From: Oscillospiraceae bacterium
GTDB taxonomy: Bacteria > Bacillota > Clostridia > UBA1381
NCBI GenBank assembly: GCA_022509025.1
Contig: JAFLUB010000006.1
Span: 1-64,000, forward strand
DNA: 64,000 bases
Reading direction: 5' to 3'
The translations under genes were made by a program, and so were the position numbers. Shown here piece after piece: positions 1 through 64,000 of this stretch. Each line of letters begins with the position of its first letter. Position 1 is the first letter of the stretch. The notes under the pieces were generated by a model. That model saw only the letters and a program-made list of their open reading frames with translations. It did not search any database and had not been told where the DNA came from.

Positions 1-429
1 CTTAACATATGCAGCACGACTCCTTTGTATCATATTATTAATACTCTTACATAATGGTGCTATTAGAATTTTATACAAAAACAACGATGGTGTCAAGAGT
101 ATTTTTGAAATAAGTTTAACAAATTTTAAAATATTTCCAATAATTAACAAAAAGAATTTTAAAATCCATTTACTTAACAGTAAAAAATACAGAATTATGC
201 CTAAAACAAGACCTATAAACTCATACGCCCGGAATATACCGTTATTAAGATTCCATACGCAGGCTATAGCAAAAAATGTTGCCGTTGCTGAGAATATAAC
301 ATCACTCAGCGCCGTAACTACAGCCGGCGGTTTCAATACAATACGTAAAGAGCGAAAAAAATCAAACAGTAGAGAAACACAGCCTCCGCACACTACCATA
401 GCGAAAAAAACAAAAAGATCCCTGTTCAT
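1..429 (-). CDS. yabQ: YabQ-like spore cortex membrane protein (3' end outside window)
   Basis: This ORF is absent from the ORF track because it runs off the left edge. Read on the minus strand from ATG at 429 it stays open for 143 codons. It begins MNRDLFVFFAMVVCGG and contains several hydrophobic segments (about residues 5-20, 42-62, 68-88, 90-115), as expected of the membrane protein YabQ, which is needed for spore cortex formation. The identification rests on position as well as hydropathy: it follows yabP with a 1-nt stop/start overlap (TGATG), which suggests translational coupling, and yabP-yabQ-divIC is the usual order in Firmicutes. The next gene beyond the edge is therefore expected to be divIC. 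The cytoplasmic C-terminus is missing. Confidence 0.82.
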   Translation of the reverse strand, partial: MNRDLFVFFAMVVCGGCVSLLFDFFRSLRIVLKPPAVVTALSDVIFSATATFFAIACVWNLNNGIFRAYEFIGLVLGIILYFLLLSKWILKFFLLIIGNILKFVKLISKILLTPSLFLYKILIAPLCKSINNMIQRSRAAYVK

Positions 430-686
430 CACTTAAAAAGTCCGGCAAAAAAGCCTTCTCCTGCGGCCACTGTATATTGCGCCGCCTGTATCTCACCATT
501 TACTTCCAGCATTCCCGTATCAGTATTGAGCTGGCTTATACTGAGTTTCTTTCCCTTTATAATAAGCCCGCCCATAGATGTTTTCAAAACCACCTTATTC
601 TCCGAAAACTCCGATACGTCTTTTACCCCGGACAGAGACATATGCGCTCTGTTCTTCATTGTAATCATATGCTCGGCTCTTTCCAT
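429..686 (-). CDS. yabP: Sporulation protein YabP
   Basis: 85-residue protein of the YabP/YqfC family, small proteins made in the mother cell during sporulation. The conserved core is visible as LSGVKDVSEF...VVLKTSMGGLIIKGKKL...LNTDTGMLEVNGEI, a beta-rich domain typical of the family. The start ATG at 686 has a strong GGAGGGAG site 4 nt upstream. Its stop overlaps the yabQ start. The gene sits 60 nt downstream of rqcP, as in Bacillus (yabO-yabP-yabQ). No sporulation-sigma promoter could be assigned with confidence, so it may be read from further upstream. Confidence 0.93.
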   Translation of the reverse strand: MERAEHMITMKNRAHMSLSGVKDVSEFSENKVVLKTSMGGLIIKGKKLSISQLNTDTGMLEVNGEIQAAQYTVAAGEGFFAGLFK

Positions 687-746
687 TGTTCTCCCTCCGA
701 TATTTCACTTCTATCTGTAAAATATATGTCGGGCATAACACTTTTA

Positions 747-989
747 TTACTGAATCGGAGTATACAATGATGAAGCGTCATTTTTCAGCACATGCTCTGC
801 TAATGCGGTCACCTGTACCTTTATAACTCGTTCTCCCATTTTTATTTCTATTATATCGTTTTCCTTGACGTCATAAGACGCCTTAACGATTTTGCCGTTT
901 ACGGTTATTCTACCCTGATCACATGCTTCATTGGCAACAGAGCGTCTTTTTATCAGTCTTGAAACCTTTAAATATTTATCTATTCTCAT
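747..989 (-). CDS. rqcP: S4-domain RNA-binding protein RqcP (YabO/Hsp15 family)
   Basis: 80-residue protein consisting almost entirely of an S4 RNA-binding domain (MRIDKYLKVSRLIKRRSVAN, then GRITVNGKIVKASYDVKENDIIEI). RqcP/YabO binds 50S subunits carrying peptidyl-tRNA and works with RqcH in C-terminal alanine tailing during ribosome quality control; that role is family knowledge. The ORF track starts 12 codons earlier, but GGAGG lies 5 nt before ATG at 989 and the upstream part overlaps the hup terminator, so the shorter start is chosen. It lies between hup and yabP. Confidence 0.92.
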   Translation of the reverse strand: MRIDKYLKVSRLIKRRSVANEACDQGRITVNGKIVKASYDVKENDIIEIKMGERVIKVQVTALAEHVLKNDASSLYTPIQ

Positions 990-1012
990 TTTAATCCTCC
1001 ATAATAAGAAAT

Positions 1013-1040
1013 ACGGGTGCTGCATTTTTGCAGCACCCGT
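1013..1040 (-). terminator. Stem-loop terminator after hup
   Basis: A perfect 12-bp inverted repeat (ACGGGTGCTGCA / TGCAGCACCCGT) with a TTTT loop lies 20 nt past the hup stop and just before the rqcP ribosome site. The tail is only moderately T-rich (ATTTCTTATT), so it probably terminates hup partially and lets some transcription reach rqcP-yabP-yabQ. Confidence 0.75.
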
Positions 1041-1059
1041 TAATCATATAATAGCTCAA

Positions 1060-1335
1060 TTATTTATTTACTGTATCCTTAAGAGCCTTACCTGCCTTGA
1101 ATGCAGGAACCTTAGAAGCAGCAATCTTTATTGTCTCGCCTGTACGAGGATTCTTACCTGTTCTTGCTTCTCTGCTTCTTACCTCGAATGTACCGAAACC
1201 AACAAGCTGCACCTTGTCGCCTGCTGTTAAAGCGTCTGTGATTGATGCTGTAACTGCTGCTACTGCCTTTTCAGCGTCCTTCTTTGATAATTCTGCCTTC
1301 TGAGCCACTGCTGCAACTAATTCCGTTTTGTTCAT
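1060..1335 (-). CDS. hup: HU-family DNA-binding protein
   Basis: 91 residues, the usual HU length. The beta-arm signature [20 protein letters not shown] and the C-terminal helix [11 protein letters not shown] are intact. HU is the nucleoid histone-like dimer that bends DNA. The ATG at 1335 has AGGAGG 9 nt upstream. A near-consensus SigA promoter 77 nt upstream suggests strong independent expression, and a stem-loop follows the gene. Its place between mazG and rqcP matches clostridial genomes rather than Bacillus, where hbs is elsewhere. Confidence 0.97.
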
Positions 1336-1411
1336 GATTTTTCCTCCTAATCATTCAAAAAAAATTTTTTTTAATTGGAACATTTTCTACAGAAATGCCC
1401 GTTCGCTAATA

Positions 1412-1440
1412 ATTTTATTACAATTTTTTTAATATGTCAA
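1412..1440 (-). promoter_or_regulatory. SigA promoter of hup
   Basis: On the minus strand: TTGACA (1440-1435), a 17-nt spacer, TAAAAT (1417-1412). It reads into hup with a leader of about 70 nt. Confidence 0.82.
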
Positions 1441-1491
1441 TACTTTTCCGCCATTTTAAGCCAATTTTTCTAAAAAAATCCGTATTCTTTG

Positions 1492-2268
1492 CTATTTCTT
1501 GACCTTTTCCCATAATTCATTCAGACTTTCGGGAGAGATTTCAGCTATATCAAGACCGCTACGCTGTGCCTCCTGTTCCATTTTCCCAAAGCGATTTATA
1601 AACTTATCAGAAGCCTTTGTAAGAGCAATCTCCGGAGTAAGCCCTAAATGCCGTCCTAAATTCACAACGCTAAAGAGTAAATCACCGTATTCTTCCTCAA
1701 TTTTTTCCGCGCTGCCGCCAACAACTGCTTCCTTAAGCTCCGCGATTTCCTCGTCTATCTTATCATATACACCTTCTGCGCTGTCCCAGTCAAAACCGAC
1801 GCTGCCCGCTTTCTTCTGTATTTTTTCACTTCTCATGAGAGACGGAAGATAGTGAGGTACATCCTCAAGCATAGCGGTATATGTGGAAAGATTCTTTTCC
1901 TTCTTCTTGTTTTTTTCCCATTGTCCAAGCGCCTCCTCAGCATTTGCGGCTGTGTCTTTGCCAAACACATGCGTATGGCGGGTTATAAGCTTTTCACAAA
2001 TTTCTCTTACAACATCGTCAAAATTAAAAGCGCCTCTTTCCTCAGCAAGCCTTGCATGGAAAGCAACCTGCAAGAGCACATCGCCGAGTTCATTGGCAAA
2101 AGCATAATCATCGCCGCTGTCAAGAGCGTCTATCGCCTCGTAGCATTCCTCTATCATGCTTTTCTTTATGCTCTGGTGCGTCTGCACTCTGTCCCACGGA
2201 CAACCGTTCTCGCCTCTGAGGGTTATCAGTATGTCACGCAAATCATCTACAGTATATTTCTTCTGCAT
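1492..2268 (-). CDS. mazG: Nucleoside triphosphate pyrophosphohydrolase MazG
   Basis: 258 residues with two MazG folds. The N-terminal half has GENGCPWDRVQTHQSIKKS and EECYEAIDALDSGD (the EExxE metal-binding motif); the C-terminal half has EEEYGDLLFSVVNLGRHLG. MazG hydrolyses NTPs to NMP and pyrophosphate, cleaning the nucleotide pool. The length matches E. coli MazG. Bacillus YabN, at the same place in the cluster, carries an extra N-terminal tetrapyrrole-methylase-like domain that is absent here. The start ATG at 2268 follows AGGAAGG. It lies 66 nt downstream of the flippase gene and probably shares its transcript. Confidence 0.95.
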   Translation of the reverse strand: MQKKYTVDDLRDILITLRGENGCPWDRVQTHQSIKKSMIEECYEAIDALDSGDDYAFANELGDVLLQVAFHARLAEERGAFNFDDVVREICEKLITRHTHVFGKDTAANAEEALGQWEKNKKKEKNLSTYTAMLEDVPHYLPSLMRSEKIQKKAGSVGFDWDSAEGVYDKIDEEIAELKEAVVGGSAEKIEEEYGDLLFSVVNLGRHLGLTPEIALTKASDKFINRFGKMEQEAQRSGLDIAEISPESLNELWEKVKK

Positions 2269-2334
2269 CGGTAATTCCTTCCTCCCCGTGTATAATTAAA
2301 ATAATTATATCACCTCACAGTGTTTTTTACAAGC

Positions 2335-3861
2335 CTAAGCTTTTAAAATCTTTCTCACTTCCCTGATAGATACAGCGTTGGTTATAAATAGTACCGCCGC
2401 ATATACCGCAAAAGACACAGAGCATACCACGCCGACATATATTATCCCGTCTCCCAGTACAGAAAGCGGCGCATAAATCAACCGTATTATCAGAAACATT
2501 ACTGCCGCTGCAGCGGCAGGCTTTATAATTATTGCCATAATATCCTGTTTTAAACATAGGTGTTTGCGTATAGCGCATAAATTCAGTATCATCACTACCG
2601 AATACGCGGCTAATGAGCTTATCGCGCTGCCGTAAATGTTTATTCCGGGGTTAGCAACAAGGAAATAGCTTATCGTAAGCTTTATCGCGCTGCCCACAAG
2701 TGCCGTGAAAAACGGCAGCATTATTCTTCCGGACGACTGCAAAATTGCTGATGTTATCTGCGTGACGCATATCATCACCGCACACGGAGCCACAGCTTTT
2801 AACATATCAGCCGCTGTGCTGTTATGAAACAATACTGACAGTATTTCTCCGCTCATAGTATACATTATCACCGAGCACGGCAGGGCAAGAATTATTGTAA
2901 GCCGTATTCCCATATCAGTCGCTATCCGCGCCTTGTGCATATTATCCACAGCAATCGCACCGGCAACAAGCGGCAAGATGCTTACCGAAAGCGTTGCAAG
3001 TATACCGACGGGCAGATGAAATACCGTGAGCGCATAGCCTGTATACGCGCCGTACAGAAATCTCGCTTCGTCAGCCCGGAAACCGGCGTCAAGCAGGCGC
3101 GAACGTATAAGAGTCGTGTCTGCTACGCTTATTGCGTTTGATACGACAGACGCGCATAAAAGCGGCAGCGCTACCGACATTAAGTCACGGAGTATCTCTT
3201 TAGTTCCTGAATCAGATTTTTTATGCGGTTCCTTTTTTTCAAATATATACATCAGCATAAGTATTGCTGTCGCGATAATCTCACCCGCCGTCACGCCCAT
3301 TATTGCTCCGCCGGCTGTTTTCTCCACTCCGAAGCGTATAAATAATACCGCAAGATAATATCCCGCCGCAAGCTTTATAACCGACTCCACAACCTGTGAA
3401 ACAGCTGTCGGTATCATATTCGCAACACCTTGATAATAGCTTTTATACGATGTGCCGAGAGCCACGAAAAATATTGCCGGAGAAATCATCTGAATCGCGT
3501 AGACAGCTTTTTCTTCTTTCATTGCCAACGCAAAAAACGGCGCGAAAAAATATAACAGTAATGTCCCTATAATGCCTATGACAGTCAGCAAAATAGTCGA
3601 TACCCTGACAATCTTATAAGTTCTGGCATATTCCTTTCTCGAATTTGATTCCGCTGTCAGCTTTGATATCGCAAACGGAAGCCCCGATATTATAAATGAT
3701 AAGAACATTATGTAAACCTCAAACGCAATATTGAATACCGCCATTCCTTCCTCCTGAAGTATATATGTAAGCGGTATTTTAAACACCGCGCCCAGAATTT
3801 TAGATATAGCGTTCGCTATCATAAGTATAAGAGCGCCTGTGAGAAAGCTCTGTTTTTTCAT
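2335..3861 (-). CDS. spoVB: MOP-superfamily lipid/polysaccharide flippase (YabM/SpoVB type)
   Basis: 508 residues with about 14 hydrophobic segments, starting MKKQSFLTGALILMIANAISKILGAVFKIPL. That opening is typical of the SpoVB/YabM/MurJ branch of the MOP flippases, which move lipid-linked precursors across the membrane. Polar insertions between helices (FEKKEPHKKSDSG, around residue 210) fit the two-bundle architecture. Position before mazG corresponds to yabM in Bacillus; SpoVB is a close paralogue needed for cortex synthesis, so the symbol is by family. The start follows AAAGGAAGTG. The gene is divergent from aroA. Confidence 0.88.
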   Translation of the reverse strand: MKKQSFLTGALILMIANAISKILGAVFKIPLTYILQEEGMAVFNIAFEVYIMFLSFIISGLPFAISKLTAESNSRKEYARTYKIVRVSTILLTVIGIIGTLLLYFFAPFFALAMKEEKAVYAIQMISPAIFFVALGTSYKSYYQGVANMIPTAVSQVVESVIKLAAGYYLAVLFIRFGVEKTAGGAIMGVTAGEIIATAILMLMYIFEKKEPHKKSDSGTKEILRDLMSVALPLLCASVVSNAISVADTTLIRSRLLDAGFRADEARFLYGAYTGYALTVFHLPVGILATLSVSILPLVAGAIAVDNMHKARIATDMGIRLTIILALPCSVIMYTMSGEILSVLFHNSTAADMLKAVAPCAVMICVTQITSAILQSSGRIMLPFFTALVGSAIKLTISYFLVANPGINIYGSAISSLAAYSVVMILNLCAIRKHLCLKQDIMAIIIKPAAAAAVMFLIIRLIYAPLSVLGDGIIYVGVVCSVSFAVYAAVLFITNAVSIREVRKILKA

Positions 3862-3886
3862 TATTTAAAACACTTCCTTTTATGTC

Positions 3887-3915
3887 TTGTCTATAAATAA
3901 TATTTGTGCTATAAT
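3887..3915 (+). promoter_or_regulatory. SigA promoter of aroA
   Basis: TTGTCT, 17-nt spacer, TATAAT. The predicted start near 3922 lies downstream of the ATG used by the ORF track (3904), which rules that start out. Confidence 0.85.
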
Positions 3916-3939
3916 GGTTTTAGAATAGGAGTGTTTAAA

Positions 3940-5205
3940 ATGATTATTAAGAAGATTTCAGTTGCAAACGGCGCAGTGCGCGTTCCCGGTGACAAATCAA
4001 TCTCACACAGAGCTGTAATGCTTGGCTCAATCGCTGACGGCATCACGGAAATAACCGGATTTTTAATGGGGGCTGACTGCCTTTCAACTATAGATTGTTT
4101 TCGGAAAATGGGTGTGGATATAGACGTAAGTCCTGAGAAAGTAATTGTAAAAGGCAAAGGCCTCAGAGGGCTTCAGCGCCCTCAAGAAACTCTTTATACA
4201 GGCAATAGCGGAACTACAACGCGTCTTTTATGCGGTATACTTGCCGCGCAGGATTTTGATACGTCTATCACAGGTGACGCGTCTATTGAAAAACGTCCTA
4301 TGGGCAGAGTGACAAAGCCTCTTTCACTAATGGGCGCGCAGATTGAAAACGAATATTGTCCGCTTCATATACACGGAACAAAGCTTCACGGAATAGACTA
4401 TAAAATGAGTGTTGCGTCAGCGCAGGTTAAAACCGCGATTATTCTCGCCGGACTTTACGCGGATGGAACAACCATCATAAGAGAAACAGAAAAATCCCGC
4501 GACCACACAGAGCTTATGCTCGGCGCAATGGGCGCGGATATAAAGGTGGACGGACTTAATATAACGGTAAATAAAACAAACAGCCTGAAGGCTGTAAAAG
4601 TAAACGTTCCCGGAGATATTTCCTCAGCCGCGTTCTTTATGGTGCTGGGACTGATTATGCCAAATTCCTGCATCACAATAGAAAACGTGGGTATAAACCC
4701 AACGCGTACAGGTATTATAGATGTTCTCCGGAACATGGGCGCAGACATAGAGCTTAACAATATACGCGAAAGCGCCGGAGAAAGCGTGGCTGATATTACG
4801 GTACGTTCCTCATCACTCAAAGGAACAGAAATAGGCGGAGATATTATTCCGCGTCTTATAGACGAGCTTCCTGTTATTGCCGTCGCGGCGGTGTTTGCAA
4901 AGGGACAGACAGTTATTAAGGATGCTCAGGAATTAAAAGTCAAGGAAACAAACAGGATACGCGCCGTTGTGGACGAGTTTTCAAAATGCGGTATTGATAT
5001 CACCGAAACGGACGACGGTATGATTATCAACGGCGGAAAGGATATTCACGGGGCAGACTTTAAAACATACGGCGACCACAGAATGGCAATGAGTCTCACT
5101 GTGCTTGCTCAGCTCGCCGATGGAGAGTCAACACTTGACGACAGCGACTGCGCATGCGTGTCTTATCCGGACTTCTTTGATGATTTTTACAGGTTAGATA
5201 ATTAA
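3940..5205 (+). CDS. aroA: 3-phosphoshikimate 1-carboxyvinyltransferase (EPSP synthase)
   Basis: 421 residues. EPSP synthase joins phosphoenolpyruvate to shikimate-3-phosphate, the sixth shikimate-pathway step. Visible motifs are VPGDKSISHRAVMLGS (active-site Lys), GNSGTTTRLLCG, RPMGRV, the catalytic Asp in PRLIDELPVIAV, KVKETNRI and DHRMAMS. The ORF track begins at 3904, inside the promoter; ATG at 3940, preceded by AGGAG, gives the standard N-terminus MIIKKISVANG. It is a single-gene unit: an inverted repeat follows the stop, and the neighbouring genes face the other way. Confidence 0.97.
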   Translation: MIIKKISVANGAVRVPGDKSISHRAVMLGSIADGITEITGFLMGADCLSTIDCFRKMGVDIDVSPEKVIVKGKGLRGLQRPQETLYTGNSGTTTRLLCGILAAQDFDTSITGDASIEKRPMGRVTKPLSLMGAQIENEYCPLHIHGTKLHGIDYKMSVASAQVKTAIILAGLYADGTTIIRETEKSRDHTELMLGAMGADIKVDGLNITVNKTNSLKAVKVNVPGDISSAAFFMVLGLIMPNSCITIENVGINPTRTGIIDVLRNMGADIELNNIRESAGESVADITVRSSSLKGTEIGGDIIPRLIDELPVIAVAAVFAKGQTVIKDAQELKVKETNRIRAVVDEFSKCGIDITETDDGMIINGGKDIHGADFKTYGDHRMAMSLTVLAQLADGESTLDDSDCACVSYPDFFDDFYRLDN

Positions 5206-5217
5206 TCACACATAAAA

Positions 5218-5239
5218 AGCAGGTGCCTACGCACCTGCT
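5218..5239. terminator. Hairpin between aroA and coiled-coil gene
   Basis: AGCAGGTGC / GCACCTGCT with a 4-nt loop, 13 nt past the aroA stop and overlapping the stop codon of the convergent gene. Preceded by an A-run and followed by CTCTTGCT, so its action as a terminator is plausible, mainly for the minus-strand gene. Confidence 0.55.
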
Positions 5240-5583
5240 CTTGCTCCCAGCATTTTCTTTATCATCTTTACATCAAATTCAAGAACTCCTACACGTTCCT
5301 CTATATCCTTCGCAATCATGACGTTTTTAGCTAAGTCAGTGTGATTTTCAAGCAACAGCTGAACCTTCGGGGCAATATCCGTTTCCACAAGATATGCAGT
5401 CTTTTTAAGTGAACTGATATCACCTTGCATAGTTTTGATATCACCTTGCATAGTTTTGATATCACCTTGCATAGTTCTGATATCACCTTGCATGGTATCC
5501 ATCCGGCTCTCCATACTGTCCATCCGATTTTCTATTCCGTCAATTTTAGCAACTAATAACTCAAGCAATTCTCTGTCTGTCAT
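5227..5583 (-). CDS. Small heptad-repeat coiled-coil protein, function unknown
   Basis: 118 residues with no signal peptide or membrane segment. Residues about 15-60 are near-perfect heptads (MDSMESRMDTMQGDI, then TMQGDIK repeated) that predict a long helix for coiled-coil oligomerisation. The C-terminal half (LLLENHTDLAKNV...VGVLEFDVKMIKKML) is also helical. The repeat is equally clear in DNA as a 21-bp tandem array. It has its own SigA promoter and GGTGG-type ribosome site. Similar short proteins are common in Clostridia, often annotated only as hypothetical. A scaffold or binding role is conceivable but not shown. Confidence 0.8.
   Translation of the reverse strand: MTDRELLELLVAKIDGIENRMDSMESRMDTMQGDIRTMQGDIKTMQGDIKTMQGDISSLKKTAYLVETDIAPKVQLLLENHTDLAKNVMIAKDIEERVGVLEFDVKMIKKMLGARAGA
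5415..5498. repeat. 21-bp tandem repeat, four units
   Basis: Unit tgatatcaccttgcatagtt plus one base, about four consecutive copies with one or two substitutions in the last. It is in frame (seven codons, TMQGDIK) inside the coiled-coil gene, so copy-number changes would lengthen or shorten the coil without a frameshift. Confidence 0.95.
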
Positions 5584-5617
5584 AATATCACCACCTTGGC
5601 TGTATCTCGTTTAGATT

Positions 5618-5646
5618 ATTCTATCACATTCTCAAAATAATTTCAA
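5618..5646 (-). promoter_or_regulatory. SigA promoter of the coiled-coil gene
   Basis: Minus strand TTGAAA, 17-nt spacer, TAGAAT. Confidence 0.78.
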
Positions 5647-5653
5647 GATATTT

Positions 5654-6610
5654 CTATTTATTCTTCCTGAAGGTGAATACCTTCATAAACACGAACGTGA
5701 CCGGCACGCCTATAACTGCTGCGAGAGCATATGCTATAACGCTCGGACCATGAACAAATCGGTCAAACAGCCATACTATAACAGTCTGTATAATAAAATT
5801 CGGTATATAGGATATGAAAAACTTTATAAATTTTACAAAACCCAGTTTCTCCTTAAATGTAATATAGCTGTTTAAGATATACGATACTACGTTCGATGTT
5901 ACATATCCCGGAAAAAAAGCAAGTGTGGTATCCGGTATAAATAATGAGTATATAGTCGAAAAGACAACATTGCTGAGAGTATTTATAACTCCGACAATCA
6001 GGAATGCAAGAAATTCACGCGAAAAGAACATTTTAAACTCAGACGGCTTATATTCGTTCCAGTCTATCAGTTCATTTCCTCTGATTATCTTTGCCATATC
6101 GGAAATTTCAGCCAGCGGTGTGTCTGAAAGTGAGTCAGAATAGAACTCCTCACACTTTGCGTCAGGAAAAGTTTCATAAAGACGCTTTACCTTTTCTTCG
6201 CCCCAGCAGTTTTCGCCGGTGTATAATCCGCTATGCTTATCCACTCTTGATGCGATAAGATTTTTTATACCAATTCTGTCACATATGGGAGAAAGCAAAA
6301 ATTCAGGCGATGCCGAGATGATTATATCATCCTCCTTCTGCCTACTTGTATACCACTGTTTGATTTTATGTTCGTTTATATTCCAGAAATCCGCTAATGC
6401 CTCGTCAATGTCAGGCACATACCTCAAAAAGCGGTACATCCTTTCCTTAAACTGAGTTTTAGTTTTCGCGCCAAGAATATATAGAAAAAAAGACCACGCC
6501 ATACCCGGCACGCTAAGAAGTATTTTCGGATATCTTTTAAGGCAGTAAAAATAAAAGTCCTTTGTGCTGTCGCTGTCATAAATCGTTTCATCAAAATCAT
6601 AAATATTCAA
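5654..6610 (-). CDS. HAD-IB phosphatase fused to a GtrA-like membrane domain
   Basis: 318 residues. Residues 1 to about 190 are a HAD-IB hydrolase: nucleophile motif IYDFDETIYDSDST, motif II SASPEF, a conserved Lys region WGEEKVKRL and motif IV YSDSLSDTPLAE. Residues about 200-318 form four hydrophobic segments of the GtrA family (FLIVGVINTLSNVVFSTIYS, ILNSYITFKEKLGF), which flip polyprenyl-phosphate sugars. The ATG used by the ORF track overlaps ispF by about 50 nt; TTG at 6610, with GGGAGG upstream and placed 13 nt after the ispF stop, starts exactly at the HAD motif and is preferred. Last gene of ispD-ispF. The substrate is unknown. Confidence 0.85.
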   Translation of the reverse strand: MNIYDFDETIYDSDSTKDFYFYCLKRYPKILLSVPGMAWSFFLYILGAKTKTQFKERMYRFLRYVPDIDEALADFWNINEHKIKQWYTSRQKEDDIIISASPEFLLSPICDRIGIKNLIASRVDKHSGLYTGENCWGEEKVKRLYETFPDAKCEEFYSDSLSDTPLAEISDMAKIIRGNELIDWNEYKPSEFKMFFSREFLAFLIVGVINTLSNVVFSTIYSLFIPDTTLAFFPGYVTSNVVSYILNSYITFKEKLGFVKFIKFFISYIPNFIIQTVIVWLFDRFVHGPSVIAYALAAVIGVPVTFVFMKVFTFRKNK

Positions 6611-6623
6611 TGCCCTATCCTCC

Positions 6624-7091
6624 CTATTTAAGCAGTGCGATTGCCATTGCGGATATTCCTTCGCCTCTGCCCTCAAAGCCGAGTTTTTCAGTTGTTGTGG
6701 CTTTCACGCTTACTGCGTCTAATCCTATTCCCAAATCACCGGCAATGTTCTGACGCATTTCATTAATATACGGGGACATTTTCGGACGCTGAGCTATTAT
6801 AGTTAAATCTATATTCTCTACAGCATAACCTCTTTCAGATATTTTTCTTACCACTTCACGCAGAAGAACTCTGCTGTCCGCCCCCTTATAGCGTTCATCG
6901 GTATCCGGGAAGTGTGCGCCTATATCTCCCATAGCCGCCGCGCCCAGAAGCGCATCTGACAGCGCGTGCAATGCAACATCTGCATCGCTGTGTCCAAGCA
7001 ATCCCTTATCATACGGGATTTTTACTCCGCATATTATACAGTCCCGTCCCTCTACAAGCTTATGAACATCGTATCCTTGTCCTATTCTCAC
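6624..7091 (-). CDS. ispF: 2-C-methyl-D-erythritol 2,4-cyclodiphosphate synthase
   Basis: 155 residues. IspF cyclises CDP-methylerythritol phosphate in the non-mevalonate isoprenoid pathway. Metal ligands are visible in GQGYDVHKL and [17 protein letters not shown]; the C-terminal [20 protein letters not shown] is the CDP-binding signature. The ORF track runs 23 codons further upstream to an ATG, but GTG at 7091 with GGAGG 5 nt before it starts precisely at the conserved MRIGQGYD. It lies downstream of ispD, separated by repeat element A. Confidence 0.96.
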
Positions 7092-7176
7092 GATAATCCT
7101 CCATTCTATAATAAATCGAAACGTAGAAAAGGCAGGCAGCAAATTACATTTGCAGCTCACCCATGCGGTCAGGAAT

Positions 7177-7261
7177 CAACCAGGTTGCCCTTTTGAGGAA
7201 CGCCGACGTATGTTGATACGTGGAGTTCCGAAAAAGGGTAAGATGCGCCGCTTATTTTTCG
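7177..7261 (-). repeat. Repeat element A, copy 1 (ispD/ispF intergenic stem-loop)
   Basis: One of three similar copies in the window (others at 33361 and 52069). The core is a long hairpin: CCCTTTT-GA-GGAAC pairs with GTTCC-GA-AAAAGGG, with an inner ACGTAT/ATACGT helix closed by GTTG. It is followed on the plus strand by ggtaagatgcgccgctta. It lies between the ispD stop and ispF start, in the same orientation relative to transcription as the other copies, and its right edge touches the ispD stop codon. No protein is encoded. Confidence 0.85.
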
Positions 7262-7932
7262 CGTTTTTCAAGTATTTTTTCAGCTATAATTATATCGTCC
7301 GGCGTTGTTATCTTAATATTATCATAGCTGCCCTGGCTTATTCTTACTCTGACTCCGTAGTGTTCGGCAATCATACAGTCATCGGTCGCCTCAAAACCTT
7401 CGCATGCCGCTTTTTGGTGTAGCGCAAGAATTTTATCAAGATAAAACACCTGCGGTGTTTGTATAAGATACGTCAATTCACGGTCAACTGTGCCTGATAT
7501 AAATCCGTCCTTCGAGCTTTTTAACGTGTCCTTGCACTTTACTCCCACCGCCGCGGCTCCATACTTTACACAGTCAGCTATTGAAGCATCTATTTCAGCG
7601 CCGGTAACAAGCGCTCTTGCCCCGTCATGAATAAGCACTATATCACCTTGCGCGCACTTTAAACCGTTCATAACTGACTGCTGACGGCTTAAACCTCCAA
7701 CAGTAATATGTCTTACTTTCGTTATGCCGCAGTCCTTTATAATTCTTTCACATTCGCCCACATCACTTTCACCTGAAACAAGAACAATATCATCAATATT
7801 TTTGTTTCTCTCAAATGCTGCGAGCGTAAAATAAAGTATTTCTTTATCTTTTATTTTAAGCAGCAGCTTATTTTTATCCGCGCCCATACGCGTTCCCTTA
7901 CCGCCCGCAACAATAATTGCTGTGATTTTCAT
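7252..7932 (-). CDS. ispD: 2-C-methyl-D-erythritol 4-phosphate cytidylyltransferase
   Basis: 226 residues. IspD makes CDP-methylerythritol from methylerythritol phosphate and CTP. Motifs: IIVAGGKGTRMGADKNK (CTP-binding glycine-rich loop), QQSVMNGL, VLIHDGARALV, YLIQTPQVF and ATDDCMIAEHYG. The start at ATG 7932 (GGGAGG upstream) replaces the track's longer ORF, which would overlap carD. It sits 52 nt after carD, a frequent clostridial arrangement (carD-ispD-ispF). Its last codons (EKREK) lie in sequence shared with repeat element A copy 2. Confidence 0.96.
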   Translation of the reverse strand: MKITAIIVAGGKGTRMGADKNKLLLKIKDKEILYFTLAAFERNKNIDDIVLVSGESDVGECERIIKDCGITKVRHITVGGLSRQQSVMNGLKCAQGDIVLIHDGARALVTGAEIDASIADCVKYGAAAVGVKCKDTLKSSKDGFISGTVDRELTYLIQTPQVFYLDKILALHQKAACEGFEATDDCMIAEHYGVRVRISQGSYDNIKITTPDDIIIAEKILEKREK

Positions 7933-7955
7933 ACTATCCTCCCAAATTACGAAAC

Positions 7956-7982
7956 CGGCACATTTCAAAATGAAATGTGCCG
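7956..7982 (-). terminator. Stem-loop between carD and ispD
   Basis: A 12-bp perfect stem (CGGCACATTTCA / TGAAATGTGCCG) with a 3-nt loop starts 3 nt after the carD stop. The trailing GGTTTCG is a poor T-tract and ispD has no visible promoter of its own, so this may be a partial terminator or an mRNA-stabilising hairpin. Confidence 0.6.
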
Positions 7983-7984
7983 TT

Positions 7985-8470
7985 TTAAACGAGTGCTTCC
8001 ACTGTATCATTCATTATACTTTCAATATCGCTTATATCCGCAACCTCTGAAAGAACAAGCTCGCTGACCACAATCTGCTTCGCGCTTCCTAACGTCTTTC
8101 TCTCACTTGTAGAAAGACCTTTCAGTCTGTCCCGGTACATGAGTTCTTTCACAACAACAAGCACCTGATATATATCACCTGATTTAACCTTTACAAGATT
8201 ATCCCTCTGGCGCTTGTTCCAGTTATCATCGCCTTCAACCACTGCATCACGAAAACATTGGAGTACTTTTTTTGCCTCCTGCTTGTCGATAATCGGACGA
8301 ATACCTATGCTGTCCACACTTTCTAAAGGAACATTAGTAACCATGTTTCCTATGGCAAATCTGACAACATAATATTGACGTTTTTTGCCGACAATTTCCA
8401 TCTCTTTAATTTCTTCTACTGTCCCAGCGCCATGCATTGGATGTACAACCTTATCGCCTACGCAATACAT
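7985..8470 (-). CDS. carD: CarD/CdnL-family RNA polymerase-interacting regulator
   Basis: 161 residues. The N-terminal RNA-polymerase-interaction (Tudor-like) domain is clear: YCVGDKVVHPMHGAGTVEEI, then YYVVRFAIGNMVTNVPLESVDSIGIRP. A helical C-terminal DNA-binding domain follows (WNKRQRDNLVKVKSGD, YRDRLKGLSTSERKTLGSAKQI). CarD proteins bind the RNA polymerase beta subunit and stabilise open complexes at promoters, notably of ribosomal genes. It starts at ATG 8470 with AAAGGCGG upstream and has its own strong SigA promoter. Confidence 0.95.
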   Translation of the reverse strand: MYCVGDKVVHPMHGAGTVEEIKEMEIVGKKRQYYVVRFAIGNMVTNVPLESVDSIGIRPIIDKQEAKKVLQCFRDAVVEGDDNWNKRQRDNLVKVKSGDIYQVLVVVKELMYRDRLKGLSTSERKTLGSAKQIVVSELVLSEVADISDIESIMNDTVEALV

Positions 8471-8517
8471 ATTGTCACCGCCTTTCTGCTAAATCAATAC
8501 AACTTATGGTTACATCA

Positions 8518-8546
8518 ATTATAACATATTTTTATTAAAAAGTCAA
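8518..8546 (-). promoter_or_regulatory. SigA promoter of carD-ispD-ispF
   Basis: Minus strand TTGACT, 17-nt spacer, TATAAT; the only good promoter visible for the carD-ispD-ispF-HAD/GtrA run. Confidence 0.82.
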
Positions 8547-8616
8547 TTTTTGTACGAAAGAAAAAAAATTTTTTTACACGTTTTTATGCCGTATCTCTGA
8601 ATAAATAAATGAATTA

Positions 8617-8645
8617 TTGCTAAATACTCTTTACCGTGGTATACT
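8617..8645 (+). promoter_or_regulatory. SigA promoter of the SGNH esterase gene
   Basis: TTGCTA, 17-nt spacer, TATACT, ending 23 nt before the start codon. Confidence 0.75.
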
Positions 8646-8668
8646 GATTAAAAGGAGTTGATAGAAAT

Positions 8669-9676
8669 ATGAAAAAAAGACAAATTATTTCCGCTATATC
8701 AGCGGCACTGATTTTATTGTCAGGGGTATCCGTATGTGCGGAAGCGGCATGGAGCGATATCAGCGTGCAACCAAATGTAATCAATGTTTTTGTAAATAAC
8801 AATCATATCGGTGCGGATAATTTTCTATTTGAAGGAACCACATATCTGCCTATACGCGCAGTCAGCGAAGCGCTTAATCTTACGGTTGATTACGATGATG
8901 CAACAAAAACCGCATCGATAAGCGGTAACACAAGCGCGACAAGCTATAAAGGTAAAAAAGTGCTTGTACTTGGCGACAGCAACAGCGCGCTTACCAGCAA
9001 GACACTTGAAACTGACAAGGGAGACTGGAAGCACTGGTTCTCAGAAATAGTACAGCCTGCCGAGATGAACTGTGTAGCAGTCGGTGGCGCGACGTTATGT
9101 GACAAGGAGGACACTGTTTACGACGGTAATCCTCATTATGACGCTGATAACAGAGGTCAGAACACATTCGGCAATCAGGTACAGAAAATCATAAATAATC
9201 ATTATGAAGAGCCTGACGTTATAATTATTCTTTACGGAATGAATGATGGAATACAAAACCTCTCCGACGAGGATGTTGAAGCAGCATTTATGAAATCATA
9301 TTATGGCTATGACCCTGTACCCTTAGCTGAGGTTGACCGTACTACATATGCCGGGGCATTCAGATATGTGAATGAAACGCTAAGAAATCTCTATCCAAAT
9401 GCTCAGATTGCAGCCTGCACTCCGATACAGCAGGCTGAGGGAAGCCGCACGTACGTAAAGGTTAAACAAACTTCGGACAGTATTATAAAGCTTGCAAGAC
9501 GTATGTCAATCCCAGTATGGGATACAGGCGGAGAAAGCGGCATATACGTCTCATACGGTGATTACGGAACAGCCAAGACACAGGATTTAGGTGATGGTCT
9601 GCATGTTAATGGTTATGGCGCAAGAAAGCTCGGAAGATATATAGCATCAAAATTTGTTCAATATTTCAGTTTTTGA
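8669..9676 (+). CDS. Secreted SGNH/GDSL hydrolase with copper-amine-oxidase-like N-domain
   Basis: 335 residues: signal peptide (about 1-26, cut after VCAEA), a short copper-amine-oxidase N-terminal-like (stalk) domain at about 35-85 (VFVNNNHIGADNFLFEGTTYLPIRAVSEAL), then an SGNH hydrolase at about 95-335. The catalytic blocks are visible: VLVLGDSNSAL (nucleophile Ser in GDSN), the GxND block YGMNDGI, and DGLHVNGYGARKLG (Asp-His pair). Such enzymes deacylate carbohydrates and some are rhamnogalacturonan or xylan acetylesterases; the pectin genes nearby make that a reasonable guess. No SLH anchor is present. It is a single-gene unit with its own promoter and a strong terminator. Confidence 0.87.
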   Translation: MKKRQIISAISAALILLSGVSVCAEAAWSDISVQPNVINVFVNNNHIGADNFLFEGTTYLPIRAVSEALNLTVDYDDATKTASISGNTSATSYKGKKVLVLGDSNSALTSKTLETDKGDWKHWFSEIVQPAEMNCVAVGGATLCDKEDTVYDGNPHYDADNRGQNTFGNQVQKIINNHYEEPDVIIILYGMNDGIQNLSDEDVEAAFMKSYYGYDPVPLAEVDRTTYAGAFRYVNETLRNLYPNAQIAACTPIQQAEGSRTYVKVKQTSDSIIKLARRMSIPVWDTGGESGIYVSYGDYGTAKTQDLGDGLHVNGYGARKLGRYIASKFVQYFSF

Positions 9677-9680
9677 TTTC

Positions 9681-9736
9681 AAAAAAGAGGCTGCCGCAAA
9701 ATGATTTTTAATCATTTTTGCGGTAGCCTCTTTTTT
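9681..9736. terminator. Bidirectional terminator between SGNH gene and sipL
   Basis: A long stem with AAAAAAGAGGCT / AGCCTCTTTTTT ends plus an inner CCGCAAAAATGATT helix. It has A- and T-runs on both sides, so it can stop transcription from both convergent genes. Confidence 0.93.
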
Positions 9737-9739
9737 ATA

Positions 9740-11281
9740 TCATATTCCGGGAATAAATAGTCTCGACCCCGTTTCAAGTTTATCCTCTTCTGTCATGTTA
9801 TTGAATCTCAGTATTTCATCCTGCGGCACAGCATATCTCTTTGCAACATCCCACAGATTGTCGCCGGGCTGTACAAAGTAAATAACAATCCCTTTCTTTT
9901 CCTTACTATCCGGCTGTTCCGTCACAACGTCGTTTATTAATTCGATTTTTCTTTTACGTATTATATTTGCGTTAAGCGCTAATATGCATCTGAGTTCAAT
10001 CTCACCGGCGACATTCAGATTATATGCCGTATGCTTTACCTCTGCTTTTATTTCAGGGATAAGATCATCATCCATACTTTCACAGTCCATGATATAACTG
10101 AACGGAATTTCTTTCTTCATGCTGTATACAGGAGTTTCATTGCTGTCCGTAAGATAAAGTATATAAGCCTCTACTGTACCCTCCGAAAGCAGCTTGCCGC
10201 GCTGAAGCTGAGCTTTTGTTATATACGGACGGGTTATAACTCCGTAAATTCCCGATATACCGGGTGCGCCCTGAGCTGTTTCTATCATTTCACGTATTGT
10301 ATTTTGTGTGAAGGGACGCGAAATAATTTCTTCAAGTTCCACTTCTTCTTTCAAAAGCTGTGTTTTCATAAAAGGTTCATAACAGTCGCAAATCATGTCA
10401 ATAGATACATTTTCTGTGGCTTTGATCCTTACACCGACAGTTACCTCCAAATCAATAACACGTCTGTCACCATCGCTGTCTTCCTGTACAGAGTAGCGTA
10501 TTTCTGATATACAGTAATCAATATCGCATATTGTTTCATCACCCGCATCATCACATTCAAACACCTCAGTAAAAGGAATTTCCGATTCCATTGATTGAAC
10601 TTTACAATCAGGGTCGGTATATAGAACAGACACATTTACAGCGCCCTTTGCGACAATTTTACCCGGTATGCTTTTATATTCTGTATCCGTCACTCTTGCG
10701 TCAACCTTTAATATTTCGTTTACAGATGCGTGTCCGCCGGGCACCTCTGCGCTTTCTTTCAGGACAAAATCAGTTTCAGACAGGTCCACACAATTTTGCA
10801 GTTTTACATTTTCACGACGCAATTCTGTGTTACCATTATCTGCGGCTTCAACAGCTATTTCAAGACTCTTTTCCGCTATTACCTCATAATCAACTCCGAC
10901 AACTACCTTAACGCGCATCTTACGACTGTTTATAAGAGTAAACTCTGCTCTTTCAACATTGGATGCGACATCGGCTGTCATGCCGTGCTTGATATCCTGA
11001 CTGTCCACATTTTGTGTAAAATCAAATGAGGTTATAATGCTTTTTATCTTTTCTCTTTCACTGTCCGGTATGTACAGAATTTTAAGGTCAACTCTACCGT
11101 TTATCACTGTTCTTCCGTCTGTGATTTCTTTGCCGGTCACACAGGATGACGCATCAAGCTGCAATATTTTCAATATATCAGGATTTACGTCCGGGACTAT
11201 TATATCCTCATCAACAAGTACTTGTGTACCGCCTTTACAGCTGACCTGCTTTATTGTTATGTTTTCTTTTACCAATTCCAT
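9740..11281 (-). CDS. sipL: SipL-like spore coat morphogenetic protein (SPOCS/DUF3794 + LysM)
   Basis: 513 residues: repeated SPOCS/DUF3794 domains (first at about 1-150, MELVKENITIKQVSCKGGTQ...IIVPDVNPDILKI; further copies at about 160-310 and 320-440) and a C-terminal LysM domain (VIYFVQPGDNLWDVAKRYAV...RLFIPGI). In Clostridioides difficile SipL binds SpoIVA through its LysM region and anchors the spore coat; the domain order here is the same. The track starts at a TTG; ATG at 11281 with GGAGG 8 nt upstream is preferred. Terminators lie on both sides, so it is monocistronic. Confidence 0.88.
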   Translation of the reverse strand: MELVKENITIKQVSCKGGTQVLVDEDIIVPDVNPDILKILQLDASSCVTGKEITDGRTVINGRVDLKILYIPDSEREKIKSIITSFDFTQNVDSQDIKHGMTADVASNVERAEFTLINSRKMRVKVVVGVDYEVIAEKSLEIAVEAADNGNTELRRENVKLQNCVDLSETDFVLKESAEVPGGHASVNEILKVDARVTDTEYKSIPGKIVAKGAVNVSVLYTDPDCKVQSMESEIPFTEVFECDDAGDETICDIDYCISEIRYSVQEDSDGDRRVIDLEVTVGVRIKATENVSIDMICDCYEPFMKTQLLKEEVELEEIISRPFTQNTIREMIETAQGAPGISGIYGVITRPYITKAQLQRGKLLSEGTVEAYILYLTDSNETPVYSMKKEIPFSYIMDCESMDDDLIPEIKAEVKHTAYNLNVAGEIELRCILALNANIIRKRKIELINDVVTEQPDSKEKKGIVIYFVQPGDNLWDVAKRYAVPQDEILRFNNMTEEDKLETGSRLFIPGI

Positions 11282-11308
11282 AATTTTATCCTCCAAATAA
11301 TCTCATAA

Positions 11309-11342
11309 AAAAATTCTCATAGTATAGACTATGAGAATTTTT
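11309..11342. terminator. Terminator after rhaB
   Basis: AAAAATTCTCATAGT / ACTATGAGAATTTTT inverted repeat with a short loop, 17 nt past the rhaB stop; A/T runs on both sides. Confidence 0.88.
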
Positions 11343-11358
11343 ACAGATTATTACTTAA

Positions 11359-12846
11359 TCAGGCTTTTTTTATAATTTCCTTCCACTTTTCATAAGCCGC
11401 ATCCCAATCAGCGCTATCCTGCGGCTCATATGTAGCTATATCGAATGAATTCCTGACAACCTTTCTTCCCTCATTCAAATCCTTTATAGCTCCCATTGCC
11501 ATTGCCTGCACAATCACATTTCCGATACTGGTCGCTTCCACAGGACCTGCGCTTACAACGCGCTTTGTGGCGTTAGCGGTGAATTGGCATATCATCTTGT
11601 CCTTGATTCCTCCGCCGACAATGTTTACAACATTATATTTATTACCTGTTACGGCTTCCATACCCTCTACAGTCTGACGATATTTGAAAGCAAGGCTCTG
11701 CGCGATACATCTTACAACCTCGCCTTTTGTTTCAGGTACTTTCTGACCGGTCTTAGCGCAGTATTCCTTAATGCGCTTCGGCATATTACCAGGTGTCTGG
11801 AAAGCGGGATAATCAGGGTCTATAAGGCTTGCAAACGGCTCAGCCGCGTTTGCCTGTCTTTCAAGTTCATCGAAGCTTAAAAGTTCGCCTTCTCTGTCCC
11901 ACTGACGTCTTGACTCCTGAATAAGCCACAGACCCATTATATTTTTCAGGAAGCGGATTGTTTTATTAACTCCGCCTTCATTGGTAAAGTTATACTCAAA
12001 TGCGCCGTCCGAAGTGTTCGGCTTGTCGAGTTCGACACCCATAAGCGACCATGTACCTGATGATATATAAATGAAATCCTTCTGGTCAACAACCGGAACG
12101 GACGCAACTGCGCTGCCGGTATCATGCGAGGCAACAGCCACAACCGGAATCTGCTCAATTCCAAGCTCCTCAGCAAGTTCTGGCTTTATTTTGCCTACAA
12201 TTTCACCGGGGAAAATAACGTCTGTAAGAATATCTGTCGGGATACCCATTTTATTCAGCAAATCATATGACCATTCATATCTTTCACTGTTATAGAACTG
12301 TGTTGTTGACGCATTTGTATATTCAGTTTTCTTCTCGCCTGTCAGGAAGAAATTAAAGAGGTCGGGCATCATCAGCATTGTCTTTGCATTCTTGAGCGCA
12401 CTGTCTCCCGAAAGTTTTGCCGCAAGAAGCTGATAAACAGTATTAAACCAGTTAAACGCAATACCTGTTTCCTTAAATATATCTTTCTTAGGTACAAGCT
12501 TAAACGCTTCGTCATACATACCCTCAGTTCTTGTATCACGATAGTGGTATGGATTACCCAGAAGCTTATCGTTTTCATCAAGCAGACCATAGTCAACCGC
12601 CCATGTATCAATTCCTATGCAATCGATATCACGGTCGCCGGAATTAGCACACTTTAAAATTCCCTGTTTTATTTCAAAAAACAGCCTTAACACGTCCCAG
12701 TGCAAGTCACCATTAATATTAACAGGGTCGTTTGAAAAACGGTGTTTTTCCTCCAGTGTAATCTTTTCGCCGTCAAATGTGGCAAGCATAGCACGTCCCG
12801 AGGATGCGCCAAAGTCGAATGCTAAAAATTTATATGTTTTCCCCAT
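11359..12846 (-). CDS. rhaB: Rhamnulokinase
   Basis: 495 residues of the FGGY sugar-kinase family. The N-terminal ATP-binding AFDFGASSGRAMLATFDG with EKHRFSNDPVNINGDLHWDV is the rhamnulokinase form of the signature. DTWAVDYGLLD and the C-terminal VNIVGGGIKDKMICQFTANA (second FGGY motif) are intact. It phosphorylates L-rhamnulose, placing it downstream of rhamnose release from RG-I by the lyases in this window; rhamnose isomerase and rhamnulose-phosphate aldolase are not here. The start at 12846 (GAGGAG upstream) removes 22 leader codons from the ORF track. It is monocistronic. Confidence 0.93.
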   Translation of the reverse strand: MGKTYKFLAFDFGASSGRAMLATFDGEKITLEEKHRFSNDPVNINGDLHWDVLRLFFEIKQGILKCANSGDRDIDCIGIDTWAVDYGLLDENDKLLGNPYHYRDTRTEGMYDEAFKLVPKKDIFKETGIAFNWFNTVYQLLAAKLSGDSALKNAKTMLMMPDLFNFFLTGEKKTEYTNASTTQFYNSERYEWSYDLLNKMGIPTDILTDVIFPGEIVGKIKPELAEELGIEQIPVVAVASHDTGSAVASVPVVDQKDFIYISSGTWSLMGVELDKPNTSDGAFEYNFTNEGGVNKTIRFLKNIMGLWLIQESRRQWDREGELLSFDELERQANAAEPFASLIDPDYPAFQTPGNMPKRIKEYCAKTGQKVPETKGEVVRCIAQSLAFKYRQTVEGMEAVTGNKYNVVNIVGGGIKDKMICQFTANATKRVVSAGPVEATSIGNVIVQAMAMGAIKDLNEGRKVVRNSFDIATYEPQDSADWDAAYEKWKEIIKKA

Positions 12847-12883
12847 TTCCGTCTCCTCTTTTCTTTTATATTTTAATATATTA

Positions 12884-12912
12884 ATTCTATCATAACTGCA
12901 ATAATATGTCAA
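12884..12912 (-). promoter_or_regulatory. SigA promoter of rhaB
   Basis: Minus strand TTGACA, 17-nt spacer, TAGAAT; leader of about 30 nt. Confidence 0.82.
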
Positions 12913-12979
12913 TATTATACAAGAGCATTTTTAAATAATCACTTATTTTTATACATAATTATAGATGGGGAGATAGAAA

Positions 12980-13005
12980 AAACCTCCGACCTAAGTCGGA
13001 GGTTT
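12980..13005 (-). terminator. Terminator of the SLH surface-protein gene
   Basis: AAACCTCCGAC / GTCGGAGGTTT stem with a tiny loop, followed on the minus strand by a T-run; 19 nt past the stop. Confidence 0.92.
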
Positions 13006-13024
13006 CAATTTCAGTTATTAAAAT

Positions 13025-15187
13025 TTATCTCTCTGTCTGACCGCTATAGTTATCTAAGATGTTTCTGATATTGTGCTGTCTGAGTTCAAGATCTACATTT
13101 CCGGCATTGTCATATGCGCTTGTAGCCTTAAGCATTGCGTCTACAATCCAGTCAGCGCTATCACCTAAGTCCATGATGCTGTATGTTTCAGCTGTTACTT
13201 CAGTACCGTCAGCAGTCGTAAGACCCATGCCTGTACGTCCGATGATGTTGTTGAACAATACGCAGAACTCCGCTCTTGTCATGTAGTCAGCAGCACCGAA
13301 TGTGCCGTCGCCTCTACCGTTCATGTAGCCATATCCGTATACGATATTGATGTATGTCTTATACATGTTGTCTGCAACGTCAGCCATACCTGTATCAACT
13401 GCCTTTTCAGCGTCAAGGTTCAAACCTAATACGATTAACTTAGCAACCTCGCCTCTTGACACAGGGCCTAACCATACAGGGTTCATACCCTCGAATGCAT
13501 TCTTGCTATCCATGTAAGCAAGACCGCGCGCGTACCAAAGACCTGAATAAATTGCAACCTTCTCTGACAACTCATACTTGAGTCCCGTTGTGTCATATTC
13601 CTGATCAATCATTCTCATGATCATCGCAGAAACCTCTTCACGGCTTACCTTACGATCTGGAGCCATGTTAACCCAATCTGTCTGATGACCCTCAAGGTCT
13701 ACCGGCTCGTCACCGAAGATGTAAGCATAACCGCCTGAAAGCTCGATAGGCTCATCTGACGGAAGCGGCTCAAGTGTCGGCTCCGGTGTTACTACAGGCT
13801 CTTCTGTCGGCTCTGCCGGTGCAGGTGTAACTTCGTCATCAGGATTCTTTGCGTGACCCCAGATAACAGCGCCCTCACCGAATATATCAAGTGATTTAGC
13901 GATTAACTGACCGCGTCTGATACCGTTGTCTGATGTGGCATGAATCTTTACATCTGCTTTCGGAGCATAAACTGTTCCCTTGATGTTCGCAACATACTCT
14001 GTATTAGCACCGCCTGTAATTACAAATGTCTCAGCGCTTGTAACAGTATTACCTCTCATCTGGCATCCAACACTATACTCTTTTGCATTTATAGCATTGA
14101 TGTTACCTGTGATTCTATCGTCATTGTACTGACCGCTGTTCTTTAATTCTACTTTTGTAGCCTTTGTAACAATGTCACCTACAATCTTACCGTCGAAGCT
14201 GAAGGTGCCTGTTCCGTATGAATAGATATCTCCGTCTAATGTAGATGTATTGCCGAATGTCACATTCTTAGCATTTGTAACAATGTCGCCTCTTATAGGA
14301 GCATTGAATGTGATGCTATCCTTACCGGTCTCGCTGAAAATATTTGCTGCTACTTTAGCGTTGGTATCTGTAGAACCTATAGCTGATGACCAACCGCCGT
14401 CAGTAACAATCCATGTTACGTTTCCGTTGGCAAAATCAAACTTCTTGTCTGCGGGATTACCTACGGGAACTACGTTTAAGAATATATCGCCTGCTGGAGG
14501 TGCAATCAGGTATACGGGATTGTCACCCTTTATTTCAATATATCCCGCTACGTTTACGTTGTTAGCGTTATTTGCAGACGATGTGCTTAACGACTGATTA
14601 ACCTTTACGTATATAGGACCTGCAGAAGCATCAATTACAAGCTTAGCGCCCTGAACATTGAGGCTCTCAAATTCCGTGCTCTGTGATATGGTGTAATAAG
14701 CATATCCGTTTCCGTCTACCGGGAAACCGCTCCAGCCGTTTACGCTGAACCAGCTGTTGCTTTCCTTTTTAAAGTTTACGCCCGCATATGAAGGAGCAAC
14801 CGGCTTTGTTGAGTTGTCTACGAGATACTGACCCGAGAAATACTGGTCAAGATACTGTCCCATGTCTGACTCAACCTTGTCTACACCTTTTCTGTTCGTT
14901 TCAGTATTCAAAATAGCTGAATACTCGTCCTGATAGTCTACTGCCTTCGGCGCAATGATGTCGCCGTCGAGGTAATCATGTGTTGCATTGTCAAATTTAA
15001 CACCCTCGCCTGCGTATACATCACCCTCAATGCGCATTGACTGATGAGCGTTTACGCCTTCCTGTACTACGACTGCAGCGTTGTCAATAGTAGGCACAAC
15101 TGTTTCTGGAATCTGAGCGAATACCGGAATAGCTGCTGCTACTATAGAACAAGCCAGCAATGATGAAAGTACTTTTCTCATTCTCAT
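13025..15187 (-). CDS. Secreted SLH-domain protein with beta-solenoid-like repeats
   Basis: 720 residues. Signal peptide at about 1-25 (MRMRKVLSSLLACSIVAAAI...). The middle (about 170-480) is rich in short G-D-I-V/T-N turns (RGDIVTNAKNVTFGN, DGDIYSYGTGTFSFDG, VGDIVTKATKVELKN), resembling a bactofilin-like or parallel beta-helix stack. A Pro/Thr/Glu linker (about 490-520) leads to SLH repeats (about 540-690) containing SREEVSAMIMRMI, GEVAKLIVLGL and GDGTFGAADYMTRAEFCVLF. SLH domains bind pyruvylated cell-wall polymer, so this is likely a surface-layer or adhesion component. The start at 15187 follows AGGAGAGG. It has a near-perfect own promoter. No enzyme motif was found. Confidence 0.85.
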   Translation of the reverse strand: MRMRKVLSSLLACSIVAAAIPVFAQIPETVVPTIDNAAVVVQEGVNAHQSMRIEGDVYAGEGVKFDNATHDYLDGDIIAPKAVDYQDEYSAILNTETNRKGVDKVESDMGQYLDQYFSGQYLVDNSTKPVAPSYAGVNFKKESNSWFSVNGWSGFPVDGNGYAYYTISQSTEFESLNVQGAKLVIDASAGPIYVKVNQSLSTSSANNANNVNVAGYIEIKGDNPVYLIAPPAGDIFLNVVPVGNPADKKFDFANGNVTWIVTDGGWSSAIGSTDTNAKVAANIFSETGKDSITFNAPIRGDIVTNAKNVTFGNTSTLDGDIYSYGTGTFSFDGKIVGDIVTKATKVELKNSGQYNDDRITGNINAINAKEYSVGCQMRGNTVTSAETFVITGGANTEYVANIKGTVYAPKADVKIHATSDNGIRRGQLIAKSLDIFGEGAVIWGHAKNPDDEVTPAPAEPTEEPVVTPEPTLEPLPSDEPIELSGGYAYIFGDEPVDLEGHQTDWVNMAPDRKVSREEVSAMIMRMIDQEYDTTGLKYELSEKVAIYSGLWYARGLAYMDSKNAFEGMNPVWLGPVSRGEVAKLIVLGLNLDAEKAVDTGMADVADNMYKTYINIVYGYGYMNGRGDGTFGAADYMTRAEFCVLFNNIIGRTGMGLTTADGTEVTAETYSIMDLGDSADWIVDAMLKATSAYDNAGNVDLELRQHNIRNILDNYSGQTER

Positions 15188-15247
15188 TTTGAATCCTCTC
15201 CTTTTTAAGTTCTTAAAATTGTGTATATTGTTACATATTATATAATA

Positions 15248-15276
15248 ATTATAACACTCAACACGAAATGTGTCAA
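15248..15276 (-). promoter_or_regulatory. Strong SigA promoter of the SLH protein gene
   Basis: Minus strand TTGACA, 17-nt spacer, TATAAT: both hexamers match consensus, suggesting abundant expression as for S-layer proteins. Confidence 0.9.
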
Positions 15277-15300
15277 GTATATTACCAATTTTTTTCTTTT

Positions 15301-17895
15301 TTATTTTACCCAATCTGCCCATTCGCAGTCTTCGATTTTTTGTGGAATATGACCCTTTGTGAGTTCAAGCGCAAATATGACATTCAGGCACCACTGAGCA
15401 ACGAAATTCGTTGAAATCCAGAACATTTCATCCAGAGCGTCGTTATTGAAATATCCCTTAACAACAGCCGTGTCGAAATTGTCTTTTTTATCCTTTCCCG
15501 CAAGAGAATGTACAAGCACCTGCCATACCTTATATGCCAGTTCCTCATCCTGTCTTTCACGCGCAGCATACGCTGAAAGCGCCGCCGACATATATGGATA
15601 TTCAAAGCCGTCGGGATTGATTATTCCGTTTGATGCTTTAATCTTATCCTCCGGCGAAAGATAATAGAATTCTCCGTATTGTGCAAGCATATCTTTAAGT
15701 TCTTCATCCATACAGTCGGCAAGTTCCATCCACGTCTGCGGACCGCCCATGCAGACCGCAAGGTGTGAACCTCCTGCCGCTCTTTCGCCTATGTATCCCA
15801 TGTGTCCCGTATAGGGGTCATATTCGTAATTAGAGCCTGAAATCAAACGCATCGGTGATTTCTTTATATCGTTAAGACCGGTCATAATCTTATCGCGCCA
15901 ACGCGTGTCGCCGGTGCGCTCCCACGCAGTATACCAGTTAGAACAATACGTTGACCAGTCAGGACCGCTGCGCGCGTGCGTCGGAAGCTTAGTTTCCTCA
16001 CCAATATAGGAATAGCGGAGCGGATCCATCTTAAGCGTTGCATAGTCGGCATCCTTAACATCGTCAAGCACGTCTCCCATACGGAAGTCGCCGCCAAGCA
16101 GATAATACAGCGCCCGGTGATGACCTGCCATAGCTATACGCGGTTCTTTACACGAATCTCCCCAGTGTATAACATTATGACGGCTGCCAAGTCCCTTTAA
16201 GTCTCCGAAATGATATATATCCACATCGGCACAGTGACGGCTCATAGCCTCAGCCATAGTGAAAATGTCCTCTCTTCCGCTGCGCATAAACGCATACCAC
16301 AGCCAGAGCGTCGGAACAAGCTCCGTATTCTGCCACGCGTATCCGCCCAGGTCGTATTTCCAGCAGTGACGCTGAGCATCATAGGTGTGCATTACGTCGC
16401 CGTAATCCCAAAGGCCGTACCAGTGTCTTTGCTCCACCTCGTTTTTATAAAATTCAAACGCTTTATCCATTTCCTCCTCGAGCCATGCTTTGAGAGGTGT
16501 GTCTCTTTCCGGAAGACTCCATTCGCCAAGCGTCTTTGTCGATTGATAATACGCCGGGTCTGCCACAAGCACCGGAGGCTTTTGAACTCTATCCGCCTGA
16601 TTCATAATATCATCATCAGATGGTACGCTGTCGTACATATAAAGCGTCATTTCATTGGTATTAGCGATTCCGTATGCCGACGAACCTGTTTCAGGGAAGC
16701 CCTCATAATACGTCTGATCATGCGATATCACGTCATAGTGGCGCATATCCTGAGCCGGAGCATCCGGCGGAACAATCCATGCCGTCAGTTCTGCTTTGTC
16801 AGAGCATAATTTATCAGCATGAATTGACGTAGGATACTTCTGCCAGAAATCACGGATACATACCGATATTCCGCTCTTTTCATCACCTATGTATACAAGT
16901 CCTTTGGAGCGTTTGCCCCAGTTTGACTTGATATATGCGCATTCCTCATGACCTGTGCTCTTTTTCACTTCAAAGCTGTCAGGAGCAATCTGACACAATC
17001 TGTAGCTGTTCCATTTTGTTACGTTATCTATTTGCTCATCTGTCACAGGATTTCCGTTTCTTAAATCCGTGAGACCGTCCAGAGTAATCGTTTCCCCTGC
17101 AAGCTGTCTTGAATGCACAGGCTGTATGCCTATTGACGGACCGAGACGCGGGCGCCACAAATTCAGTATCTGCATCGCCTCATGCATTACACCGCAATCA
17201 CCCGTAATCTTTATACGGCGGTTATACAGTTTTCCTTCCATTTTACGCGCAAACACAACTCCCGCGCCCTTGATAAAGTCAACCGCTTCGTTTCCGTCAT
17301 ATAAAAATGTATGCGTTATCTTTATTGAGTGTTCCTCATGTAAAACCGTAAATCTTACTATGTAACGAAGAAATCCCTCACCGTCAGCATTTTTATGCGT
17401 GCCTGTCACTTTTATTACCGTTCTTACAGAGCCGTTATGTTCAACCTCTGCGGTATCTATTTCACCTATGTACGGCACAGTTTTTATAACCTGCGCGTCT
17501 CCTTCCGTTTTTCTTGTCTCCTTCAAAACTTTTAGTGACGCATCCGCATAAGGCGTTTTCATAAGTACCGTTCCCGACTTCGGAAAAACTGCCTGGAATA
17601 AGTCGTTGTTAACGCTTATCTCACCGTCCGTTTCCCTGACATCATTGCCATGATGAACCGCATATGCCTGATTCTCAAGTTCGATTTCATCACAGTCAAT
17701 CTTAGCAGTGTGCGAAGTCCATTTGATACTTCCGTCCTCCCAGAACGCAATAGGCTCTGTTTCCATAAAAATATCCTGTACGGGACTTATGCCGCTGTCA
17801 CGCAGCAGCTCACCCTTTTTCCATGGTACTCCCCATGTCACATAGCCGCCTTTAGTTCGTCCCTCAAGCCAGTGCAGCTTTACTGAAAAACCCAT
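15301..17895 (-). CDS. YetA/PcRGLX-like exo-rhamnogalacturonan lyase family protein
   Basis: 864 residues with no signal peptide. The N-terminus (MGFSVKLHWLEGRTKGGYVTWGVPWKKGEL...) resembles the RIFT-barrel region of the PcRGLX/YetA family. The central and C-terminal parts (RHWYGLWDYGDVMHTYDAQRHCWKYDLGGY, NTELVPTLWLWYAFMRSGRED, HWGDSCKEPRIAMAGHHRALYYLLGG) look like an alpha/alpha-barrel with many aromatic, His and Asp residues. Fungal PcRGLX (PL26) is an exo-acting rhamnogalacturonan lyase and Bacillus yetA lies in the RG utilisation cluster. The likely role here is intracellular trimming of unsaturated RG oligosaccharides. Of two ATGs, that at 17895 has the better AGGAG spacing. The family call is from memory of the sequence type. 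Confidence 0.75.
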   Translation of the reverse strand: MGFSVKLHWLEGRTKGGYVTWGVPWKKGELLRDSGISPVQDIFMETEPIAFWEDGSIKWTSHTAKIDCDEIELENQAYAVHHGNDVRETDGEISVNNDLFQAVFPKSGTVLMKTPYADASLKVLKETRKTEGDAQVIKTVPYIGEIDTAEVEHNGSVRTVIKVTGTHKNADGEGFLRYIVRFTVLHEEHSIKITHTFLYDGNEAVDFIKGAGVVFARKMEGKLYNRRIKITGDCGVMHEAMQILNLWRPRLGPSIGIQPVHSRQLAGETITLDGLTDLRNGNPVTDEQIDNVTKWNSYRLCQIAPDSFEVKKSTGHEECAYIKSNWGKRSKGLVYIGDEKSGISVCIRDFWQKYPTSIHADKLCSDKAELTAWIVPPDAPAQDMRHYDVISHDQTYYEGFPETGSSAYGIANTNEMTLYMYDSVPSDDDIMNQADRVQKPPVLVADPAYYQSTKTLGEWSLPERDTPLKAWLEEEMDKAFEFYKNEVEQRHWYGLWDYGDVMHTYDAQRHCWKYDLGGYAWQNTELVPTLWLWYAFMRSGREDIFTMAEAMSRHCADVDIYHFGDLKGLGSRHNVIHWGDSCKEPRIAMAGHHRALYYLLGGDFRMGDVLDDVKDADYATLKMDPLRYSYIGEETKLPTHARSGPDWSTYCSNWYTAWERTGDTRWRDKIMTGLNDIKKSPMRLISGSNYEYDPYTGHMGYIGERAAGGSHLAVCMGGPQTWMELADCMDEELKDMLAQYGEFYYLSPEDKIKASNGIINPDGFEYPYMSAALSAYAARERQDEELAYKVWQVLVHSLAGKDKKDNFDTAVVKGYFNNDALDEMFWISTNFVAQWCLNVIFALELTKGHIPQKIEDCEWADWVK

Positions 17896-17956
17896 TTTAC
17901 TCATCTCCTGTTATTATAATATAATATGACTGAACGACAATATCCTTGCCTCAGTG

Positions 17957-19132
17957 TTATTCTATTCCCGCCACGCCTGTTTCGCGTGCTGCTTTTGCTA
18001 CCGCTTTCGCCACATTTTCCGCCACGCGTTTATCAAACGCATCCGGTATTATGTATTCCTCGTTAAGTTCATCGTCACTGATTATTCCGGCGATTGCTTC
18101 CGCTGCTGCTATCTTCATTTCATCGTTGATATCACTTGCTCTCACATCAAGCGCGCCGCGGAAAATACCGGGAAACGCAAGCACGTTGTTAATCTGATTC
18201 GGGAAATCGCTTCTGCCTGTGCCGATTACTTTAACTCCCGCCTTTTTCGCTATGTCAGGCATGATTTCGGGCACGGGGTTCGCCATCGCAAACACAATAG
18301 GATTATCCGCCATTTTCTTAACCATTTCTTCCGTGAGAACACCCGGGGCCGATACACCTATGAAAAGGTCTGCTCCCTCAACCGCCTCCTGAAGCTTCAC
18401 ATCAAGATTTTCAGGATTGGTAAGCTCTGCCAGCTTTGCCTGTTCACTGTTCATCTCAGGATTACCTCTGTAAAGTGAACCGTATTTATCACACATAATA
18501 ACGTTTTTTAGACCTCTTGAAACAAGCAGTCTCGTTATTGCCATACCGGCTGAACCCGCGCCGTTTACTACTGCCTTGATTTTCGTTATGTCCTTATTAA
18601 CGACTTTAAGCGCGCTGAGCACAGACGCAAGCACAACAACCGCCGTTCCGTGCTGGTCGTCATGGAACACCGGAATGTCACATTCCTCTTTTAATCGTCT
18701 TTCAATCTCTATACAGCGCGGAGCTGAAATGTCCTCAAGGTTTATTCCGCCAAATGAACCTGCAATAAGCTTCACGGTGTTCACTATCTCGTCCACGTCC
18801 TTTGAACGCACGCATAATGGGAAAGCATCTACGTCCGCGAAAGTCTTAAACAGCGCGCATTTCCCCTCCATTACCGGCATACCCGCCTCAGGTCCTATAT
18901 CACCGAGTCCCAGCACCGCCGTTCCATCTGTTATAACTGCCACCAGATTTGAGCGGCGTGTATATTTATACGACAAATTGACGTCTTTTGATATTTCAAG
19001 GCACGGCTGGGCAACTCCGGGAGTGTATGCAACGGAAAGTTCTTCACGATTTGTCACAGACGCTCTTGAAACCACCTCTATCTTACCGCCCCATTCCTCA
19101 TGTTTTTTTAGCGCAAATTCTTTTTTATCCAT
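17957..19132 (-). CDS. NAD(P)-dependent malic enzyme (oxaloacetate-decarboxylating)
   Basis: 391 residues, the short bacterial form. It converts malate to pyruvate and CO2. Motifs: the N-terminal SVAYTPGVAQPCLEI catalytic Tyr region, VMEGKCALFK (catalytic Lys), GINLEDISAPRCIEIE (metal ligands), HDDQHGTAVV and the Rossmann GAGSAGMAITRLL. Coenzyme preference cannot be read reliably. The start ATG at 19132 has no GGAGG; the nearest purine-rich run is AGAAAGG in a short hairpin leader that matches the end of repeat element B. It has its own SigA promoter. Confidence 0.95.
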   Translation of the reverse strand: MDKKEFALKKHEEWGGKIEVVSRASVTNREELSVAYTPGVAQPCLEISKDVNLSYKYTRRSNLVAVITDGTAVLGLGDIGPEAGMPVMEGKCALFKTFADVDAFPLCVRSKDVDEIVNTVKLIAGSFGGINLEDISAPRCIEIERRLKEECDIPVFHDDQHGTAVVVLASVLSALKVVNKDITKIKAVVNGAGSAGMAITRLLVSRGLKNVIMCDKYGSLYRGNPEMNSEQAKLAELTNPENLDVKLQEAVEGADLFIGVSAPGVLTEEMVKKMADNPIVFAMANPVPEIMPDIAKKAGVKVIGTGRSDFPNQINNVLAFPGIFRGALDVRASDINDEMKIAAAEAIAGIISDDELNEEYIIPDAFDKRVAENVAKAVAKAARETGVAGIE

Positions 19133-19137
19133 AAAAA

Positions 19138-19168
19138 ATATCCATAGCCTTTCTGCCGCTATGCGGCA
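19138..19168 (-). repeat. Element B remnant in malic-enzyme leader
   Basis: On the minus strand, GGCAGAAAGGCTATGGATAT is identical to the 3' end of element B copies at 40736 and 52812. Here it is preceded not by the long helix but by a compact TGCCGC-ATA-GCGGCA hairpin. It ends 5 nt before the malic-enzyme start codon and supplies the only Shine-Dalgarno-like run. Confidence 0.7.
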
Positions 19169-19189
19169 TAATTATAAAATTCCAATTAT

Positions 19190-19218
19190 ATTTTACCATA
19201 AATCACGCATATCTTCAA
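19190..19218 (-). promoter_or_regulatory. SigA promoter of the malic enzyme gene
   Basis: Minus strand TTGAAG, 17-nt spacer, TAAAAT; the predicted leader of about 50 nt contains only the element-B remnant hairpin. Confidence 0.72.
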
Positions 19219-19360
19219 TACATTTTTCCCAAATGTTGTTATACAAAATAAACAAATTTCACTGTAAAAAATATACAACAAAGTTCTTTAAAACGCTTTT
19301 CTTTTTGTAAAAAATATTGTATAATATATATATGGAGTTATGAGAATATTAACATTACAT

Positions 19361-19526
19361 AATAATCACCATAACCTTTCTGTCCACAAACAGCAAGAAA
19401 AAATTTCTGACGAGCGTAATCATTGGCAGATAAGGCGTGAAATGGTGATTATGCCCATGTGCGTTTTCGAAGCCTGCGAGAAAAATCGTACGGGCAATTA
19501 AATGTAATAATGTGATTTATCACGTT
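19361..19526 (-). repeat. Repeat element B, copy 1 (antisense in ptsI leader)
   Basis: About 165 bp, clearly related to copies at 40736-40897 and 52812-52973. Shared blocks in plus-strand order are a ccataacctttctg end, ggcagataaggcg, gcccatgtgcg followed by cgaagc, acgggcaattaaat, and the palindrome-like tgtgatttatcacgtt. In minus orientation the outer helix is ATAATCACCAT with ATGGTGATTAT. It occupies most of the 423-nt gap between malic enzyme and ptsI, in the opposite direction to ptsI. The remainder of the gap holds the malic-enzyme promoter and a weak TATAAT box near 19320 for ptsI. Confidence 0.85.
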
Positions 19527-19555
19527 ATTCTCGTTCCGAAGGGAGGTTTTTAACT

Positions 19556-21220
19556 ATGATTACCGTTACAGGAAAACCAGTATGCGCGGGGGTCGCATTC
19601 GGTCCTGTTTTTGTTTTCAGCCGCGAAGAAAGCACAATAAAAAGACGCCACATAGAAAGCAGCGAGGACGAAATCTTACGGTTTGAAAATGCTCGCAAAA
19701 AAGCTATTGAGGAGCTTGATATTCTGTATAACAAAGCCATCGCGGAAGTCGGAGAAGCGAATGCGATGATTTTCCGGATACACCAGATGATGCTTGATGA
19801 CCTTGACTATATTGAATCCGTCAGGAATATAATCACAGACCAGCTTTTAAATGCGGAAACGGCGGTAGGTCAGACCTGTGACAGCTTTGTTCAGTTGTTC
19901 CGGTCAATGGACGATTCTTATATGCGTGAAAGAAGCGCGGATGTCAAGGATGTGTCCGAACGGCTTATACAAATACTTTCAGGAAAGAACAAAAATGCTA
20001 TTGTGTCAGACGAGCCGAGCATCATTATTGCTGATGACCTCGCTCCAAGCGAAACGGTACAGTTTGATAAAGAAAAAATTCTCGCATTCGTAACAGAGGG
20101 CGGCTCCACGAACTCGCACACCGCAATTCTTGCAAGAATGATGAATATTCCCGCAATGATAGGCGCGGAAGGTTCTCTCAGAACAGATTTTGACGGAAAG
20201 GCAGCTATCGTGGACGGATTCACGGGCACAATATATATCGAGCCTGACGAGAAAACTATCGCTAAAATGACGGCAAAAAAGCGTGAGATTGAAAAACAGA
20301 CTGCGCTTTTAGAAAAACTTCGCGGTGAAAAAAGCGTTACAAAGGACGGACAGCGCATTGAACTTTGCGCAAACATCGGAAACGTCATTGACGTTGCAAG
20401 TGTTCTCAAAAATGATGCCGAAGGTATCGGACTTTTCAGAAGCGAATTTTTATATCTTGAGAGCAGAAACTATCCTTCAGAAGATGTGCAGTTCGGAGTA
20501 TATAAAGAAGTTCTTTCCAAAATGGAAAACAAGCGCGTTATTATACGTACTCTCGACATAGGCGCGGATAAGCAGGCGAACTATTTTCACCTGCCCAGAG
20601 AAGAAAATCCCGCTCTCGGATTGAGAGCTATAAGATTTTGCCTGCAGCATCCTGATATCTTCAAAACACAGCTTCGCGCGCTTTACCGCGCGTCAGTATT
20701 CGGGCATCTATCAATCATGTTCCCTATGATTGTTTCCGAATGGGAGGTTTTAAAGGTTCTTGAAATCATCAAAGAGGTTAAAGGTGAGCTTGCAAGCGAG
20801 GGTATTTCATACGCAAAAAACGTGGAGCTGGGATGCATGATAGAAACCCCTGCCGCCGCGTTGATAAGTGATATACTTTCAAAGCATCTTGATTTTTTCT
20901 CGATAGGCACAAACGATCTGACACAGTATACTCTTGCCGCTGACCGGCAGAATCCTGACATTGATTCTTTCCGCAACGATCGCCACATAGCTATTCTGAG
21001 GCTTATAAATACAGTTACGGAAAACGCGCATAAAAACGGCGCATGGGTAGGCATATGCGGGGAGCTTGCCGCGGACGTGGAGCTTACGGAGTTGTTTTTA
21101 GCAATCGGGATTGATGAGCTTTCAGTTATTCCTTCGCTGATATTGCCGCTCAGGAAAAAAATTGCTGAAACTGACGTTTCGGCAATTAAGGATAGGGTGT
21201 TGAGTAAATATCTGATGTAA
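19556..21220 (+). CDS. ptsI: PTS enzyme I (PEP-protein phosphotransferase)
   Basis: 554 residues. Enzyme I autophosphorylates from PEP and passes phosphate to HPr to power sugar PTS uptake. Visible parts: the N-terminal swivelling domain with the active-site His in GGSTNSHTAILARMMNIPAM (about residue 190), the PEP-binding barrel with GIGLFRSEFLYLESRNYPSED, RTLDIGADKQ, EENPALGLRAIRFCLQHPDIFKTQLRA and the catalytic Cys region WVGICGELAAD. The start ATG at 19556 has GGGAGG 8 nt upstream. It stands alone: no HPr or enzyme II gene is nearby. Its leader contains element B in antisense orientation. Confidence 0.95.
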   Translation: MITVTGKPVCAGVAFGPVFVFSREESTIKRRHIESSEDEILRFENARKKAIEELDILYNKAIAEVGEANAMIFRIHQMMLDDLDYIESVRNIITDQLLNAETAVGQTCDSFVQLFRSMDDSYMRERSADVKDVSERLIQILSGKNKNAIVSDEPSIIIADDLAPSETVQFDKEKILAFVTEGGSTNSHTAILARMMNIPAMIGAEGSLRTDFDGKAAIVDGFTGTIYIEPDEKTIAKMTAKKREIEKQTALLEKLRGEKSVTKDGQRIELCANIGNVIDVASVLKNDAEGIGLFRSEFLYLESRNYPSEDVQFGVYKEVLSKMENKRVIIRTLDIGADKQANYFHLPREENPALGLRAIRFCLQHPDIFKTQLRALYRASVFGHLSIMFPMIVSEWEVLKVLEIIKEVKGELASEGISYAKNVELGCMIETPAAALISDILSKHLDFFSIGTNDLTQYTLAADRQNPDIDSFRNDRHIAILRLINTVTENAHKNGAWVGICGELAADVELTELFLAIGIDELSVIPSLILPLRKKIAETDVSAIKDRVLSKYLM

Positions 21221-21254
21221 GCTGCATCAGGCAGCATTGACAGACAACAGGACT

Positions 21255-21296
21255 AAAAAATCAGAGATAACAGAAAATTGTTATCTCTGATTTTTT
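21255..21296. terminator. Bidirectional terminator between ptsI and the LRR/SLH gene
   Basis: AAAAAATCAGAGATAACA / TGTTATCTCTGATTTTTT stem with A/T runs at both ends, between convergent genes. Confidence 0.93.
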
Positions 21297-21317
21297 TATC
21301 ACTTTCAAAAATTATTT

Positions 21318-24300
21318 TTACTGTTCAAGCGATGCCCAGTCACGCACCTCGCCTATACCGGTCCATGTTTCATTTTCATCTTTATACTCCCAATAATGAG
21401 AATTTGTTGCTTCCTGGACTGCGATATAATACCATGCGTTTGTATTAAGGTTATCGCTCCATGTAATCATATCATCCGATAACGCTTCTATACCGGCAGG
21501 TATACGGTCGAGCACATTATTAACAAGCGTCATTGCCTCGGCGCGCGTTATAGGCTGAGTCGGTTTGAAAGTTCCGTCCTCATAGCCATGAATCCAGCCG
21601 CGTGCCGCCGCCCGGTTAATATATTCTTTTGCCCAGTGATCCCCGATATCTGTAAATTGATCCTCACCTTCATATGTGCCGCCGTCAAATCTCGCCGCAA
21701 TTGCCGCGAACTCTGCACGGGTTATTGACTTATTCGGATCGAAGCTACCGTCAAGATAACCGCTTACGATACCTGCATTGGACATAGTCGAAATAGCGTT
21801 ATTGTACCAATCTCCGTTATTCACGTCGCTGAAGCTATTGGATTGTCTCCAATATTTATTTCTTGAATCATCAGTCAGCAGACGGAAGAATATCGTTGCA
21901 ACCTCAGCGCGTGTTATCTGACCGTTAGGACGAACATCTCCTTCAGGATAACCGATAATATACGCGTAGTGGTCGTCATGGTTCAGGTCGGGTATATTAT
22001 TACCGTCCGACCTGTCTCCGTCAGATTTATCTCCATCAGGTTTATCACCATCTTTGCCTGTATACTTGTTTTCTATAATATATCCGGTTGCGCTCTTGAC
22101 GTAATTCGGAGTATATCCGTCAACAGGTTCCTCCGAAACCGTATAAGTGACAGTTTTACCGCCGGAGGTCTTTGCAAGGCCTGTGAATGTATATTTCCAG
22201 TTGTTTGATTTGTTCAGTTTATGCGTTGCTACAACCTTGTCTCCGTTCATAACGTTAACCGTTACGGAATCAGGACGCGCTTCTTCCGCGTCATCATCAC
22301 CTATCCACTGTTTTTCAACTTTTACGCTCGTTGTTGAGCTGCCGCCTCCGGAAGAATGCTTTTTATTTGTATCCTTTTCCCCCCATATTGCATAAAGCGT
22401 ATCATCTCCGTCAGGAATGTACTCATCCCCGGGCTGAATCAAATCTTTGCTGTTAGGATCAGCCTTAGGATTAGTAGACCAGCCTTTGAAATTATGATCC
22501 TTCAGAGTTGGATGAGTGTTTTGGATTATATCTCCCGTGCCCGGTACAATATCCTCCCAATTGTCCGGCATTACACCGTCAAATCCGTCTTTATCTGCAT
22601 CACTCGGAAGGTTTGGATCAAACTTCAGAGAATTCTTAGGTGTTGCGGTCGGTGTCGCCGTTGGCGTTGCAGTAGGTGTTGCCGTTGGTGTCGCTGTTGC
22701 TGTTGCAGTCGCTGCAGGTGTTGCTGTTGCAGTCGCTGCAGGTGTCGCTGTTGCAGTCGCTGCAGGTGTCGCTGTTGCAGTCGCTGCAGGTGTCGCTGTT
22801 GCAGTCGCTGCAGGTGTTGCTGTTGCAGTCGCTGCAGGTGTCGCTGTTGCAGTCGCTACAGGTGTTGCTGTTGCAGGAGCATATTCGTTTGAAAATGCTG
22901 CCGTTGCAGTCTTACCGCCTTCAATTTCACCTGAAGCGTTTGTCGGAGTTGACTTGTAATCAGGATTTTCCGTTTCCGTTACAGTATATTTCGTTCCGGC
23001 AGGAATCGCGCTGATTGACGCGCTTTCTCCGCCCTTTAATGTTACCTTTATACCATTCGTAGTGTCAACCTTATCCTTATCGTCCTGACTTATAATCAAC
23101 TTGCTTGTGTTGATATTGTTTTCATCCGCATCCTTCAGTGTTACTGTGAAAGTAAATTCAGCATTAGCAGGCGCATTATCACCTGTTACAGTCTTTGTGA
23201 TTTTCAGCGTACCCTCTTCATAGTCGGGAACATCATTCTCATTTTCATCAATCAGCCATACCGCGAACAAGGTTCTGCTCTTTTTGCCCATTGCGAGCTT
23301 GTAATCATCTAATTCCTCAGATGCGATAAAGTTATCATCATCTGAAAGTTCAGCGTAATCTTCAGCGGTTGCTATAACATTTACTATATCAGACGGAGCC
23401 ACAGGAATGTCTTCATCTTCATGCTCAACGACATACCAGCCGCCGAATACCGCTTTATCCTTTTTCATTGTACCGGGGCCTGAAACCGGAGCGTTGTAGG
23501 TCTCAACAAATATGTTACCCTTGCCGCTTTCACCGTTTCCTTCCATCTCTGCCGGCGCATTTGTACCGCCGTTAGCGTCATAGTCCTGAGTATGGAATAT
23601 AGTTATCGGTACATCATAGTATTCAGTCTTAGCATCATTGAGACCTTTTCCGAGAGGCACATATTTAACCTTAAATGTTGCAATGCCGTTATCTAAAATA
23701 CTATTTAAGTCAATCTGATATTGAATAGAGCCGACATAAGTGCCCGGTTGAGTTTTATCCTGCGTAGCTACTACATTCGGTGTAGCCTTCGGAGCCCACC
23801 AATCAGTGTTAATATCAGAATTGTCTGAATTTGTTGAATTGGGTTCATAATTAACCTCAATTATATTAGCCGCGTCATTCGGCATGATAACGCCGAGGTT
23901 GATAACAGCGGTATTTGTTTTGTCAGTTGCAGGTTTACCGACGATACCCTTTGTCTGAACTCTCGGTCCGGCATCCAGTATATAGTCTGTATATACCGGC
24001 ATATCACTGTCCATATATTCTGTTACTACATTGTAATCAGTGCCGTATTCTTTTCCACTAAAGCCGAACGGTGTATATGATGATACATTAGACGGTGAAT
24101 GGATATACTCGTCGTCATCATCTTTATAGTAATACTGCTCGATAATAACCTTGCCTACGCCGGTTGCGTTACTGAACGCGTCAGCCGCAACACTTTTCAT
24201 AGCCTTCGGTATTTTCAGTACTCCTGCCTGTTTAGTATCTCCTCCTACAGATATTTCAACTGTATCTTTCTGAGTGAACCCTCTGTTCGCGAAAGCCAGA

Positions 24301-26861
24301 CCCTCAATCACCTTTAAGCTGTCGGGGAATACAACATTGCCGATATTAAAGTTGTCACCTGAGTCGCAGCCGAAAGCACGGTAAGCGATTTCTTCAAGAC
24401 TCGTCGCTTCTTCAAAATTAACAGATTTGACATCTGCGCGGTAAAATACAGAGTCATTTATGCGTTCAATTTTGTCATGAAGAATAAGCTTATTTATTCC
24501 CTTCTCCTGACCGACAACTTTATCGCTGGAGCTTTCGGTATAGTAATGCCAGTTTGTGTTCCAATAGAACAACTCCATATTGTCGTCCTGCTGACCTACA
24601 CCGGTGATTTTAACTGTATGCGGTAAATGGGGCTCATCTTTTTCTGCCCATGTGAGAGTTTTGGGAATTTCAAGGTCAATTGTGTTTCCGATTGGTCCGT
24701 TATAGAACACAACATCGCCGGTGATACGGTTGAACCACCAATAGCTTTCATCAACATCTTCTGTTTCAGAATCATCAACAGCTTGAACTGTCAATGCATC
24801 CTCAATACCGTCCTTATAATGTATATCGGCATAGCCTGCGCTGAACGGATGAGATTCCTTATCTGATTCGTATATTGACTCGTCAGCATCTTCTACACCG
24901 TTAATACCTCCATAAGACTTACCTAACATATAAATATTTCTGAGTCTCGGGCAACGTGAGAATGCTCCGCTGTCAATATTGGCGATAGGCGAGTCTTCGT
25001 TATCTTCTTCATGTCCTGTTGCGTCAAATGTAACAGTCTCCAGACGTGTACACTGTCTGAACGCCCAGTAACCGATAGATTTAAGCTCCGGCGGAAGCGT
25101 TATCTCTGTCAGAGCCTGACACTGTCTGAACGCATTTTTATTTATAGAAGTAACTGTGGACGGTATATTTGTAACCGCCGTCAGGCGCTGACACTGCCAG
25201 AATGCGCCGTCAGGGATTTTAGTCATTCCGCTGTCCTCAAGATTGCTGAAATCAACTGAATACAATACCTGATTCATCGGACGGGAACCAAACGCTCCGT
25301 CTGCGATACCTGTGATTTTGATTTCTTCACCCTCGGTATTATAAACTGATTCGGGTATCGTTATAGAAACTCTTATGTCAGATTCCTTTGCTTTGTCACC
25401 CGATGTGCCATCTGCAAAATCAATATACTTATATCCCGGAGTCGGCGTTTCGCCCGGAGCGGAAGCATCTGAATCATCTATATAATACAGCTCCATCAGA
25501 TACAACAGAGCCTGACCGCTGCCTTGTTCAATTTTATTTTCACCTTGCTCGACGTAGTATTCTACTACTCTTGCTCCACCCTCGTCGGCTGCTTGAATAT
25601 CTACTCTTGTGTCATTAACTTTTATATATGTACCGACATCAGTGCCAAACACAAGAACGATAAAACCATTCTTGTCAGCATTAAAAGTTATAGGCTTCTT
25701 ACTTTCTATTTTTAAAGGACTGCCCTTATACTCTTTTTCCTTATAGGTAATAGTGGTATTAACAACTTCATCGGTTGTGTTTAAACTTCCGTTTGTTATT
25801 GAAAAAACATCATCACCTTCTACGCCCTTTTCGATAACATTATACACGGCGGCAGGGCTCGCTTCAGGGTCACGAGTCGGTTTTGGATCCTGCATGTACG
25901 CATAGTATCTGTAGTCATTTTTATCTGTCTTATAATCAAAATCTTCGGGATCCTTCGCGCCCTTATTGTATTCCTTAGCGGTTTTCAGACCGTAAATCAA
26001 ACCATCCGAGCCTACAACAAACGGAGAATCATTGTCATAGCCATGGGTTTTATCCCACAGAATAAATCCGTTAATAGCTCCCCACGGCGCGCCTGAAAGA
26101 GCGCTCGGAAGAGTCTTTCCGCAGTCTATAACGATATCAGTCTTACAGTTACGGAATGCGTTAACACCTATACTGTTCACACTTGCCGGAATTGATATAT
26201 AGCTAAGCGAGCTGTTTCCGTAAAATACGCTTTGACCAAGCTTTTCAACATTTGACGGAAGCGTAACATTCGTTAAATCGTCGCAGTCGCGGAAGCAGTC
26301 GTCAGGAAGTGACGTTATCGTCAAACTGCTTAAATCAACTTTTGTTAAACCTGAATTGTTTCCGCGGAAGCAGCCGGTGCCAAGCTCAGTGATTGACGAA
26401 GGCAGACCGCTTATTTCCGTGAAATAGTTTGATGCGAACGCTCTTGCGCCCATCTTTTTCAGCTGATATTCAGCATCCGAAACAAAGCTGATTGTGTTAA
26501 GCTCGCAGCCCGAAAACGCGTCAGGCGCGATTTCCACAACCGGATATTGTTTTCCGCTCTCGTCTACGAGATACGATGGGATTGTAATATCTCTTGGCGA
26601 GCCGTTTTCGCCCTGTACATAGTTGTATTGATCTATAACGGCTTCCGTGCCGTTCGCTTTAAGCGACGCGGCCATCCAGCCTACTATGTCATCGCTTCCG
26701 GCTTTACCGTTACTTGATGTAAATTTTACATCACCCGCGCGCGGTGTCGCGTTATTATCGACCGCCAGCGCGGATAACGGCAGAACAGCCGAAAGCATCA
26801 TACTCACACATAACACAAGTGAGAGTATTTTTTCAAAACTACTGTTTTTTCTTGTTTCCAT
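21318..26861 (-). CDS. Giant cell-surface protein: BspA-type LRRs, InlB-like, Cna-B and SLH domains
   Basis: 1847 residues. Signal peptide at about 1-35. BspA-type LRR_5 blocks, repeating LPSSITELGTGCFRGN-like units, lie at about 60-250, 490-640 and 760-900. InlB-like repeat segments (DYDANGGTNAPAEMEG...FGGWYV) are near 1080-1150 and again near 1420-1470. Cna-B domains at about 1190-1290 (LKITKTVTGDNAPANAEFTF) and 1500-1590 (VKVEKQWIGDDDAEEARPDS) flank an (ATPAATAT)n linker at about 1325-1410. Three SLH domains occupy about 1630-1830 (GQITRAEVATIFFRLL, KSITRAEFAAIAARF, QPITRAEAMTLVNNVL). It is likely an adhesin attached non-covalently to the cell wall. The start at 26861 follows AGGAGGAG. The leading 12 codons in the track lie outside the ribosome site. 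Confidence 0.9.
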   Translation of the reverse strand: METRKNSSFEKILSLVLCVSMMLSAVLPLSALAVDNNATPRAGDVKFTSSNGKAGSDDIVGWMAASLKANGTEAVIDQYNYVQGENGSPRDITIPSYLVDESGKQYPVVEIAPDAFSGCELNTISFVSDAEYQLKKMGARAFASNYFTEISGLPSSITELGTGCFRGNNSGLTKVDLSSLTITSLPDDCFRDCDDLTNVTLPSNVEKLGQSVFYGNSSLSYISIPASVNSIGVNAFRNCKTDIVIDCGKTLPSALSGAPWGAINGFILWDKTHGYDNDSPFVVGSDGLIYGLKTAKEYNKGAKDPEDFDYKTDKNDYRYYAYMQDPKPTRDPEASPAAVYNVIEKGVEGDDVFSITNGSLNTTDEVVNTTITYKEKEYKGSPLKIESKKPITFNADKNGFIVLVFGTDVGTYIKVNDTRVDIQAADEGGARVVEYYVEQGENKIEQGSGQALLYLMELYYIDDSDASAPGETPTPGYKYIDFADGTSGDKAKESDIRVSITIPESVYNTEGEEIKITGIADGAFGSRPMNQVLYSVDFSNLEDSGMTKIPDGAFWQCQRLTAVTNIPSTVTSINKNAFRQCQALTEITLPPELKSIGYWAFRQCTRLETVTFDATGHEEDNEDSPIANIDSGAFSRCPRLRNIYMLGKSYGGINGVEDADESIYESDKESHPFSAGYADIHYKDGIEDALTVQAVDDSETEDVDESYWWFNRITGDVVFYNGPIGNTIDLEIPKTLTWAEKDEPHLPHTVKITGVGQQDDNMELFYWNTNWHYYTESSSDKVVGQEKGINKLILHDKIERINDSVFYRADVKSVNFEEATSLEEIAYRAFGCDSGDNFNIGNVVFPDSLKVIEGLAFANRGFTQKDTVEISVGGDTKQAGVLKIPKAMKSVAADAFSNATGVGKVIIEQYYYKDDDDEYIHSPSNVSSYTPFGFSGKEYGTDYNVVTEYMDSDMPVYTDYILDAGPRVQTKGIVGKPATDKTNTAVINLGVIMPNDAANIIEVNYEPNSTNSDNSDINTDWWAPKATPNVVATQDKTQPGTYVGSIQYQIDLNSILDNGIATFKVKYVPLGKGLNDAKTEYYDVPITIFHTQDYDANGGTNAPAEMEGNGESGKGNIFVETYNAPVSGPGTMKKDKAVFGGWYVVEHEDEDIPVAPSDIVNVIATAEDYAELSDDDNFIASEELDDYKLAMGKKSRTLFAVWLIDENENDVPDYEEGTLKITKTVTGDNAPANAEFTFTVTLKDADENNINTSKLIISQDDKDKVDTTNGIKVTLKGGESASISAIPAGTKYTVTETENPDYKSTPTNASGEIEGGKTATAAFSNEYAPATATPVATATATPAATATATPAATATATPAATATATPAATATATPAATATATPAATATATATPTATPTATPTATPTATPKNSLKFDPNLPSDADKDGFDGVMPDNWEDIVPGTGDIIQNTHPTLKDHNFKGWSTNPKADPNSKDLIQPGDEYIPDGDDTLYAIWGEKDTNKKHSSGGGSSTTSVKVEKQWIGDDDAEEARPDSVTVNVMNGDKVVATHKLNKSNNWKYTFTGLAKTSGGKTVTYTVSEEPVDGYTPNYVKSATGYIIENKYTGKDGDKPDGDKSDGDRSDGNNIPDLNHDDHYAYIIGYPEGDVRPNGQITRAEVATIFFRLLTDDSRNKYWRQSNSFSDVNNGDWYNNAISTMSNAGIVSGYLDGSFDPNKSITRAEFAAIAARFDGGTYEGEDQFTDIGDHWAKEYINRAAARGWIHGYEDGTFKPTQPITRAEAMTLVNNVLDRIPAGIEALSDDMITWSDNLNTNAWYYIAVQEATNSHYWEYKDENETWTGIGEVRDWASLEQ
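22640..22880. repeat. 24-bp tandem repeat encoding ATPAATAT linker
   Basis: Units of ggtgtcgctgttgcagtcgc plus tgca, about eight to ten copies with c/t wobble changes, run in frame through the LRR/SLH gene and encode Ala-Thr-Pro-Ala-Ala-Thr-Ala-Thr. It is a flexible, possibly O-glycosylated linker and a likely length-variable locus. Confidence 0.95.
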
Positions 26862-26920
26862 AATAAGGTTACTCCTCCTTGATGTATAAATATTCATTAT
26901 ATATTTAAAACTAACTATAT

Positions 26921-26949
26921 ATTATACTACCTCTTAACGCAAAAGTCAA
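26921..26949 (-). promoter_or_regulatory. SigA promoter of the LRR/SLH gene
   Basis: Minus strand TTGACT, 17-nt spacer, TATAAT. The gap between this gene and the esterase gene otherwise shows only a small GTATAATTATAC palindrome. Confidence 0.85.
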
Positions 26950-26991
26950 TATCTACTGTTTTTTTGACAGCAGGTATAATTATACAAATAC

Positions 26992-29900
26992 TTATTTTAC
27001 CTGTGCCGTTATTTCATTGCCCACGGTATCTGTGAATGTGTATTTGAAATCAGTATTTATCAGATTATCATATCGCAAATCATATCCCAAATCCTTCAGT
27101 CCCTGAGCTACCATTGACGCCCACACATACGCGCCCGCGTATGACGAATGGAGCGTATCGCCGCCGACCTCAGTAAGGTTATAATTCTTTGTTACAACAT
27201 CATCCTTATCATCACCGTAAAGCGAATAGAGGAAGTCATAGCTCATTTTTGAGAGGTCTATTATGTCACAATTCATATCCGCCGCAGCGTCACGAAGATA
27301 ACTGCTCCATGATACAGACTCCTTATAGTCGTGCTTTGACGCGTTCGGAGTCACAAGAATTGGTATCATACCCTTGTCGCGGCACTCAGTAACCATCGCT
27401 TTAACAGTTTCCGTCATTTCCTCGCGCGTGGAATAGCTTCTATCGTTATATCCGCATTCTATAAGCACAATATCGTTCATAGCACCATATTTGATTACAC
27501 CCGGGAACGCGGTATCATAAAGTCCCTTTGCATACTGACCGCTGTTAGCAAGATTGGTAATCGGAAGATTTACAAAGTCACTAAGCTGCTGACCCCAGCC
27601 CGAGCGTCCGCCGCCGACTTCACGGTCAAAATCACCGTAGTACGCGCATGCAAGCGAATCACCGATAACAAATATTCTCGACGATAAATCGGAAGTTTTT
27701 TCAACCCTGACATAATCAAGCATCGTTGAACCGTCTGTCATAGAAACAGTTATCTCACCGTCGCCAACAAAAATTCGTTCCGCAGTATAAAGCGCGCCGT
27801 CTGTAACCTTTCTGTCCGCGTCCGCCTGGTCTACATTATTGCCGACCATATATCCGTTTACAAGAATATCGCCGCGCCATGTTTCAGCCTTTTTGAAGGT
27901 TATATCGTAATATTCTTCCTCAAACATTGCGCCAAGCGTCTTACCTTCGCTGACATCACCTAAATCGGTAAAAGTATAAACAGGAGAAATCCTGTAACCT
28001 GTGTTTGGTTTGATATTTATTTTGAAACCTTCCATTGTAGTGTCAGGCTCTGTTATCTTCTCAAGTTTGCCATCCGCATAGAAGTATACTGTTTTTTTCT
28101 CGGTTGAAATCTCAATCTTATCTCCGGCTTTGACATTCTTTCGCTTCGAAGACCTGAGTTCGCCGCTTGCAAGATAGGTCGATGTTATAACAACTCCGTC
28201 TTTCTTCGCTGCCGCAGCGGGAATATCAGTTATACTGATATATTCATCATCATCGCCAAGGACAAGCATCTTATAATCTGTTATGTATTTATTTTCTGAG
28301 AAATCGTTTGGTTCATATGCGATGCCATCGCTGCCTGTTGTACCCTCTATTGAGTAACAGTCAACAGTGTACTGGGCGCTTATTGGGTTATCAACTCCGG
28401 TATATAGATTCGCAGTTATTACAGCCTTACCTATACCAACGGCAGTCATCGTGCCGTTCTCATCAATTTTGATTACACTCTCATCTGAGGATTTAAAATC
28501 TCTTAAAAAGGTTTCGGGTGCAAAGATAGTGTTTCCGTACTCGTCCTTCACGCTATCAAGATTGAACCATTTGCTCTCATAAAGATTAAGTGTGCGTCCG
28601 GTGTGTACGATTTCGCCAAGTTTTGGCTTTCTGTCAAGTTTTACATCTTTATATACCTTATTGCCCTCATACTCCACCTCAATACGGACTGTGTCTGAAT
28701 CCGAATGAAGAACTGACGATGAGTTGCCGATTTCTTTCATATTGAACGAGCCGACATTTGGAATATCAATAAGGTTTGAAATGCTTCCCACATCTTCTAT
28801 GTAGTACGAACCCGGTCTGAGATATTCAAAATCAATATCATGTAATATATAATTATCATAGCCATCGTAATCAGAGATATATGAAACTGTGTCAGGTGCG
28901 TTAATCGTGATGTTAGCCAAATCAGGGTACGACACACCAAGATAATCCATTATGGCGTCATTGCCCGTCAATCCTGAAAGAGAATTGAAGTCAAGGCTTA
29001 TGTTATCTATCAAGTACATTATGTTATTCTGGCAAAGCGTTACAAATCCCCCATCTTTGTCGAGGAACAACTCAAACTTCATATTGTCTTTAGCGGTAAT
29101 AAAAGTATCTCCCGCGTAAATGCCGTCCGCCTTTTTGGAAATCGTGAGTATATTCCCTTTATCACCTGTCAGCGTCATCGTGCCGTTTTCCTTAAAACTC
29201 ACCTCGCCGAAAAAGCGTGTTATGGGCTTTGCTTCTACATTCAGATTATAGCTGTCAAGCTCAAGCGTACCCTTCAGAGAACCAAAGTCTGACTCATAAT
29301 AAACCGCGTTCTCCTCACATTCGGGATAAACCTCCGCCGTAACGTTGCCATTGCCTACGGTAACGGTAGTTTCAGCGTCCTTATAACCGTCCTTCTTAGC
29401 CGTAACCGTTATTTTCTCGCCCTTTTCAAATGACGGTCCGGTTAAAACACCGTTTTCATCGGCATAGAATCTGATACCGTTTATCGTAAGATTTGCATAC
29501 TGGGTAGTTTTCACCGTGAGAGGGTGAAGCTCAGTATTTTTGCCGCTCTTCACCTCAATTTTCTGTATCGCAACCGCGCCCCACTGGTCGCAGTAAAATT
29601 CAATTTTGTCCGTATCCTCGCCTGTGACTACCGATGCAGTCTGCCACTTGTCAAACTCGCCGCCGTTAATGGACATATATCTGTCTGCAATCTTAAAATA
29701 CGCGTACGGGTCGTTTTCATTACGGCGCGTACTGCCGTTATTTGTTACAACCGGCTTTGCGAACGTCAGCGTAACCTCAGAGCCTTTTTCTATCTTGGGC
29801 AGATTTAATGTGTACAGACTGCCGTCATTGCTGTTTCCCACAGCGAGGTAAATATATGAACCCTTAGGATTAAAATTACCGCCTATAGGATAAAATCCAC

Positions 29901-30129
29901 AATCGTTATTGTGACCTATGTCCGTCACCGCCGCGGCTTTCCAGTTCATTAAGCCGCCCGTTGTAACGGTTATGTCGTTTGTAAGCTTGACGTTTTCCAC
30001 GTCCTCCGTTCCTGCCGGTTTCGCAATGTTCACTCCTGAAAATGTGTATGTCTTGTCCGCCGCGCTGACTGTGACAGCACAGCATACAAGCATAGAAATC
30101 ACCGCTAATACAGAAATAAGTTTTTTCAT
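26992..30129 (-). CDS. Secreted multidomain rhamnogalacturonan acetylesterase-like SGNH protein
   Basis: 1045 residues. Signal peptide at about 1-24 (MKKLISVLAVISMLVCCAVTVSA). A carbohydrate-binding-like beta domain follows at about 25-200 (YTFSGVNIAKPAG...), then a small repeat domain (LTVKTTQYANLTINGIRF), a Big_2-like immunoglobulin segment (IKIDENGTMTAVGIGKAVIT, about 550-600) and a C-terminal SGNH esterase at about 815-1020. Its blocks are FVIGDSLACAYYG, ECGYNDRSYS, TPNASKHDY and DTLHSSYAGAYVWASMV, matching CE12 enzymes that deacetylate RG-I. The start at 30129 (AGGGG upstream) is preferred over the track's longer ORF, which overlaps tcdA. It lies 31 nt after tcdA with no clear promoter of its own. 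Confidence 0.84.
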   Translation of the reverse strand: MKKLISVLAVISMLVCCAVTVSAADKTYTFSGVNIAKPAGTEDVENVKLTNDITVTTGGLMNWKAAAVTDIGHNNDCGFYPIGGNFNPKGSYIYLAVGNSNDGSLYTLNLPKIEKGSEVTLTFAKPVVTNNGSTRRNENDPYAYFKIADRYMSINGGEFDKWQTASVVTGEDTDKIEFYCDQWGAVAIQKIEVKSGKNTELHPLTVKTTQYANLTINGIRFYADENGVLTGPSFEKGEKITVTAKKDGYKDAETTVTVGNGNVTAEVYPECEENAVYYESDFGSLKGTLELDSYNLNVEAKPITRFFGEVSFKENGTMTLTGDKGNILTISKKADGIYAGDTFITAKDNMKFELFLDKDGGFVTLCQNNIMYLIDNISLDFNSLSGLTGNDAIMDYLGVSYPDLANITINAPDTVSYISDYDGYDNYILHDIDFEYLRPGSYYIEDVGSISNLIDIPNVGSFNMKEIGNSSSVLHSDSDTVRIEVEYEGNKVYKDVKLDRKPKLGEIVHTGRTLNLYESKWFNLDSVKDEYGNTIFAPETFLRDFKSSDESVIKIDENGTMTAVGIGKAVITANLYTGVDNPISAQYTVDCYSIEGTTGSDGIAYEPNDFSENKYITDYKMLVLGDDDEYISITDIPAAAAKKDGVVITSTYLASGELRSSKRKNVKAGDKIEISTEKKTVYFYADGKLEKITEPDTTMEGFKINIKPNTGYRISPVYTFTDLGDVSEGKTLGAMFEEEYYDITFKKAETWRGDILVNGYMVGNNVDQADADRKVTDGALYTAERIFVGDGEITVSMTDGSTMLDYVRVEKTSDLSSRIFVIGDSLACAYYGDFDREVGGGRSGWGQQLSDFVNLPITNLANSGQYAKGLYDTAFPGVIKYGAMNDIVLIECGYNDRSYSTREEMTETVKAMVTECRDKGMIPILVTPNASKHDYKESVSWSSYLRDAAADMNCDIIDLSKMSYDFLYSLYGDDKDDVVTKNYNLTEVGGDTLHSSYAGAYVWASMVAQGLKDLGYDLRYDNLINTDFKYTFTDTVGNEITAQVK

Positions 30130-30160
30130 AAAAACACCCCTTTTATATAATTTCTTACAT

Positions 30161-30880
30161 TTATATACGTTCTCCCAATGCAATATCCTTTATTACCTCG
30201 CCCGCTGCTATAAGTCCCGCCGCAGCCGGCACAAACGCTGTGCTGCCCGGGATATCGCGCTTGGCGCTTTCCTCTTCGGTTGCCTCAACCGGACGTATCG
30301 GCTTTTCCTGTGAATAGACAACCTTCAGCTTTTTCACGCCGCGTTTTCTTAGTTCATACCTCATTGTTCTCGCAAGAGGACAAACAGAGGTTTTATAAAT
30401 ATCAGCCACCTCAAACCGCCACGCGTCAAGCTTATTCCCCGCGCCCATGCAGCTTATTATAGGCACATTTGCCGCCTTTGCGCGCATGACAAGCTCAATT
30501 TTCGCGGTCACGGTATCTATCGCGTCCACAACGTAATCATATTCCGAAAAATCATATTCGTCCGCGTTATCCGGCATATAAAAGCAATTATGCGCATTTA
30601 TTATAATGTCCGGATTAATAGACAGCGCGCGTTCTTTCATAACATCAACTTTATATTTCCCGACTGTTTCCCTTGTCGCAATAATCTGTCTGTTCAGATT
30701 CGTAAGGCAAACCGTGTCATTATCGAATATATCTATTGTTCCTATGCCGCTCCTCACAAGCGCCTCGACTGTATATCCACCCACGCCGCCTATACCGAAC
30801 ACGGCAACCCGCGCGTTTCTGAGCTTTTCCATCCCCTCCGCGCCTAAAAGGAGCTGTGTTCTTGAAAATTGATTCAGCAT
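30161..30880 (-). CDS. tcdA: tRNA threonylcarbamoyladenosine dehydratase (TcdA/CsdL)
   Basis: 239 residues of the ThiF/E1 family. The nucleotide-binding VFGIGGVGGYTVEALVRSGIG, the DNDTVCLTNLNRQIIA motif and VDAIDTVTAKIELV are diagnostic. TcdA dehydrates t6A at position 37 of ANN-decoding tRNAs to the cyclic form, with ATP. The absence of a rhodanese or MoeB C-terminal extension favours TcdA over ThiF/MoeB. Its start overlaps the ttcA-like stop by 7 nt, so the two tRNA-modification genes are coupled. Confidence 0.92.
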   Translation of the reverse strand: MLNQFSRTQLLLGAEGMEKLRNARVAVFGIGGVGGYTVEALVRSGIGTIDIFDNDTVCLTNLNRQIIATRETVGKYKVDVMKERALSINPDIIINAHNCFYMPDNADEYDFSEYDYVVDAIDTVTAKIELVMRAKAANVPIISCMGAGNKLDAWRFEVADIYKTSVCPLARTMRYELRKRGVKKLKVVYSQEKPIRPVEATEEESAKRDIPGSTAFVPAAAGLIAAGEVIKDIALGERI

Positions 30881-31725
30881 TTTTTACCCCTTTCATCGTA
30901 ATCGTCCAGAAAATTGTATTCCCGCTCATTATCGTGATAGCCTATGATTGTTGTCAGGTTCACGTTCTGCACACTGTTGAAAATATTCTTATCAATATAC
31001 GGGCTTGTCTGACGGAATTTTTTTATAAGCTCTTTCATTTCCTGACGTTTTGAATGTCCGACTCCGTCCTCGCTGTCAGCAATATTCTCCGTAAAACGGC
31101 AGGCGCACTGTATAAACTGCAATTCGTTCCTTCTCGCCCACGCGATAATATCCTTTTCCTTTACCATGTACAGCGGACGTATCAATTCCATTCCGGGGTG
31201 GTTCGTGCTGTGCAATTTGGGCATCATAGTCTGAATTTGCGCGCCGTACAGCATACCCATAAGTATAGTTTCTATCACATCGTCAAAATGGTGTCCGAGC
31301 GCAATCTTATTACAGCCGAGTTTCTGCGCCTCTTTATAGAGATAGCCGCGCCGCATTCTCGCGCACAGATAACACGGGTGGTCGCCAACATTCACAACAG
31401 AGTCAAATATCTGCGTTTCAAATATATGAATGGGTATATTTAAAAGCTTCGCGTTATCTATTATTCTTTTGCGATTCTCCGGGTTATAACCCGGGTCCAT
31501 CACAAGATATTCCGCATCAAATTTAACAACACCATGACGCTGTATCTCCTGCACGCATTTCGCCAGAAGCATCGAGTCCTTACCGCCTGAAATACACACC
31601 GCGATTTTATCGCCTTCGTTAATCATTTTGTATTTGTTTATTCCTGCTATGAACCGTTTCCATATTGATTTTCTATAGGTTTTAATTATACTTCGTTCGA
31701 TTTCCTTGTATCTTTCCAATTTCAT
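30874..31725 (-). CDS. ttcA: TtcA-family tRNA 2-thiolation ATPase
   Basis: 283 residues with the PP-loop AVCISGGKDSMLLAKCV and the family cysteines in HPCYLCARMRRGYLYKEA and QFIQCACRF. The GHHFDDVIETILMGMLYGAQ block is typical of TtcA. Such enzymes activate a tRNA base with ATP and insert sulfur (2-thiocytidine 32 in E. coli) using an iron-sulfur cluster; the exact target base is not certain in Clostridia. It is followed directly by tcdA. The ribosome site is weak (GATGGGG), and the upstream 140 nt show no convincing promoter. Confidence 0.87.
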   Translation of the reverse strand: MKLERYKEIERSIIKTYRKSIWKRFIAGINKYKMINEGDKIAVCISGGKDSMLLAKCVQEIQRHGVVKFDAEYLVMDPGYNPENRKRIIDNAKLLNIPIHIFETQIFDSVVNVGDHPCYLCARMRRGYLYKEAQKLGCNKIALGHHFDDVIETILMGMLYGAQIQTMMPKLHSTNHPGMELIRPLYMVKEKDIIAWARRNELQFIQCACRFTENIADSEDGVGHSKRQEMKELIKKFRQTSPYIDKNIFNSVQNVNLTTIIGYHDNEREYNFLDDYDERGKKC

Positions 31726-31869
31726 TACCCCATCTTATTTTACTGATTATATAATTGTATCACATATACAAGAAAATTTCCACATAAAATTTTATCTTGG
31801 CGGCAAATTTCGATCTTGGTTCAATAAAACAAACCGCGCCAAAACCAATCAGTTCTGACACGGTATTTA

Positions 31870-32616
31870 TTAAAGCACCTTATTAAGGAAGTCAATCGTT
31901 CTCGGTTCCTTTGGATTTTTGATAACCTCCTCGGGAGTTCCTTCCTCAACTATATATCCGCCGTCCATGAATATGACACGGTCGGCAACCTCTCTTGCGA
32001 AGCCCATCTCATGGGTTACAATTACCATCGTCATTCCGTCAGCGGCAAGCTGCTTCATAACGTTTAAAACCTCGCCGACCATTTCAGGGTCGAGTGCGGA
32101 TGTAGGCTCGTCAAAGAGCATTATATCGGGATTCATGCAGAGCGCTCTTGCAATTGCGACACGCTGCTTCTGACCGCCTGAAAGCTGGCTTGGATACGCA
32201 GAAACTTTATCCGAAAGCCCTACCTTTTCAAGCATATGAACCGCCTGCTGTTTCGCTTCTTCCTTTGAAGCTTTTTTCAAATCCACAGGCGCAAGAGTAA
32301 GGTTTTTTAACACATTCAGATTATTGAAAAGATTGAAGTGCTGGAAAACCATTCCGACATTTTCACGAACCTTGTTTATATTGATTTTCTTATCGGTAAT
32401 TTTATATCCGTCTACCACGACCTCGCCCGCCGTAATATCCTCGAGACGGTTCAGGCAGCGCAGGAAAGTTGATTTTCCGCTTCCCGAAGGTCCGATTATA
32501 CAAACAACCTCACCCTCATAGATATCTGTCGAGATATCCTTTAAAACCTCCAGCTTGCCGAAATTCTTTTTGAGATGTGAAACGTGGATTTTTACATCTT
32601 TACTTCTCACGGTCAT
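31870..32616 (-). CDS. glnQ: Polar amino-acid ABC transporter ATP-binding protein
   Basis: 248 residues. Walker [11 protein letters not shown]-loop VFQHFNLF, signature LSGGQKQR, Walker [15 protein letters not shown] and H-loop VTHEMGFA are all intact, and the overall sequence is of the GlnQ/polar-amino-acid class. It powers import with the permease and binding protein upstream. The track begins at a TTG; ATG at 32616 has GGAGG 7 nt away and overlaps the permease stop by 17 nt, indicating coupled translation. The amino acid transported cannot be read from the sequence. Confidence 0.95.
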
Positions 32617-33280
32617 GGTCAAGCCTCCTCTCCACTGCTTTCGATAGCTGTGACAGCAGCGTTATTACAACTAAATACATAACCGCCACAATCGCCCATG
32701 TCTGGAAGGATTTAAACGTGTTCGCCTGAACATTTTTCGCGGTATTAACAAGCTCCGGGAAACCTATAACCGACAAAATCGATGTATCCTTCAAAGTGAT
32801 TATAAATTGGTTTATGATACTGGGTATCATTATTTTAACAGCCTGCGGAAGTATAACGCGCTGCATTGCGCGCCAATACGGAAGTCCGAGACTTCTCGAA
32901 GCCTCCATCTGACCCTTGTCTACCGCCTGGATACCGCCGCGGATAATTTCCGCCATATACGCGCCGCAGTTCAGGGCAAGACATATCGTACCTGCCTGCA
33001 ACCCGGTAAGAACTATATTTTTTCCTATATGTAATATTGTGTTAAACAGATACGGAACTCCGAAAAATACGAAGAACGCAAGAACTATCATTGGAACACC
33101 GCGAATAACATTGACAAATATCGCCGATATCGCATTACATATTTTACTCTTGACTACGCTCAGTATTCCGAAAATCAAACCGAGAATACACGCGAAGAAC
33201 AATCCCCATAAAGCGAGAATAAGGGTTTGTCCCATTGCTTTAAGAAGCAGTGTTCCGTAATCGGTTATAATTTGAACCAT
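32600..33280 (-). CDS. glnP: Polar amino-acid ABC transporter permease
   Basis: 226 residues with about five membrane helices and the EAA loop [23 protein letters not shown] that contacts the ATPase. The N-terminal [19 protein letters not shown] is typical of the HisM/GlnP family. ATG at 33280 with GGAGG 6 nt upstream is chosen over the track's longer start. A small CCGCC/GGCGG hairpin and repeat element A copy 2 lie between this gene and the binding-protein gene. Confidence 0.95.
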
Positions 33281-33360
33281 CTTAATCCTCCATCCAACCG
33301 CCATTAGGCGGAACTAATTGTAATGCGACGTTTATTTTCGCATTTTGTAACGTGGAAAAG

Positions 33361-33450
33361 AAACAAGCAGATTCCCCTTTTGAGGGACGCTGACGTATGC
33401 TGATACTTCAAGTTCCGAAAAAGGGTGAGGTGCGCCGTTTATTTTTCGCG
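33361..33450 (-). repeat. Repeat element A, copy 2 (glnH/glnP intergenic)
   Basis: Same hairpin as copies 1 and 3: CCCCTTTTGAGGGAC pairs with GTTCCGAAAAAGGG, with ACGTAT / ATACTT inside. The GGAAC-to-GGGAC change keeps the helix by a G-U pair. A second short copy of its right edge (tgcgacgtttattttcgc) lies at 33324-33341, so the hairpin is flanked by imperfect direct repeats. Confidence 0.85.
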
Positions 33451-33471
33451 TTACCCCATTCCAAAATACGG

Positions 33472-33496
33472 GCGCCGTATATAGGCGCCCGTCATT
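33472..33496 (-). terminator. Stem-loop after the binding-protein gene
   Basis: ACGGGCGCC / GGCGCCCGT stem with a short A/T loop, 24 nt past the glnH stop, followed by ATTTTGG. It probably terminates most transcripts so that the binding protein is made in excess over permease and ATPase. Confidence 0.72.
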
Positions 33497-33519
33497 GGTT
33501 TTTGATTTATATTATGCAA

Positions 33520-34302
33520 TTATCCAAGATACTTTGCTATAATCTCATCGTATTTACCGTTAGCCTTTATGTTTGCAAGACCTGCATTGAACATATCGAT
33601 AAGTTCCTGATTGTCAGCATTGAAGATTGCGAAACCGTAAGGATTACCCTCGTTTTCTGTACCCTCAACAATCTTTAAATCAAGACCGCCGTCCTTTATT
33701 GAAGATGCCATAATCGGTGTGTCCTCGAAGCAAGCTACTGCCTGACCGCCTGCAACTGCCTGATACATTGTCGGCGAATCCTCAAAATATGTAATGTTGA
33801 AGCCGTTTGCATCCTTAAGACTCTCAGCATATGCAGCACCCTGTGTACCTGTCTTTACTGCTACAGTCTGACCTGCTAAATCAGCAAAACCTGCGATAGT
33901 TGAGTCAGCCTTAACTGTCATACACTGTGTAGCATCATAATATCCGTCTGAGAAAATCCAGCCGCTTTCCTTACGCTCGTCTGTAATTGAAGCGCCGGCA
34001 ATCATACCATCTGCCTGACCTGCCTGACAAGCCGCGATTGCAGCGTCCCAACCGAGACTGTTCATTTCATACTCGAAGCCCTGGTCTTCAGCGATTGCGG
34101 CAACGATATCAACGTCGATACCTACGAAGTTACCACTATTGTCTGTGTATTCAAACGGCTTGAACACAGTGTCAGTAGCAATAACCCATTTCTTATCCGA
34201 AGCGTTTGTATCAGCATTGTCATTCTTCGGAGCAGTGCCGCAGCCTGCAAGCATTCCCGCAAGTATTCCTGCAGATAATACTACTGTAAGTAATTTTTTC
34301 AT
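33520..34302 (-). CDS. glnH: Amino-acid ABC transporter substrate-binding lipoprotein
   Basis: 260 residues. Lipoprotein signal with lipobox GMLAGCG (Cys about 21), then a family-3 solute-binding fold: WVIATDTVFKPFEYTDNSGNFVGIDVDIVAAIAE, GQADGMIAGASITDERKE, QTVAVKTGTQGAAYAESL and NPYGFAIFNADNQEL. It captures a polar amino acid outside the membrane for the permease/ATPase genes downstream. The start follows GAAAGGAAAG. A strong SigA promoter lies just upstream. Confidence 0.95.
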   Translation of the reverse strand: MKKLLTVVLSAGILAGMLAGCGTAPKNDNADTNASDKKWVIATDTVFKPFEYTDNSGNFVGIDVDIVAAIAEDQGFEYEMNSLGWDAAIAACQAGQADGMIAGASITDERKESGWIFSDGYYDATQCMTVKADSTIAGFADLAGQTVAVKTGTQGAAYAESLKDANGFNITYFEDSPTMYQAVAGGQAVACFEDTPIMASSIKDGGLDLKIVEGTENEGNPYGFAIFNADNQELIDMFNAGLANIKANGKYDEIIAKYLG

Positions 34303-34352
34303 TTTCCATCTTTCCTTTCAAAATTTGTTTTTTCCGATTATTACCAACATAT

Positions 34353-34381
34353 ATTATACCTTTACATGCGGATATTGTCAA
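34353..34381 (-). promoter_or_regulatory. SigA promoter of glnH-glnP-glnQ
   Basis: Minus strand TTGACA, 17-nt spacer, TATAAT. Confidence 0.88.
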
Positions 34382-34409
34382 GAAAAATTTATATTATGTC
34401 TCTCTTTAC

Positions 34410-37400
34410 TCAGTTCAGTTTTCCCGCTTTCAGGTTATCTATCTCAGTTGCCCATGTGAAATTCTTTTCCTGTCTCACTGCAAGAACCTCGATTGCATTG
34501 AAGTTTTCAGGCGCAGAAAATTCAACTTCGCCAATCTTTTTATCATTAATAGACAGGCTGCATTTCTTCGCCGCAAAATCAGCCTCGGCTGTGATATGGT
34601 ATACCGCTTCGAGATCAGTTGAACCCGTATCCTTCCATTCAGCCGTTTCAAGACCGGTGTTTGAGATACCGCCGCCCGTTGAATACTGAAGTCCCTGACC
34701 GTTTACAGTGCGGATACCTAAGAATACTTTACCGTTACCGTCCGCGAGACGTATCTCACCATATGAGGCTCCGCCCTCGCACACGCCCGGCATCCAGTCA
34801 AATTCAACCAGGGCTGTTCCGTCTATTTCAAACGGCGCGGTGTAAACAGCGTTTCTGTTACCCTTTGAAGAACCGGAAATACCCATCACCTTACTGCTCT
34901 TGCCCGCAATAACACCTATGCTGTCAAGCGGAGCCGGCTTTGTTCCTTCCCATCCTGCGGCATCGCCTATGTTGTAGCTTTCAAAATCCTCGTCTATGTA
35001 TATGTTCCAGCTCTTGCCGTTTTTATCCGTGTATTCCGTGTACGAAGCGGTAAGCAGCGGGTTTTCCGTAGGCTCAGGAGTTGCCTCTTGGACAGGCTCA
35101 GGTATTACGCCTGTTTTCATGCCCTCAACGTATCTGTCGGACTGATCCGCGTCATAGAACGCGTGCTTACCAAGATAGATAAGCTTTCTTTCACCGTCCC
35201 ATTCAACCTTCATTCCGACAGCTTCCGCCATTGCGCGGAGCGGAATCATCGTTCTGTCATTGATTGCCGCCGCCGGAACATCGAGTGTGTAAGGTTTATC
35301 ATTTACGGTATATTCAGCCTTATCAAGTGTCATCTTTACATTGTAGCCGTTACCCTCGAAACCCACCTCGCGCGTATCGCCGTTCCAGTCTACCCTCATA
35401 CCGAGGTTCTCCGCGATAAAGCGCACGGGAACGAGAGTTCTGTCGCCGACTATCATAGGCGCAACATTTTCGTCCTCCGGGTCGATTCGAGCTATATCGT
35501 TACCTACAATTGCATTCGGACAATCAATCATAAGCTTCATACTGAATGTGCCGGGTTTTACCGCGCCTATATAATATGCCTGATGTTCACCGGTAAGGTC
35601 TGGATTTGTAAGCTTCTCGCCGTCCTTTATAACATAGCCCTCAAACACGGGCACCTGCGTTGTCTCCGCACCGAGATAGTAGCTTACGTTTGCAGGCTGA
35701 TTGTAATGATTGTTCTGCATCGCGATTGACGCTCTGTAATACGAGTCGTGCATAAGCGTCGGAATTTTATATGACGTCGGAATAGCCGTAGAGTAAATTC
35801 TGATTTCCTTTTCGTCCGTCGTTTTCCATATTATCTCGTCGCGCCAGTCGCCGAACAGGTCAGCCGCAACGCACGGTACAGCTTTTGTTCCGCTATTAGA
35901 CGCGCAGCCTGTCGCTTCCATGAGAATATCTATCGTCTTATCCTCCCAGTTCCACTTTGAAACTGTGATTCCGTCAAGGAATTCGCTCAGCAAATCCCCG
36001 TCCCAGTAAACCTTGAAGTTAATGGGGAAAGAGCCAGTCAGAGCAACAGTACCGTCAGGATTTCTGTAATCTGTTTTATCCCATTCGTCTATTATCGTTT
36101 CACCCGTGAAGCTTGACGGTATCTGAGCAGTGGAGGCCCATACCTCGTGACCTCTATAAGTCGGGTCAATATCTCCCGAACGGCTTCTGCCGGTATCCTT
36201 GAACTTACCATAACCCCATGCTACCTGACCTGTTCTTGCGTCATGCAGGTCAGTGTTAGCCATAAGAGGATGATTCTCATGACACGCCCATACGAGATAA
36301 CCGCCGAAATCCGGGTCCATTTTTGCCACGTCGAACGCGTCGCCGTGGAGCAGCTTCTGCTCTTTACCGTCATTGTCTATAGCCTTTGTCGCATACATCG
36401 GAGTTCCGTCATGGTCGATTGCCGCCGGACCCGATAAAATTTCATCTTTACCATCAAAATCAACATCGGCAACAGCCATATTATGATTCCATGCGCCGTA
36501 AATACTGTCCGCATCCTCCTTATTCGGAGCCATGTATTCCCAGTCAACAACGAATTTGTTATCCTCCATATGCCATGCCGCCGCGCCGACATTATCCCAG
36601 GCGCCGCGCACCATAACGATACCGGGAGTTACGCCGTCAAGATATGCGAGTCCAAACAGAAAATGACTTGCGCGCTTAGTAAGACGTCCCGTGTCAGAGT
36701 AATTATACGACCAGCCTGAAAGGGGTTCTTTTGCGGGAAGTAAATCAGTTCTGTCTATTTCCGCGCCTGTTTCACCGTCATATACCGATAAAAATTCAGG
36801 TGTTGAAACTACATATTGTCTATCCTGGAAGATTGCAAGGTTGGCCTCGTCCTTGGTATAGTCTGTTATTTTATCTCCGTTTGTGTCGCCTATCTCATTT
36901 CCTGCGCCGTCAACTGTGCCCTCAAATGAACGCATGACAAGCTCGGACTTACCATCGCCGTTGAAGTCGTAGACAAGCATATTTATATCATGCTCGTTAA
37001 TCTCATTCGGTCCGATATCTATCGTCCACATATGGGTGCCGTCAAGTTTATACGCCTCAATCAGCGGATATGTGGTTCTCGTTTTTGTGTCCATGCTCGG
37101 AATACGGCGCAGAAGGATTTCATACTCACCGTCACCGTCAAGGTCGCCGACTGTCGCATCGTCTATATTATAGCCCTCGCGCGCTGTAATTTTAAATGAT
37201 ATGTACGCATTGTTCCATGCGGTTGTCTCGGTTTTTACACCGTTCTCCTTACCGTCCTGAACCTCCGCCAGGGCATATTCAGCTCCGGACGGTGCGCCTA
37301 TGTCAAAATAGCTTGACGCATTAATCGGCTCATTATTGAGTTTTTCGCCGTTGCGGTACAAATTATAGCATAAGTCATTTGAGTCCGTGCCTAAGAAACG

Positions 37401-37655
37401 CCAGCTGACAAGCGTTCCGCCCTCTCCCGGCACGGCGGTCAGTCCGCGCGTAAGATACTCAAACCGTCTGTCATTTTTCGGACGGCTTTCATAAAGCCGC
37501 TGCGTCTCAGCTCTGTCCGAAGCGTTAAATTCATCGGTATAATGTCCGAGTGTCATACCGTCTCCGTCCGTAAACGCGTCATACTTTGCCATGACAGGCA
37601 TGCACGATGCCGCTACCGTTATCGCCGCCGTCAAAGCCAAAATTCTTTTCATCAT
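34410..37655 (-). CDS. Secreted rhamnogalacturonan lyase, PL11 family, with stalk and C-terminal binding-like domains
   Basis: 1081 residues. Signal peptide at about 1-24. The PL11 catalytic beta-propeller at about 40-640 carries repeated calcium loops (DLDGDGEYEILLRR, DFNGDGKSELVMRS, DVDFDGKDEILSG) and the conserved LHGDAFDVAKMDPDFGGY and ACHENHP. PL11 enzymes (Bacillus YesW/YesX) cleave the RG-I backbone by beta-elimination. Residues about 715-830 form a pair of copper-amine-oxidase N-like domains (DRTLVPVRFIAENLGMRVDW, DRTMIPLRAMAEAVGMKVEW); about 880-1081 is a jelly-roll or laminin-G-like module. ATGs at 37661, 37655 and 37652 compete; GGGGAG spacing favours 37655 or 37652. It is monocistronic. 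A surface anchor other than the stalk domain is not seen. Confidence 0.92.
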   Translation of the reverse strand: MMKRILALTAAITVAASCMPVMAKYDAFTDGDGMTLGHYTDEFNASDRAETQRLYESRPKNDRRFEYLTRGLTAVPGEGGTLVSWRFLGTDSNDLCYNLYRNGEKLNNEPINASSYFDIGAPSGAEYALAEVQDGKENGVKTETTAWNNAYISFKITAREGYNIDDATVGDLDGDGEYEILLRRIPSMDTKTRTTYPLIEAYKLDGTHMWTIDIGPNEINEHDINMLVYDFNGDGKSELVMRSFEGTVDGAGNEIGDTNGDKITDYTKDEANLAIFQDRQYVVSTPEFLSVYDGETGAEIDRTDLLPAKEPLSGWSYNYSDTGRLTKRASHFLFGLAYLDGVTPGIVMVRGAWDNVGAAAWHMEDNKFVVDWEYMAPNKEDADSIYGAWNHNMAVADVDFDGKDEILSGPAAIDHDGTPMYATKAIDNDGKEQKLLHGDAFDVAKMDPDFGGYLVWACHENHPLMANTDLHDARTGQVAWGYGKFKDTGRSRSGDIDPTYRGHEVWASTAQIPSSFTGETIIDEWDKTDYRNPDGTVALTGSFPINFKVYWDGDLLSEFLDGITVSKWNWEDKTIDILMEATGCASNSGTKAVPCVAADLFGDWRDEIIWKTTDEKEIRIYSTAIPTSYKIPTLMHDSYYRASIAMQNNHYNQPANVSYYLGAETTQVPVFEGYVIKDGEKLTNPDLTGEHQAYYIGAVKPGTFSMKLMIDCPNAIVGNDIARIDPEDENVAPMIVGDRTLVPVRFIAENLGMRVDWNGDTREVGFEGNGYNVKMTLDKAEYTVNDKPYTLDVPAAAINDRTMIPLRAMAEAVGMKVEWDGERKLIYLGKHAFYDADQSDRYVEGMKTGVIPEPVQEATPEPTENPLLTASYTEYTDKNGKSWNIYIDEDFESYNIGDAAGWEGTKPAPLDSIGVIAGKSSKVMGISGSSKGNRNAVYTAPFEIDGTALVEFDWMPGVCEGGASYGEIRLADGNGKVFLGIRTVNGQGLQYSTGGGISNTGLETAEWKDTGSTDLEAVYHITAEADFAAKKCSLSINDKKIGEVEFSAPENFNAIEVLAVRQEKNFTWATEIDNLKAGKLN

Positions 37656-37697
37656 GGTCATCTCCCCTTCATTAAAATATTTTGTAATATTACTGTA

Positions 37698-37726
37698 ATT
37701 TTAACATATATTCACTAAATATTCAA
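37698..37726 (-). promoter_or_regulatory. SigA promoter of the PL11 lyase gene
   Basis: Minus strand TTGAAT, 17-nt spacer, TAAAAT. Confidence 0.72.
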
Positions 37727-37763
37727 TTGTATAGTACAAAATATATAAAATTTATTTTTACTA

Positions 37764-37792
37764 TTGATTTTAAGTAAAAATTCTGTTAGAAT
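37764..37792 (+). promoter_or_regulatory. SigA promoter of the aldolase gene
   Basis: TTGATT, 17-nt spacer, TAGAAT; divergent from the PL11 promoter with about 40 nt between the two -35 boxes. Confidence 0.75.
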
Positions 37793-37849
37793 ATAAATGT
37801 TTTTTGCGCGAGGCAGAAAATAATGTAGTATGGTAGGAGGAAAAAAATA

Positions 37850-38830
37850 ATGGCACCACAACAAGGAACATTATTGTCTTACAGACCTGATATAAAGGTC
37901 GTAGACGCAACAATCCGCGACGGCGGACTGGTAAACAGCTTTTACTTCACTGATGAGTTCGTTAAGAAGCTCTATAAGGCGAATGTGAAAGCGGGAGTAG
38001 ATTACATGGAATTTGGCTATAAGGCATCAAAGGAGATTTTCGATGTCGACAAATTCGGTAAGTGGAAATTCTGCGATGAGGAAGATTTGAGAAGCATCGT
38101 CGGAGAAAACGATACAAATCTGAAGATATCCGTTATGGCGGATGTCGGCAGAACTGATTTGGAGCACGATATTCTGGACAAGCAGGACAGTGTTATTGAT
38201 TTGGTACGCGTTGCAACGTACATAAACACTATCCCCGCCGCTATAGATATGGCGGAGTACTGCAAGGCTAAGGGCTATGAAACAAGTATCAATATCATGG
38301 CGATATCCACGTCAAGTGACAGAGATATCAAGCAGGCTCTTGAGCTTATCGGCCAGAGTGGAACCGACATGATTTATATTGTTGACAGCTACGGCTCAAT
38401 GTACCCGGAGCAGATTCGCGAGCTGTCGGAGATGTATCTGGAAGTCGGAGAAAAGTACGGCAAGAAAATTGGTATTCATGCGCATAACAATCAGCAGATG
38501 GCGTTTGCTAATACTATTGAAGCTACCGCAAGAGGCGTGAGTATGCTTGACGCAACAATGAGCGGCATGGGCAGAGGCGCCGGTAACTGCGCTATAGAAG
38601 CGCTGATAGGCTTCCTTAAAAATCCGAAGTACAGAATTGACCCGATATTTAAATTCATCCAGGATGAAATGGTTAAGCTAAAGAAGGAAGGTCTTGTTTG
38701 GGGATACGATATTCCGTATCTTATCACGGGACTTCTGAATGTTCATCCGCGTTCGGCTATCGACTGCATCAAGCAGGAAAGAACCGATTACGCAAACTTC
38801 TTCCAGGAGATATGGGATAAAGAAGCATAA
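37850..38830 (+). CDS. DRE-TIM metallolyase (HMGL/4-hydroxy-2-oxovalerate aldolase-like)
   Basis: 326 residues. The metal-binding DRE-type motif appears as VVDATIRDGGLVNSFYF, and the second ligand motif as KIGIHAHNNQQMAFANTIEA, giving a TIM-barrel aldolase/Claisen lyase related to 4-hydroxy-2-oxovalerate aldolase and isopropylmalate synthase. The fold and metal site are clear but the substrate is not: there is no LeuA regulatory domain and no partner dehydrogenase next door. It has its own promoter and a GGAGG site, and is a single-gene unit divergent from the PL11 lyase. Confidence 0.82.
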   Translation: MAPQQGTLLSYRPDIKVVDATIRDGGLVNSFYFTDEFVKKLYKANVKAGVDYMEFGYKASKEIFDVDKFGKWKFCDEEDLRSIVGENDTNLKISVMADVGRTDLEHDILDKQDSVIDLVRVATYINTIPAAIDMAEYCKAKGYETSINIMAISTSSDRDIKQALELIGQSGTDMIYIVDSYGSMYPEQIRELSEMYLEVGEKYGKKIGIHAHNNQQMAFANTIEATARGVSMLDATMSGMGRGAGNCAIEALIGFLKNPKYRIDPIFKFIQDEMVKLKKEGLVWGYDIPYLITGLLNVHPRSAIDCIKQERTDYANFFQEIWDKEA

Positions 38831-38850
38831 TTTGTGTATAACAAAGTAAA

Positions 38851-38905
38851 AAGGGGCTGTGACAAAACGATTTTAAAAATCGGGTTGTTCACAGCCCTGT
38901 TTTTA
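38851..38905. terminator. Bidirectional terminator after the aldolase
   Basis: AGGGGCTGTGACAA / TTGTTCACAGCCCT arms with an inner GATTTT/AAAATC helix and a T-run. It lies between two converging genes and overlaps the stop of the small membrane-protein gene. Confidence 0.88.
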
Positions 38906-39145
38906 TTTGTTTCTATGTACTAATCTATATATTCCGTAAATAATCAGTCCGATAATTACGACTAATGCGAAAATACCGAGAACAATAAGTGCTATATCTC
39001 CCGCGAGAGTCGGACGAAGCGCTACATTTTCAGAGCCGCCGAACACCGTCATAGGAATTCTCAAATGTCTATTCAGCACTAACGCGGCAAGCGACAATAC
39101 AAACGCTATACCACATATTCCGTAAATTACAAAATATTTTTTCAA
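38903..39145 (-). CDS. Small two-helix membrane protein in the Mn-riboswitch operon
   Basis: 80 residues with two hydrophobic segments (about 4-24, VIYGICGIAFVLSLAALVL, and 49-71, ALIVLGIFALVVIIGLIIY), joined by a polar loop and ending in a basic tail (RLVHRNK). It starts with TTG at 39145, with AAGGAG 8 nt upstream, 12 nt after mntP. No family is recognised. Co-transcription with two cation exporters downstream of a manganese riboswitch suggests a role in, or response to, manganese efflux, but nothing in the sequence proves it. Confidence 0.75.
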   Translation of the reverse strand: MKKYFVIYGICGIAFVLSLAALVLNRHLRIPMTVFGGSENVALRPTLAGDIALIVLGIFALVVIIGLIIYGIYRLVHRNK

Positions 39146-39157
39146 ATTGAATACTCC

Positions 39158-39718
39158 TTAAAATATCCCTATTCCTTCCAGCAATATCTTAATTCCAAGC
39201 AGGACAAGAATCACGCCGCCGCATATTTCCGCTTTGGATTTATATTTATATCCGAACACGCTTCCTATTTTTACTCCCGCTGCGCTTAGAACAAATGTGA
39301 CAATGCCTATAAACGAAATAGCGGGAATAATTGCCACGTCAAGGAATGCGAATGTAACGCCTATAGCGAGCGCGTCTATACTGGTTGCGACAGCAAGCAG
39401 AAACATTGTTTTAATGTCCATAAGACTGTCTACGCCCTCTTCCTCGTTTCCAAGCGCCTCCTTTATCATGTTTGCGCCGATTAAGGCAAGAAGAATAAAC
39501 GCAATCCAATGGTCGAATTTTGAGACAAGCTCCGAAAAGCGGCTGCCTAAAAGGTATCCGATAAGCGGCATCAGCGCCTGAAATCCACCAAACCACGCTC
39601 CCGCTTTCAACATATGCTTTACTTCTATTTTCCCGAGTGAAAGTCCCTTACAGACCGATACCGCAAAAGCGTCCATTGATAAACCCACCGCTAAAATAAA
39701 TAATTCCAGAATTCCCAT
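39158..39718 (-). CDS. mntP: Manganese efflux pump MntP
   Basis: 186 residues, six hydrophobic segments in two related halves. The paired acidic motifs [18 protein letters not shown] and [16 protein letters not shown] are characteristic of MntP, which exports Mn2+. ATG at 39718 with GGGG upstream replaces the track's longer start. It is the second gene of a riboswitch-controlled unit, 51 nt after the exchanger gene. Confidence 0.93.
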
Positions 39719-39769
39719 ATAACTATCCCCTTCATTCTCAATTTTCCATCTCACGCTGTGAGCAAGTTT

Positions 39770-40729
39770 CTATCTTATTAAAAGATACGCTGTAAAGCCA
39801 AGATACATGACTATCATAACGATTCCCGCTCCGCGATTTATTTTTTTATTAATCAGGGCAAATATATAGGTAACAGCCAAAACGCCTGTCAATATAAGCG
39901 CGTCGAAAACAGTGTTCATATCCGTATTAATATTGCTTATCGTAGATGAAATACCGAGTATAAACAGTACGTTGAAAACATTTGAGCCCATAACATTTCC
40001 CACGGCAATGTCATTCTGCTTTTTGCGCGCTGCGACGATTGACGTTACAAGCTCCGGAAGCGATGTTCCTATCGCGACAACGGTAAGCGCTACAACCTTC
40101 TCGCTCAGTCCCGCCTTCAGCGCAAGTTCCTGCGCGCCTTTAACGGTAAGCTCACCACCTATGATAACCCCCGCAACACCGGCAATGATGAATAAAATAC
40201 ATTTCCACATGGGCATTTTATTCTCTGCATCGTCTCCCGCGTCAGGTATACACGAAGCTTCGCGTTTGCCGGAAATAATTGAAACCGTCATAAACACCGC
40301 AAATATCAAAAGCAGCATGGCACCGTCAAATCTTGTCAGCGCAATCTGTCCGCCGTTCATGGTAAGAAGAAGCGCAAGCATTACAACCGTAATGGCGATA
40401 CAGAAAGGGAAATCACGCTTTAGAATATTTTTCTTTACTGCGACCGGTGCAAACAGCGCGCTTGCTCCCAAAACGACAAGCGTATTAAACATATTTGAGC
40501 CTATCACGTTTCCAATCGCTATTTCATTACTGCCCTGAAGAGACGCGGTCACGCTCACCGCCGCCTCAGGAAGACTTGTTCCTAACGCTACAACTGTAAG
40601 ACCCACAAGATATGCCGGAATTTTCAGCTTGTCCGACAAACCGCACGCACCGTCTACAAATACATCCGCGCCCTTGACAAGCAGAATAAATCCTCCTATA
40701 AGAAATATAATCATAAGTATTGTGTTCAT
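39770..40729 (-). CDS. CaCA-family cation/Na+ (or H+) exchanger, YrbG-like
   Basis: 319 residues, about ten helices in two inverted halves, each with an alpha-repeat: VALGTSLPEAAVSVTASLQGSNEIAIGNVIGSNMFN and VAIGTSLPELVTSIVAARKKQNDIAVGNVMGSNVFN. These bind the divalent cation. The Mn2+ riboswitch upstream and mntP downstream point to Mn2+ (or Ca2+/Mn2+) export. ATG at 40729 gives the normal N-terminus MNTILMIIFLIGGFILLVKGAD; the 55 extra codons in the track are leader sequence. There is no GGAGG: the start lies 16 nt beyond the AGAAAGG at the end of element B. Confidence 0.92.
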   Translation of the reverse strand: MNTILMIIFLIGGFILLVKGADVFVDGACGLSDKLKIPAYLVGLTVVALGTSLPEAAVSVTASLQGSNEIAIGNVIGSNMFNTLVVLGASALFAPVAVKKNILKRDFPFCIAITVVMLALLLTMNGGQIALTRFDGAMLLLIFAVFMTVSIISGKREASCIPDAGDDAENKMPMWKCILFIIAGVAGVIIGGELTVKGAQELALKAGLSEKVVALTVVAIGTSLPELVTSIVAARKKQNDIAVGNVMGSNVFNVLFILGISSTISNINTDMNTVFDALILTGVLAVTYIFALINKKINRGAGIVMIVMYLGFTAYLLIR

Positions 40730-40735
40730 TGTAAA

Positions 40736-40897
40736 ATATCCATAGCCTTTCTGCCCACAAATAGTAATGAAAAATATTAACATCCCTATCGTGGGCAGAT
40801 AAGGCGTTAAATGGATTTTGCCCATGTGCGTTTTTCGAAGCAACGCGAGAAAAAAATCGCACGGGCAATTAAATCCGATTAACGTGATTTTCACGTT
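40736..40897 (-). repeat. Repeat element B, copy 2 (leader of the cation exchanger)
   Basis: About 162 bp, closely similar to copy 3 at 52812. In transcript sense: an AACGTGAAAATCACGTT hairpin; a helix pairing GCCCGTGCGA with TCGCACATGGGC (one bulged base); then ATCCAT-n-GCCTT-n-CTGCCCAC pairing with GTGGGCAG-AAAGGC-ATGGAT. It ends 7 nt before the exchanger start. It lies between the riboswitch terminator and the gene, so it would be in the mRNA only when the riboswitch permits read-through. Confidence 0.87.
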
Positions 40898-40952
40898 AAC
40901 CCTCCTGTTTTTATTCTTCCAACGTCATAGAAGTAAAATTCATTCTATGTTT

Positions 40953-41077
40953 AAAAAAAGACTTTTACTGCACAAAAACGCACAATAAAAGTCTTGTTAC
41001 TTACTGAATGGACGGGATTTCTCCGTGTATTGACGACCCATTCAACGCTTACAGCGTGAACTACTCCCCTTTATGAC
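40953..41077 (-). promoter_or_regulatory. yybP-ykoY manganese riboswitch with terminator
   Basis: On the minus strand the leader has the hallmark AAAGGGGAGTAG loop and a short CACGCT/AGCGTTG hairpin. A GAATGG/CCATTC helix encloses GTCGTCAATACACGG and an ACGG/CCGT hairpin, forming the four-way-junction-like fold of the Mn2+ class. A terminator follows at 40958-40995 (AAGACTTTTA / TAAAAGTCTT, then seven T). The first helix strand (ATAAAG) can pair with CTTTTAT of the terminator arm, so metal binding would prevent termination (an ON switch, as known for this class). It controls the exchanger-mntP-small-protein operon. The remaining AT-rich sequence to 41218 holds the two promoters and nothing else recognised. 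Confidence 0.92.
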
Positions 41078-41083
41078 AAATTA

Positions 41084-41112
41084 ATTATACGACAAAATAT
41101 ACCACATGTCAA
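41084..41112 (-). promoter_or_regulatory. SigA promoter of the Mn-riboswitch operon
   Basis: Minus strand TTGACA, 17-nt spacer, TATAAT; transcription would begin right at the riboswitch. Confidence 0.9.
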
Positions 41113-41218
41113 TTATTTTTTTTATTATACCGCCGAGAACCGAATAACAGAATCAATCCATGCTTAAAATCAAAACACATCCAACACCGGATAGTGTTAA
41201 AAAACTTGCTGTTTTTTA

Positions 41219-41247
41219 TTGAAATAACATTCTTTTTATGTTATAAT
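41219..41247 (+). promoter_or_regulatory. SigA promoter of the glycosylation operon
   Basis: TTGAAA, 17-nt spacer, TATAAT; a single promoter for a run of four genes over 10 kb. Confidence 0.87.
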
Positions 41248-41290
41248 TATTTTTAAGTATGCAATATTATCGAAAGGAAGTGCTGTTATA

Positions 41291-42247
41291 TTGAAGGTTC
41301 TTTCAGTAGTAATCCCGATATATAACGAAACGGGTATAGAACCTAACATAGCCCGTGTTATAAACGTGTTAAAATCGGCAGACATTAACTACGAAATAAT
41401 TCTTGTTGACGATGGCTCGAAAAATTCCGCATGGAACGAAATTTCAGATATAGTGGACAAGTATGAGAATGTGCGCGGCATAGCGTTTTCGCGTAATTTC
41501 GGAAAAGAGAGCGCGCTGTGCGCGGGACTTGATATGGCTGAGGGTGACTGCGCCGTATGTCTTGATTCGGACATGCAGTTTCCGCCGGAAGTTATTCCCG
41601 ATATGTTCCGGCTCTGGGAACAGGGCTGGGAGGTCGTTGAAGGCGTTAAGAAACAGCGTCAGAAGGAAGGCCTTATGTATAAATTATGCGCCGGAACATT
41701 TTACACGCTTCTTAAAAAGCTTGCCGGCATAGACCTCAGAAACGCATCTGATTTCCGTTTGCTTGACCGCGTTGCGATTGACGCATGGAAAGCAATGCCT
41801 GAACGGCAGACATTTTTCCGCGGTATGTCATCCTGGGTCGGCTTTAAAAGAATCAAATACGAATTTGATGTTGCTGACCGCGAGATCGGAGAGTCAAAAT
41901 GGTCGCTTAAAGCGCTGATAAATTTTGCCATTGACGCGGTAACTTCATACACAGCCGCTCCGCTTTATGCTGTTATAATGTTCGGCAGTCTATTCTTTTT
42001 ATTTACTGTTATTATGGCAATTCAGACGCTATATATGAAAATACGCGGCTATGCCTTGGGCGGATTTACAACCGTCATTATTCTGCAACTGCTGACAAGC
42101 GCGGTTTGTCTTTTCGGTCTCGGAGTAGTCGGAGTGTATATAAAAAAGATTTACGAGGAAGTCAAGAACAGACCGAGATATATTATACGTCGGGTAATCG
42201 GTAAGGAGGAAAACAATAATGGAGAACAGTCTGAAGATAATAAATAA
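41291..42247 (+). CDS. Polyprenyl-phosphate glycosyltransferase, GT2 (GtrB/CsbB/DPM1-like)
   Basis: 318 residues. GT-A domain at about 1-230 with IILVDDGSKN, RNFGKESALCAGLDMAEGD, the DxD motif in VCLDSDMQFPPEVIP and FRGMSSWVGFKR. Two C-terminal helices at about 225-255 and 262-290 anchor it in the membrane. Such enzymes load a sugar from a nucleotide donor onto undecaprenyl phosphate at the inner face. TTG at 41291 is the start (GAAAGGAAG upstream); no better ATG fits. It overlaps the next gene by 29 nt. In Bacillus the equivalent CsbB works with a GtrA flippase and YfhO, all represented downstream. Confidence 0.92.
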   Translation: MKVLSVVIPIYNETGIEPNIARVINVLKSADINYEIILVDDGSKNSAWNEISDIVDKYENVRGIAFSRNFGKESALCAGLDMAEGDCAVCLDSDMQFPPEVIPDMFRLWEQGWEVVEGVKKQRQKEGLMYKLCAGTFYTLLKKLAGIDLRNASDFRLLDRVAIDAWKAMPERQTFFRGMSSWVGFKRIKYEFDVADREIGESKWSLKALINFAIDAVTSYTAAPLYAVIMFGSLFFLFTVIMAIQTLYMKIRGYALGGFTTVIILQLLTSAVCLFGLGVVGVYIKKIYEEVKNRPRYIIRRVIGKEENNNGEQSEDNK

Positions 42248-44018
42248 TATTTTTTTCATTGCGGTATCAGTTATGGTTGCCGCGGCAGTCATAAAATACT
42301 TTCACAATGAGTTTATATTAAAAAAAGCTGCTGTAAACACATCTGCAGTTTCATCAAAAAAAGGTTCGAAAAAAAAGGGGACTGCCGGCATGAACAAGAA
42401 TACGGCTACTGCCCCGGAGACAACCGCAAAAGAATTAAAAACGTCATTTTTTGATTTTGACGATAAAGTTTATTACATCATACTTGCCGTGATAGCTCTG
42501 ATCGGTATTATAATACGAGTATGGAAATTCGGTTCCGTACCCGGCGGTTTTAATCAGGACGGCGCGATGGCGGCTGTAGATGGAAAAGCATTGGTGGAGT
42601 ATGGCACGGACCGCTTCGGAACATGGCTTCCCGCCCATCTTTACGCATGGGGATACAGCCAAATGAGTTCGCTTTTATCGTATATGATTGCATTCTTTGT
42701 AAGTATATTCGGACTTAGCCCAATTACGGCGCGTCTGCCACAGCTTATTATGAGCCTTGCTGGCGGTGCATTTTTCTATTTATTTATCAGGGATATATTC
42801 GGCAAAAAGGCAGGGCTTATAGCCGCCGCTTTTGTCGCGCTCAACCCGTGGCATCTTGTTCAGAGCCGCTGGGCTCTCGACTGTAACCTTCTCCCCCATT
42901 TCTTCATGGGTGGTTTGTATTTCCTTAATCTCGGACTTACAAAGCGCAGAAAAATGATATATGTTTCCATGGTGTTTTTCGCTTTGTGCATGTATTGCTA
43001 TGGTATTACTATATACACCATACCGGTATTTTTACTGGCGGTGTGCGTCTATTACTTCATAAAAAAGCGGATTTCCATTAAGGAAGCGCTTATATGCGCC
43101 GGAGTATATCTCCTTATCGCATGGCCGTTTTTGCTTACAATGACGGTGAATTTCTTTAAATGGGATACAATTAAACTTCCATTCGTTACTATACCATATT
43201 TCCCTGACAGTGTACGTTCCTCTGACATTCTTCTATTTTCAGATGAACCCTTAAAACAGTTTGCTGCAAACTTCCGCAGTATGCTTAACACAACTATTCT
43301 TCAGAAAAAGGATTTGCCATGGAATGATATTGCAGGTTTCGGAACCATGTTCCTGTGCAGTATTCCGTTTATGGTTGCGGGATGTGTCGAGATATACAGA
43401 AAAAAGACTGACGGTGCAAAAGCTCTGGTCGTGTTCGCACTACTTGCCGGTATATGGGCAGGTCTTCTCACGAATTATGTAAACGTAAACAGAATAAACA
43501 TAGTCTATTACGGAATTATGATGTTCGTTGTTGCGGGAATATACTTTGTGGCAAAAGAAATTAAGCATGCTCATTGGGTTAACATCGGAATATACGCGAT
43601 ACTGGGAATTATGCTTATAACGACTTATTTCGGTTCATATGCGGACATGATAAAAGGTCAGTTCTACTATGGTTTCGGTGATGCGCTCGCCAAAGCTGAG
43701 GAATCGGGAGCGGAAAGAATATATGTTACGGCTGACTCTCAGTCGAAAGGCTCCGGTCCGGTAAGCGAAATACTTACTCTTTTCTACGATAAAACCGACG
43801 CTGAATATTTCCAGGGTAAGAAAAATGAAAATAACGGCGAGGAGCTGCTTCCGTATTCAGAGAGATTCAGTTATGTAAGCATGACTCAAGAGATTGTGGA
43901 TAACTCCAAGAACCAAAATGCCGCATATGTTATTCTCGGCAGTGACGCGGAATTTTTTGATACCGATAAATATGATATAACACAGTATGACCGTTTTTTC
44001 GCTGTCACGAAAAAATAA
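42219..44018 (+). CDS. GT39-like (GT-C) membrane glycosyltransferase
   Basis: 599 residues. A short N-terminal helix and a Lys/Ala/Thr-rich cytoplasmic linker (about 35-75) precede a polytopic GT-C domain of about ten helices. The first loop carries an acidic motif, VPGGFNQDGAMAAVDG (about residue 110-125), the expected catalytic Asp region, and VALNPWHLVQSRWALDCNL matches the dolichyl-phosphate-mannose transferase type. The soluble C-terminal part is periplasmic-like. It would transfer sugars from a lipid carrier to a surface acceptor. GGAGG precedes ATG at 42219. The acceptor is unknown. Confidence 0.83.
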   Translation: MENSLKIINNIFFIAVSVMVAAAVIKYFHNEFILKKAAVNTSAVSSKKGSKKKGTAGMNKNTATAPETTAKELKTSFFDFDDKVYYIILAVIALIGIIIRVWKFGSVPGGFNQDGAMAAVDGKALVEYGTDRFGTWLPAHLYAWGYSQMSSLLSYMIAFFVSIFGLSPITARLPQLIMSLAGGAFFYLFIRDIFGKKAGLIAAAFVALNPWHLVQSRWALDCNLLPHFFMGGLYFLNLGLTKRRKMIYVSMVFFALCMYCYGITIYTIPVFLLAVCVYYFIKKRISIKEALICAGVYLLIAWPFLLTMTVNFFKWDTIKLPFVTIPYFPDSVRSSDILLFSDEPLKQFAANFRSMLNTTILQKKDLPWNDIAGFGTMFLCSIPFMVAGCVEIYRKKTDGAKALVVFALLAGIWAGLLTNYVNVNRINIVYYGIMMFVVAGIYFVAKEIKHAHWVNIGIYAILGIMLITTYFGSYADMIKGQFYYGFGDALAKAEESGAERIYVTADSQSKGSGPVSEILTLFYDKTDAEYFQGKKNENNGEELLPYSERFSYVSMTQEIVDNSKNQNAAYVILGSDAEFFDTDKYDITQYDRFFAVTKK

Positions 44019-44034
44019 TAGGAATTGAAGAAAA

Positions 44035-47000
44035 ATGAACGATTTAAAAAAGTACTATAGAGAAAATAAGATTTTTTGCATAATATTGATTATATTTTCA
44101 GCCGCTATTGCCGCGACGCTCTTGTCAATTAACTTCAAAGGACACGATTACCCTTACCATATTCAACGTATTGCCTCCATTGCGGAGGAAATACGCTTTA
44201 AAGGCTTGGGCGCGTTTCCGATACGAGTGTTCAGCACAAACGAATACGGATACGGCTATGCAAGTCCGATGTTTTACGGGGATATTTTCCTGTATCCGTT
44301 TGCGTTTCTAATACTTCTCGGAATGAACGCAGTATACGCTTACAGGATAATGCTCCTTTCGCTTTATGTAATCTGCTTTTTGGGTATGTATTTCGCTGCA
44401 AAGCAAGTTTCAAAAAGTACCCAAACAGCTATTATAGCGGCCTGCCTGTATGCTTTTTCATCATATTTTGCGATAGATGTTTTTACAAGAAGCGCAATAG
44501 GCGAAGCCTACGCTTTTGCTTTCTGTCCATATGCTGCATACGGTTTTTACTGCACTGTAATCAAGCCTGAAATGCCGAAAAAACACCGATTATTTCTTGT
44601 TTTCGGAATGTCAGGTATGATACTGTCACATTTAATCTCAACTGTTGTCATAACTGTTTTTATGGCTGTTTTTATGATTATATATCGAAAAAATTGGATA
44701 AAGCAAAAAAGCATTCTTGGTGATTTTATTCTCCTGGCTCTGCTAACTTGCGCTTTGAGCGCGTTCTTCATTTTTCCTATGTTGGAACAGATGGCATCAT
44801 CAAAATTTTATGCAACCGCAGGGACAAATTGGAATTCTGCGTATTACGGACTACCGTGGCTAAGCTGGATCGCGCCGCACGGATTCTGGAAGCTGATGCC
44901 GGATAGATATCCGGAAATTGCCAACGGCGTATGGTTTCCGGGAAGCTTCGGATTTATGGTTGTGACGCTGCTTGCGATTTGGTTAGTAAATTTCAAAAAA
45001 TTAAAAAAAACTGCCCCTATTGCTCTGCTGATTTTATCAATCGCAATAGTACTTATTATTTCCGGAAAAATAATTCCTCTGACATATACACATAAACTGT
45101 TTGATTTTATGCGTCTGCCGTGGAGAACGCTCCTATTCTGCACATTTTTCATGAGCATTTTCGGAGCATATGCGGCGCACACGCTTAAAAGCAAGCTGAC
45201 AAACTGGATTTTACTTATTATGCTGATAATACCACTTGCTATAGTTTCAGCATCGAGTTACAAAATAATTCTTAAAGAAATACCAAATATGAAAAGTAAC
45301 TATGAGCTTACAAGCGATCAGATTGGCACGGGCTACGAATATCTTCCCTATAATCTCACCCAGACCGCCGAAAACGATTTCAACGGTTATCTGCGCTCTA
45401 TTGACAAGAAGGCAATACCGCATAACAGTGAGATTACTATATCAGACTTTACAGATGACGAACACGGAAGAATAGAATTTTCATTCACAGGAAACACTCA
45501 TAGAGATGCCTCAATAGAGGTACCTTTGCTCTATTACAAGGGCTATTCTGCTATTGACACTGTAACAAGAGCAAAGTATAAGATTACAGAATCACAGCGC
45601 GGATTCGTAAGAGTTAATATCGAAAACGCAAACTCAGGAACTGTTAAAGTACGATATACAGGAACGGCAGTACAGCATATCTCCGATATTATCTCATTCT
45701 TAACACTAATGTGTATTCTGCTGTATTTGTTTAAGCCTTCGGTTATCAGAAAACTCAGAGAGAAAATGAAGCCTGCCGGTAGGTTTATAGCTTCAAAAAC
45801 AAAACCCGCGACAGAGTTTGCCGCTTCAAAGTTCAGAGTGATTCGGAAAAAGATACCGTCAATAAAGCATAAGAAAACAGCAGCTATATACGCGCTTTCC
45901 TTTGTGTTGCCGTTTTTATGTCTGAGTATAATATATATAGCTCTGAATGTATATCCTTTTGGCAATCGGACCGTGCTCATAATGGATCTTAATAACCAAT
46001 ATAATGAGTTCTATGTGTTTCTCCATAGAGTGTTAACAGGTCAGGACAGTCTGTTTTACTCATTTACAAAGGAAATGGGTGGAAATACATTTGGTTTATT
46101 TGCGTATTACTTGTCAAGTCCCTTTTCCATTTTGACCTTATTCTTTTCGCAGGAAACCATGCCTGCTTGTGTGGTACTTATGACCTTGCTGAAGGTTGGG
46201 GCAAGCGGGCTGACATTTGCTATATTTCTGAGACACGTTTTCAAAAAATGCGATTGGTCGGTTGTCTTGTTTTCATGCTGTTATGCCCTGTCAACATATT
46301 CGTTATTTTATTCATTATGCGTTATGTGGCTGGACACGGTTATTTGGCTGCCTATAGTGCTGCTCGGTATTGAAAGAGTACTGAAAAACAAATCACCGCT
46401 ACTGTTTATTATCGCATTCGCGATTACCTTATTCTCTAATTATTATACCGCTTATATGACGGCGCTGTTTTCAGTGATATATTTTATTTACAGGTATGTA
46501 TCCGAAGATGGCGAAAAAAGTTTCAAAGATTTTTCCCGAAAGACTTTAATTATGGCGGTAGCTGCTATAGTGTGCACGTTACTTGCCGCCGTTATACTTG
46601 TTCCGACATTCATGAGCATGATTGACGGAAAGCTGACATATGAATTTAATATTCCTAAAGGATTCTGGAATCAAAAGATATTTGAAATTCCCCGACGTCT
46701 GTTTATAGGGCAGTATGATAGTATACATAATGACGGTTCTCCAGGTATTTTTTGTGGCGTAATATGTGGTATTTTGACCGGAATGTATTTTCTTAATCCT
46801 GAAATCAAAGCAAGAAAAAGGATTGCATCGTTTTGCGTTTTTGCAGTTTTAATTGTCAGCTTTTTCATCAAAAGAGTTGACATGGCATGGCATGTATTTA
46901 AGTGGCCGATCGCATTCCCGTACAGATACGCGTATGTATTCTGCTTCTTCTCTGTATTCATTGCATATAGTGGTTTCGTGAAATTGAAAAAGTCAAGACT

Positions 47001-48378
47001 CTCATGGATGATAGCAGGAGTGGTATTATATACATCTATGCTTGCCGCTGTACTCATATTTGACAAGGACGTTATAAAGAATACAAAGTGGGCATACCTA
47101 AGCTTTGTATTTGCGGCAGCATATATAGCAAGTATATTTATAATCCGTTTCAAAGTAAAAAAAATCATGCCTTATATTTACAGAATAATGATTTTACTCG
47201 TTTGCTCTGAACTGATAATAAACGGATATTTAATGATGTCAGGATTTGGCTATGGTGCCTACTCGCAGTCCGGATATGTAGAGACGGTTAGCAAAACACA
47301 GAATGCAATGGATTATATTAATAATTATGACAACGGTTTTTACCGGGCTGAAAAAACCTATTTGCGTTCTGACAATGATAATATCAGCACAGGAATACGT
47401 GGAACAACAAGCTTTAGTTCGACATTCAATCAGAATATATTTGATTTTGTTGACCGGGTTGGCATGCGCCGCGTATTGATTTCCGCCAAGTATCACGGTT
47501 CAACGATGCTGACAGACAGCCTTCTTGGAATTCGTTACATTATATCAGACTCAAATAAGGAAATAAATGATGATTATGAACTGCTGCATAAAGGAGAAAA
47601 TTATTCAGTATACAGGAATCCTTACGCGCTTAACATCGGCTATGCCGCGCCTGACAGTGTGTCAGGTGATTTACCGGATGAAGCCACAACATTTGATAAT
47701 CAGAACAAACTGTCCGAATTATTGCTTGGTAGAAAAGTTTATAAAAACATCACGGATTCTCAAACGGAGAAGGACGGAAAAGTGACCGGGTTTACAGTTC
47801 CGGAAACAGGTTCGTATTATATAGATTTTGGTAAGCTTTACACAAACAAGCCTATTGTTGAAATAAATGGAGAGAATAAGGATTACAGGTTTGACTTTGG
47901 TTCGGAAAAAAGAATTTATTATCTCGGCAAATTAAACCGCGGAGATAATGTTAAAATAAATCTTGATGATTATGATTTGTCACTGGACATCAAGGTTGCT
48001 ATGATTGATACTAACGCGCTAAAAAAAGGCGTTGAAGGAATCCCAGCCGAAAAGCAGCTTAATATCACCAATTACGGATATACATGGTTTGAGGGAGACG
48101 TGAAGCTTGACAAAAACGAGCTGTTATTTACCACTATCCCGTACGAAAGCGGCTGGACCGCGTATGTTGATGGCAAAAAAGCGGAAATTATCTGCGCCCA
48201 GAACACATTCCTCGCAGTTGATACAGGAGAAGGATATCATCATGTAAAGCTGAAATACCACGCTCCCGGGTTCAGGATTTCAATCGCAATTTCGCTTTTA
48301 ACCTTATTAGCGCTGCTGGCGGTAGTTTACAGAGAAAAACTGATTGCGCTCCTTAGGAGTGAAAAAATACTAAAATAG
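44035..48378 (+). CDS. Fusion of PTPS-related membrane domain with a YfhO GT-C protein
   Basis: 1447 residues in two membrane halves. Residues 1 to about 570 match the membrane family annotated as 6-pyruvoyl-tetrahydropterin-synthase related (INFKGHDYPYHIQRIASIAEEI, SYFAIDVFTRSAIGEAYAFAF, FMRLPWRTLLFCTFF). Then, after a basic linker, about 610-1440 is a full YfhO protein (MDLNNQYNEFYVFLHRVLTG, KEMGGNTFGLFAYYLSSPFS, MWLDTVIWLPIVLLGIERVL, EIPRRLFIGQYDSIHNDG). YfhO in Bacillus is the GT-C enzyme that adds GlcNAc to lipoteichoic acid with CsbB and GtcA. The YfhO half is paralogous to the next gene product. It is 16 nt after the GT39 gene. Confidence 0.83.
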   Translation: MNDLKKYYRENKIFCIILIIFSAAIAATLLSINFKGHDYPYHIQRIASIAEEIRFKGLGAFPIRVFSTNEYGYGYASPMFYGDIFLYPFAFLILLGMNAVYAYRIMLLSLYVICFLGMYFAAKQVSKSTQTAIIAACLYAFSSYFAIDVFTRSAIGEAYAFAFCPYAAYGFYCTVIKPEMPKKHRLFLVFGMSGMILSHLISTVVITVFMAVFMIIYRKNWIKQKSILGDFILLALLTCALSAFFIFPMLEQMASSKFYATAGTNWNSAYYGLPWLSWIAPHGFWKLMPDRYPEIANGVWFPGSFGFMVVTLLAIWLVNFKKLKKTAPIALLILSIAIVLIISGKIIPLTYTHKLFDFMRLPWRTLLFCTFFMSIFGAYAAHTLKSKLTNWILLIMLIIPLAIVSASSYKIILKEIPNMKSNYELTSDQIGTGYEYLPYNLTQTAENDFNGYLRSIDKKAIPHNSEITISDFTDDEHGRIEFSFTGNTHRDASIEVPLLYYKGYSAIDTVTRAKYKITESQRGFVRVNIENANSGTVKVRYTGTAVQHISDIISFLTLMCILLYLFKPSVIRKLREKMKPAGRFIASKTKPATEFAASKFRVIRKKIPSIKHKKTAAIYALSFVLPFLCLSIIYIALNVYPFGNRTVLIMDLNNQYNEFYVFLHRVLTGQDSLFYSFTKEMGGNTFGLFAYYLSSPFSILTLFFSQETMPACVVLMTLLKVGASGLTFAIFLRHVFKKCDWSVVLFSCCYALSTYSLFYSLCVMWLDTVIWLPIVLLGIERVLKNKSPLLFIIAFAITLFSNYYTAYMTALFSVIYFIYRYVSEDGEKSFKDFSRKTLIMAVAAIVCTLLAAVILVPTFMSMIDGKLTYEFNIPKGFWNQKIFEIPRRLFIGQYDSIHNDGSPGIFCGVICGILTGMYFLNPEIKARKRIASFCVFAVLIVSFFIKRVDMAWHVFKWPIAFPYRYAYVFCFFSVFIAYSGFVKLKKSRLSWMIAGVVLYTSMLAAVLIFDKDVIKNTKWAYLSFVFAAAYIASIFIIRFKVKKIMPYIYRIMILLVCSELIINGYLMMSGFGYGAYSQSGYVETVSKTQNAMDYINNYDNGFYRAEKTYLRSDNDNISTGIRGTTSFSSTFNQNIFDFVDRVGMRRVLISAKYHGSTMLTDSLLGIRYIISDSNKEINDDYELLHKGENYSVYRNPYALNIGYAAPDSVSGDLPDEATTFDNQNKLSELLLGRKVYKNITDSQTEKDGKVTGFTVPETGSYYIDFGKLYTNKPIVEINGENKDYRFDFGSEKRIYYLGKLNRGDNVKINLDDYDLSLDIKVAMIDTNALKKGVEGIPAEKQLNITNYGYTWFEGDVKLDKNELLFTTIPYESGWTAYVDGKKAEIICAQNTFLAVDTGEGYHHVKLKYHAPGFRISIAISLLTLLALLAVVYREKLIALLRSEKILK

Positions 48379-48399
48379 TAAAATTAGGGTGTGAAAAAG

Positions 48400-51300
48400 A
48401 TGAATAGTACAATACCAAAAATTAAGGATAAAAACAAAGCTCTTATATACGCGCTGTCTTTCGGGCTGCCGTTTATGTGCATGGGTATAATATACGCTAT
48501 ATTCGGAGTATTCCCGTTCGGTGACAGGACTGCTCTTGTAATGGATTTGAGCGGACAGTACGCCGACTTCTTTGCGTTTTATCACCGCGTGCTTACCGGT
48601 GGTGACAGTATTTTTTATTCCTTCACAAAAGAAATGGGCGGCAATGTTTTCGGACTTTTTGCATACTATCTTTCAAGTCCATTTTTCCTTCTCGCTCTGT
48701 TTTTCCCGACCTCTGCAATGCCGGATGCAATCGCGCTTATCACAATGCTGAAAATCGGCTGCAGCGGTCTCACATTCGCAATCTTTTTAAGACATGTTTT
48801 TAAAAAGTCAGATTTGTCTGTTGTGCTCTTTTCATGCGCGTACGCTCTTATGACGTATTCTATGCATTACGCAATGTGCATTATGTGGCTTGACGGTGCT
48901 ATATGGCTTCCGATTATTATTATAGGCGTTGAAAAAATTCTTAATAATAAATCGGGCTGGCTGTTTCTGTTTGCATACGCCATGACGCTGTTTTCAAATT
49001 ATTACACAGCGTATATGAGCACATTCTTTGTTGTTCTATACTTTTTCTACCGTTATTTTTCAGGAGACAACGAGAAAAACATAAAGGACTTTCTTATCAA
49101 AATAGCAAAGATTGCTGCCTTGGGCATTGTGGGTGTATTACTTGCTATGGTTGTGCTTTACCCTACATTTCTTGATATTTTCAACGGCAAAATGGCGTCC
49201 GGGTCATACGTCGCAGACGGTTTCTGGAATATTGATATATCGAATATTCCGCGCCGATTATTTATAGGTCAGTATGACAGTATAAGAAACAACGGTAATC
49301 CCAATATATTCTGCGGTATGCTTTGCGGAGTGTCGCTTGGTGTATTTTTCTTTAATCCAAAAATTAAACCCAAAGCGAAGATTGCAACACTTATAATGTT
49401 TATTATATTCTTTACAAGCTTCTTCATAAAAAGAGTGGATATGGCATGGCATATTTTCCAGTATCCTAACTGGTATCCATACAGATATGCGTACACATTC
49501 TGTTTCTTCTCGGTGATGACGGCATTCTCAGGCTTTACAGCCATGAACAAAGAAAAAAGAAACTTTACTTTTGCCGGAATAGCAGCTTATGTATTGCTCC
49601 TTTTATATGTGTGGATTTTTAAACGCGACGTGCTTACTAACCGTACACTTGCTATAGTAAGCTTTATTTTCGTAGCTGTATATATTGCCGGACTGTTTAT
49701 TCTGCAATCCGGAACTCAAAAAATAAAATCTTATGTTTATGCCGGTCTTATATTAATTACATGCAGTGAGCTTGTTCTGAACGGCTATTACACCATCTCA
49801 GGTCTGAATGGTGAGTACGAGTACAAGTCCCGCAGTGAATACTCCCAAAAAGTCAAAAGCATAAGCGGTATGGTTGACTTTTTAAAAGAATATGATGATG
49901 GTCTCTATCGCGAAGAAAAGACCTTTTCCAGAACGGATAATGACGCTATGACATTCGGCTATAACGGTATGACGCATTACAGTTCGACCTATAACAACAA
50001 TATGCTCCGCCTTAACGCCAGAATGGGTATGCTTCAGGAATACGTTCTTATAAGATATATGGGTTCAACTATTCTTACCGACAGTCTTCTTGGTGTGAAA
50101 TATGTCGCATCAGAAAGCCTGTTAAATGATGACTACACAGAAATAAACAGCATTGATAACTATAGTATTTATGAAAATCCATATGCTCTTCCATTTGGAT
50201 TTGCCGCAAATGAGGAAGCTCTTAATGAACCCGCTTATGGCTCATCGGCTTCTGAAAATCAGGGACTTTTTGCTAAGTCTTTGCTTGGCGATTCCTTTGT
50301 TCATCAGGTTCAATTTAATAGCTTATCATCGTCAAACGACGAGCTTGAATTTGTCGCTCCTGAAAATGGCACTTACTACTGGGATTTGCGCCAGAAATAT
50401 GAAGGAAATATTGAACTGACTGTAAACGGTGCATCGGTTAATTATCAGTATGATACCAATGACAAAAAAATCTATTGTTTGGGAAAATACAACCGCGGTG
50501 ATAAAGTACACGTAAAGCTTGCATCTTCAACATCACTGAAAGAAACTCAAGTTTTCTCTATTGATACAGACGGCTTTGGCAAAGCATGTATGCAAAAGAA
50601 TAATGGACATACTCTCAATATTACAAATTACGGAAATACATGGCTTGAGGGTACAATCAATTTAGACTCAAATGAAATACTGTTTACCACTATCCCATAC
50701 GAAAAAGGCTGGACAGCATATGTGGATGGCAAAAAGACGGAAATACTTTCAGCGCAGAATGCATTTATTGCTGTACGTGCCGGTGAGGGTGAGCATACTG
50801 TTAAGCTGAGGTATACTGTACCTGGATTTATGCCGTCACTGATAGTGTCCATTGTTACACTTATAGGCATACTGTTTGTTGCATCTAAGCGAAAAAATGC
50901 AGTTAATATGATTAACATAATCAAAAAGCTGTGGCATATGTTCAGCAATGTTCTATATAAAATCACCTCGGCTGTACTTGGAATATTTAATATATCTATT
51001 CCGGAGGATAAATGGGCAGCGTTTATGCAGTTTGTAAAGTTTGGTATTGTGGGCGTATCAAACACTTTTGTTGATTATTTTTCCTATCTGATAGCTTTGG
51101 GAATATTCAATCACTTTAATTTGTTCGGAGATAAGGCATATATCCCATCAAATGTTGTTGGTTTATGCGTAAGTGTCTCAAATGCGTTTTATTGGAACAA
51201 CAAGTATGTGTTTAAGAAAAAGGAAGGACAGGAACGCTCCGGAATACGCGCATTTTTAAAGACCTTTTCCTCATACGCTATTACCGGACTTGGCGTAAAG

Positions 51301-51423
51301 ACAATACTTTTGTATGTGTTTATAACACTTATCGGTATCCCGGACACGATTGCGCCGATTATTATTATGTTTATCGTTGTGCCGATTAATTTCCTTATGA
51401 ATAAATTATGGGCATTCAAATAA
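48400..51423 (+). CDS. Fusion of YfhO GT-C protein with a GtrA flippase domain
   Basis: 1007 residues. Residues 1 to about 840 are YfhO-like, with twelve or more helices and a long extracytoplasmic part (MDLSGQYADFFAFYHRVLTG, EMGGNVFGLFAYYLSSPFF, IPRRLFIGQYDSIRNNGN; C-terminal beta part ILFTTIPYEKGWTAYVDGKK). Residues about 870-1007 are a complete four-helix GtrA domain (FVKFGIVGVSNTFVDYFSYL, VSNAFYWNNKYVFKKKEG, FLMNKLWAFK), the flippase that moves polyprenyl-phosphate sugars outwards. ATG at 48400 has AGGGT 9 nt upstream; the track's GTG is closer than usual. It ends the operon before a strong terminator. Confidence 0.9.
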   Translation: MNSTIPKIKDKNKALIYALSFGLPFMCMGIIYAIFGVFPFGDRTALVMDLSGQYADFFAFYHRVLTGGDSIFYSFTKEMGGNVFGLFAYYLSSPFFLLALFFPTSAMPDAIALITMLKIGCSGLTFAIFLRHVFKKSDLSVVLFSCAYALMTYSMHYAMCIMWLDGAIWLPIIIIGVEKILNNKSGWLFLFAYAMTLFSNYYTAYMSTFFVVLYFFYRYFSGDNEKNIKDFLIKIAKIAALGIVGVLLAMVVLYPTFLDIFNGKMASGSYVADGFWNIDISNIPRRLFIGQYDSIRNNGNPNIFCGMLCGVSLGVFFFNPKIKPKAKIATLIMFIIFFTSFFIKRVDMAWHIFQYPNWYPYRYAYTFCFFSVMTAFSGFTAMNKEKRNFTFAGIAAYVLLLLYVWIFKRDVLTNRTLAIVSFIFVAVYIAGLFILQSGTQKIKSYVYAGLILITCSELVLNGYYTISGLNGEYEYKSRSEYSQKVKSISGMVDFLKEYDDGLYREEKTFSRTDNDAMTFGYNGMTHYSSTYNNNMLRLNARMGMLQEYVLIRYMGSTILTDSLLGVKYVASESLLNDDYTEINSIDNYSIYENPYALPFGFAANEEALNEPAYGSSASENQGLFAKSLLGDSFVHQVQFNSLSSSNDELEFVAPENGTYYWDLRQKYEGNIELTVNGASVNYQYDTNDKKIYCLGKYNRGDKVHVKLASSTSLKETQVFSIDTDGFGKACMQKNNGHTLNITNYGNTWLEGTINLDSNEILFTTIPYEKGWTAYVDGKKTEILSAQNAFIAVRAGEGEHTVKLRYTVPGFMPSLIVSIVTLIGILFVASKRKNAVNMINIIKKLWHMFSNVLYKITSAVLGIFNISIPEDKWAAFMQFVKFGIVGVSNTFVDYFSYLIALGIFNHFNLFGDKAYIPSNVVGLCVSVSNAFYWNNKYVFKKKEGQERSGIRAFLKTFSSYAITGLGVKTILLYVFITLIGIPDTIAPIIIMFIVVPINFLMNKLWAFK

Positions 51424-51433
51424 TTTTAACTGC

Positions 51434-51475
51434 AAAATGGCTGTGACATTATATCATTTTGTCACAGCCATTTTT
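51434..51475. terminator. Bidirectional terminator after the glycosylation operon
   Basis: AAAATGGCTGTGACA / TGTCACAGCCATTTT stem with A/T runs, between the operon and the convergent nitroreductase gene. Confidence 0.92.
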
Positions 51476-51482
51476 ATATTTA

Positions 51483-52046
51483 TTAATAGTAGCTTACCGA
51501 GGTTTCAATATTATACTCATGAGGTTCTTTTGTCACGCTGCTGTGTCCGACAGCAATTGCAATTGCGAACTCGTAATTTTCAGGGAATTTAAGCTCTTTT
51601 TCAAAATACGCTTTCTTTTCGCCTTTCATAGCTTTATCAATTATGCCTATTATCAGGCTGCCAAGTCCCATCGACTGTGCCGCCAAAGACATACTCTGAA
51701 CCGCTATTCCCGCGTCAACCTTATTCCAGTGAAAATCCTTATCAACGCTTAAAATAAACACTGTCGGCGCGCTGTAATAGAAGTTGTTCGGATTACTCTC
51801 TATTTTCGCCTTGGTTTCTTCGTCCGGCGCATCAGCAAGCATAATCATCTTGCGCTCAGTGTCAATTTCCTTCAGTATTGGTGCGTCGCCGTCCACTACG
51901 GTGATATGCACTTCCTGCATATTGCGCGCAGTCGGCGATTGCAAAGCCGCATTTATAAGCGCGTCTATTTCATCCTTTTTGAGCTTTTCATCTGTATATC
52001 CTCTCGTGGAGCTTCTTTTTGCAATCGTTTCTAATACCTCATTCAT
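51483..52046 (-). CDS. Nitroreductase-family FMN protein
   Basis: 187 residues. The N-terminal ETIAKRSSTRGYTDEKLKKDEIDALINAALQSPTARNMQ is the FMN-phosphate-binding and dimerisation signature; GIAVQSMSLAAQSMGLGSLIIG and EFAIAIAVGHSS complete the fold. These enzymes reduce nitro compounds, quinones or flavins with NAD(P)H. ATG at 52046 with AGGAGG is chosen over the longer track ORF. It lies downstream of apt with element A copy 3 between them, so it may be read from the apt promoter. Its natural substrate is unknown. Confidence 0.92.
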   Translation of the reverse strand: MNEVLETIAKRSSTRGYTDEKLKKDEIDALINAALQSPTARNMQEVHITVVDGDAPILKEIDTERKMIMLADAPDEETKAKIESNPNNFYYSAPTVFILSVDKDFHWNKVDAGIAVQSMSLAAQSMGLGSLIIGIIDKAMKGEKKAYFEKELKFPENYEFAIAIAVGHSSVTKEPHEYNIETSVSYY

Positions 52047-52068
52047 AGCTTTCCTCCTATATTTTATG

Positions 52069-52188
52069 GTAAGTTGCACCGCTTATTCGTAACGGAAACA
52101 AGAAGCAAGCAGGTTGCCTTTTTGAGGAACGCAGTCGTATGTTGATACGTGTGATTCCGAAAAAGGGTAAGATGCGCCGCTTACTGTG
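52069..52188 (-). repeat. Repeat element A, copy 3 (apt/nitroreductase intergenic)
   Basis: Stem-loop core at about 52111-52168, as in copies 1 and 2, including the inner CGTAT-gttg-ATACG helix. The two edges carry imperfect direct repeats, ggtaagttgcaccgctta (52068-52085) and ggtaagatgcgccgctta (52166-52183). It is the best copy for defining the ends of the element. Confidence 0.86.
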
Positions 52189-52253
52189 CAACAGCAAGGT
52201 TCCGGGGTACCCGCCCGCAATTTTTGATTGCGCCGACGGGTCGGCTTCTTATT

Positions 52254-52289
52254 GTTTTCGTTAGTTTTCGTTAGTTTTCGTTAGTTTTC
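52254..52289. repeat. 10-bp tandem repeat at the apt stop codon
   Basis: gttttcgtta occurs three times in a row plus a fourth partial unit. The apt TAA stop is inside the array (minus-strand unit GAAAACTAAC), so the array reaches from the last codons of apt into the 3' UTR. Just beyond lies a CGCAAT/ATTGCG hairpin (52216-52232). Confidence 0.9.
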
Positions 52290-52805
52290 ATGGAATTGCA
52301 ATGCCGACCGTACCTCATATCCTTCTAAAACATCTCTTCCCTTAAGGTCAATAAGCTCTACAAGGAATAAAAGACCGGCAACGCTTCCGCCGAGCTGCTC
52401 GATTAGCTCCGCAGATGCTTTTATCGTTCCGCCTGTCGCGATTAAGTCGTCAACAAGCAGCACCTTATCCCCTTTATTAATAGCGTCCTTGTGCATCTCT
52501 ATTTCAGCCGTTCCGTATTCAAGAGAATACTCCTTTGATACAGTTTCACGCGGCAGCTTGCCTTTTTTCCTTATCAGGACAAAGCCCTTACCCAAAGCGT
52601 ACGCAAGCGGCATTCCAAGAAGAAATCCTCTTGATTCAGTTCCTGCTATAACGTCAAAATCCAAATCAGACGATAATTCAATCAGCGTGTCTATCGCTAA
52701 CTTCAATCCTTCCTTATCCTGCAATACAGAGGTAATATCCCGGAATATAATTCCCGGTTCCGGAAAATCCGGTATGTTTGTTACGTAATCTGCCAAGTTT
52801 TTCAT
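52281..52805 (-). CDS. apt: Adenine phosphoribosyltransferase
   Basis: 174 residues. Apt salvages adenine to AMP with PRPP. The PRPP-binding loop VLLVDDLIATGGTIKASAELI and the family motifs FPEPGIIFRDITSVLQD, AGTESRGFLLGMPLAY and FVLIRKKGKLP are intact. ATG at 52805 is at the expected N-terminus (MKNLADYVTNIPDFP). It lacks a GGAGG site; the closest is AGAAAGG, 16 nt away at the end of element B copy 3. A SigA promoter lies upstream of that element, so the apt mRNA carries the full element as its leader. Confidence 0.95.
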   Translation of the reverse strand: MKNLADYVTNIPDFPEPGIIFRDITSVLQDKEGLKLAIDTLIELSSDLDFDVIAGTESRGFLLGMPLAYALGKGFVLIRKKGKLPRETVSKEYSLEYGTAEIEMHKDAINKGDKVLLVDDLIATGGTIKASAELIEQLGGSVAGLLFLVELIDLKGRDVLEGYEVRSALQFHEN

Positions 52806-52811
52806 AATATA

Positions 52812-52973
52812 ATATCCATAGCCTTTCTGCCCACAAGTAGTAATGAAAATCTAACGTCCCTATCGCGGGCAGATAAGGCGTTAAATGGATATTATGCCCA
52901 TGTGCGATTTTCGAAGCAACTCAAGAAAATACTCGCACGGGCAATTAAATCCGACAACGTGATTTATCACGTT
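52812..52973 (-). repeat. Repeat element B, copy 3 (leader of apt)
   Basis: About 162 bp. In transcript sense: AACGTGATAAATCACGTT hairpin; GCCCGTGCGA pairing with TCGCACATGGGC (one bulged base); then ATATCCAT, GCCTT and CTGCCC pairing in order with GGGCAG, AAGGC and ATGGATAT. It ends 6 nt before the apt ATG. This is the reference copy, since it is in sense orientation downstream of a recognisable promoter. The 332-nt gap here holds only this element, the apt promoter and the symporter terminator. Confidence 0.87.
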
Positions 52974-53008
52974 AGCCCTTTCATCTCTTTATGTGTACCG
53001 TTTTCTCT

Positions 53009-53037
53009 ATTGTATTATTTTTCCTTTTAATTTGCAA
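53009..53037 (-). promoter_or_regulatory. SigA promoter of apt
   Basis: Minus strand TTGCAA, 17-nt spacer, TACAAT; predicted start near 53002, about 30 nt before element B. Confidence 0.72.
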
Positions 53038-53085
53038 TACTTTTTTGTATTTTTATTTCATAAATACATTGTAAAATTGCAAAAA

Positions 53086-53114
53086 CGGCATGGTCACAGT
53101 TAAGCGCCATGCCG
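53086..53114 (-). terminator. Terminator of the symporter gene
   Basis: CGGCATGG / CCATGCCG stem followed on the minus strand by TTTTTG, 24 nt past the stop. Confidence 0.85.
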
Positions 53115-53137
53115 GATTTGTTTATAACATTATCTAA

Positions 53138-54703
53138 TTATTTATAGCAGGTGAATATCTCCTCTACCTTCTCCTTGTCTTTAACCTTAGTGAACCGGCT
53201 CACTATCGGGCAGAGTATCAGTGAGAATATCATACAGAATGCGCCCGCGTTCAAAGGTGATGTAATAGTGAACGGAATTGGCAGGCTTGCCGCCGCCTTT
53301 GTAAGCTCAGGGAACCAACCCATAAGGAACAGACATGTGTGCGCAATAGTGAAGATTACTGCAAAACCGAAGCATGAAGCCACGGCAGCCGGGGTGATTT
53401 TCTTAGAGAACAATCCCAGCATAAACGGCGCAAGGAACGAGCCTGACAACGCTCCCCATGAAATACTCATAAGAGTTGTAATATACGCGTTCTTCTTTGC
53501 CGCCATAAGTACTGATATAAGCAAGAATACCGCGATGAAAATTCTGATTATCAGAACCTGCTTCTTCTCGTCAAAATCCTTTCCCTTAGCTTTAACAGCC
53601 GGCTTTATAAGGTCAAGCGTCAGCGTAGAGCTTGAGGTCATAACAAGTGATGACAGTGTAGACATTGACGCTGCCAACACAAGCACAACGATAAGTCCCA
53701 ATAATATCTCAGGAAGCGCGGTTTCCAGCATTGACGGAACAATCGCGTCATATTCAAGCTTGCCGTTGATAACGTTTATAAGAGCTTTTCCGGTATCAGC
53801 AGGATCTATCGTCGCAAACAGTCTGCCGAATCCGCCGATGAAATAACATCCGCCTGATACTATCAAGGCAAACACAGTGGAAATCAGTGTTCCTCGCTTG
53901 ATAGCGGCATCATCAGAGATAGAATAGAACTTACCTATCATCTGAGGAAGTCCCCATGTACCCAGCGATGTAAGAATCACAACTCCCAACAAGTCTGCAG
54001 GATTCGGACCGAATATCGTATTGAGAGTTCCTGTATTACCTGCGTCATCAGGAATAGCGCTGAGGTTCTGCATAGCAGTACCGAATCCGCCCGCCTTGTT
54101 AACTACAGTAATAACAACTGCCGCAATGCCCACAAGCATAATCATACCCTGCACAAAGTCATTTAGCGCAGTTGCGTGGAATCCGCCGGCAATAACGTAA
54201 ATAGCAGTGAATACAGCCATTATAACAATACAATAAATATACGGAATACCAAGTGATGATTCAAACAGACGTGACAGTCCGTTATATACGGACGCTGTAT
54301 ACGGAATCAAAAACAGGAATACAATAAGCGATGCAACAATTTTCAGTGCTTTTGAGTTATAACGCTTTTCAAAATATTCCGGCATTGTGGTTACATTCAG
54401 ATGCTTGGTCATAGTTCTTGTGCGTTTACCGAGAACAAGCCATGCAAGCAGCGAGCCTATAATAGCGTTACCGATACCTATCCAGAAAGCGGAAATTCCA
54501 TACTTCCATCCGAACTGTCCCGCATATCCGATAAATACTACCGCTGAGAAATACGATGTTCCGAACGCGAACGCCGAGAACCACGGTCCTATACTTCGTC
54601 CGCCGAGAACGAAATCACTCACGCTCTTTGTCTTTTTGTTGCAGTACACTCCGATACCCACCATTACCAGCAGGTACAATACCAAAATCAACCATTTTAC
54701 CAT
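53138..54703 (-). CDS. Sodium:solute symporter (SSS family)
   Basis: 521 residues, about 13 helices. N-terminal KTKSVSDFVLGGRSIGPWFSAFAFGTSYFSAVVFIGYAG and the PGGFHATALNDFVQG-like segment AGGFHATALNDFVQGMIML are typical of the SSS family. The PutP/PanF-like group couples Na+ to uptake of proline or related solutes. The solute cannot be decided from sequence. It begins 43 nt after the amidohydrolase gene and is probably in its operon, suggesting import of a compound that the hydrolase then processes. Confidence 0.9.
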   Translation of the reverse strand: MVKWLILVLYLLVMVGIGVYCNKKTKSVSDFVLGGRSIGPWFSAFAFGTSYFSAVVFIGYAGQFGWKYGISAFWIGIGNAIIGSLLAWLVLGKRTRTMTKHLNVTTMPEYFEKRYNSKALKIVASLIVFLFLIPYTASVYNGLSRLFESSLGIPYIYCIVIMAVFTAIYVIAGGFHATALNDFVQGMIMLVGIAAVVITVVNKAGGFGTAMQNLSAIPDDAGNTGTLNTIFGPNPADLLGVVILTSLGTWGLPQMIGKFYSISDDAAIKRGTLISTVFALIVSGGCYFIGGFGRLFATIDPADTGKALINVINGKLEYDAIVPSMLETALPEILLGLIVVLVLAASMSTLSSLVMTSSSTLTLDLIKPAVKAKGKDFDEKKQVLIIRIFIAVFLLISVLMAAKKNAYITTLMSISWGALSGSFLAPFMLGLFSKKITPAAVASCFGFAVIFTIAHTCLFLMGWFPELTKAAASLPIPFTITSPLNAGAFCMIFSLILCPIVSRFTKVKDKEKVEEIFTCYK

Positions 54704-54746
54704 TTTACATTTCTCCTTTAATTTGTTTTTTATTTATTTATGCTTG

Positions 54747-55553
54747 TTAATTTATGTTCAAATTTAACAGTTTTTCCGCGTTCCCGGAAAATATCAGGCG
54801 CTCTTCCTCAGCACTAAGACCGAGACGCTTTATTTTTTGAATGGTTATATCTGTCCCATCCCACGGACAATCGCTGGCAAGCAGGATTCTGTCCGCGCCG
54901 TGTTTTTTGATTATACGCCCAAGCTGTTCTTTGTCCGTATGGGTTCCGGTCATGGCAGTATCCATATATAAGTTATGGTAATTACCTGCCAGTATCCGTT
55001 CAACATCGCCCCACATATCGAAGCCGCCCAGATGCGCCAGAATAAAAGTAGTATCGGGAGCAGCTTCCAGCGCCTTCTTAGCCATCCTGGGAGTACAGTG
55101 AATACAATCCGGGCTTGCAGCGTCAAATCCTGCATGCAATATAACGGGAAGTCCCAATTCTCCGCACTTTCGGTATATCGGTATCATGCGTTCCTCGTCC
55201 GCAAAGAATCCCTGATAATCCGGGTGCAGCTTTATTCCGTACAGTCCCAGCGCCTTAATACGCTCAAGCTCACTAAACACATCATCACCATCAGGATGAA
55301 CGCTTCCGAACGGAAATACATTCTCAGATTTGCATGAAGCCGCCCAGTTATTGCAGACCTCATGCTGCGATGGCTTGGTCGCGATTGTCAGCAGCACAAA
55401 ACCATCCACTCCCCATTGCCGCATTTTTTCCTTCGTACCGGGGAGGGTTCCGTCCGTTGCAGGCGATATCTGTACAGTATCCGCAAGTGCAGCTATTGTG
55501 CGCTCCGCTATTTTATCCGCAAACGCGTGAACGTGAAAATCTATATATTCCAT
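54747..55553 (-). CDS. Amidohydrolase-2 family TIM-barrel hydrolase
   Basis: 268 residues. Metal-binding motifs of the PF04909-type amidohydrolases are visible: IDFHVHAF at the N-terminus, GIKLHPDYQGFF, PVILHAGFDA, FILAHLGGF and ILLASDCPWDGTD. Such proteins hydrolyse or decarboxylate small ring compounds, and many are uncharacterised. It has its own SigA promoter, divergent from paaK, and leads into the sodium symporter gene. The substrate is unknown. Confidence 0.88.
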   Translation of the reverse strand: MEYIDFHVHAFADKIAERTIAALADTVQISPATDGTLPGTKEKMRQWGVDGFVLLTIATKPSQHEVCNNWAASCKSENVFPFGSVHPDGDDVFSELERIKALGLYGIKLHPDYQGFFADEERMIPIYRKCGELGLPVILHAGFDAASPDCIHCTPRMAKKALEAAPDTTFILAHLGGFDMWGDVERILAGNYHNLYMDTAMTGTHTDKEQLGRIIKKHGADRILLASDCPWDGTDITIQKIKRLGLSAEEERLIFSGNAEKLLNLNIN

Positions 55554-55577
55554 AATTCACTCTCCTACGATAGAATA

Positions 55578-55606
55578 ATTATAGCAGATTCAGATATACA
55601 AGTCAA
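55578..55606 (-). promoter_or_regulatory. SigA promoter of the amidohydrolase-symporter pair
   Basis: Minus strand TTGACT, 17-nt spacer, TATAAT. Confidence 0.85.
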
Positions 55607-55670
55607 GTTAAAAAGTGCTAAGTCTTGGCATTTCGTCCGGCAATTTGTCGGTAGTCTGAATCGTCAATAC

Positions 55671-55700
55671 TTGACACTTGCACATGAATAATGATATAAT
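55671..55700 (+). promoter_or_regulatory. SigA promoter of paaK-iorA-iorB-ACT
   Basis: TTGACA, 18-nt spacer, TATAAT, about 40 nt before the paaK start. Confidence 0.87.
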
Positions 55701-55740
55701 ACTTATAGAATTTTAATTTATTTATAAAAGGAGTCTGACC

Positions 55741-57045
55741 ATGTTTTTCCAAAAAGACATAGAAACAATGCCGCGTTCAGAGATTGAAGCTTTGCAGCTT
55801 GCGCGGCTAAAAGCACAGGTGAAATACTGTATTGATAACGTACCATTCTATAACAAACGTCTTACAGAGGCAGGTGTAACGGCTGACAAAATTAAGACTC
55901 TGTCAGATATTCAATACATACCATACACCACAAAGGCGGATATTCGTGATAATTACCCCTACGGTTTGTTTGCCGTACCGATGAAGAAAATCGTGCGTAT
56001 CCACGCTTCTTCCGGTACTACGGGAAAGCCTACCGTTGTCGGCTATACACGAAACGACATAAACATATGGAGTGACTGCGTTGCGCGTTTGTGCGCTGCT
56101 GTCGGTGTTAACGACAACGATGTGGCACAGATTTCGTTCGGTTACGGACTGTTTACCGGAGCTTTGGGACTACACTACGGTCTTGAAAAGCTCGGCTGCG
56201 CGGTGATTCCGATTTCTTCCGGAAACACAAAGAAACAGGCGATGATACTGAAAGATTTCGGCACGACAGTGCTTATAAGCACCCCGTCATACGCAATGTA
56301 TATGAGCGAGGTCGCGCACGAGTGCGGAATCTCTAATGACGAGCTAAAGCTCAGGATTGGTCTGTTCGGCTCAGAAGGCTGTACTCCGGCTCTTAGGGAT
56401 AAAATTGAACAGGGGTTCGGACTGTTCTCTACAGACAATTACGGCATGAGCGAGCTTATGGGTCCCGGAGTTTCAGGCGAATGCGAATACAGATGCGGAC
56501 TGCATTTTGCTGAGGATCATTTCCTTCCGGAAATTATCAACAGCGAAACCGGCGATGTACTCCCCCACGGCGAAAAAGGTGAGCTTGTTATCACTACCCT
56601 CACCAAGGAAGGAATCCCGATGCTTCGCTACCGTACAAAGGATATCACTCGTATCCACTATGATACGTGTAAATGCGGCAGAACACATGCGCGTATGGAA
56701 AAGGTTCAGGGCAGAAGCGATGATATGCTTAAAATCCGCGGCGTGAATGTGTTCCCGTCCCAGATTGAGGATGTTATGGCAAATATTGAAGGTATTTCAC
56801 CGCACTATGAACTAATCCTTACCCGTAAAAACTATACCGACTATTTAGAGGTTCGCATTGAAATAAACGATGAGCGTCTATTAGAATCTTTCTCAGACCT
56901 TGAACGTCTCCAGAAAGAGGCTGTGGACAAACTGAAAACCGTTCTCGGAATTCAGGCAAAGGTGACGCTTGTGGCTCCGCGCTCAATACAGAGATACGAG
57001 GGTAAGGCAAAGAGGATTATAGACAACAGAACAGACGAAGCATAA
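55741..57045 (+). CDS. paaK: Phenylacetate-CoA ligase (aryl-acid CoA ligase)
   Basis: 434 residues, the usual PaaK length. AMP-binding motifs HASSGTTGKPTVVGYT and DNYGMSELMGPGVSGEC, and the C-terminal KVQGRSDDMLKIRGVNVFPSQIEDV with GKAKRIID, are intact. PaaK makes aryl-acetyl-CoA from the acid, ATP and CoA. Beside indolepyruvate:ferredoxin oxidoreductase it usually completes (or reverses) the conversion of aromatic amino acids to aryl acetates, with ATP gain. It is the first gene of a four-gene operon; AAAGGAG precedes the ATG. Confidence 0.95.
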   Translation: MFFQKDIETMPRSEIEALQLARLKAQVKYCIDNVPFYNKRLTEAGVTADKIKTLSDIQYIPYTTKADIRDNYPYGLFAVPMKKIVRIHASSGTTGKPTVVGYTRNDINIWSDCVARLCAAVGVNDNDVAQISFGYGLFTGALGLHYGLEKLGCAVIPISSGNTKKQAMILKDFGTTVLISTPSYAMYMSEVAHECGISNDELKLRIGLFGSEGCTPALRDKIEQGFGLFSTDNYGMSELMGPGVSGECEYRCGLHFAEDHFLPEIINSETGDVLPHGEKGELVITTLTKEGIPMLRYRTKDITRIHYDTCKCGRTHARMEKVQGRSDDMLKIRGVNVFPSQIEDVMANIEGISPHYELILTRKNYTDYLEVRIEINDERLLESFSDLERLQKEAVDKLKTVLGIQAKVTLVAPRSIQRYEGKAKRIIDNRTDEA

Positions 57046-57072
57046 TCCGCTCCTTTTTCACTTTAAAATTTG

Positions 57073-57087
57073 TGCCGCACGGCGGCA
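57073..57087 (+). other. GC hairpin directly before the iorA ribosome site
   Basis: TGCCGC-ACG-GCGGCA, followed by GAATGGAG and the iorA start. It resembles the TGCCGC-ATA-GCGGCA hairpin placed before AGAAAGG in the malic-enzyme leader. Possible mRNA stabiliser or translation modulator. Confidence 0.6.
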
Positions 57088-57103
57088 GAATGGAGTTTAA
57101 TAT

Positions 57104-58834
57104 ATGAAAGAATTAATGATAGGAAATGCCGCGGTCGCAAGAGGCCTGTATGAAGCGGGCTGCGAAGTGGTTTCCAGTTATCCCGGAACACCCAGTACCG
57201 AGATTACGGAGTTCGCGGCGAATTACGATGATATTTACTGTGAATGGGCACCTAATGAAAAGGTCGCTCTTGAAACGGCATATGGCGCGTCACTGGGCGG
57301 AGTTCGTTCCGCCTGCGCTATGAAGCACGTCGGACTTAACGTTGCGGCGGATCCGCTGTTCACGCTGTCATATACAGGTGTCAATGGCGGTCTGGTTGTA
57401 TGCGTGGCGGACGACCCGGGTATGCACTCCTCTCAGAACGAGCAGGATTCCCGTCATTACGCTGTGGGCGCGAAAATACCGATGTTAGAGCCGTCAGACT
57501 CGGCGGAATGTAAGGAGTTTGCAAAGCTTGCATTTGAGATTTCCGAGCAATACGATGTGCCGTGTATGCTCCGTGTCTGCACACGTATCGCACATGCGCA
57601 GAGCGTTGTTGAGCAGGAGGACAGAATAAACAGAGAACGCAAGCCGTACGAAAAAAATCCCGCCAAAAATCTGATGTCTCCTGCCAATGCGATAGCAAAG
57701 CATCCGCTGGTTGAAGAACGTCTTAAAAAGCTTACGGAATACGCCGAGACTTCTCCCGTAAACCGCACAGAGCTTGGCGGTACGGAAATCGGAATAATCA
57801 CTTCAGGCGCATGCTATCAGTACTGCAAAGAGGTGTTTGGAGATAAGGTAAGTATTCTTAAACTCGGAATGGTTCACCCGCTCCCCGTGAAAAAAATAAT
57901 TGAGTTTGCCGGAAAAGTTGACAAGCTGTATGTGGTTGAAGAACTTGACGGAGTGATTGAATCGCATTGCCGCAATATCGGCGTTGAGGTGATTGGCAAG
58001 GAACTCTTCACACCTCTGGGAGAATATTCTCAGAAAAGTATTGCAGCCGTTTTCGGTCTGCCGGAAAATGAAACTGTTACGTCAGATACCGCGCTTCCGG
58101 TGCGTCCGCCTGTGATGTGTTCAGGTTGTCCGCACAGAGGAATGTTCTATGTTCTATCTAAGAACAAGCTTACAGTCCTTGGCGATATCGGTTGCTACAC
58201 GTTAGGTTCGGCTCCGCCGCTCAACGCTATGGACGCCAATCTCTGTATGGGCGCTTCTGTTTCGGGACTGCACGGCTTTAATAAAGCCACAAAAGGAGAT
58301 TCTGAACAGAAAACAGTTTGTGTTATCGGTGATTCCACGTTTATGCATTCAGGAATGACAGGGCTTTGTAATATAGCATATAACGACTCAAATTCAACTG
58401 TTATCATTCTTGATAATTCTATCACAGGAATGACAGGACATCAGCATAACCCCACCACGGGCTATAATATAAAAGGCGATCCCGCCACAAAGGTTGATCT
58501 TGAAGCGCTTTGCCATGCGCTTGGAATAAATAGAGTAACAGTTGTTGACCCTTATGACCTTGAAGAGTGCGAAAAGGCGGTTATGGAAGAACTTAACGCG
58601 GCGGAACCTTCCGTTATTATTTCACGCAGACCGTGCGTACTGCTGAAATCCGTAAAAGCAAAGCCGCCTGTTAAGGTTGACAATGACAAGTGCCGCAGCT
58701 GTAAACGCTGCATGAAGTTCGGCTGCCCCGCTATTCATATCAATGAAAACGGCAAGGCGGAAATTGATACTACTCTTTGCGTCGGCTGCGGAGTCTGCAA
58801 GCAGATGTGTCCGTTTGACGCAATCCAGGATTAA
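57104..58834 (+). CDS. iorA: Indolepyruvate ferredoxin oxidoreductase, alpha subunit
   Basis: 576 residues. The order is pyruvate:ferredoxin-oxidoreductase domain II-like (SSYPGTPSTEITEFAANY), a TPP-binding region (CSGCPHRGMFYVL, GDIGCYTLGSAPPLNAMD, GDSTFMHSGMTGL, ILDNSITGMTGHQHNP) and a C-terminal double 4Fe-4S ferredoxin (CRSCKRCMKFGCPAI, CVGCGVCKQMCPF). With IorB it oxidatively decarboxylates aryl pyruvates from Trp, Phe and Tyr to aryl-acetyl-CoA, reducing ferredoxin. GGAG lies upstream of the ATG. Confidence 0.96.
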   Translation: MKELMIGNAAVARGLYEAGCEVVSSYPGTPSTEITEFAANYDDIYCEWAPNEKVALETAYGASLGGVRSACAMKHVGLNVAADPLFTLSYTGVNGGLVVCVADDPGMHSSQNEQDSRHYAVGAKIPMLEPSDSAECKEFAKLAFEISEQYDVPCMLRVCTRIAHAQSVVEQEDRINRERKPYEKNPAKNLMSPANAIAKHPLVEERLKKLTEYAETSPVNRTELGGTEIGIITSGACYQYCKEVFGDKVSILKLGMVHPLPVKKIIEFAGKVDKLYVVEELDGVIESHCRNIGVEVIGKELFTPLGEYSQKSIAAVFGLPENETVTSDTALPVRPPVMCSGCPHRGMFYVLSKNKLTVLGDIGCYTLGSAPPLNAMDANLCMGASVSGLHGFNKATKGDSEQKTVCVIGDSTFMHSGMTGLCNIAYNDSNSTVIILDNSITGMTGHQHNPTTGYNIKGDPATKVDLEALCHALGINRVTVVDPYDLEECEKAVMEELNAAEPSVIISRRPCVLLKSVKAKPPVKVDNDKCRSCKRCMKFGCPAIHINENGKAEIDTTLCVGCGVCKQMCPFDAIQD

Positions 58835-58845
58835 GGGGTGATAAT

Positions 58846-59427
58846 ATGGAAACAAAAGGAATTGTAATAGCCGGTGTAGGCGGTCAGGGTTCACTTCTTG
58901 CAAGTAAGCTTTTAGGCAGAGTGCTTGCAAACGAGGGATATGATATAAAGGTATCCGAAGTTCACGGCATGAGCCAGCGCGGCGGTTCTGTAATCACCTA
59001 TGTCCGCTACGGAGACAAGGTATACTCCCCCGTTGTGCAGAGCGGAGAGGCGGATTATCTGATTTCGTTCGAGAAACTCGAAGCGGCGCGTTACGCGCAT
59101 CTGTTAAAAAAAGACGGCATAATCATAACTAATACACAGAGAATAGACCCTATGCCCGTCATTACGGGCGCGGCGGAATACCCCGTGGATATTTTAGATG
59201 AGTTAAAGACCAAGGGGGTACATATCGAGGCGATTGACGCGCTCACTCCTGCAATACAGGCAGGTTCGGCAAAAGCGGTAAATATCGTGCTGATGGGACA
59301 GCTTGCCAAGCATTTTCATATTGACTACGACAAGTGGATTTCAGCTTTGGAACAGACGGTAAAGCCGCAGTTTGTTGAGATGAATAAGACAGCATTTAAG
59401 CTTGGATATGATTACACTGATAATTAA
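58846..59427 (+). CDS. iorB: Indolepyruvate ferredoxin oxidoreductase, beta subunit
   Basis: 193 residues of the POR gamma-like family: GIVIAGVGGQGSLLASKLLGRVL, SEVHGMSQRGGSVITYVRYG and the C-terminal NIVLMGQLAKHF. It is the small partner of IorA. It starts 11 nt after iorA with GGGGTG upstream, so the subunits are translated together. Confidence 0.95.
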   Translation: METKGIVIAGVGGQGSLLASKLLGRVLANEGYDIKVSEVHGMSQRGGSVITYVRYGDKVYSPVVQSGEADYLISFEKLEAARYAHLLKKDGIIITNTQRIDPMPVITGAAEYPVDILDELKTKGVHIEAIDALTPAIQAGSAKAVNIVLMGQLAKHFHIDYDKWISALEQTVKPQFVEMNKTAFKLGYDYTDN

Positions 59428-59441
59428 AACTCAGAAAGGAT

Positions 59442-59888
59442 ATGGTGATTACTATGATGGCACAGCAGCTTTCTATTTTCATGGAAAACAAGCCCGGACA
59501 GCTCGTGCAGGTAACCGGCACACTTAAGGAGGCGGGTATTGATATCCGCGCAATGTCTATTGCGGATACAAAGGATTTCGGAATTGTGCGTATGATTGTG
59601 AGCGACTGCGACAAGGCTCAGGCTGTCATGCGCGAAAAGGGCTTTATGTCCACTGTTACAAGGGTAATGTGCATTGCGTTAAATGACCGCCCCGGTGGTT
59701 TCGGCGCTGTTACTGAGTGTCTTTCAGCGGCGAATGTAAATATTGACTACGTTTACGCTTGCATTACCGAAATCGGAAAGAGCGCTTATATTGTAATGCA
59801 CGTTGATGATGAACAAAAAGCAATCGAGGTACTGGAAAAAGCCGGAATCAATATGGTGTCTGCGGAAAATCTCACTGAGTTAGGCTAA
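59442..59888 (+). CDS. Tandem ACT-domain protein of the paaK-ior operon
   Basis: 148 residues (counting from 59442) with two ACT domains: QQLSIFMENKPGQLVQVTGTLKEAGIDIRAMSI and CIALNDRPGGFGAVTECLSAANVNIDYVY. Such proteins bind amino acids and regularly follow paaK/iorAB, where they are thought to sense aromatic amino acids. Three ATGs are possible (59442, 59454, 59457). AAAGGA is only 1 nt from the first, and family N-termini favour 59454 or 59457, with a spacing of 13-16 nt as seen for apt. Confidence 0.9.
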   Translation: MVITMMAQQLSIFMENKPGQLVQVTGTLKEAGIDIRAMSIADTKDFGIVRMIVSDCDKAQAVMREKGFMSTVTRVMCIALNDRPGGFGAVTECLSAANVNIDYVYACITEIGKSAYIVMHVDDEQKAIEVLEKAGINMVSAENLTELG

Positions 59889-59910
59889 AAACAAAAATTT
59901 TTAAAATTCT

Positions 59911-59944
59911 AAAAGGCTTCGGGATTAACATTCCGAAGCCTTTT
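59911..59944. terminator. Terminator after the paaK-ior-ACT operon
   Basis: AAAAGGCTTCGG / CCGAAGCCTTTT stem with A/T runs, between convergent genes. Confidence 0.93.
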
Positions 59945-59981
59945 AAAATTTAGTAGTAAACATATTAAATACAAGCACCTA

Positions 59982-60896
59982 CTATAATTCTACGCCATCA
60001 GATTCGATGCTTTTTTTCTGCGGTTTATCCTGAGGAAGCTGCACAACAACTATAGCGGCAAACATGAGAACACATCCGAATATTTCCAACGGTGTCAGAG
60101 CCTCACTGAGTATAACCCATCCCGCCAGCGCAGCGAAAACAGATTCCAGACTCATAATAATTGACGCGGGCACAGGCTCCGTATACTGCTGACCGATAAT
60201 CTGCAACGTGTATGCAACACCGCAGCTCATAATACCGGAATACAGAATAGCGGTTACACACGGGCGCACCAGACTCCAGTCCGGATGATCAAATAAAAAC
60301 ATCAGAATAACATTAATCGTTCCGCATACAAAGAACTGCAGACATGCGAGCTTCACACCGTCCACCTCACCTGACAAACTGTCAATCACCATAATATGGA
60401 ACGCAAATACTACCGCGCAAACAAGTGTTATAACATCACCTTTATTCACTGAAAGCTCCGAGCCGCTCATAGACAGCAGATACATTCCCGCAACACCGCC
60501 TATAATACCAAGAACGGTGAGCGGTCTTAATTTTTTACCGGCAAACAGTCCGATTATAGCCACAAAAATCATATACATCGCGGTAATAAACCCGCTTTTT
60601 CCCGAGGTGGTATATACCATACCCCACGTCTGCAAAGTGCTTGCCAGACACAACAGGCAGCCGCATATAATACCGCCTGAAATAAGCTTTTTTCTGTCAC
60701 ATGGCTTACTCTTACCCGTTTTTTCACGGACTGCAATGACAGGCAAAAGAACAAGCGCGCCCAGAATAGTACGCAGGCCGTTAAATGTATTCGGTTTGAT
60801 ATATTCCATTCCTACTCGCTGGGACACAAAGGATATTCCCCAGATTATAGCGGTGAGCATGAGAATCATATTGCCTTTCAATGTATGTTTTTTCAT
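59982..60896 (-). CDS. DMT-superfamily (EamA) transporter
   Basis: 304 residues, ten helices in two EamA repeats: MILMLTAIIWGISFVSQRVGMEYI and the second-half VTAILYSGIMSCGVAYTLQIIGQQY...ASIIMSLESVFAALAGWVIL. The group exports amino acids or metabolites; the substrate is unknown. ATG at 60896 follows AAGGGGG. It has its own promoter. Confidence 0.93.
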   Translation of the reverse strand: MKKHTLKGNMILMLTAIIWGISFVSQRVGMEYIKPNTFNGLRTILGALVLLPVIAVREKTGKSKPCDRKKLISGGIICGCLLCLASTLQTWGMVYTTSGKSGFITAMYMIFVAIIGLFAGKKLRPLTVLGIIGGVAGMYLLSMSGSELSVNKGDVITLVCAVVFAFHIMVIDSLSGEVDGVKLACLQFFVCGTINVILMFLFDHPDWSLVRPCVTAILYSGIMSCGVAYTLQIIGQQYTEPVPASIIMSLESVFAALAGWVILSEALTPLEIFGCVLMFAAIVVVQLPQDKPQKKSIESDGVEL

Positions 60897-60930
60897 AAAT
60901 ATCCCCCTTACTCAAAACATTTTCCCGTCT

Positions 60931-60959
60931 ATTATACAAAATTTGCATCATAAACACAA
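60931..60959 (-). promoter_or_regulatory. SigA promoter of the DMT transporter gene
   Basis: Minus strand TTGTGT, 17-nt spacer, TATAAT. Confidence 0.7.
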
Positions 60960-61029
60960 TACAAAAAAACAAAAAAATTTAAAATTCAGCTGTTTTTCTA
61001 ATAAAGTCTCGAAATTTGTCAAATTATAA

Positions 61030-61059
61030 TTGACATATTCTGATAAAAAATGATATACT
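61030..61059 (+). promoter_or_regulatory. SigA promoter of nhaC
   Basis: TTGACA, 18-nt spacer, TATACT, 36 nt before the start codon. Confidence 0.84.
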
Positions 61060-61095
61060 TTTTATACAATATACTATTCAGGAGGAGATTTAACA

Positions 61096-62700
61096 TTGAA
61101 AAAGAAACTTTCAGTAATTATCACACTGGTTCTGTTATTTTTAGCAGTTCCTACAGTTTGCATGGCTGCCGGTGAAGATGGTGCATCATGGTTTGCTCAG
61201 AGCGCCTGGGCGCTTCTGCCGCCGCTTATCGCTATCGTGCTGGCGCTAATCACCAAAGAAGTCTATTTCTCGCTTTTCATCGGTATTGTCACCGGCGGAC
61301 TTCTGTATTCAAACTTCAGTTTTGAGGGTACTATTAACGCAATTTTTACAGACGCAATGGTATCCAAGCTCTCAGACCCGTGGAATGTCGGCATTTTGAT
61401 TTTCCTGGTAATTCTGGGAATACTGGTTGCTATGATGAATAAATCCGGCGGAAGCGCGGCTTACGGACAATGGGCGGCAAAGAGGATTAAGTCCAAACGC
61501 GGCGCAATTCTCTCGACATTTGCATTAGGTGTGTTAATTTTCGTTGACGATTATTTCAACTGTCTGACAGTCGGCAGCGTAATGCGTCCCGTAACAGATA
61601 AATTCAAGATTTCAAGAGCTAAGCTTGCTTATATTATTGACGCTACAGCTGCTCCGGTTTGTATCATCGCTCCGATATCGTCATGGGCGGCGGCAGTAAC
61701 CGGAATGGTTGACGGATATGACGGTCTTACTTTGTTTGTCCGCGCTATCCCATATAACTTTTACGCGCTTCTGACACTGGTGATGATTATCACTATGGCT
61801 GTTCTAAGATTTGATTACGGTTCAATGAAAAAGAATGAGCTAAACGCTGAAAAGGGCGATTTATTCAGCACAAATGATCATCCGTTTGGTGACGCAACAG
61901 AGGAGAAAAGCTCCGGCAAGGGTAAAGTCATCGACCTTATTCTGCCGGTTATAGTACTGATTATATCCTGTATATGCGGCATGGTTTACACGGGCGGTTT
62001 CTTTAGCGGAGAGGCTAATTTTATACAAGCATTTGCAGATTGTGACGCGTCAGTAGGACTTGTTCTGGGTTCCTTCATCGCTCTTGTATTCACTTTCCTG
62101 CTTTATATGATTCGCCGTGTAATTACGTTCAAGGAATTTTCACAGTGTCTGGTAAAGGGCTTCCATGCTATGGTTCCGGCAATTTTAATTCTTACATTGG
62201 CATGGACTCTTAGCGCAGTAACCTCCTTGTTGGGCGCGGACGTGTTTGTTGCGGAATTGATGGAAAACAGCGCCAAAGGACTTCAGCTCTTCCTGCCGGC
62301 AATCGTGTTCCTTGTAGCGCTTGGTCTTGCATTTGCAACCGGTACTTCGTGGGGTACTTTCGGAATTCTTCTGCCGATTGTGGTTGCAGTATTCCCGACG
62401 TCAAGCGAACTGCTCATTATAGTAGTATCGGCTTGTATGGCAGGAGCTGTTTGCGGCGACCATGTTTCACCTATTTCCGACACCACAATTATGGCGTCCA
62501 CAGGCGCGCAGTGTAATCATATCAACCATGTTTCCACACAGCTTCCATATGCGCTCACAGTGGCAGCTGTATCGTTCGTGGCATATATCATTGCGGCTTT
62601 TGTCCAGAATGCATGGATTGTTCTACCGATAGCCGTTGTACTTATGATTGCAACATTGCTGCTTATTAAGGTCATATCTGCGAGAAGAGTAAGCAAATAA
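61096..62700 (+). CDS. nhaC: NhaC-family Na+/H+ antiporter
   Basis: 534 residues, about twelve helices preceded by a cleavable-looking N-terminal segment (MKKKLSVIITLVLLFLAVPTVCMAA). Family motifs: VLIFVDDYFNCLTVGSVMRPVTD, CIIAPISSWAAAVTGM, FATGTSWGTFGILLPI and CGDHVSPISDTTIMASTGAQCNHI. It exchanges Na+ for H+, or an organic substrate pair in some relatives. The start codon is TTG at 61096 with AGGAGGAG upstream. It is monocistronic. Confidence 0.92.
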   Translation: MKKKLSVIITLVLLFLAVPTVCMAAGEDGASWFAQSAWALLPPLIAIVLALITKEVYFSLFIGIVTGGLLYSNFSFEGTINAIFTDAMVSKLSDPWNVGILIFLVILGILVAMMNKSGGSAAYGQWAAKRIKSKRGAILSTFALGVLIFVDDYFNCLTVGSVMRPVTDKFKISRAKLAYIIDATAAPVCIIAPISSWAAAVTGMVDGYDGLTLFVRAIPYNFYALLTLVMIITMAVLRFDYGSMKKNELNAEKGDLFSTNDHPFGDATEEKSSGKGKVIDLILPVIVLIISCICGMVYTGGFFSGEANFIQAFADCDASVGLVLGSFIALVFTFLLYMIRRVITFKEFSQCLVKGFHAMVPAILILTLAWTLSAVTSLLGADVFVAELMENSAKGLQLFLPAIVFLVALGLAFATGTSWGTFGILLPIVVAVFPTSSELLIIVVSACMAGAVCGDHVSPISDTTIMASTGAQCNHINHVSTQLPYALTVAAVSFVAYIIAAFVQNAWIVLPIAVVLMIATLLLIKVISARRVSK

Positions 62701-62721
62701 ATAAAACAAGAAAATAAATAT

Positions 62722-62750
62722 ACGGGGCTGTTTATCAAAGACAGCCCCGT
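62722..62750. terminator. Terminator after nhaC
   Basis: ACGGGGCTGT / ACAGCCCCGT stem followed by AAAATTTT, between convergent genes. Confidence 0.88.
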
Positions 62751-62798
62751 AAAATTTTGCATTGAGATATTTATATTTTCAAATCGCAACTAAGCAAA

Positions 62799-63584
62799 TT
62801 ACTTCTCTTTGCATAGTTCTTTAATTTTATTCTGTAAGCTTTGCGGAACACTTCGCGGTCCGCGTATGGCGCGAATGCCGTATTCTTTCAATTCATTGAA
62901 AGTAAGCTGTCCTTCATCAAATTTATGTAGAAGCTTGATTTTCATAACATGCCGCATACTCACATTTTCGTCCTCATACTTATAAGGAATGTCTGTTTCG
63001 ACGGCCTCGCATTTATAACGGATTGCGGAATATGGCGCGGCCACATATAAGTAGACAATATCACCTACAGCAATATTGTTACTTTGCTTCCACATGATAA
63101 TTTCATTTTCTTTAAAAGCCTTTTCGATATCATAATATTTAGGATTGGCAGGAACAATCCATTCCTGTTTTTCAGAACGGTTCATTGTTTTTAGTTTCTT
63201 TTTGCTCGCAGTAAGCTCAAAGCTTCTGTCAAGCAGAAAGAATATCATTCCATCATCTACAGTTCCGTCTAAAAGAACTGTAATCCAATTTCCTTTATTC
63301 ATATGATAAGCAGGTAAAATACCATTTTCCATCAGCAGAGAACCGACCATAACAGGATCAGCCTTAATATCTAAAATGTCGATATATTCTTTTCCCGAAA
63401 GACCAAGTCTTTCTCTGGGCACATTCATAATTATAGCATACCACTTTTTATTATCCTGATGGCGAAGCACCGCATACTCAGGAGCTGACGCCCATAAATA
63501 TTCAGGATTGGTCTTATAGTTATCCGCCGCAAATTGCAAAACGATTTCGCGACGGGATTTGGGCAAACCTTCTGTTGATTTCAT
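62799..63584 (-). CDS. MmcQ/YjbR-domain protein with an EVE-like C-terminal domain
   Basis: 261 residues. Residues about 10-125 match the MmcQ/YjbR (DUF419) family, a double-wing DNA-binding-like fold: YKTNPEYLWASAPEYAVLRHQDNKKWYAIIM, LDIKADPVMVGSLL, LPAYHMNKGNWITVLLDGTV. Residues about 140-235 (EWIVPANPKYYDIEKAFKENEIIMWKQSNNIAVGDIVYLYVAAPYSAIRYKCEAV) resemble an EVE/PUA-like domain, which in relatives reads modified bases. The C-terminus looks helical. It lies 30 nt after the patatin gene and may be in its operon. The function is not known. Confidence 0.8.
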   Translation of the reverse strand: MKSTEGLPKSRREIVLQFAADNYKTNPEYLWASAPEYAVLRHQDNKKWYAIIMNVPRERLGLSGKEYIDILDIKADPVMVGSLLMENGILPAYHMNKGNWITVLLDGTVDDGMIFFLLDRSFELTASKKKLKTMNRSEKQEWIVPANPKYYDIEKAFKENEIIMWKQSNNIAVGDIVYLYVAAPYSAIRYKCEAVETDIPYKYEDENVSMRHVMKIKLLHKFDEGQLTFNELKEYGIRAIRGPRSVPQSLQNKIKELCKEK

Positions 63585-63613
63585 ATTTAAAACTTCTTTC
63601 TCTCCGCTATAAC

Positions 63614-64000
63614 CTATTTTATAAAACGTTCTATCTTTTGTCCGTCCTTATATCCTTTTTCATAAAGGCTTATTAATGCGTCTTTATCACGCGATAAAGT
63701 GCCGACACCGCATGTATCGTCCGGCGCAACAATCAGCGCCCTCCCCTGTTTCGCATATTCTTTTGTTTTTTCAACACTCTCATTATAACGCTGCGCTCTT
63801 AAGCACATTTTTTTTGCCGCCTCCGGGTATTTTCTTCGGACAAGCTTCGCATATTGCTCGTCCTGCTTTGAACTCCGCTTGTAATTCTCCGGTCTGCTGA
63901 GCAGCACAACAACACGGTCGCAGCCCATATTAAAAGCCTTGTCCACAGGCACGGGGTCGCTCACCACGCCGTCATAATATGGTCGTCCGTTTACTGTATA
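63614..64000 (-). CDS. Patatin-like phospholipase, C-terminal part (5' end outside window)
   Basis: 128 codons are visible and the frame stays open to the right edge, 11 codons beyond the GTG used by the track. The sequence VNGRPYYDGVVSDPVPVDKAFNMGCDRVVVLLSRP carries the patatin DG(A/G) catalytic-Asp motif, here DGVVSDPVPV, followed by the usual helical tail (YPEAAKKMCLRAQRYNESVEKTKEY). The nucleophile GxSxG lies outside. The protein is probably an acyl hydrolase acting on lipids. The 'start' in the track is not a true start. Confidence 0.85.
   Translation of the reverse strand, partial: YTVNGRPYYDGVVSDPVPVDKAFNMGCDRVVVLLSRPENYKRSSKQDEQYAKLVRRKYPEAAKKMCLRAQRYNESVEKTKEYAKQGRALIVAPDDTCGVGTLSRDKDALISLYEKGYKDGQKIERFIK

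What the first reader, a model, noticed from the sequence alone, without database searches (positions are those of the whole stretch)
52069..52188. Element A: stem-loop repeat found three times between genes of apparent operons
Seen: copies at 7177-7261, 33361-33450 and 52069-52188, all in the same orientation relative to transcription and each between an upstream stop and a downstream start (ispD/ispF, glnH/glnP, apt/nitroreductase). The hairpin is two-tiered (CCCTTTT..GGAAC outer, ACGTAT/ATACGT inner with a GTTG-type loop), with a G-U-preserving change in copy 2. Inference: an intercistronic RNA signal for processing, stability or differential expression, like REP elements, or a non-autonomous mobile element.
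Basis: partly seen in the sequence, partly recalled or inferred. Interest (0 to 1): 0.7.

Follow-up and report, generated by a model that had tools for sequence, protein, structure and literature searches.

The report
Mobile hairpin carrying its own ribosome-binding site
A small folded DNA repeat, scattered tens of times through the genomes of one family of gut Clostridia, inserts itself between the ribosome-binding site and the start codon of genes and brings a replacement ribosome-binding site with it, which is a placement I could not find described for any known bacterial repeat.

Summary
The three copies are real and belong to a large family: 46 BLAST hits and up to 84 model hits in this genome, present in 44 of 70 genomes of the same family and none of 25 other genomes of the order. 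The repeat is a 109-nt three-tier hairpin with strong covariation and two terminal-stem subtypes. It is mobile: every site compared is empty in relatives. Comparison with empty sites shows the unit is larger than the hairpin. In mRNA sense it is hairpin plus a 25-45 nt tail that carries a Shine-Dalgarno (SD). Recent copies sit between the native SD and the start codon, usually exactly 3 nt before it, in one orientation. The geometry resembles IS200/IS605, but no consistent enzyme was found: IS630 absent; Y1, IS110 and RT families patchy. The mobilising enzyme and any host function remain unknown.

The parts
7120..7265 (-). Copy 1, hairpin part, long-arm (L) variant; core 7173-7265, extra arm 7120-7172; ends just after ispD, whose last codons and stop overlap the element's mRNA-5' end
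   Evidence: site empty in all 15 congeners
7092..7119 (-). Copy 1 tail: GATTTATTATAGAATGGAGGATT + ATC, with SD GGAGG (7098-7102), followed by ispF start codon GTG (7089-7091)
   Evidence: absent from congeners, where ispD stop and ispF start overlap or nearly so
33347..33455 (-). Copy 2, complete short (S) 109-nt hairpin between solute-binding protein and permease genes
   Evidence: (116.6 bits)
33284..33347 (-). Copy 2 tail, with a remnant of a second copy, a small hairpin (CCGCC..GGCGG) and SD GGATGGAGGATT, then AAG and start codon ATG at 33278-33280
33454..33462 (-). Decayed native SD (GGAATGGGG) left upstream of copy 2; congeners have GAAAGGAGATAAAAGA-GTG here with no element
   Evidence: L097, L098
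52090..52183 (-). Copy 3, main part of the hairpin between phosphoribosyltransferase and nitroreductase genes
52184..52253 (-). Different repeat ('B') nested in the right arm of copy 3 at CTTAT; same nesting in other copies (L026, L038, L046, and in the apical loop in L004, L043)
52249..52264 (-). Right terminus of copy 3 beyond the B insertion (CTTATTGTTTTCGTTA)
   Evidence: sequence; inference from alignment with uninterrupted copies
52053..52089 (-). Region downstream of copy 3 in mRNA sense: remnant of a tandem copy (52068-52089) and SD AGGAGG (52053-52058); nitroreductase start ATG 52044-52046

Best explanation
Element A is the structured core of a small non-autonomous mobile unit. In mRNA sense the unit is: a 109-nt foldback (5' TAACGTG.. 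or AGTTTGG.., 3' ..CACGTTA or ..CCAAAC) followed by a 25-45 nt tail that ends in a Shine-Dalgarno (for example GGCGGCATGGAGGATT or GGCATTGGTGAAAGGAGTTCGGAATATA). It inserts into the spacer between a gene's own SD and its start codon, 2-3 nt before the start codon, always in the same orientation; the old SD is left upstream and decays, and the unit's own SD takes over. Further units can be added, giving tandem arrays. Shown: mobility (empty sites), unit boundaries, SD on both sides in young copies, fixed distance to the start codon, fixed orientation, covarying fold. Inferred: that the tail SD is used for translation; that an oriented target motif (N3-ATG, read as CAT-N3 on the structured strand) is recognised directly, rather than survivors being selected; that transposition uses a single-stranded hairpin intermediate in the manner of IS200/IS605. 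Not known: the enzyme.
For: Dispersed family: (46 hits). Empty sites: ispD/ispF in 15 congeners, nine further own-genome sites, and three sites of a second genus, G021. Examples: G021 TTTACAACTAAGGTGAAC[unit]AATATG versus empty TTTACAATTAAGGTGATATTATG (L218); own TAAGGAGATA[unit]..GGAATGGAGAGAAAATGG versus empty TTAAGGAGAAAAAATGG (L084, L085); G021 AATAGGAGGAGTA[unit]AAAATGGCAAAGCA versus empty AGTAAGGAGAAAAGCAAAATGGCAAAGCA (L215). Native SD in the 14 nt upstream of the unit: 17 of 19 in G021, 50 of 108 overall against 100 of 756 control windows. Subtype-2 tails end exactly 3 nt before an ATG in 28 of 32 cases that reach a gene start (my reading of the list; the script's own tally also counts the TTG of a following unit). 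Orientation. Covariation: 36 double-change cells against 11.2 in shuffles, slid controls at most 13. Structured strand.
Against: In the own genome only 12 of 49 copies still show an upstream SD (control about 10%), so many are old or of another class; two sites (pyk, L014; DUF1385-like, L028) have the hairpin without a tail, upstream of an intact native SD, yet in the same orientation, so SD replacement alone does not explain orientation. Selection on SD spacing could mimic targeting. No mobilising enzyme was found. Strand preference is not significant within the own genome once columns with a consensus wobble are removed (27 versus 16, p 0.13), although it is among relatives (127 versus 23, rows not independent). 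All genomes are draft assemblies and gene calls are my own codon-usage calls.
Confidence: 0.72

Rival explanations
1. Insertion is not targeted. The element inserts widely (perhaps at TA) and only copies that keep the downstream gene translatable survive, which gives the orientation and the position near start codons.
For: TA is present at many boundaries; SD cargo would make only one orientation viable between SD and ATG; hairpin-only copies occur elsewhere in leaders.
Against: Insertions upstream of the SD or in 3' regions should be at least as well tolerated, yet 17 of 19 young copies in G021 lie between SD and start codon; two different tails end at the same 2-3 nt distance; hairpin-only copies are also oriented.
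Confidence: 0.35
2. A conserved cis-regulatory or mRNA-processing RNA (like REP/BIME, ERIC or an attenuator) under selection for a role in operon expression.
For: Always transcribed in one orientation, between operon genes; long hairpins in mRNA are typical RNase III or RNase E substrates (ERIC and Correia elements, PMC2229807).
Against: Sites are lineage-specific and empty in relatives; neighbours are functionally unrelated; the better-conserved fold is on the antisense strand.
Confidence: 0.15
3. A classical IS630-mobilised MITE with TA target duplication, such as RUP, Correia or ERIC.
For: Palindromic outer arms and TA at many ends.
Against: PF13358 (IS630 DDE_3) absent from all 21 genomes tested, 12 of them at least 90% complete; the true unit ends in an SD tail outside the palindrome, so it is not bounded by terminal inverted repeats; several young copies lack TA at the upstream boundary (GAAC, TGAA, GTGA).
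Confidence: 0.05
4. A single-strand (HUH, IS200/IS605- or REP-like) element mobilised by a Y1 transposase in trans.
For: Geometry: structured strand, oriented insertion beside a fixed short motif retained on the left of that strand (CATNNN), no duplication; IS608 behaves so with TTAC (PMC5934647). Y1 proteins occur in the own genome.
Against: Y1 absent from G027 (98% complete, up to 98 hits) and from G026, G029, G006, G012, and present in element-free congeners; no hairpin copy near four Y1 genes checked.
Confidence: 0.25

Closest known systems
MITEs of bacteria (RUP, Correia/NEMIS, ERIC, BOX; reviews PMC2229807, PMC10969869)
   Same: Short, foldback, dispersed, intergenic, co-transcribed, no coding capacity, nested with other repeats
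   Different: Carries a Shine-Dalgarno tail outside the palindrome, sits between SD and start codon at a fixed distance, strictly oriented, no IS630 relative in the genomes
REP/BIME/REPIN elements with RAYT (Y1) transposases
   Same: Structured hairpin, high copy number, clusters, stems that covary
   Different: One orientation only relative to genes, start-codon location, no consistent Y1 partner
IS200/IS605 family (IS608, ISDra2)
   Same: Insertion oriented by a short motif kept on the left flank of the structured strand, no target duplication, imperfect palindrome on one strand
   Different: No transposase gene, no partner shown, motif would be CAT plus three free bases, and the structured strand would not be the lagging-strand template for co-directional genes
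Integron attC sites
   Same: Folded strand is the template strand of the neighbouring genes; located after stop codons; fixed orientation (from general knowledge)
   Different: Dispersed between ancestral operon partners, not arrays of cassettes; no RYYYAAC/GTTRRRY boxes visible

Membership tests
MITE (IS-derived) | terminal inverted repeats bound the mobile unit | tested here: not met
   empty-site comparison puts one end 25-45 nt outside the palindrome, although a minority of copies are hairpin only
MITE (IS-derived) | target-site duplication | tested here: inconclusive
   TA at many boundaries but missing at several young ones
MITE (IS-derived) | autonomous parent with the same ends | tested here: inconclusive
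   IS630 none in 21 genomes; IS110 and Y1 patchy; no copy found that encloses a gene; other transposase families not tested
REP/REPIN | associated RAYT/Y1 transposase | tested here: not met
   no co-occurrence
REP/REPIN | conserved terminal tetranucleotide GTAG-type plus short hairpin | tested here: not met
   ends are TAACGTG or AGTTTGG, hairpin 109 nt
IS200/IS605-like | insertion 3' to a fixed short target on the structured strand without duplication | tested here: inconclusive
   CATNNN is present at nearly all tail-bearing copies, but selection for start codons could produce it
IS200/IS605-like | HUH single-strand cleavage of the hairpin strand | not testable with these tools
   needs biochemistry
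Known Rfam RNA family | match to a curated covariance model | tested here: not met
   no match apart from one chance-level hit (E 0.57) outside the hairpin

The most novel reading that the evidence does not exclude
A mobile element whose transposition is directed to translation start sites: an unknown recombinase or HUH-type enzyme inserts a folded strand precisely 3 nt before start codons, in one orientation, and the element survives in essential operons because it replaces the ribosome-binding site it disrupts.
Probability: 0.4. Interest if true: 0.85.

Novelty: new variant of a known kind. Interest (0 to 1): 0.68.

Why it matters
Most insertions between a ribosome-binding site and a start codon would silence the gene. 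This family shows a way round it: carry the disrupted signal as cargo. If insertion really is directed to start codons, it would be a new target specificity for bacterial transposition and a natural tool for placing sequence directly before genes. It also means that many ribosome-binding sites in these gut bacteria are of mobile-element origin, which changes how their operon leaders should be annotated.

Tried and rejected
IS630-type MITE: no DDE_3 protein in 21 genomes. Y1/RAYT partner: patchy, no association; no hairpin near Y1 genes. IS110: patchy. Reverse transcriptase: patchy; about 305-325 aa proteins in G021, G024, G027 and G029 but none in G000 or G026, not followed up. Known RNA family: no Rfam hit. 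Phage or plasmid carriage: no BLAST hit; two 18-mer matches in viral contigs were not the element; an exact pattern in the species collection found nothing. Small ORF encoded in the unit: frame broken by a stop in most copies (inspection). Integron attC: considered because of the template-strand fold and TAAC..GTTA ends, rejected for lack of core-site boxes and of cassette arrays. Replication-only orientation bias: unlikely because the opposite gene orientation is practically never seen, but not tested genome-wide.

Full report
Observation. The three copies exist where stated, in the same orientation, and are far beyond chance. On the + strand each copy folds better than its dinucleotide shuffles. 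No Rfam family matches.

Extent and distribution. The core finds 46 places in the own 2.49-Mb draft genome by BLAST. A covariance model built from 24 complete copies gives up to 84 hits there, 98 in G027, 44 in G021 and 12-27 in several other genera (a few hits may be weak matches to the complementary strand of the same copy, as seen). Across 95 genomes of the order, 44 of 70 genomes of the own family carry it and 0 of 25 of other families. Contigs with similar neighbouring genes come from gut Clostridia, among them rabbit-gut and 'Oscillospiraceae' assemblies.

Fold. The consensus is one continuous hairpin: an outer stem, an AA/GCC loop, a GCA/TGC stem, a tandem G.A loop, a ten-pair stem, a second tandem G.A loop, a five-pair stem and an apical stem-loop. 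Covariation is strong: 36 cells changed on both sides against 11.2 in shuffles, and at most 13 when partners are slid. Relatives show two terminal-stem subtypes, T1 (TAACGTG/CACGTTA) and T2 (GTTTGGG/CCAAAC), with the same internal loops. The fold is better on the strand antisense to the genes: consensus energy -28.0 against -8.9 kcal/mol; G.U on + against G.U on -, 193 to 23 cells in relatives, 127 to 23 after dropping consensus-wobble columns, but only 27 to 16 in the own genome. Rows are related, so this is support, not proof.

Orientation. Of 51 own-genome hits, all 39 with two co-directional neighbours put the minus strand of A in the mRNA and none the plus strand; the four divergent cases are also in the 5' leader of the gene that would carry the minus strand. 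One of the two apparent convergent cases (L030) in fact has a gene start right after the tail. In relatives 51 of 52 co-directional cases agree.

Mobility and the real unit. The ispD/ispF site is empty in all 15 congeners. Nine further sites are empty in the congeners inspected, and three sites in G021 are empty in other genomes. The comparisons show what was inserted. In G021 the upstream flank ends in the gene's own SD (AAGGTGAAC, AGGAGGAGTA), then comes the hairpin, then a conserved tail with another SD, then three bases and the start codon; the empty site has SD, spacer and start codon directly. The same holds in the own genome at L045, L043 and L020 (the window's second copy, whose old SD has decayed to GGAATGGGG). 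At ispD/ispF the stop and start overlap or nearly so in congeners, and the insertion brought 28 nt with GGAGG beside the hairpin. Tails differ between subtypes and genomes (G000 GATTTGTGCCGC-loop-GCGGCGGAATGGAGATT; G021 GGATTTGAGCCGCCTAAAGGCGGCATGGAGGATT; T2 GGCATTGGTGAAAGGAGTTCGGAATATA), yet they end 2-3 nt before the start codon; for T2 28 of 32 are exactly 3 (my reading of the list). An SD-like stretch within 14 nt upstream of the unit is found in 17 of 19 G021 copies and in 50 of 108 overall, against 100 of 756 control windows. In the own genome the figure is 12 of 49, which fits older insertions or a second class: at L014 and L028 a hairpin without tail sits upstream of an intact native SD.

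How it most likely works. A non-autonomous unit inserts next to a start codon and supplies a new ribosome-binding site, so that the gene survives. Orientation follows either from recognition of an oriented motif or from selection for a usable SD; the oriented hairpin-only copies and the constant distance with two different tails favour recognition. The geometry (fixed CAT-N3 on the left of the structured strand, no duplication) resembles IS200/IS605 insertion 3' to a short motif (PMC5934647), but the Y1 transposase is missing from a 98%-complete genome full of copies, IS630 is missing everywhere tested, and IS110 and RT are patchy. The enzyme is unknown.

Comparison. Bacterial MITEs and REPs share size, fold and dispersal. 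I found no description of a repeat that carries an SD and sits between SD and start codon: targeted full-text searches returned nothing relevant, and the passages of the MITE reviews searched do not mention it. The library lacks most subscription papers, so this is weak evidence of novelty.

Limits. All genomes are drafts; genes were called by a simple codon-usage method; there are no expression data; copy numbers depend on thresholds; the targeting claim is not separated from selection by these data.

Noticed in passing
52184-52253; also L004, L026, L038 (five tandem copies), L043, L046: Repeat 'B' (TTATTGTGAAACAACAAGGTTCCGGGGTNCCCGCNCGCAATT..AATTGCG..GCGGGTCGGGTTCTTAT), hairpin-forming, nested inside element A at CTTAT and tandemly repeated upstream of truB; apparently a second mobile repeat.
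   Followed up: partly
19127-19527, 40725-40898, 52801-52974: Long leader repeats (D4, D6, D7, D9) directly upstream of three minus-strand genes; they end in TATCACGTTA like element A and have a GGCAGAAAGGCTATGGATATT ribosome-binding region resembling A's tail; perhaps a related larger element.
   Followed up: no
7120-7172; also L003, L012, L015, L026, L030, L039, L040, L043-L047: About a third of the own-genome copies carry an extra ~45-nt hairpin arm (GGCTGGTCGCAAATTGCATTTGCTGCTCGCCCATGCAACCGGGAA) inside the left arm of A.
   Followed up: partly
L152, L158, L161, L163 (G027): Mini units with the hairpin core deleted (AGTTTGGAAAAAGATAAGC-ACC-GCTTCTCTTTTCCCAAAC + SD tail), in tandem arrays with full units, in some cases where no gene starts nearby.
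   Followed up: no
G021:C40:8731-9285, G024:C5:51283-51825, G027:C122:24852-25454, G029:C24:9549-10148: Reverse-transcriptase proteins of about 305-325 aa in four unit-rich genomes of different genera; retron-like size, association with the unit untested.
   Followed up: no
22612-22918: Array of 12-bp repeats inside the 1859-aa ORF 21318-26897.
   Followed up: no
5415-5517: Four or more 21-bp tandem repeats (TGATATCACCTTGCATAGTTT) inside the small ORF 5227-5583.
   Followed up: no

Follow-up and report, generated by a model that had tools for sequence, protein, structure and literature searches.

Comparison of genome sequences identifies element B, about 165 nt long, as a structured, patchily distributed, multi-copy insertion, placed in a single orientation within the spacer between the Shine-Dalgarno sequence (SD) and the start codon of its host genes. 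It is probably a non-coding, non-autonomous mobile element, which targets ribosome-binding sites (RBSs) and brings one of its own. The element had been noticed as three copies with common blocks in a 64,000-nt stretch of Oscillospiraceae DNA (contig JAFLUB010000006.1, here called the window). All three are present, on the minus strand as transcripts, with a mean column identity of 79% when aligned, and they belong to a family of at least 54 copies in the genome. The split-off native SD, the pseudoknot core and the start codon adjoining the 3' edge are points that go beyond the original prediction.

Table 1. Element B copies of the window and their annotated parts. The borders of the copies were taken from covariance-model matches on the minus strand.
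Feature	Position	Strand	Basis
Full-length element B, apt leader (transcript 52972 to 52810)	52810..52972	-	Covariance-model match, 178.6 bits
GAAAGGG, probable native SD of apt, now bordering the element on its 5' side	52976..52982	-	Flank sequence; SD directly before ATG in congener orthologs
P0 hairpin AACGTGATAAATCACGTT	52956..52973	-	Two pairs changed on both sides
P2 hairpin GCCCGTGCGA...TCGCACATGGGC	52896..52942	-	94.9% of cells paired, 41 copies
P4 5' strand TAATATCCAT	52885..52894	-	Covariation with P4 3' strand
P4 3' strand ATGGATATTA, immediately 5' of the start codon region	52810..52819	-	Covariation with P4 5' strand
S1 hairpin TTTAACGCCTTATC, loop TGCCCGC, GATAGGGACGTTAGA	52850..52885	-	Covariation among diverse relatives
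S2 3' strand GTGGGCA, pseudoknot partner of the S1 loop	52828..52834	-	Matched variants among diverse relatives
AGAAAGG, near-invariant, SD-like, putative function	52822..52828	-	Alignments
Gene for an apt-like phosphoribosyltransferase, beginning 4 nt after the element	52281..52805	-	ORF, Pfam
Full-length element B, before Na/Ca exchanger gene (39770-40729)	40734..40896	-	Covariance-model match, 179.3 bits; Pfam
AGGAGG, native SD of the exchanger gene, separated by the element	40901..40906	-	Flank sequence
Diverged element B copy, between ptsI and malic-enzyme gene	19363..19525	-	Covariance-model match, 138.2 bits
Core remnant GCAGAAAGGCTATGG, after small hairpin GCCGCATAGCGGC, before the malic-enzyme start codon	19142..19156 (remnant), 19132-19175 (region)	-	Sequence

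The location in 5' leaders, as first proposed, is correct for the apt and exchanger copies. The ptsI-side copy is not oriented as a ptsI leader: it lies on the strand opposite to ptsI and points toward the malic-enzyme gene, 17957-19132(-); it is followed by ATG-TAA, without an ORF. The window also contains a second repeat family of 93 nt (7173-7265, 33360-33452 and 52102-52194; 83-86% identity), which is probably the 'Element A' of the original prediction, and an array of 12-nt tandem repeats at 22612-22918, within a long ORF (21318-26897).

Copy number, distribution and host genes

The genome of the window (G000) is a draft metagenome-assembled genome of 2.49 Mb in 85 contigs, 88% complete. 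By using the apt copy as query, 40 copies were found in it, at 82-90% identity. The covariance-model search that had been proposed as a check was run with a model built on 41 copies, and it returned at least 54 strong, full-length matches (124 bits or more), plus about 13 weaker, mostly shorter ones, which have just the 3' ~75 nt of the element in common. With up to one mismatch, the 17-nt core GGGCAGAAAGGCTATGG was found at 70 places in G000 and at 0 to 11 in each of 60 relatives, while its reversed control produced no match in any genome scanned.

Distribution is patchy: among 40 relatives, 15 and 18 matches were found in members of two other genera (G019 and G020), 0 to 4 in congeners and few in other families, and the exact core is present in 24 of the 95 genomes of the order. 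A scan of public genome contigs for the exact 18-nt core gave at least 85 stretches. Among the matches listed, nearly all belong to metagenome-assembled Clostridia, and many of the names refer to a gut or rumen origin; also among them is an isolate, Ructibacterium gallinarum DSM 107454. One exact core match was obtained in IMG/VR (L295, IMGVR_UViG_3300031555_010414), and no record of the phage and plasmid collections matched.

The genes located behind full copies include those for a class II tRNA synthetase, AddB, IlvD, aconitase, PurC, Cmk, QueC, MurG, Lgt, SpoVAD, ArgR, an SMC/RecN-type ATPase, a pyrophosphatase and BacA. Short cores precede the genes for the DNA polymerase beta clamp, a Clp ATPase, PrmA and Ham1, and, in public genomes, the core is found before RecA, Hsp70, aldolase, RhaA and others. 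Within 6 kb of G000 (L113, C1:84775-90776), four short core variants are found, each immediately 5' of a co-oriented gene; the products include an AI-2E-family transporter and DegV. No pathway or function common to the nearly 100 downstream genes scanned was found. A metabolite riboswitch was dropped for this reason, and a riboswitch for a single ligand is unlikely, given the gene set.

As originally suspected, element B matches no known RNA class. Comparison with Rfam 15 gave no match in the window at the gathering threshold, and the apt copy produced chance-level matches only, at a permissive threshold; neither the window nor the apt copy matched a group I or group II intron.

Insertion between the Shine-Dalgarno sequence and the start codon

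In transcript sense, nearly every copy shows the layout SD-n-TTA-element-nn-ATG, with a purine-rich SD. The last three bases of the left flank are T in 67%, T in 96% and A in 98% of the copies, and the purine-rich block is found 4-10 nt further left. Of the 54 strong copies, 52 are in sense with an ORF of at least 60 aa whose start is no more than 9 nt from the end of the element, the two copies without such an ORF being the ptsI-side copy and C15:31926. Both an ORF start and an SD motif within 14 nt on the left were found for 44 of the 54, while the two features are both present at 1.6% of the 9,338 TA sites of the window. Similarly, at 77 of the 82 public places among the matches listed, a start codon is located 4-11 nt behind the 18-nt core, with a mode of 8; three places (L215, L245 and L265) look like chance core matches within genes.

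The core mostly lies 5-9 nt 5' of the start codon, and the conserved GG and AGAAAGG are found about 8 nt and about 14 nt before the AUG, respectively. Since the short cores preceding PrmA, an NrdG-like gene and Ham1 have no obvious SD upstream, the SD of the core itself would have to serve there. As for the ends of the element, no terminal inverted repeats surround it as a whole and no target duplication was seen; TA is found at the left junction only, the right edge being TA, TT or TG, and the P0 hairpin is located at one end. In most copies, insertion creates a distance of 5-8 nt between the native SD and a GTG within the element (e.g. window 52972, minus strand); the mini-ORFs that begin there are often 6 or 8 aa long, and their reading frame is not conserved. 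Annotation of these genes requires caution: in many copies an in-frame ATG occurs upstream of the true start.

Orthologs of 12 host genes, 76-100% identical across the N-terminal stretch compared, were fetched from congeners. The element is absent from all of them, and an SD is found close before the start in nearly all. When the element was removed in silico from the G000 sequences, a near-canonical, congener-like spacer was obtained for most of the 12 genes, with lengths, as compared to the congener, of 6 and 7 nt for Acn, 8 and 8 for MurG, 7 and 7 for Asd, 7 and 6 for Cmk and 7 and 8 for IlvD. The flanks of the LysRS-like, TrkA and Apt genes are too diverged for a base-by-base comparison, and the N-terminus of QueC is also changed. 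The organization of the congener genes and the spacers resulting from removal thus identify the element as an insertion into the SD-AUG spacer.

An independent empty-site case is provided by a large serine recombinase gene, in which G012 and G020 have the insertion at an identical site, the two proteins being 97% identical; its homologs in G002 and G013 are element-free, with leaders AAAGGAGTGTAATTTTATG and AAAGGAGTGTATTTTTTATG. As a mobiliser, this recombinase was rejected: its only counterpart in G000 is 27% identical, and the close homologs in G002 and G013 have empty leaders, so the recombinase gene is rather a target. Insertion also appears to be repeated. A public locus (L264) contains three tandem units, the first of which, internally shortened, lies behind GGAGTGATA, the second and third each lying behind the ATGGGAAATA of the preceding unit; in G020 (C63), an older core is found upstream of an element. 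Both arrangements suggest that a further insertion took place in an RBS spacer, here that of the element itself.

Neither TnpB (PF07282) nor the reverse transcriptase domain RVT_1 (PF00078) was found in the 88%-complete draft genome. Five Y1 transposase places are present (L158, L159, L160, L161 and L162), as genes or fragments, several of them at contig ends, with no element ends nearby. An origin from TnpB/omegaRNA or IS605 elements was rejected because TnpB is missing from the draft genome and the Y1 ends differ, and spread by a reverse transcriptase because no RVT_1 was found there. Intron-like guide pairing with the left flank was also discarded, the left TA being fixed while the internal strand varies.

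Conserved fold and the putative ribosome-binding region

The 41 copies from G000 were aligned by using MAFFT, and a 44-pair structure was scored against shuffles and against partners slid along the alignment. In the shuffle tests, which are inflated by the relatedness of the copies, 96.3% of the cells were paired, versus 93.7 +/- 0.2, with 32 doubly changed cells, versus 8.7 +/- 2.3, and a covariation score of 0.090, versus 0.051 +/- 0.003. When the partners were slid by 1-3 columns, 31-46% of the cells remained paired, with 0-4 double changes. Most double changes occur in the outer helix, P4, whose predicted covariation holds across the 41 copies: alignment pairs 86/182, 90/178 and 91/177 vary on both sides. 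The second helix is also present as described, and the competition between GGATTT and AAATCC is visible only in individual copies.

Because of the relatedness of the copies, diverse relatives were tested next. For 80 sequences below 75% identity, P4 reached 6.79 of 9 pairs, versus 6.39 +/- 0.09 with swapped partners (maximum 6.71 in 2000), and the longest S1 helix 7.19, versus 5.97 +/- 0.12 (maximum 6.26 in 300). At least 5 of the 6 pairs of the inner S1 arm are kept in 67 of 79 sequences, also where the arms diverge (CTTATC/GATAAG, CATATC/GATATG, CATAGC/GCTATG and GTTATC/GATAAC). The S1 loop TGCCCAC was picked by its complementarity to a downstream GTGGGCA, so its pairing rate by itself carries no weight as evidence; matched variants such as TGCCCAA/TTGGGCA are found. 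From the compensation in the S1 arm and the matched variants of S1 loop and S2, the conserved fold is, on comparative grounds, a pseudoknot, which P4 closes in those sequences that have it; AGAAAGGCT separates S2 from P4. P5 (GCC/GGC), a helix of the minimum-energy fold, is kept in 53 of 79 sequences without clear compensation, and the S1/S2 pseudoknot was preferred to it. Six G000 copies carry an extra GC-rich insert of ~74 nt in the P0 loop (C25:6662, C25:7350, C3:50780, C4:51597, C32:8460 and C2:34753); in most of them the P0 start again follows right after a purine-rich, SD-like stretch.

AGAAAGG is near-invariant and lies outside the pairing of the conserved fold; by energy folding, the region of the element's own SD is predicted to be largely paired. 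The motif is complementary to the usual 3' tail of 16S rRNA, CCUUUCU, which is assumed here and may differ in this genome. Its conservation bears on an alternative that we consider unlikely, a split RBS, in which folding would draw the native SD, at the 5' edge, close enough to the AUG for initiation, the internal SD being dispensable. Such an arrangement is suggested by the position of the element between SD and AUG and by the native SD retained at the 5' edge in 44 of 54 copies, and it has a precedent in phage T4 genes 38 and 25, where an RNA structure between SD and AUG reduces the spacing from 22 to 5 nt and from 27 to 11 nt, respectively (PMC3014915). Even when completely folded, however, element B would leave roughly 16 unpaired nt, more than in T4; some short cores lack an obvious SD upstream; and AGAAAGG, unpaired in the conserved fold, is near-invariant.

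The pseudoknot beside the RBS, similar to that of translational riboswitches, and a core deeply conserved across families would also fit a mobilised cis-regulatory leader (a riboswitch, a thermometer or a protein-binding site), which hides the RBS of a broad regulon. This reading appears quite improbable: the host genes have no common pathway, although a general signal is compatible with them, the presence of the element is patchy and orthologs lack it. The original prediction had offered a regulatory leader or a small mobile element whose fold matters; the selected structure and the inserted element are retained, but the element appears to become the ribosome-binding region of the leader.

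A probable mobile element targeting ribosome-binding sites

According to the reading that we favour, a mobile element bringing its own RBS, element B would insert in sense into the spacer between SD and start codon, usually right after TA. This would leave about 165 nt between the native SD and the AUG, in essential-type genes as well, so the element would have to restore initiation, most likely via an RBS at its own 3' end (AGAAAGG and GG), within the pseudoknot/P4 fold. Translation of the host gene would then depend on the fold of the element. The supply of an RBS is suggested by the start codons located ~8 nt from the conserved GG and by the short cores without an obvious upstream SD. We infer mobility with a target preference for the SD-AUG spacer, in which the site is chosen, beyond any retention by selection. 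Selection after landing could contribute to the pattern; intergenic landings, which are expected to be easy to keep, are nearly absent. A bolder version, held to be rather unlikely, is a mobile class that recognises the RBS itself, possibly on the mRNA, and that is either cut out of the transcript or works as a translational switch which can be transplanted and has captured dozens of genes in one species.

Excision may also be considered by itself, element B being a small self-splicing or otherwise excised RNA, whose removal would restore the native SD-spacer-AUG in the mRNA. The near-canonical spacers obtained by removal, the precise borders and the pairing of an internal strand with the 3' end (P4) agree with it, but 165 nt is below the known sizes of group I and II introns, no Rfam intron match was obtained and no reverse transcriptase was found in the draft genome, and a conserved core mostly 5-9 nt from the start codon would be needless for a spliced element; we regard this as very doubtful. 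Finally, a plain MITE-like DNA insertion into TA, with placement due to selection or gene-dense genomes, as in the counter-hypothesis of the original prediction, would account for the high copy number, the patchiness, the left-junction TA, the missing coding capacity and the empty sites in relatives, but it is highly improbable, since positions and orientation are strongly non-random, with nearly all copies in one sense at RBS spacers and intergenic landings almost absent, the element as a whole is not flanked by inverted repeats, and covariation extends across genera.

The putative RBS-targeting element belongs to no Rfam family, and nothing similar was found in the open-access literature. 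If confirmed, a selfish sequence would enter essential-type genes without breaking them, by replacing the RBS that it disrupts, and dozens of unrelated genes would be placed behind one RNA fold. What recognises the site, whether DNA or mRNA is targeted and how expression changes become testable questions.

To our knowledge, no described mobile class combines the SD-AUG spacer as a target with a fixed orientation. MITEs and small bacterial repeats (RUP, BOX, Correia, REP), some of which use a TA target, are, like element B, short, non-coding, multi-copy, structured and patchy. Element B differs from them in its fixed orientation to genes, its SD-AUG target, a pseudoknot core with an SD-like sequence and the lack of flanking inverted repeats. 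IS200/IS605 derivatives, including TnpB omegaRNA, have hairpins near the ends and a pseudoknot near the right end; element B shares these features, as well as a short motif 5' of the insertion and the lack of a target duplication, but the draft genome has no TnpB, its Y1 transposases lack element ends, and short targets leave the SD-AUG placement unexplained. Translational riboswitches such as SAM-II and preQ1-II form a pseudoknot at the SD, and element B also has a pseudoknot directly 5' of the start codon; unlike them, it has no common gene function, is inserted into existing leaders and has no Rfam match.

The class of 'mobile/repeat sequence candidates' is likewise short, structured and multi-copy, but its orientation to genes is typically inconsistent (PMC11109978), whereas that of element B is consistent. 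Group I and II introns are also structured RNAs in transcribed regions and in sense orientation (PMC3984707 for bacterial group I); element B is much shorter, with no catalytic core recognised by Rfam and no reverse transcriptase found. The split RBSs of T4 genes 25 and 38 share with element B an RNA structure between SD and AUG (PMC3014915), but those structures are short, gene-specific and non-mobile, whereas element B has an SD-like sequence of its own.
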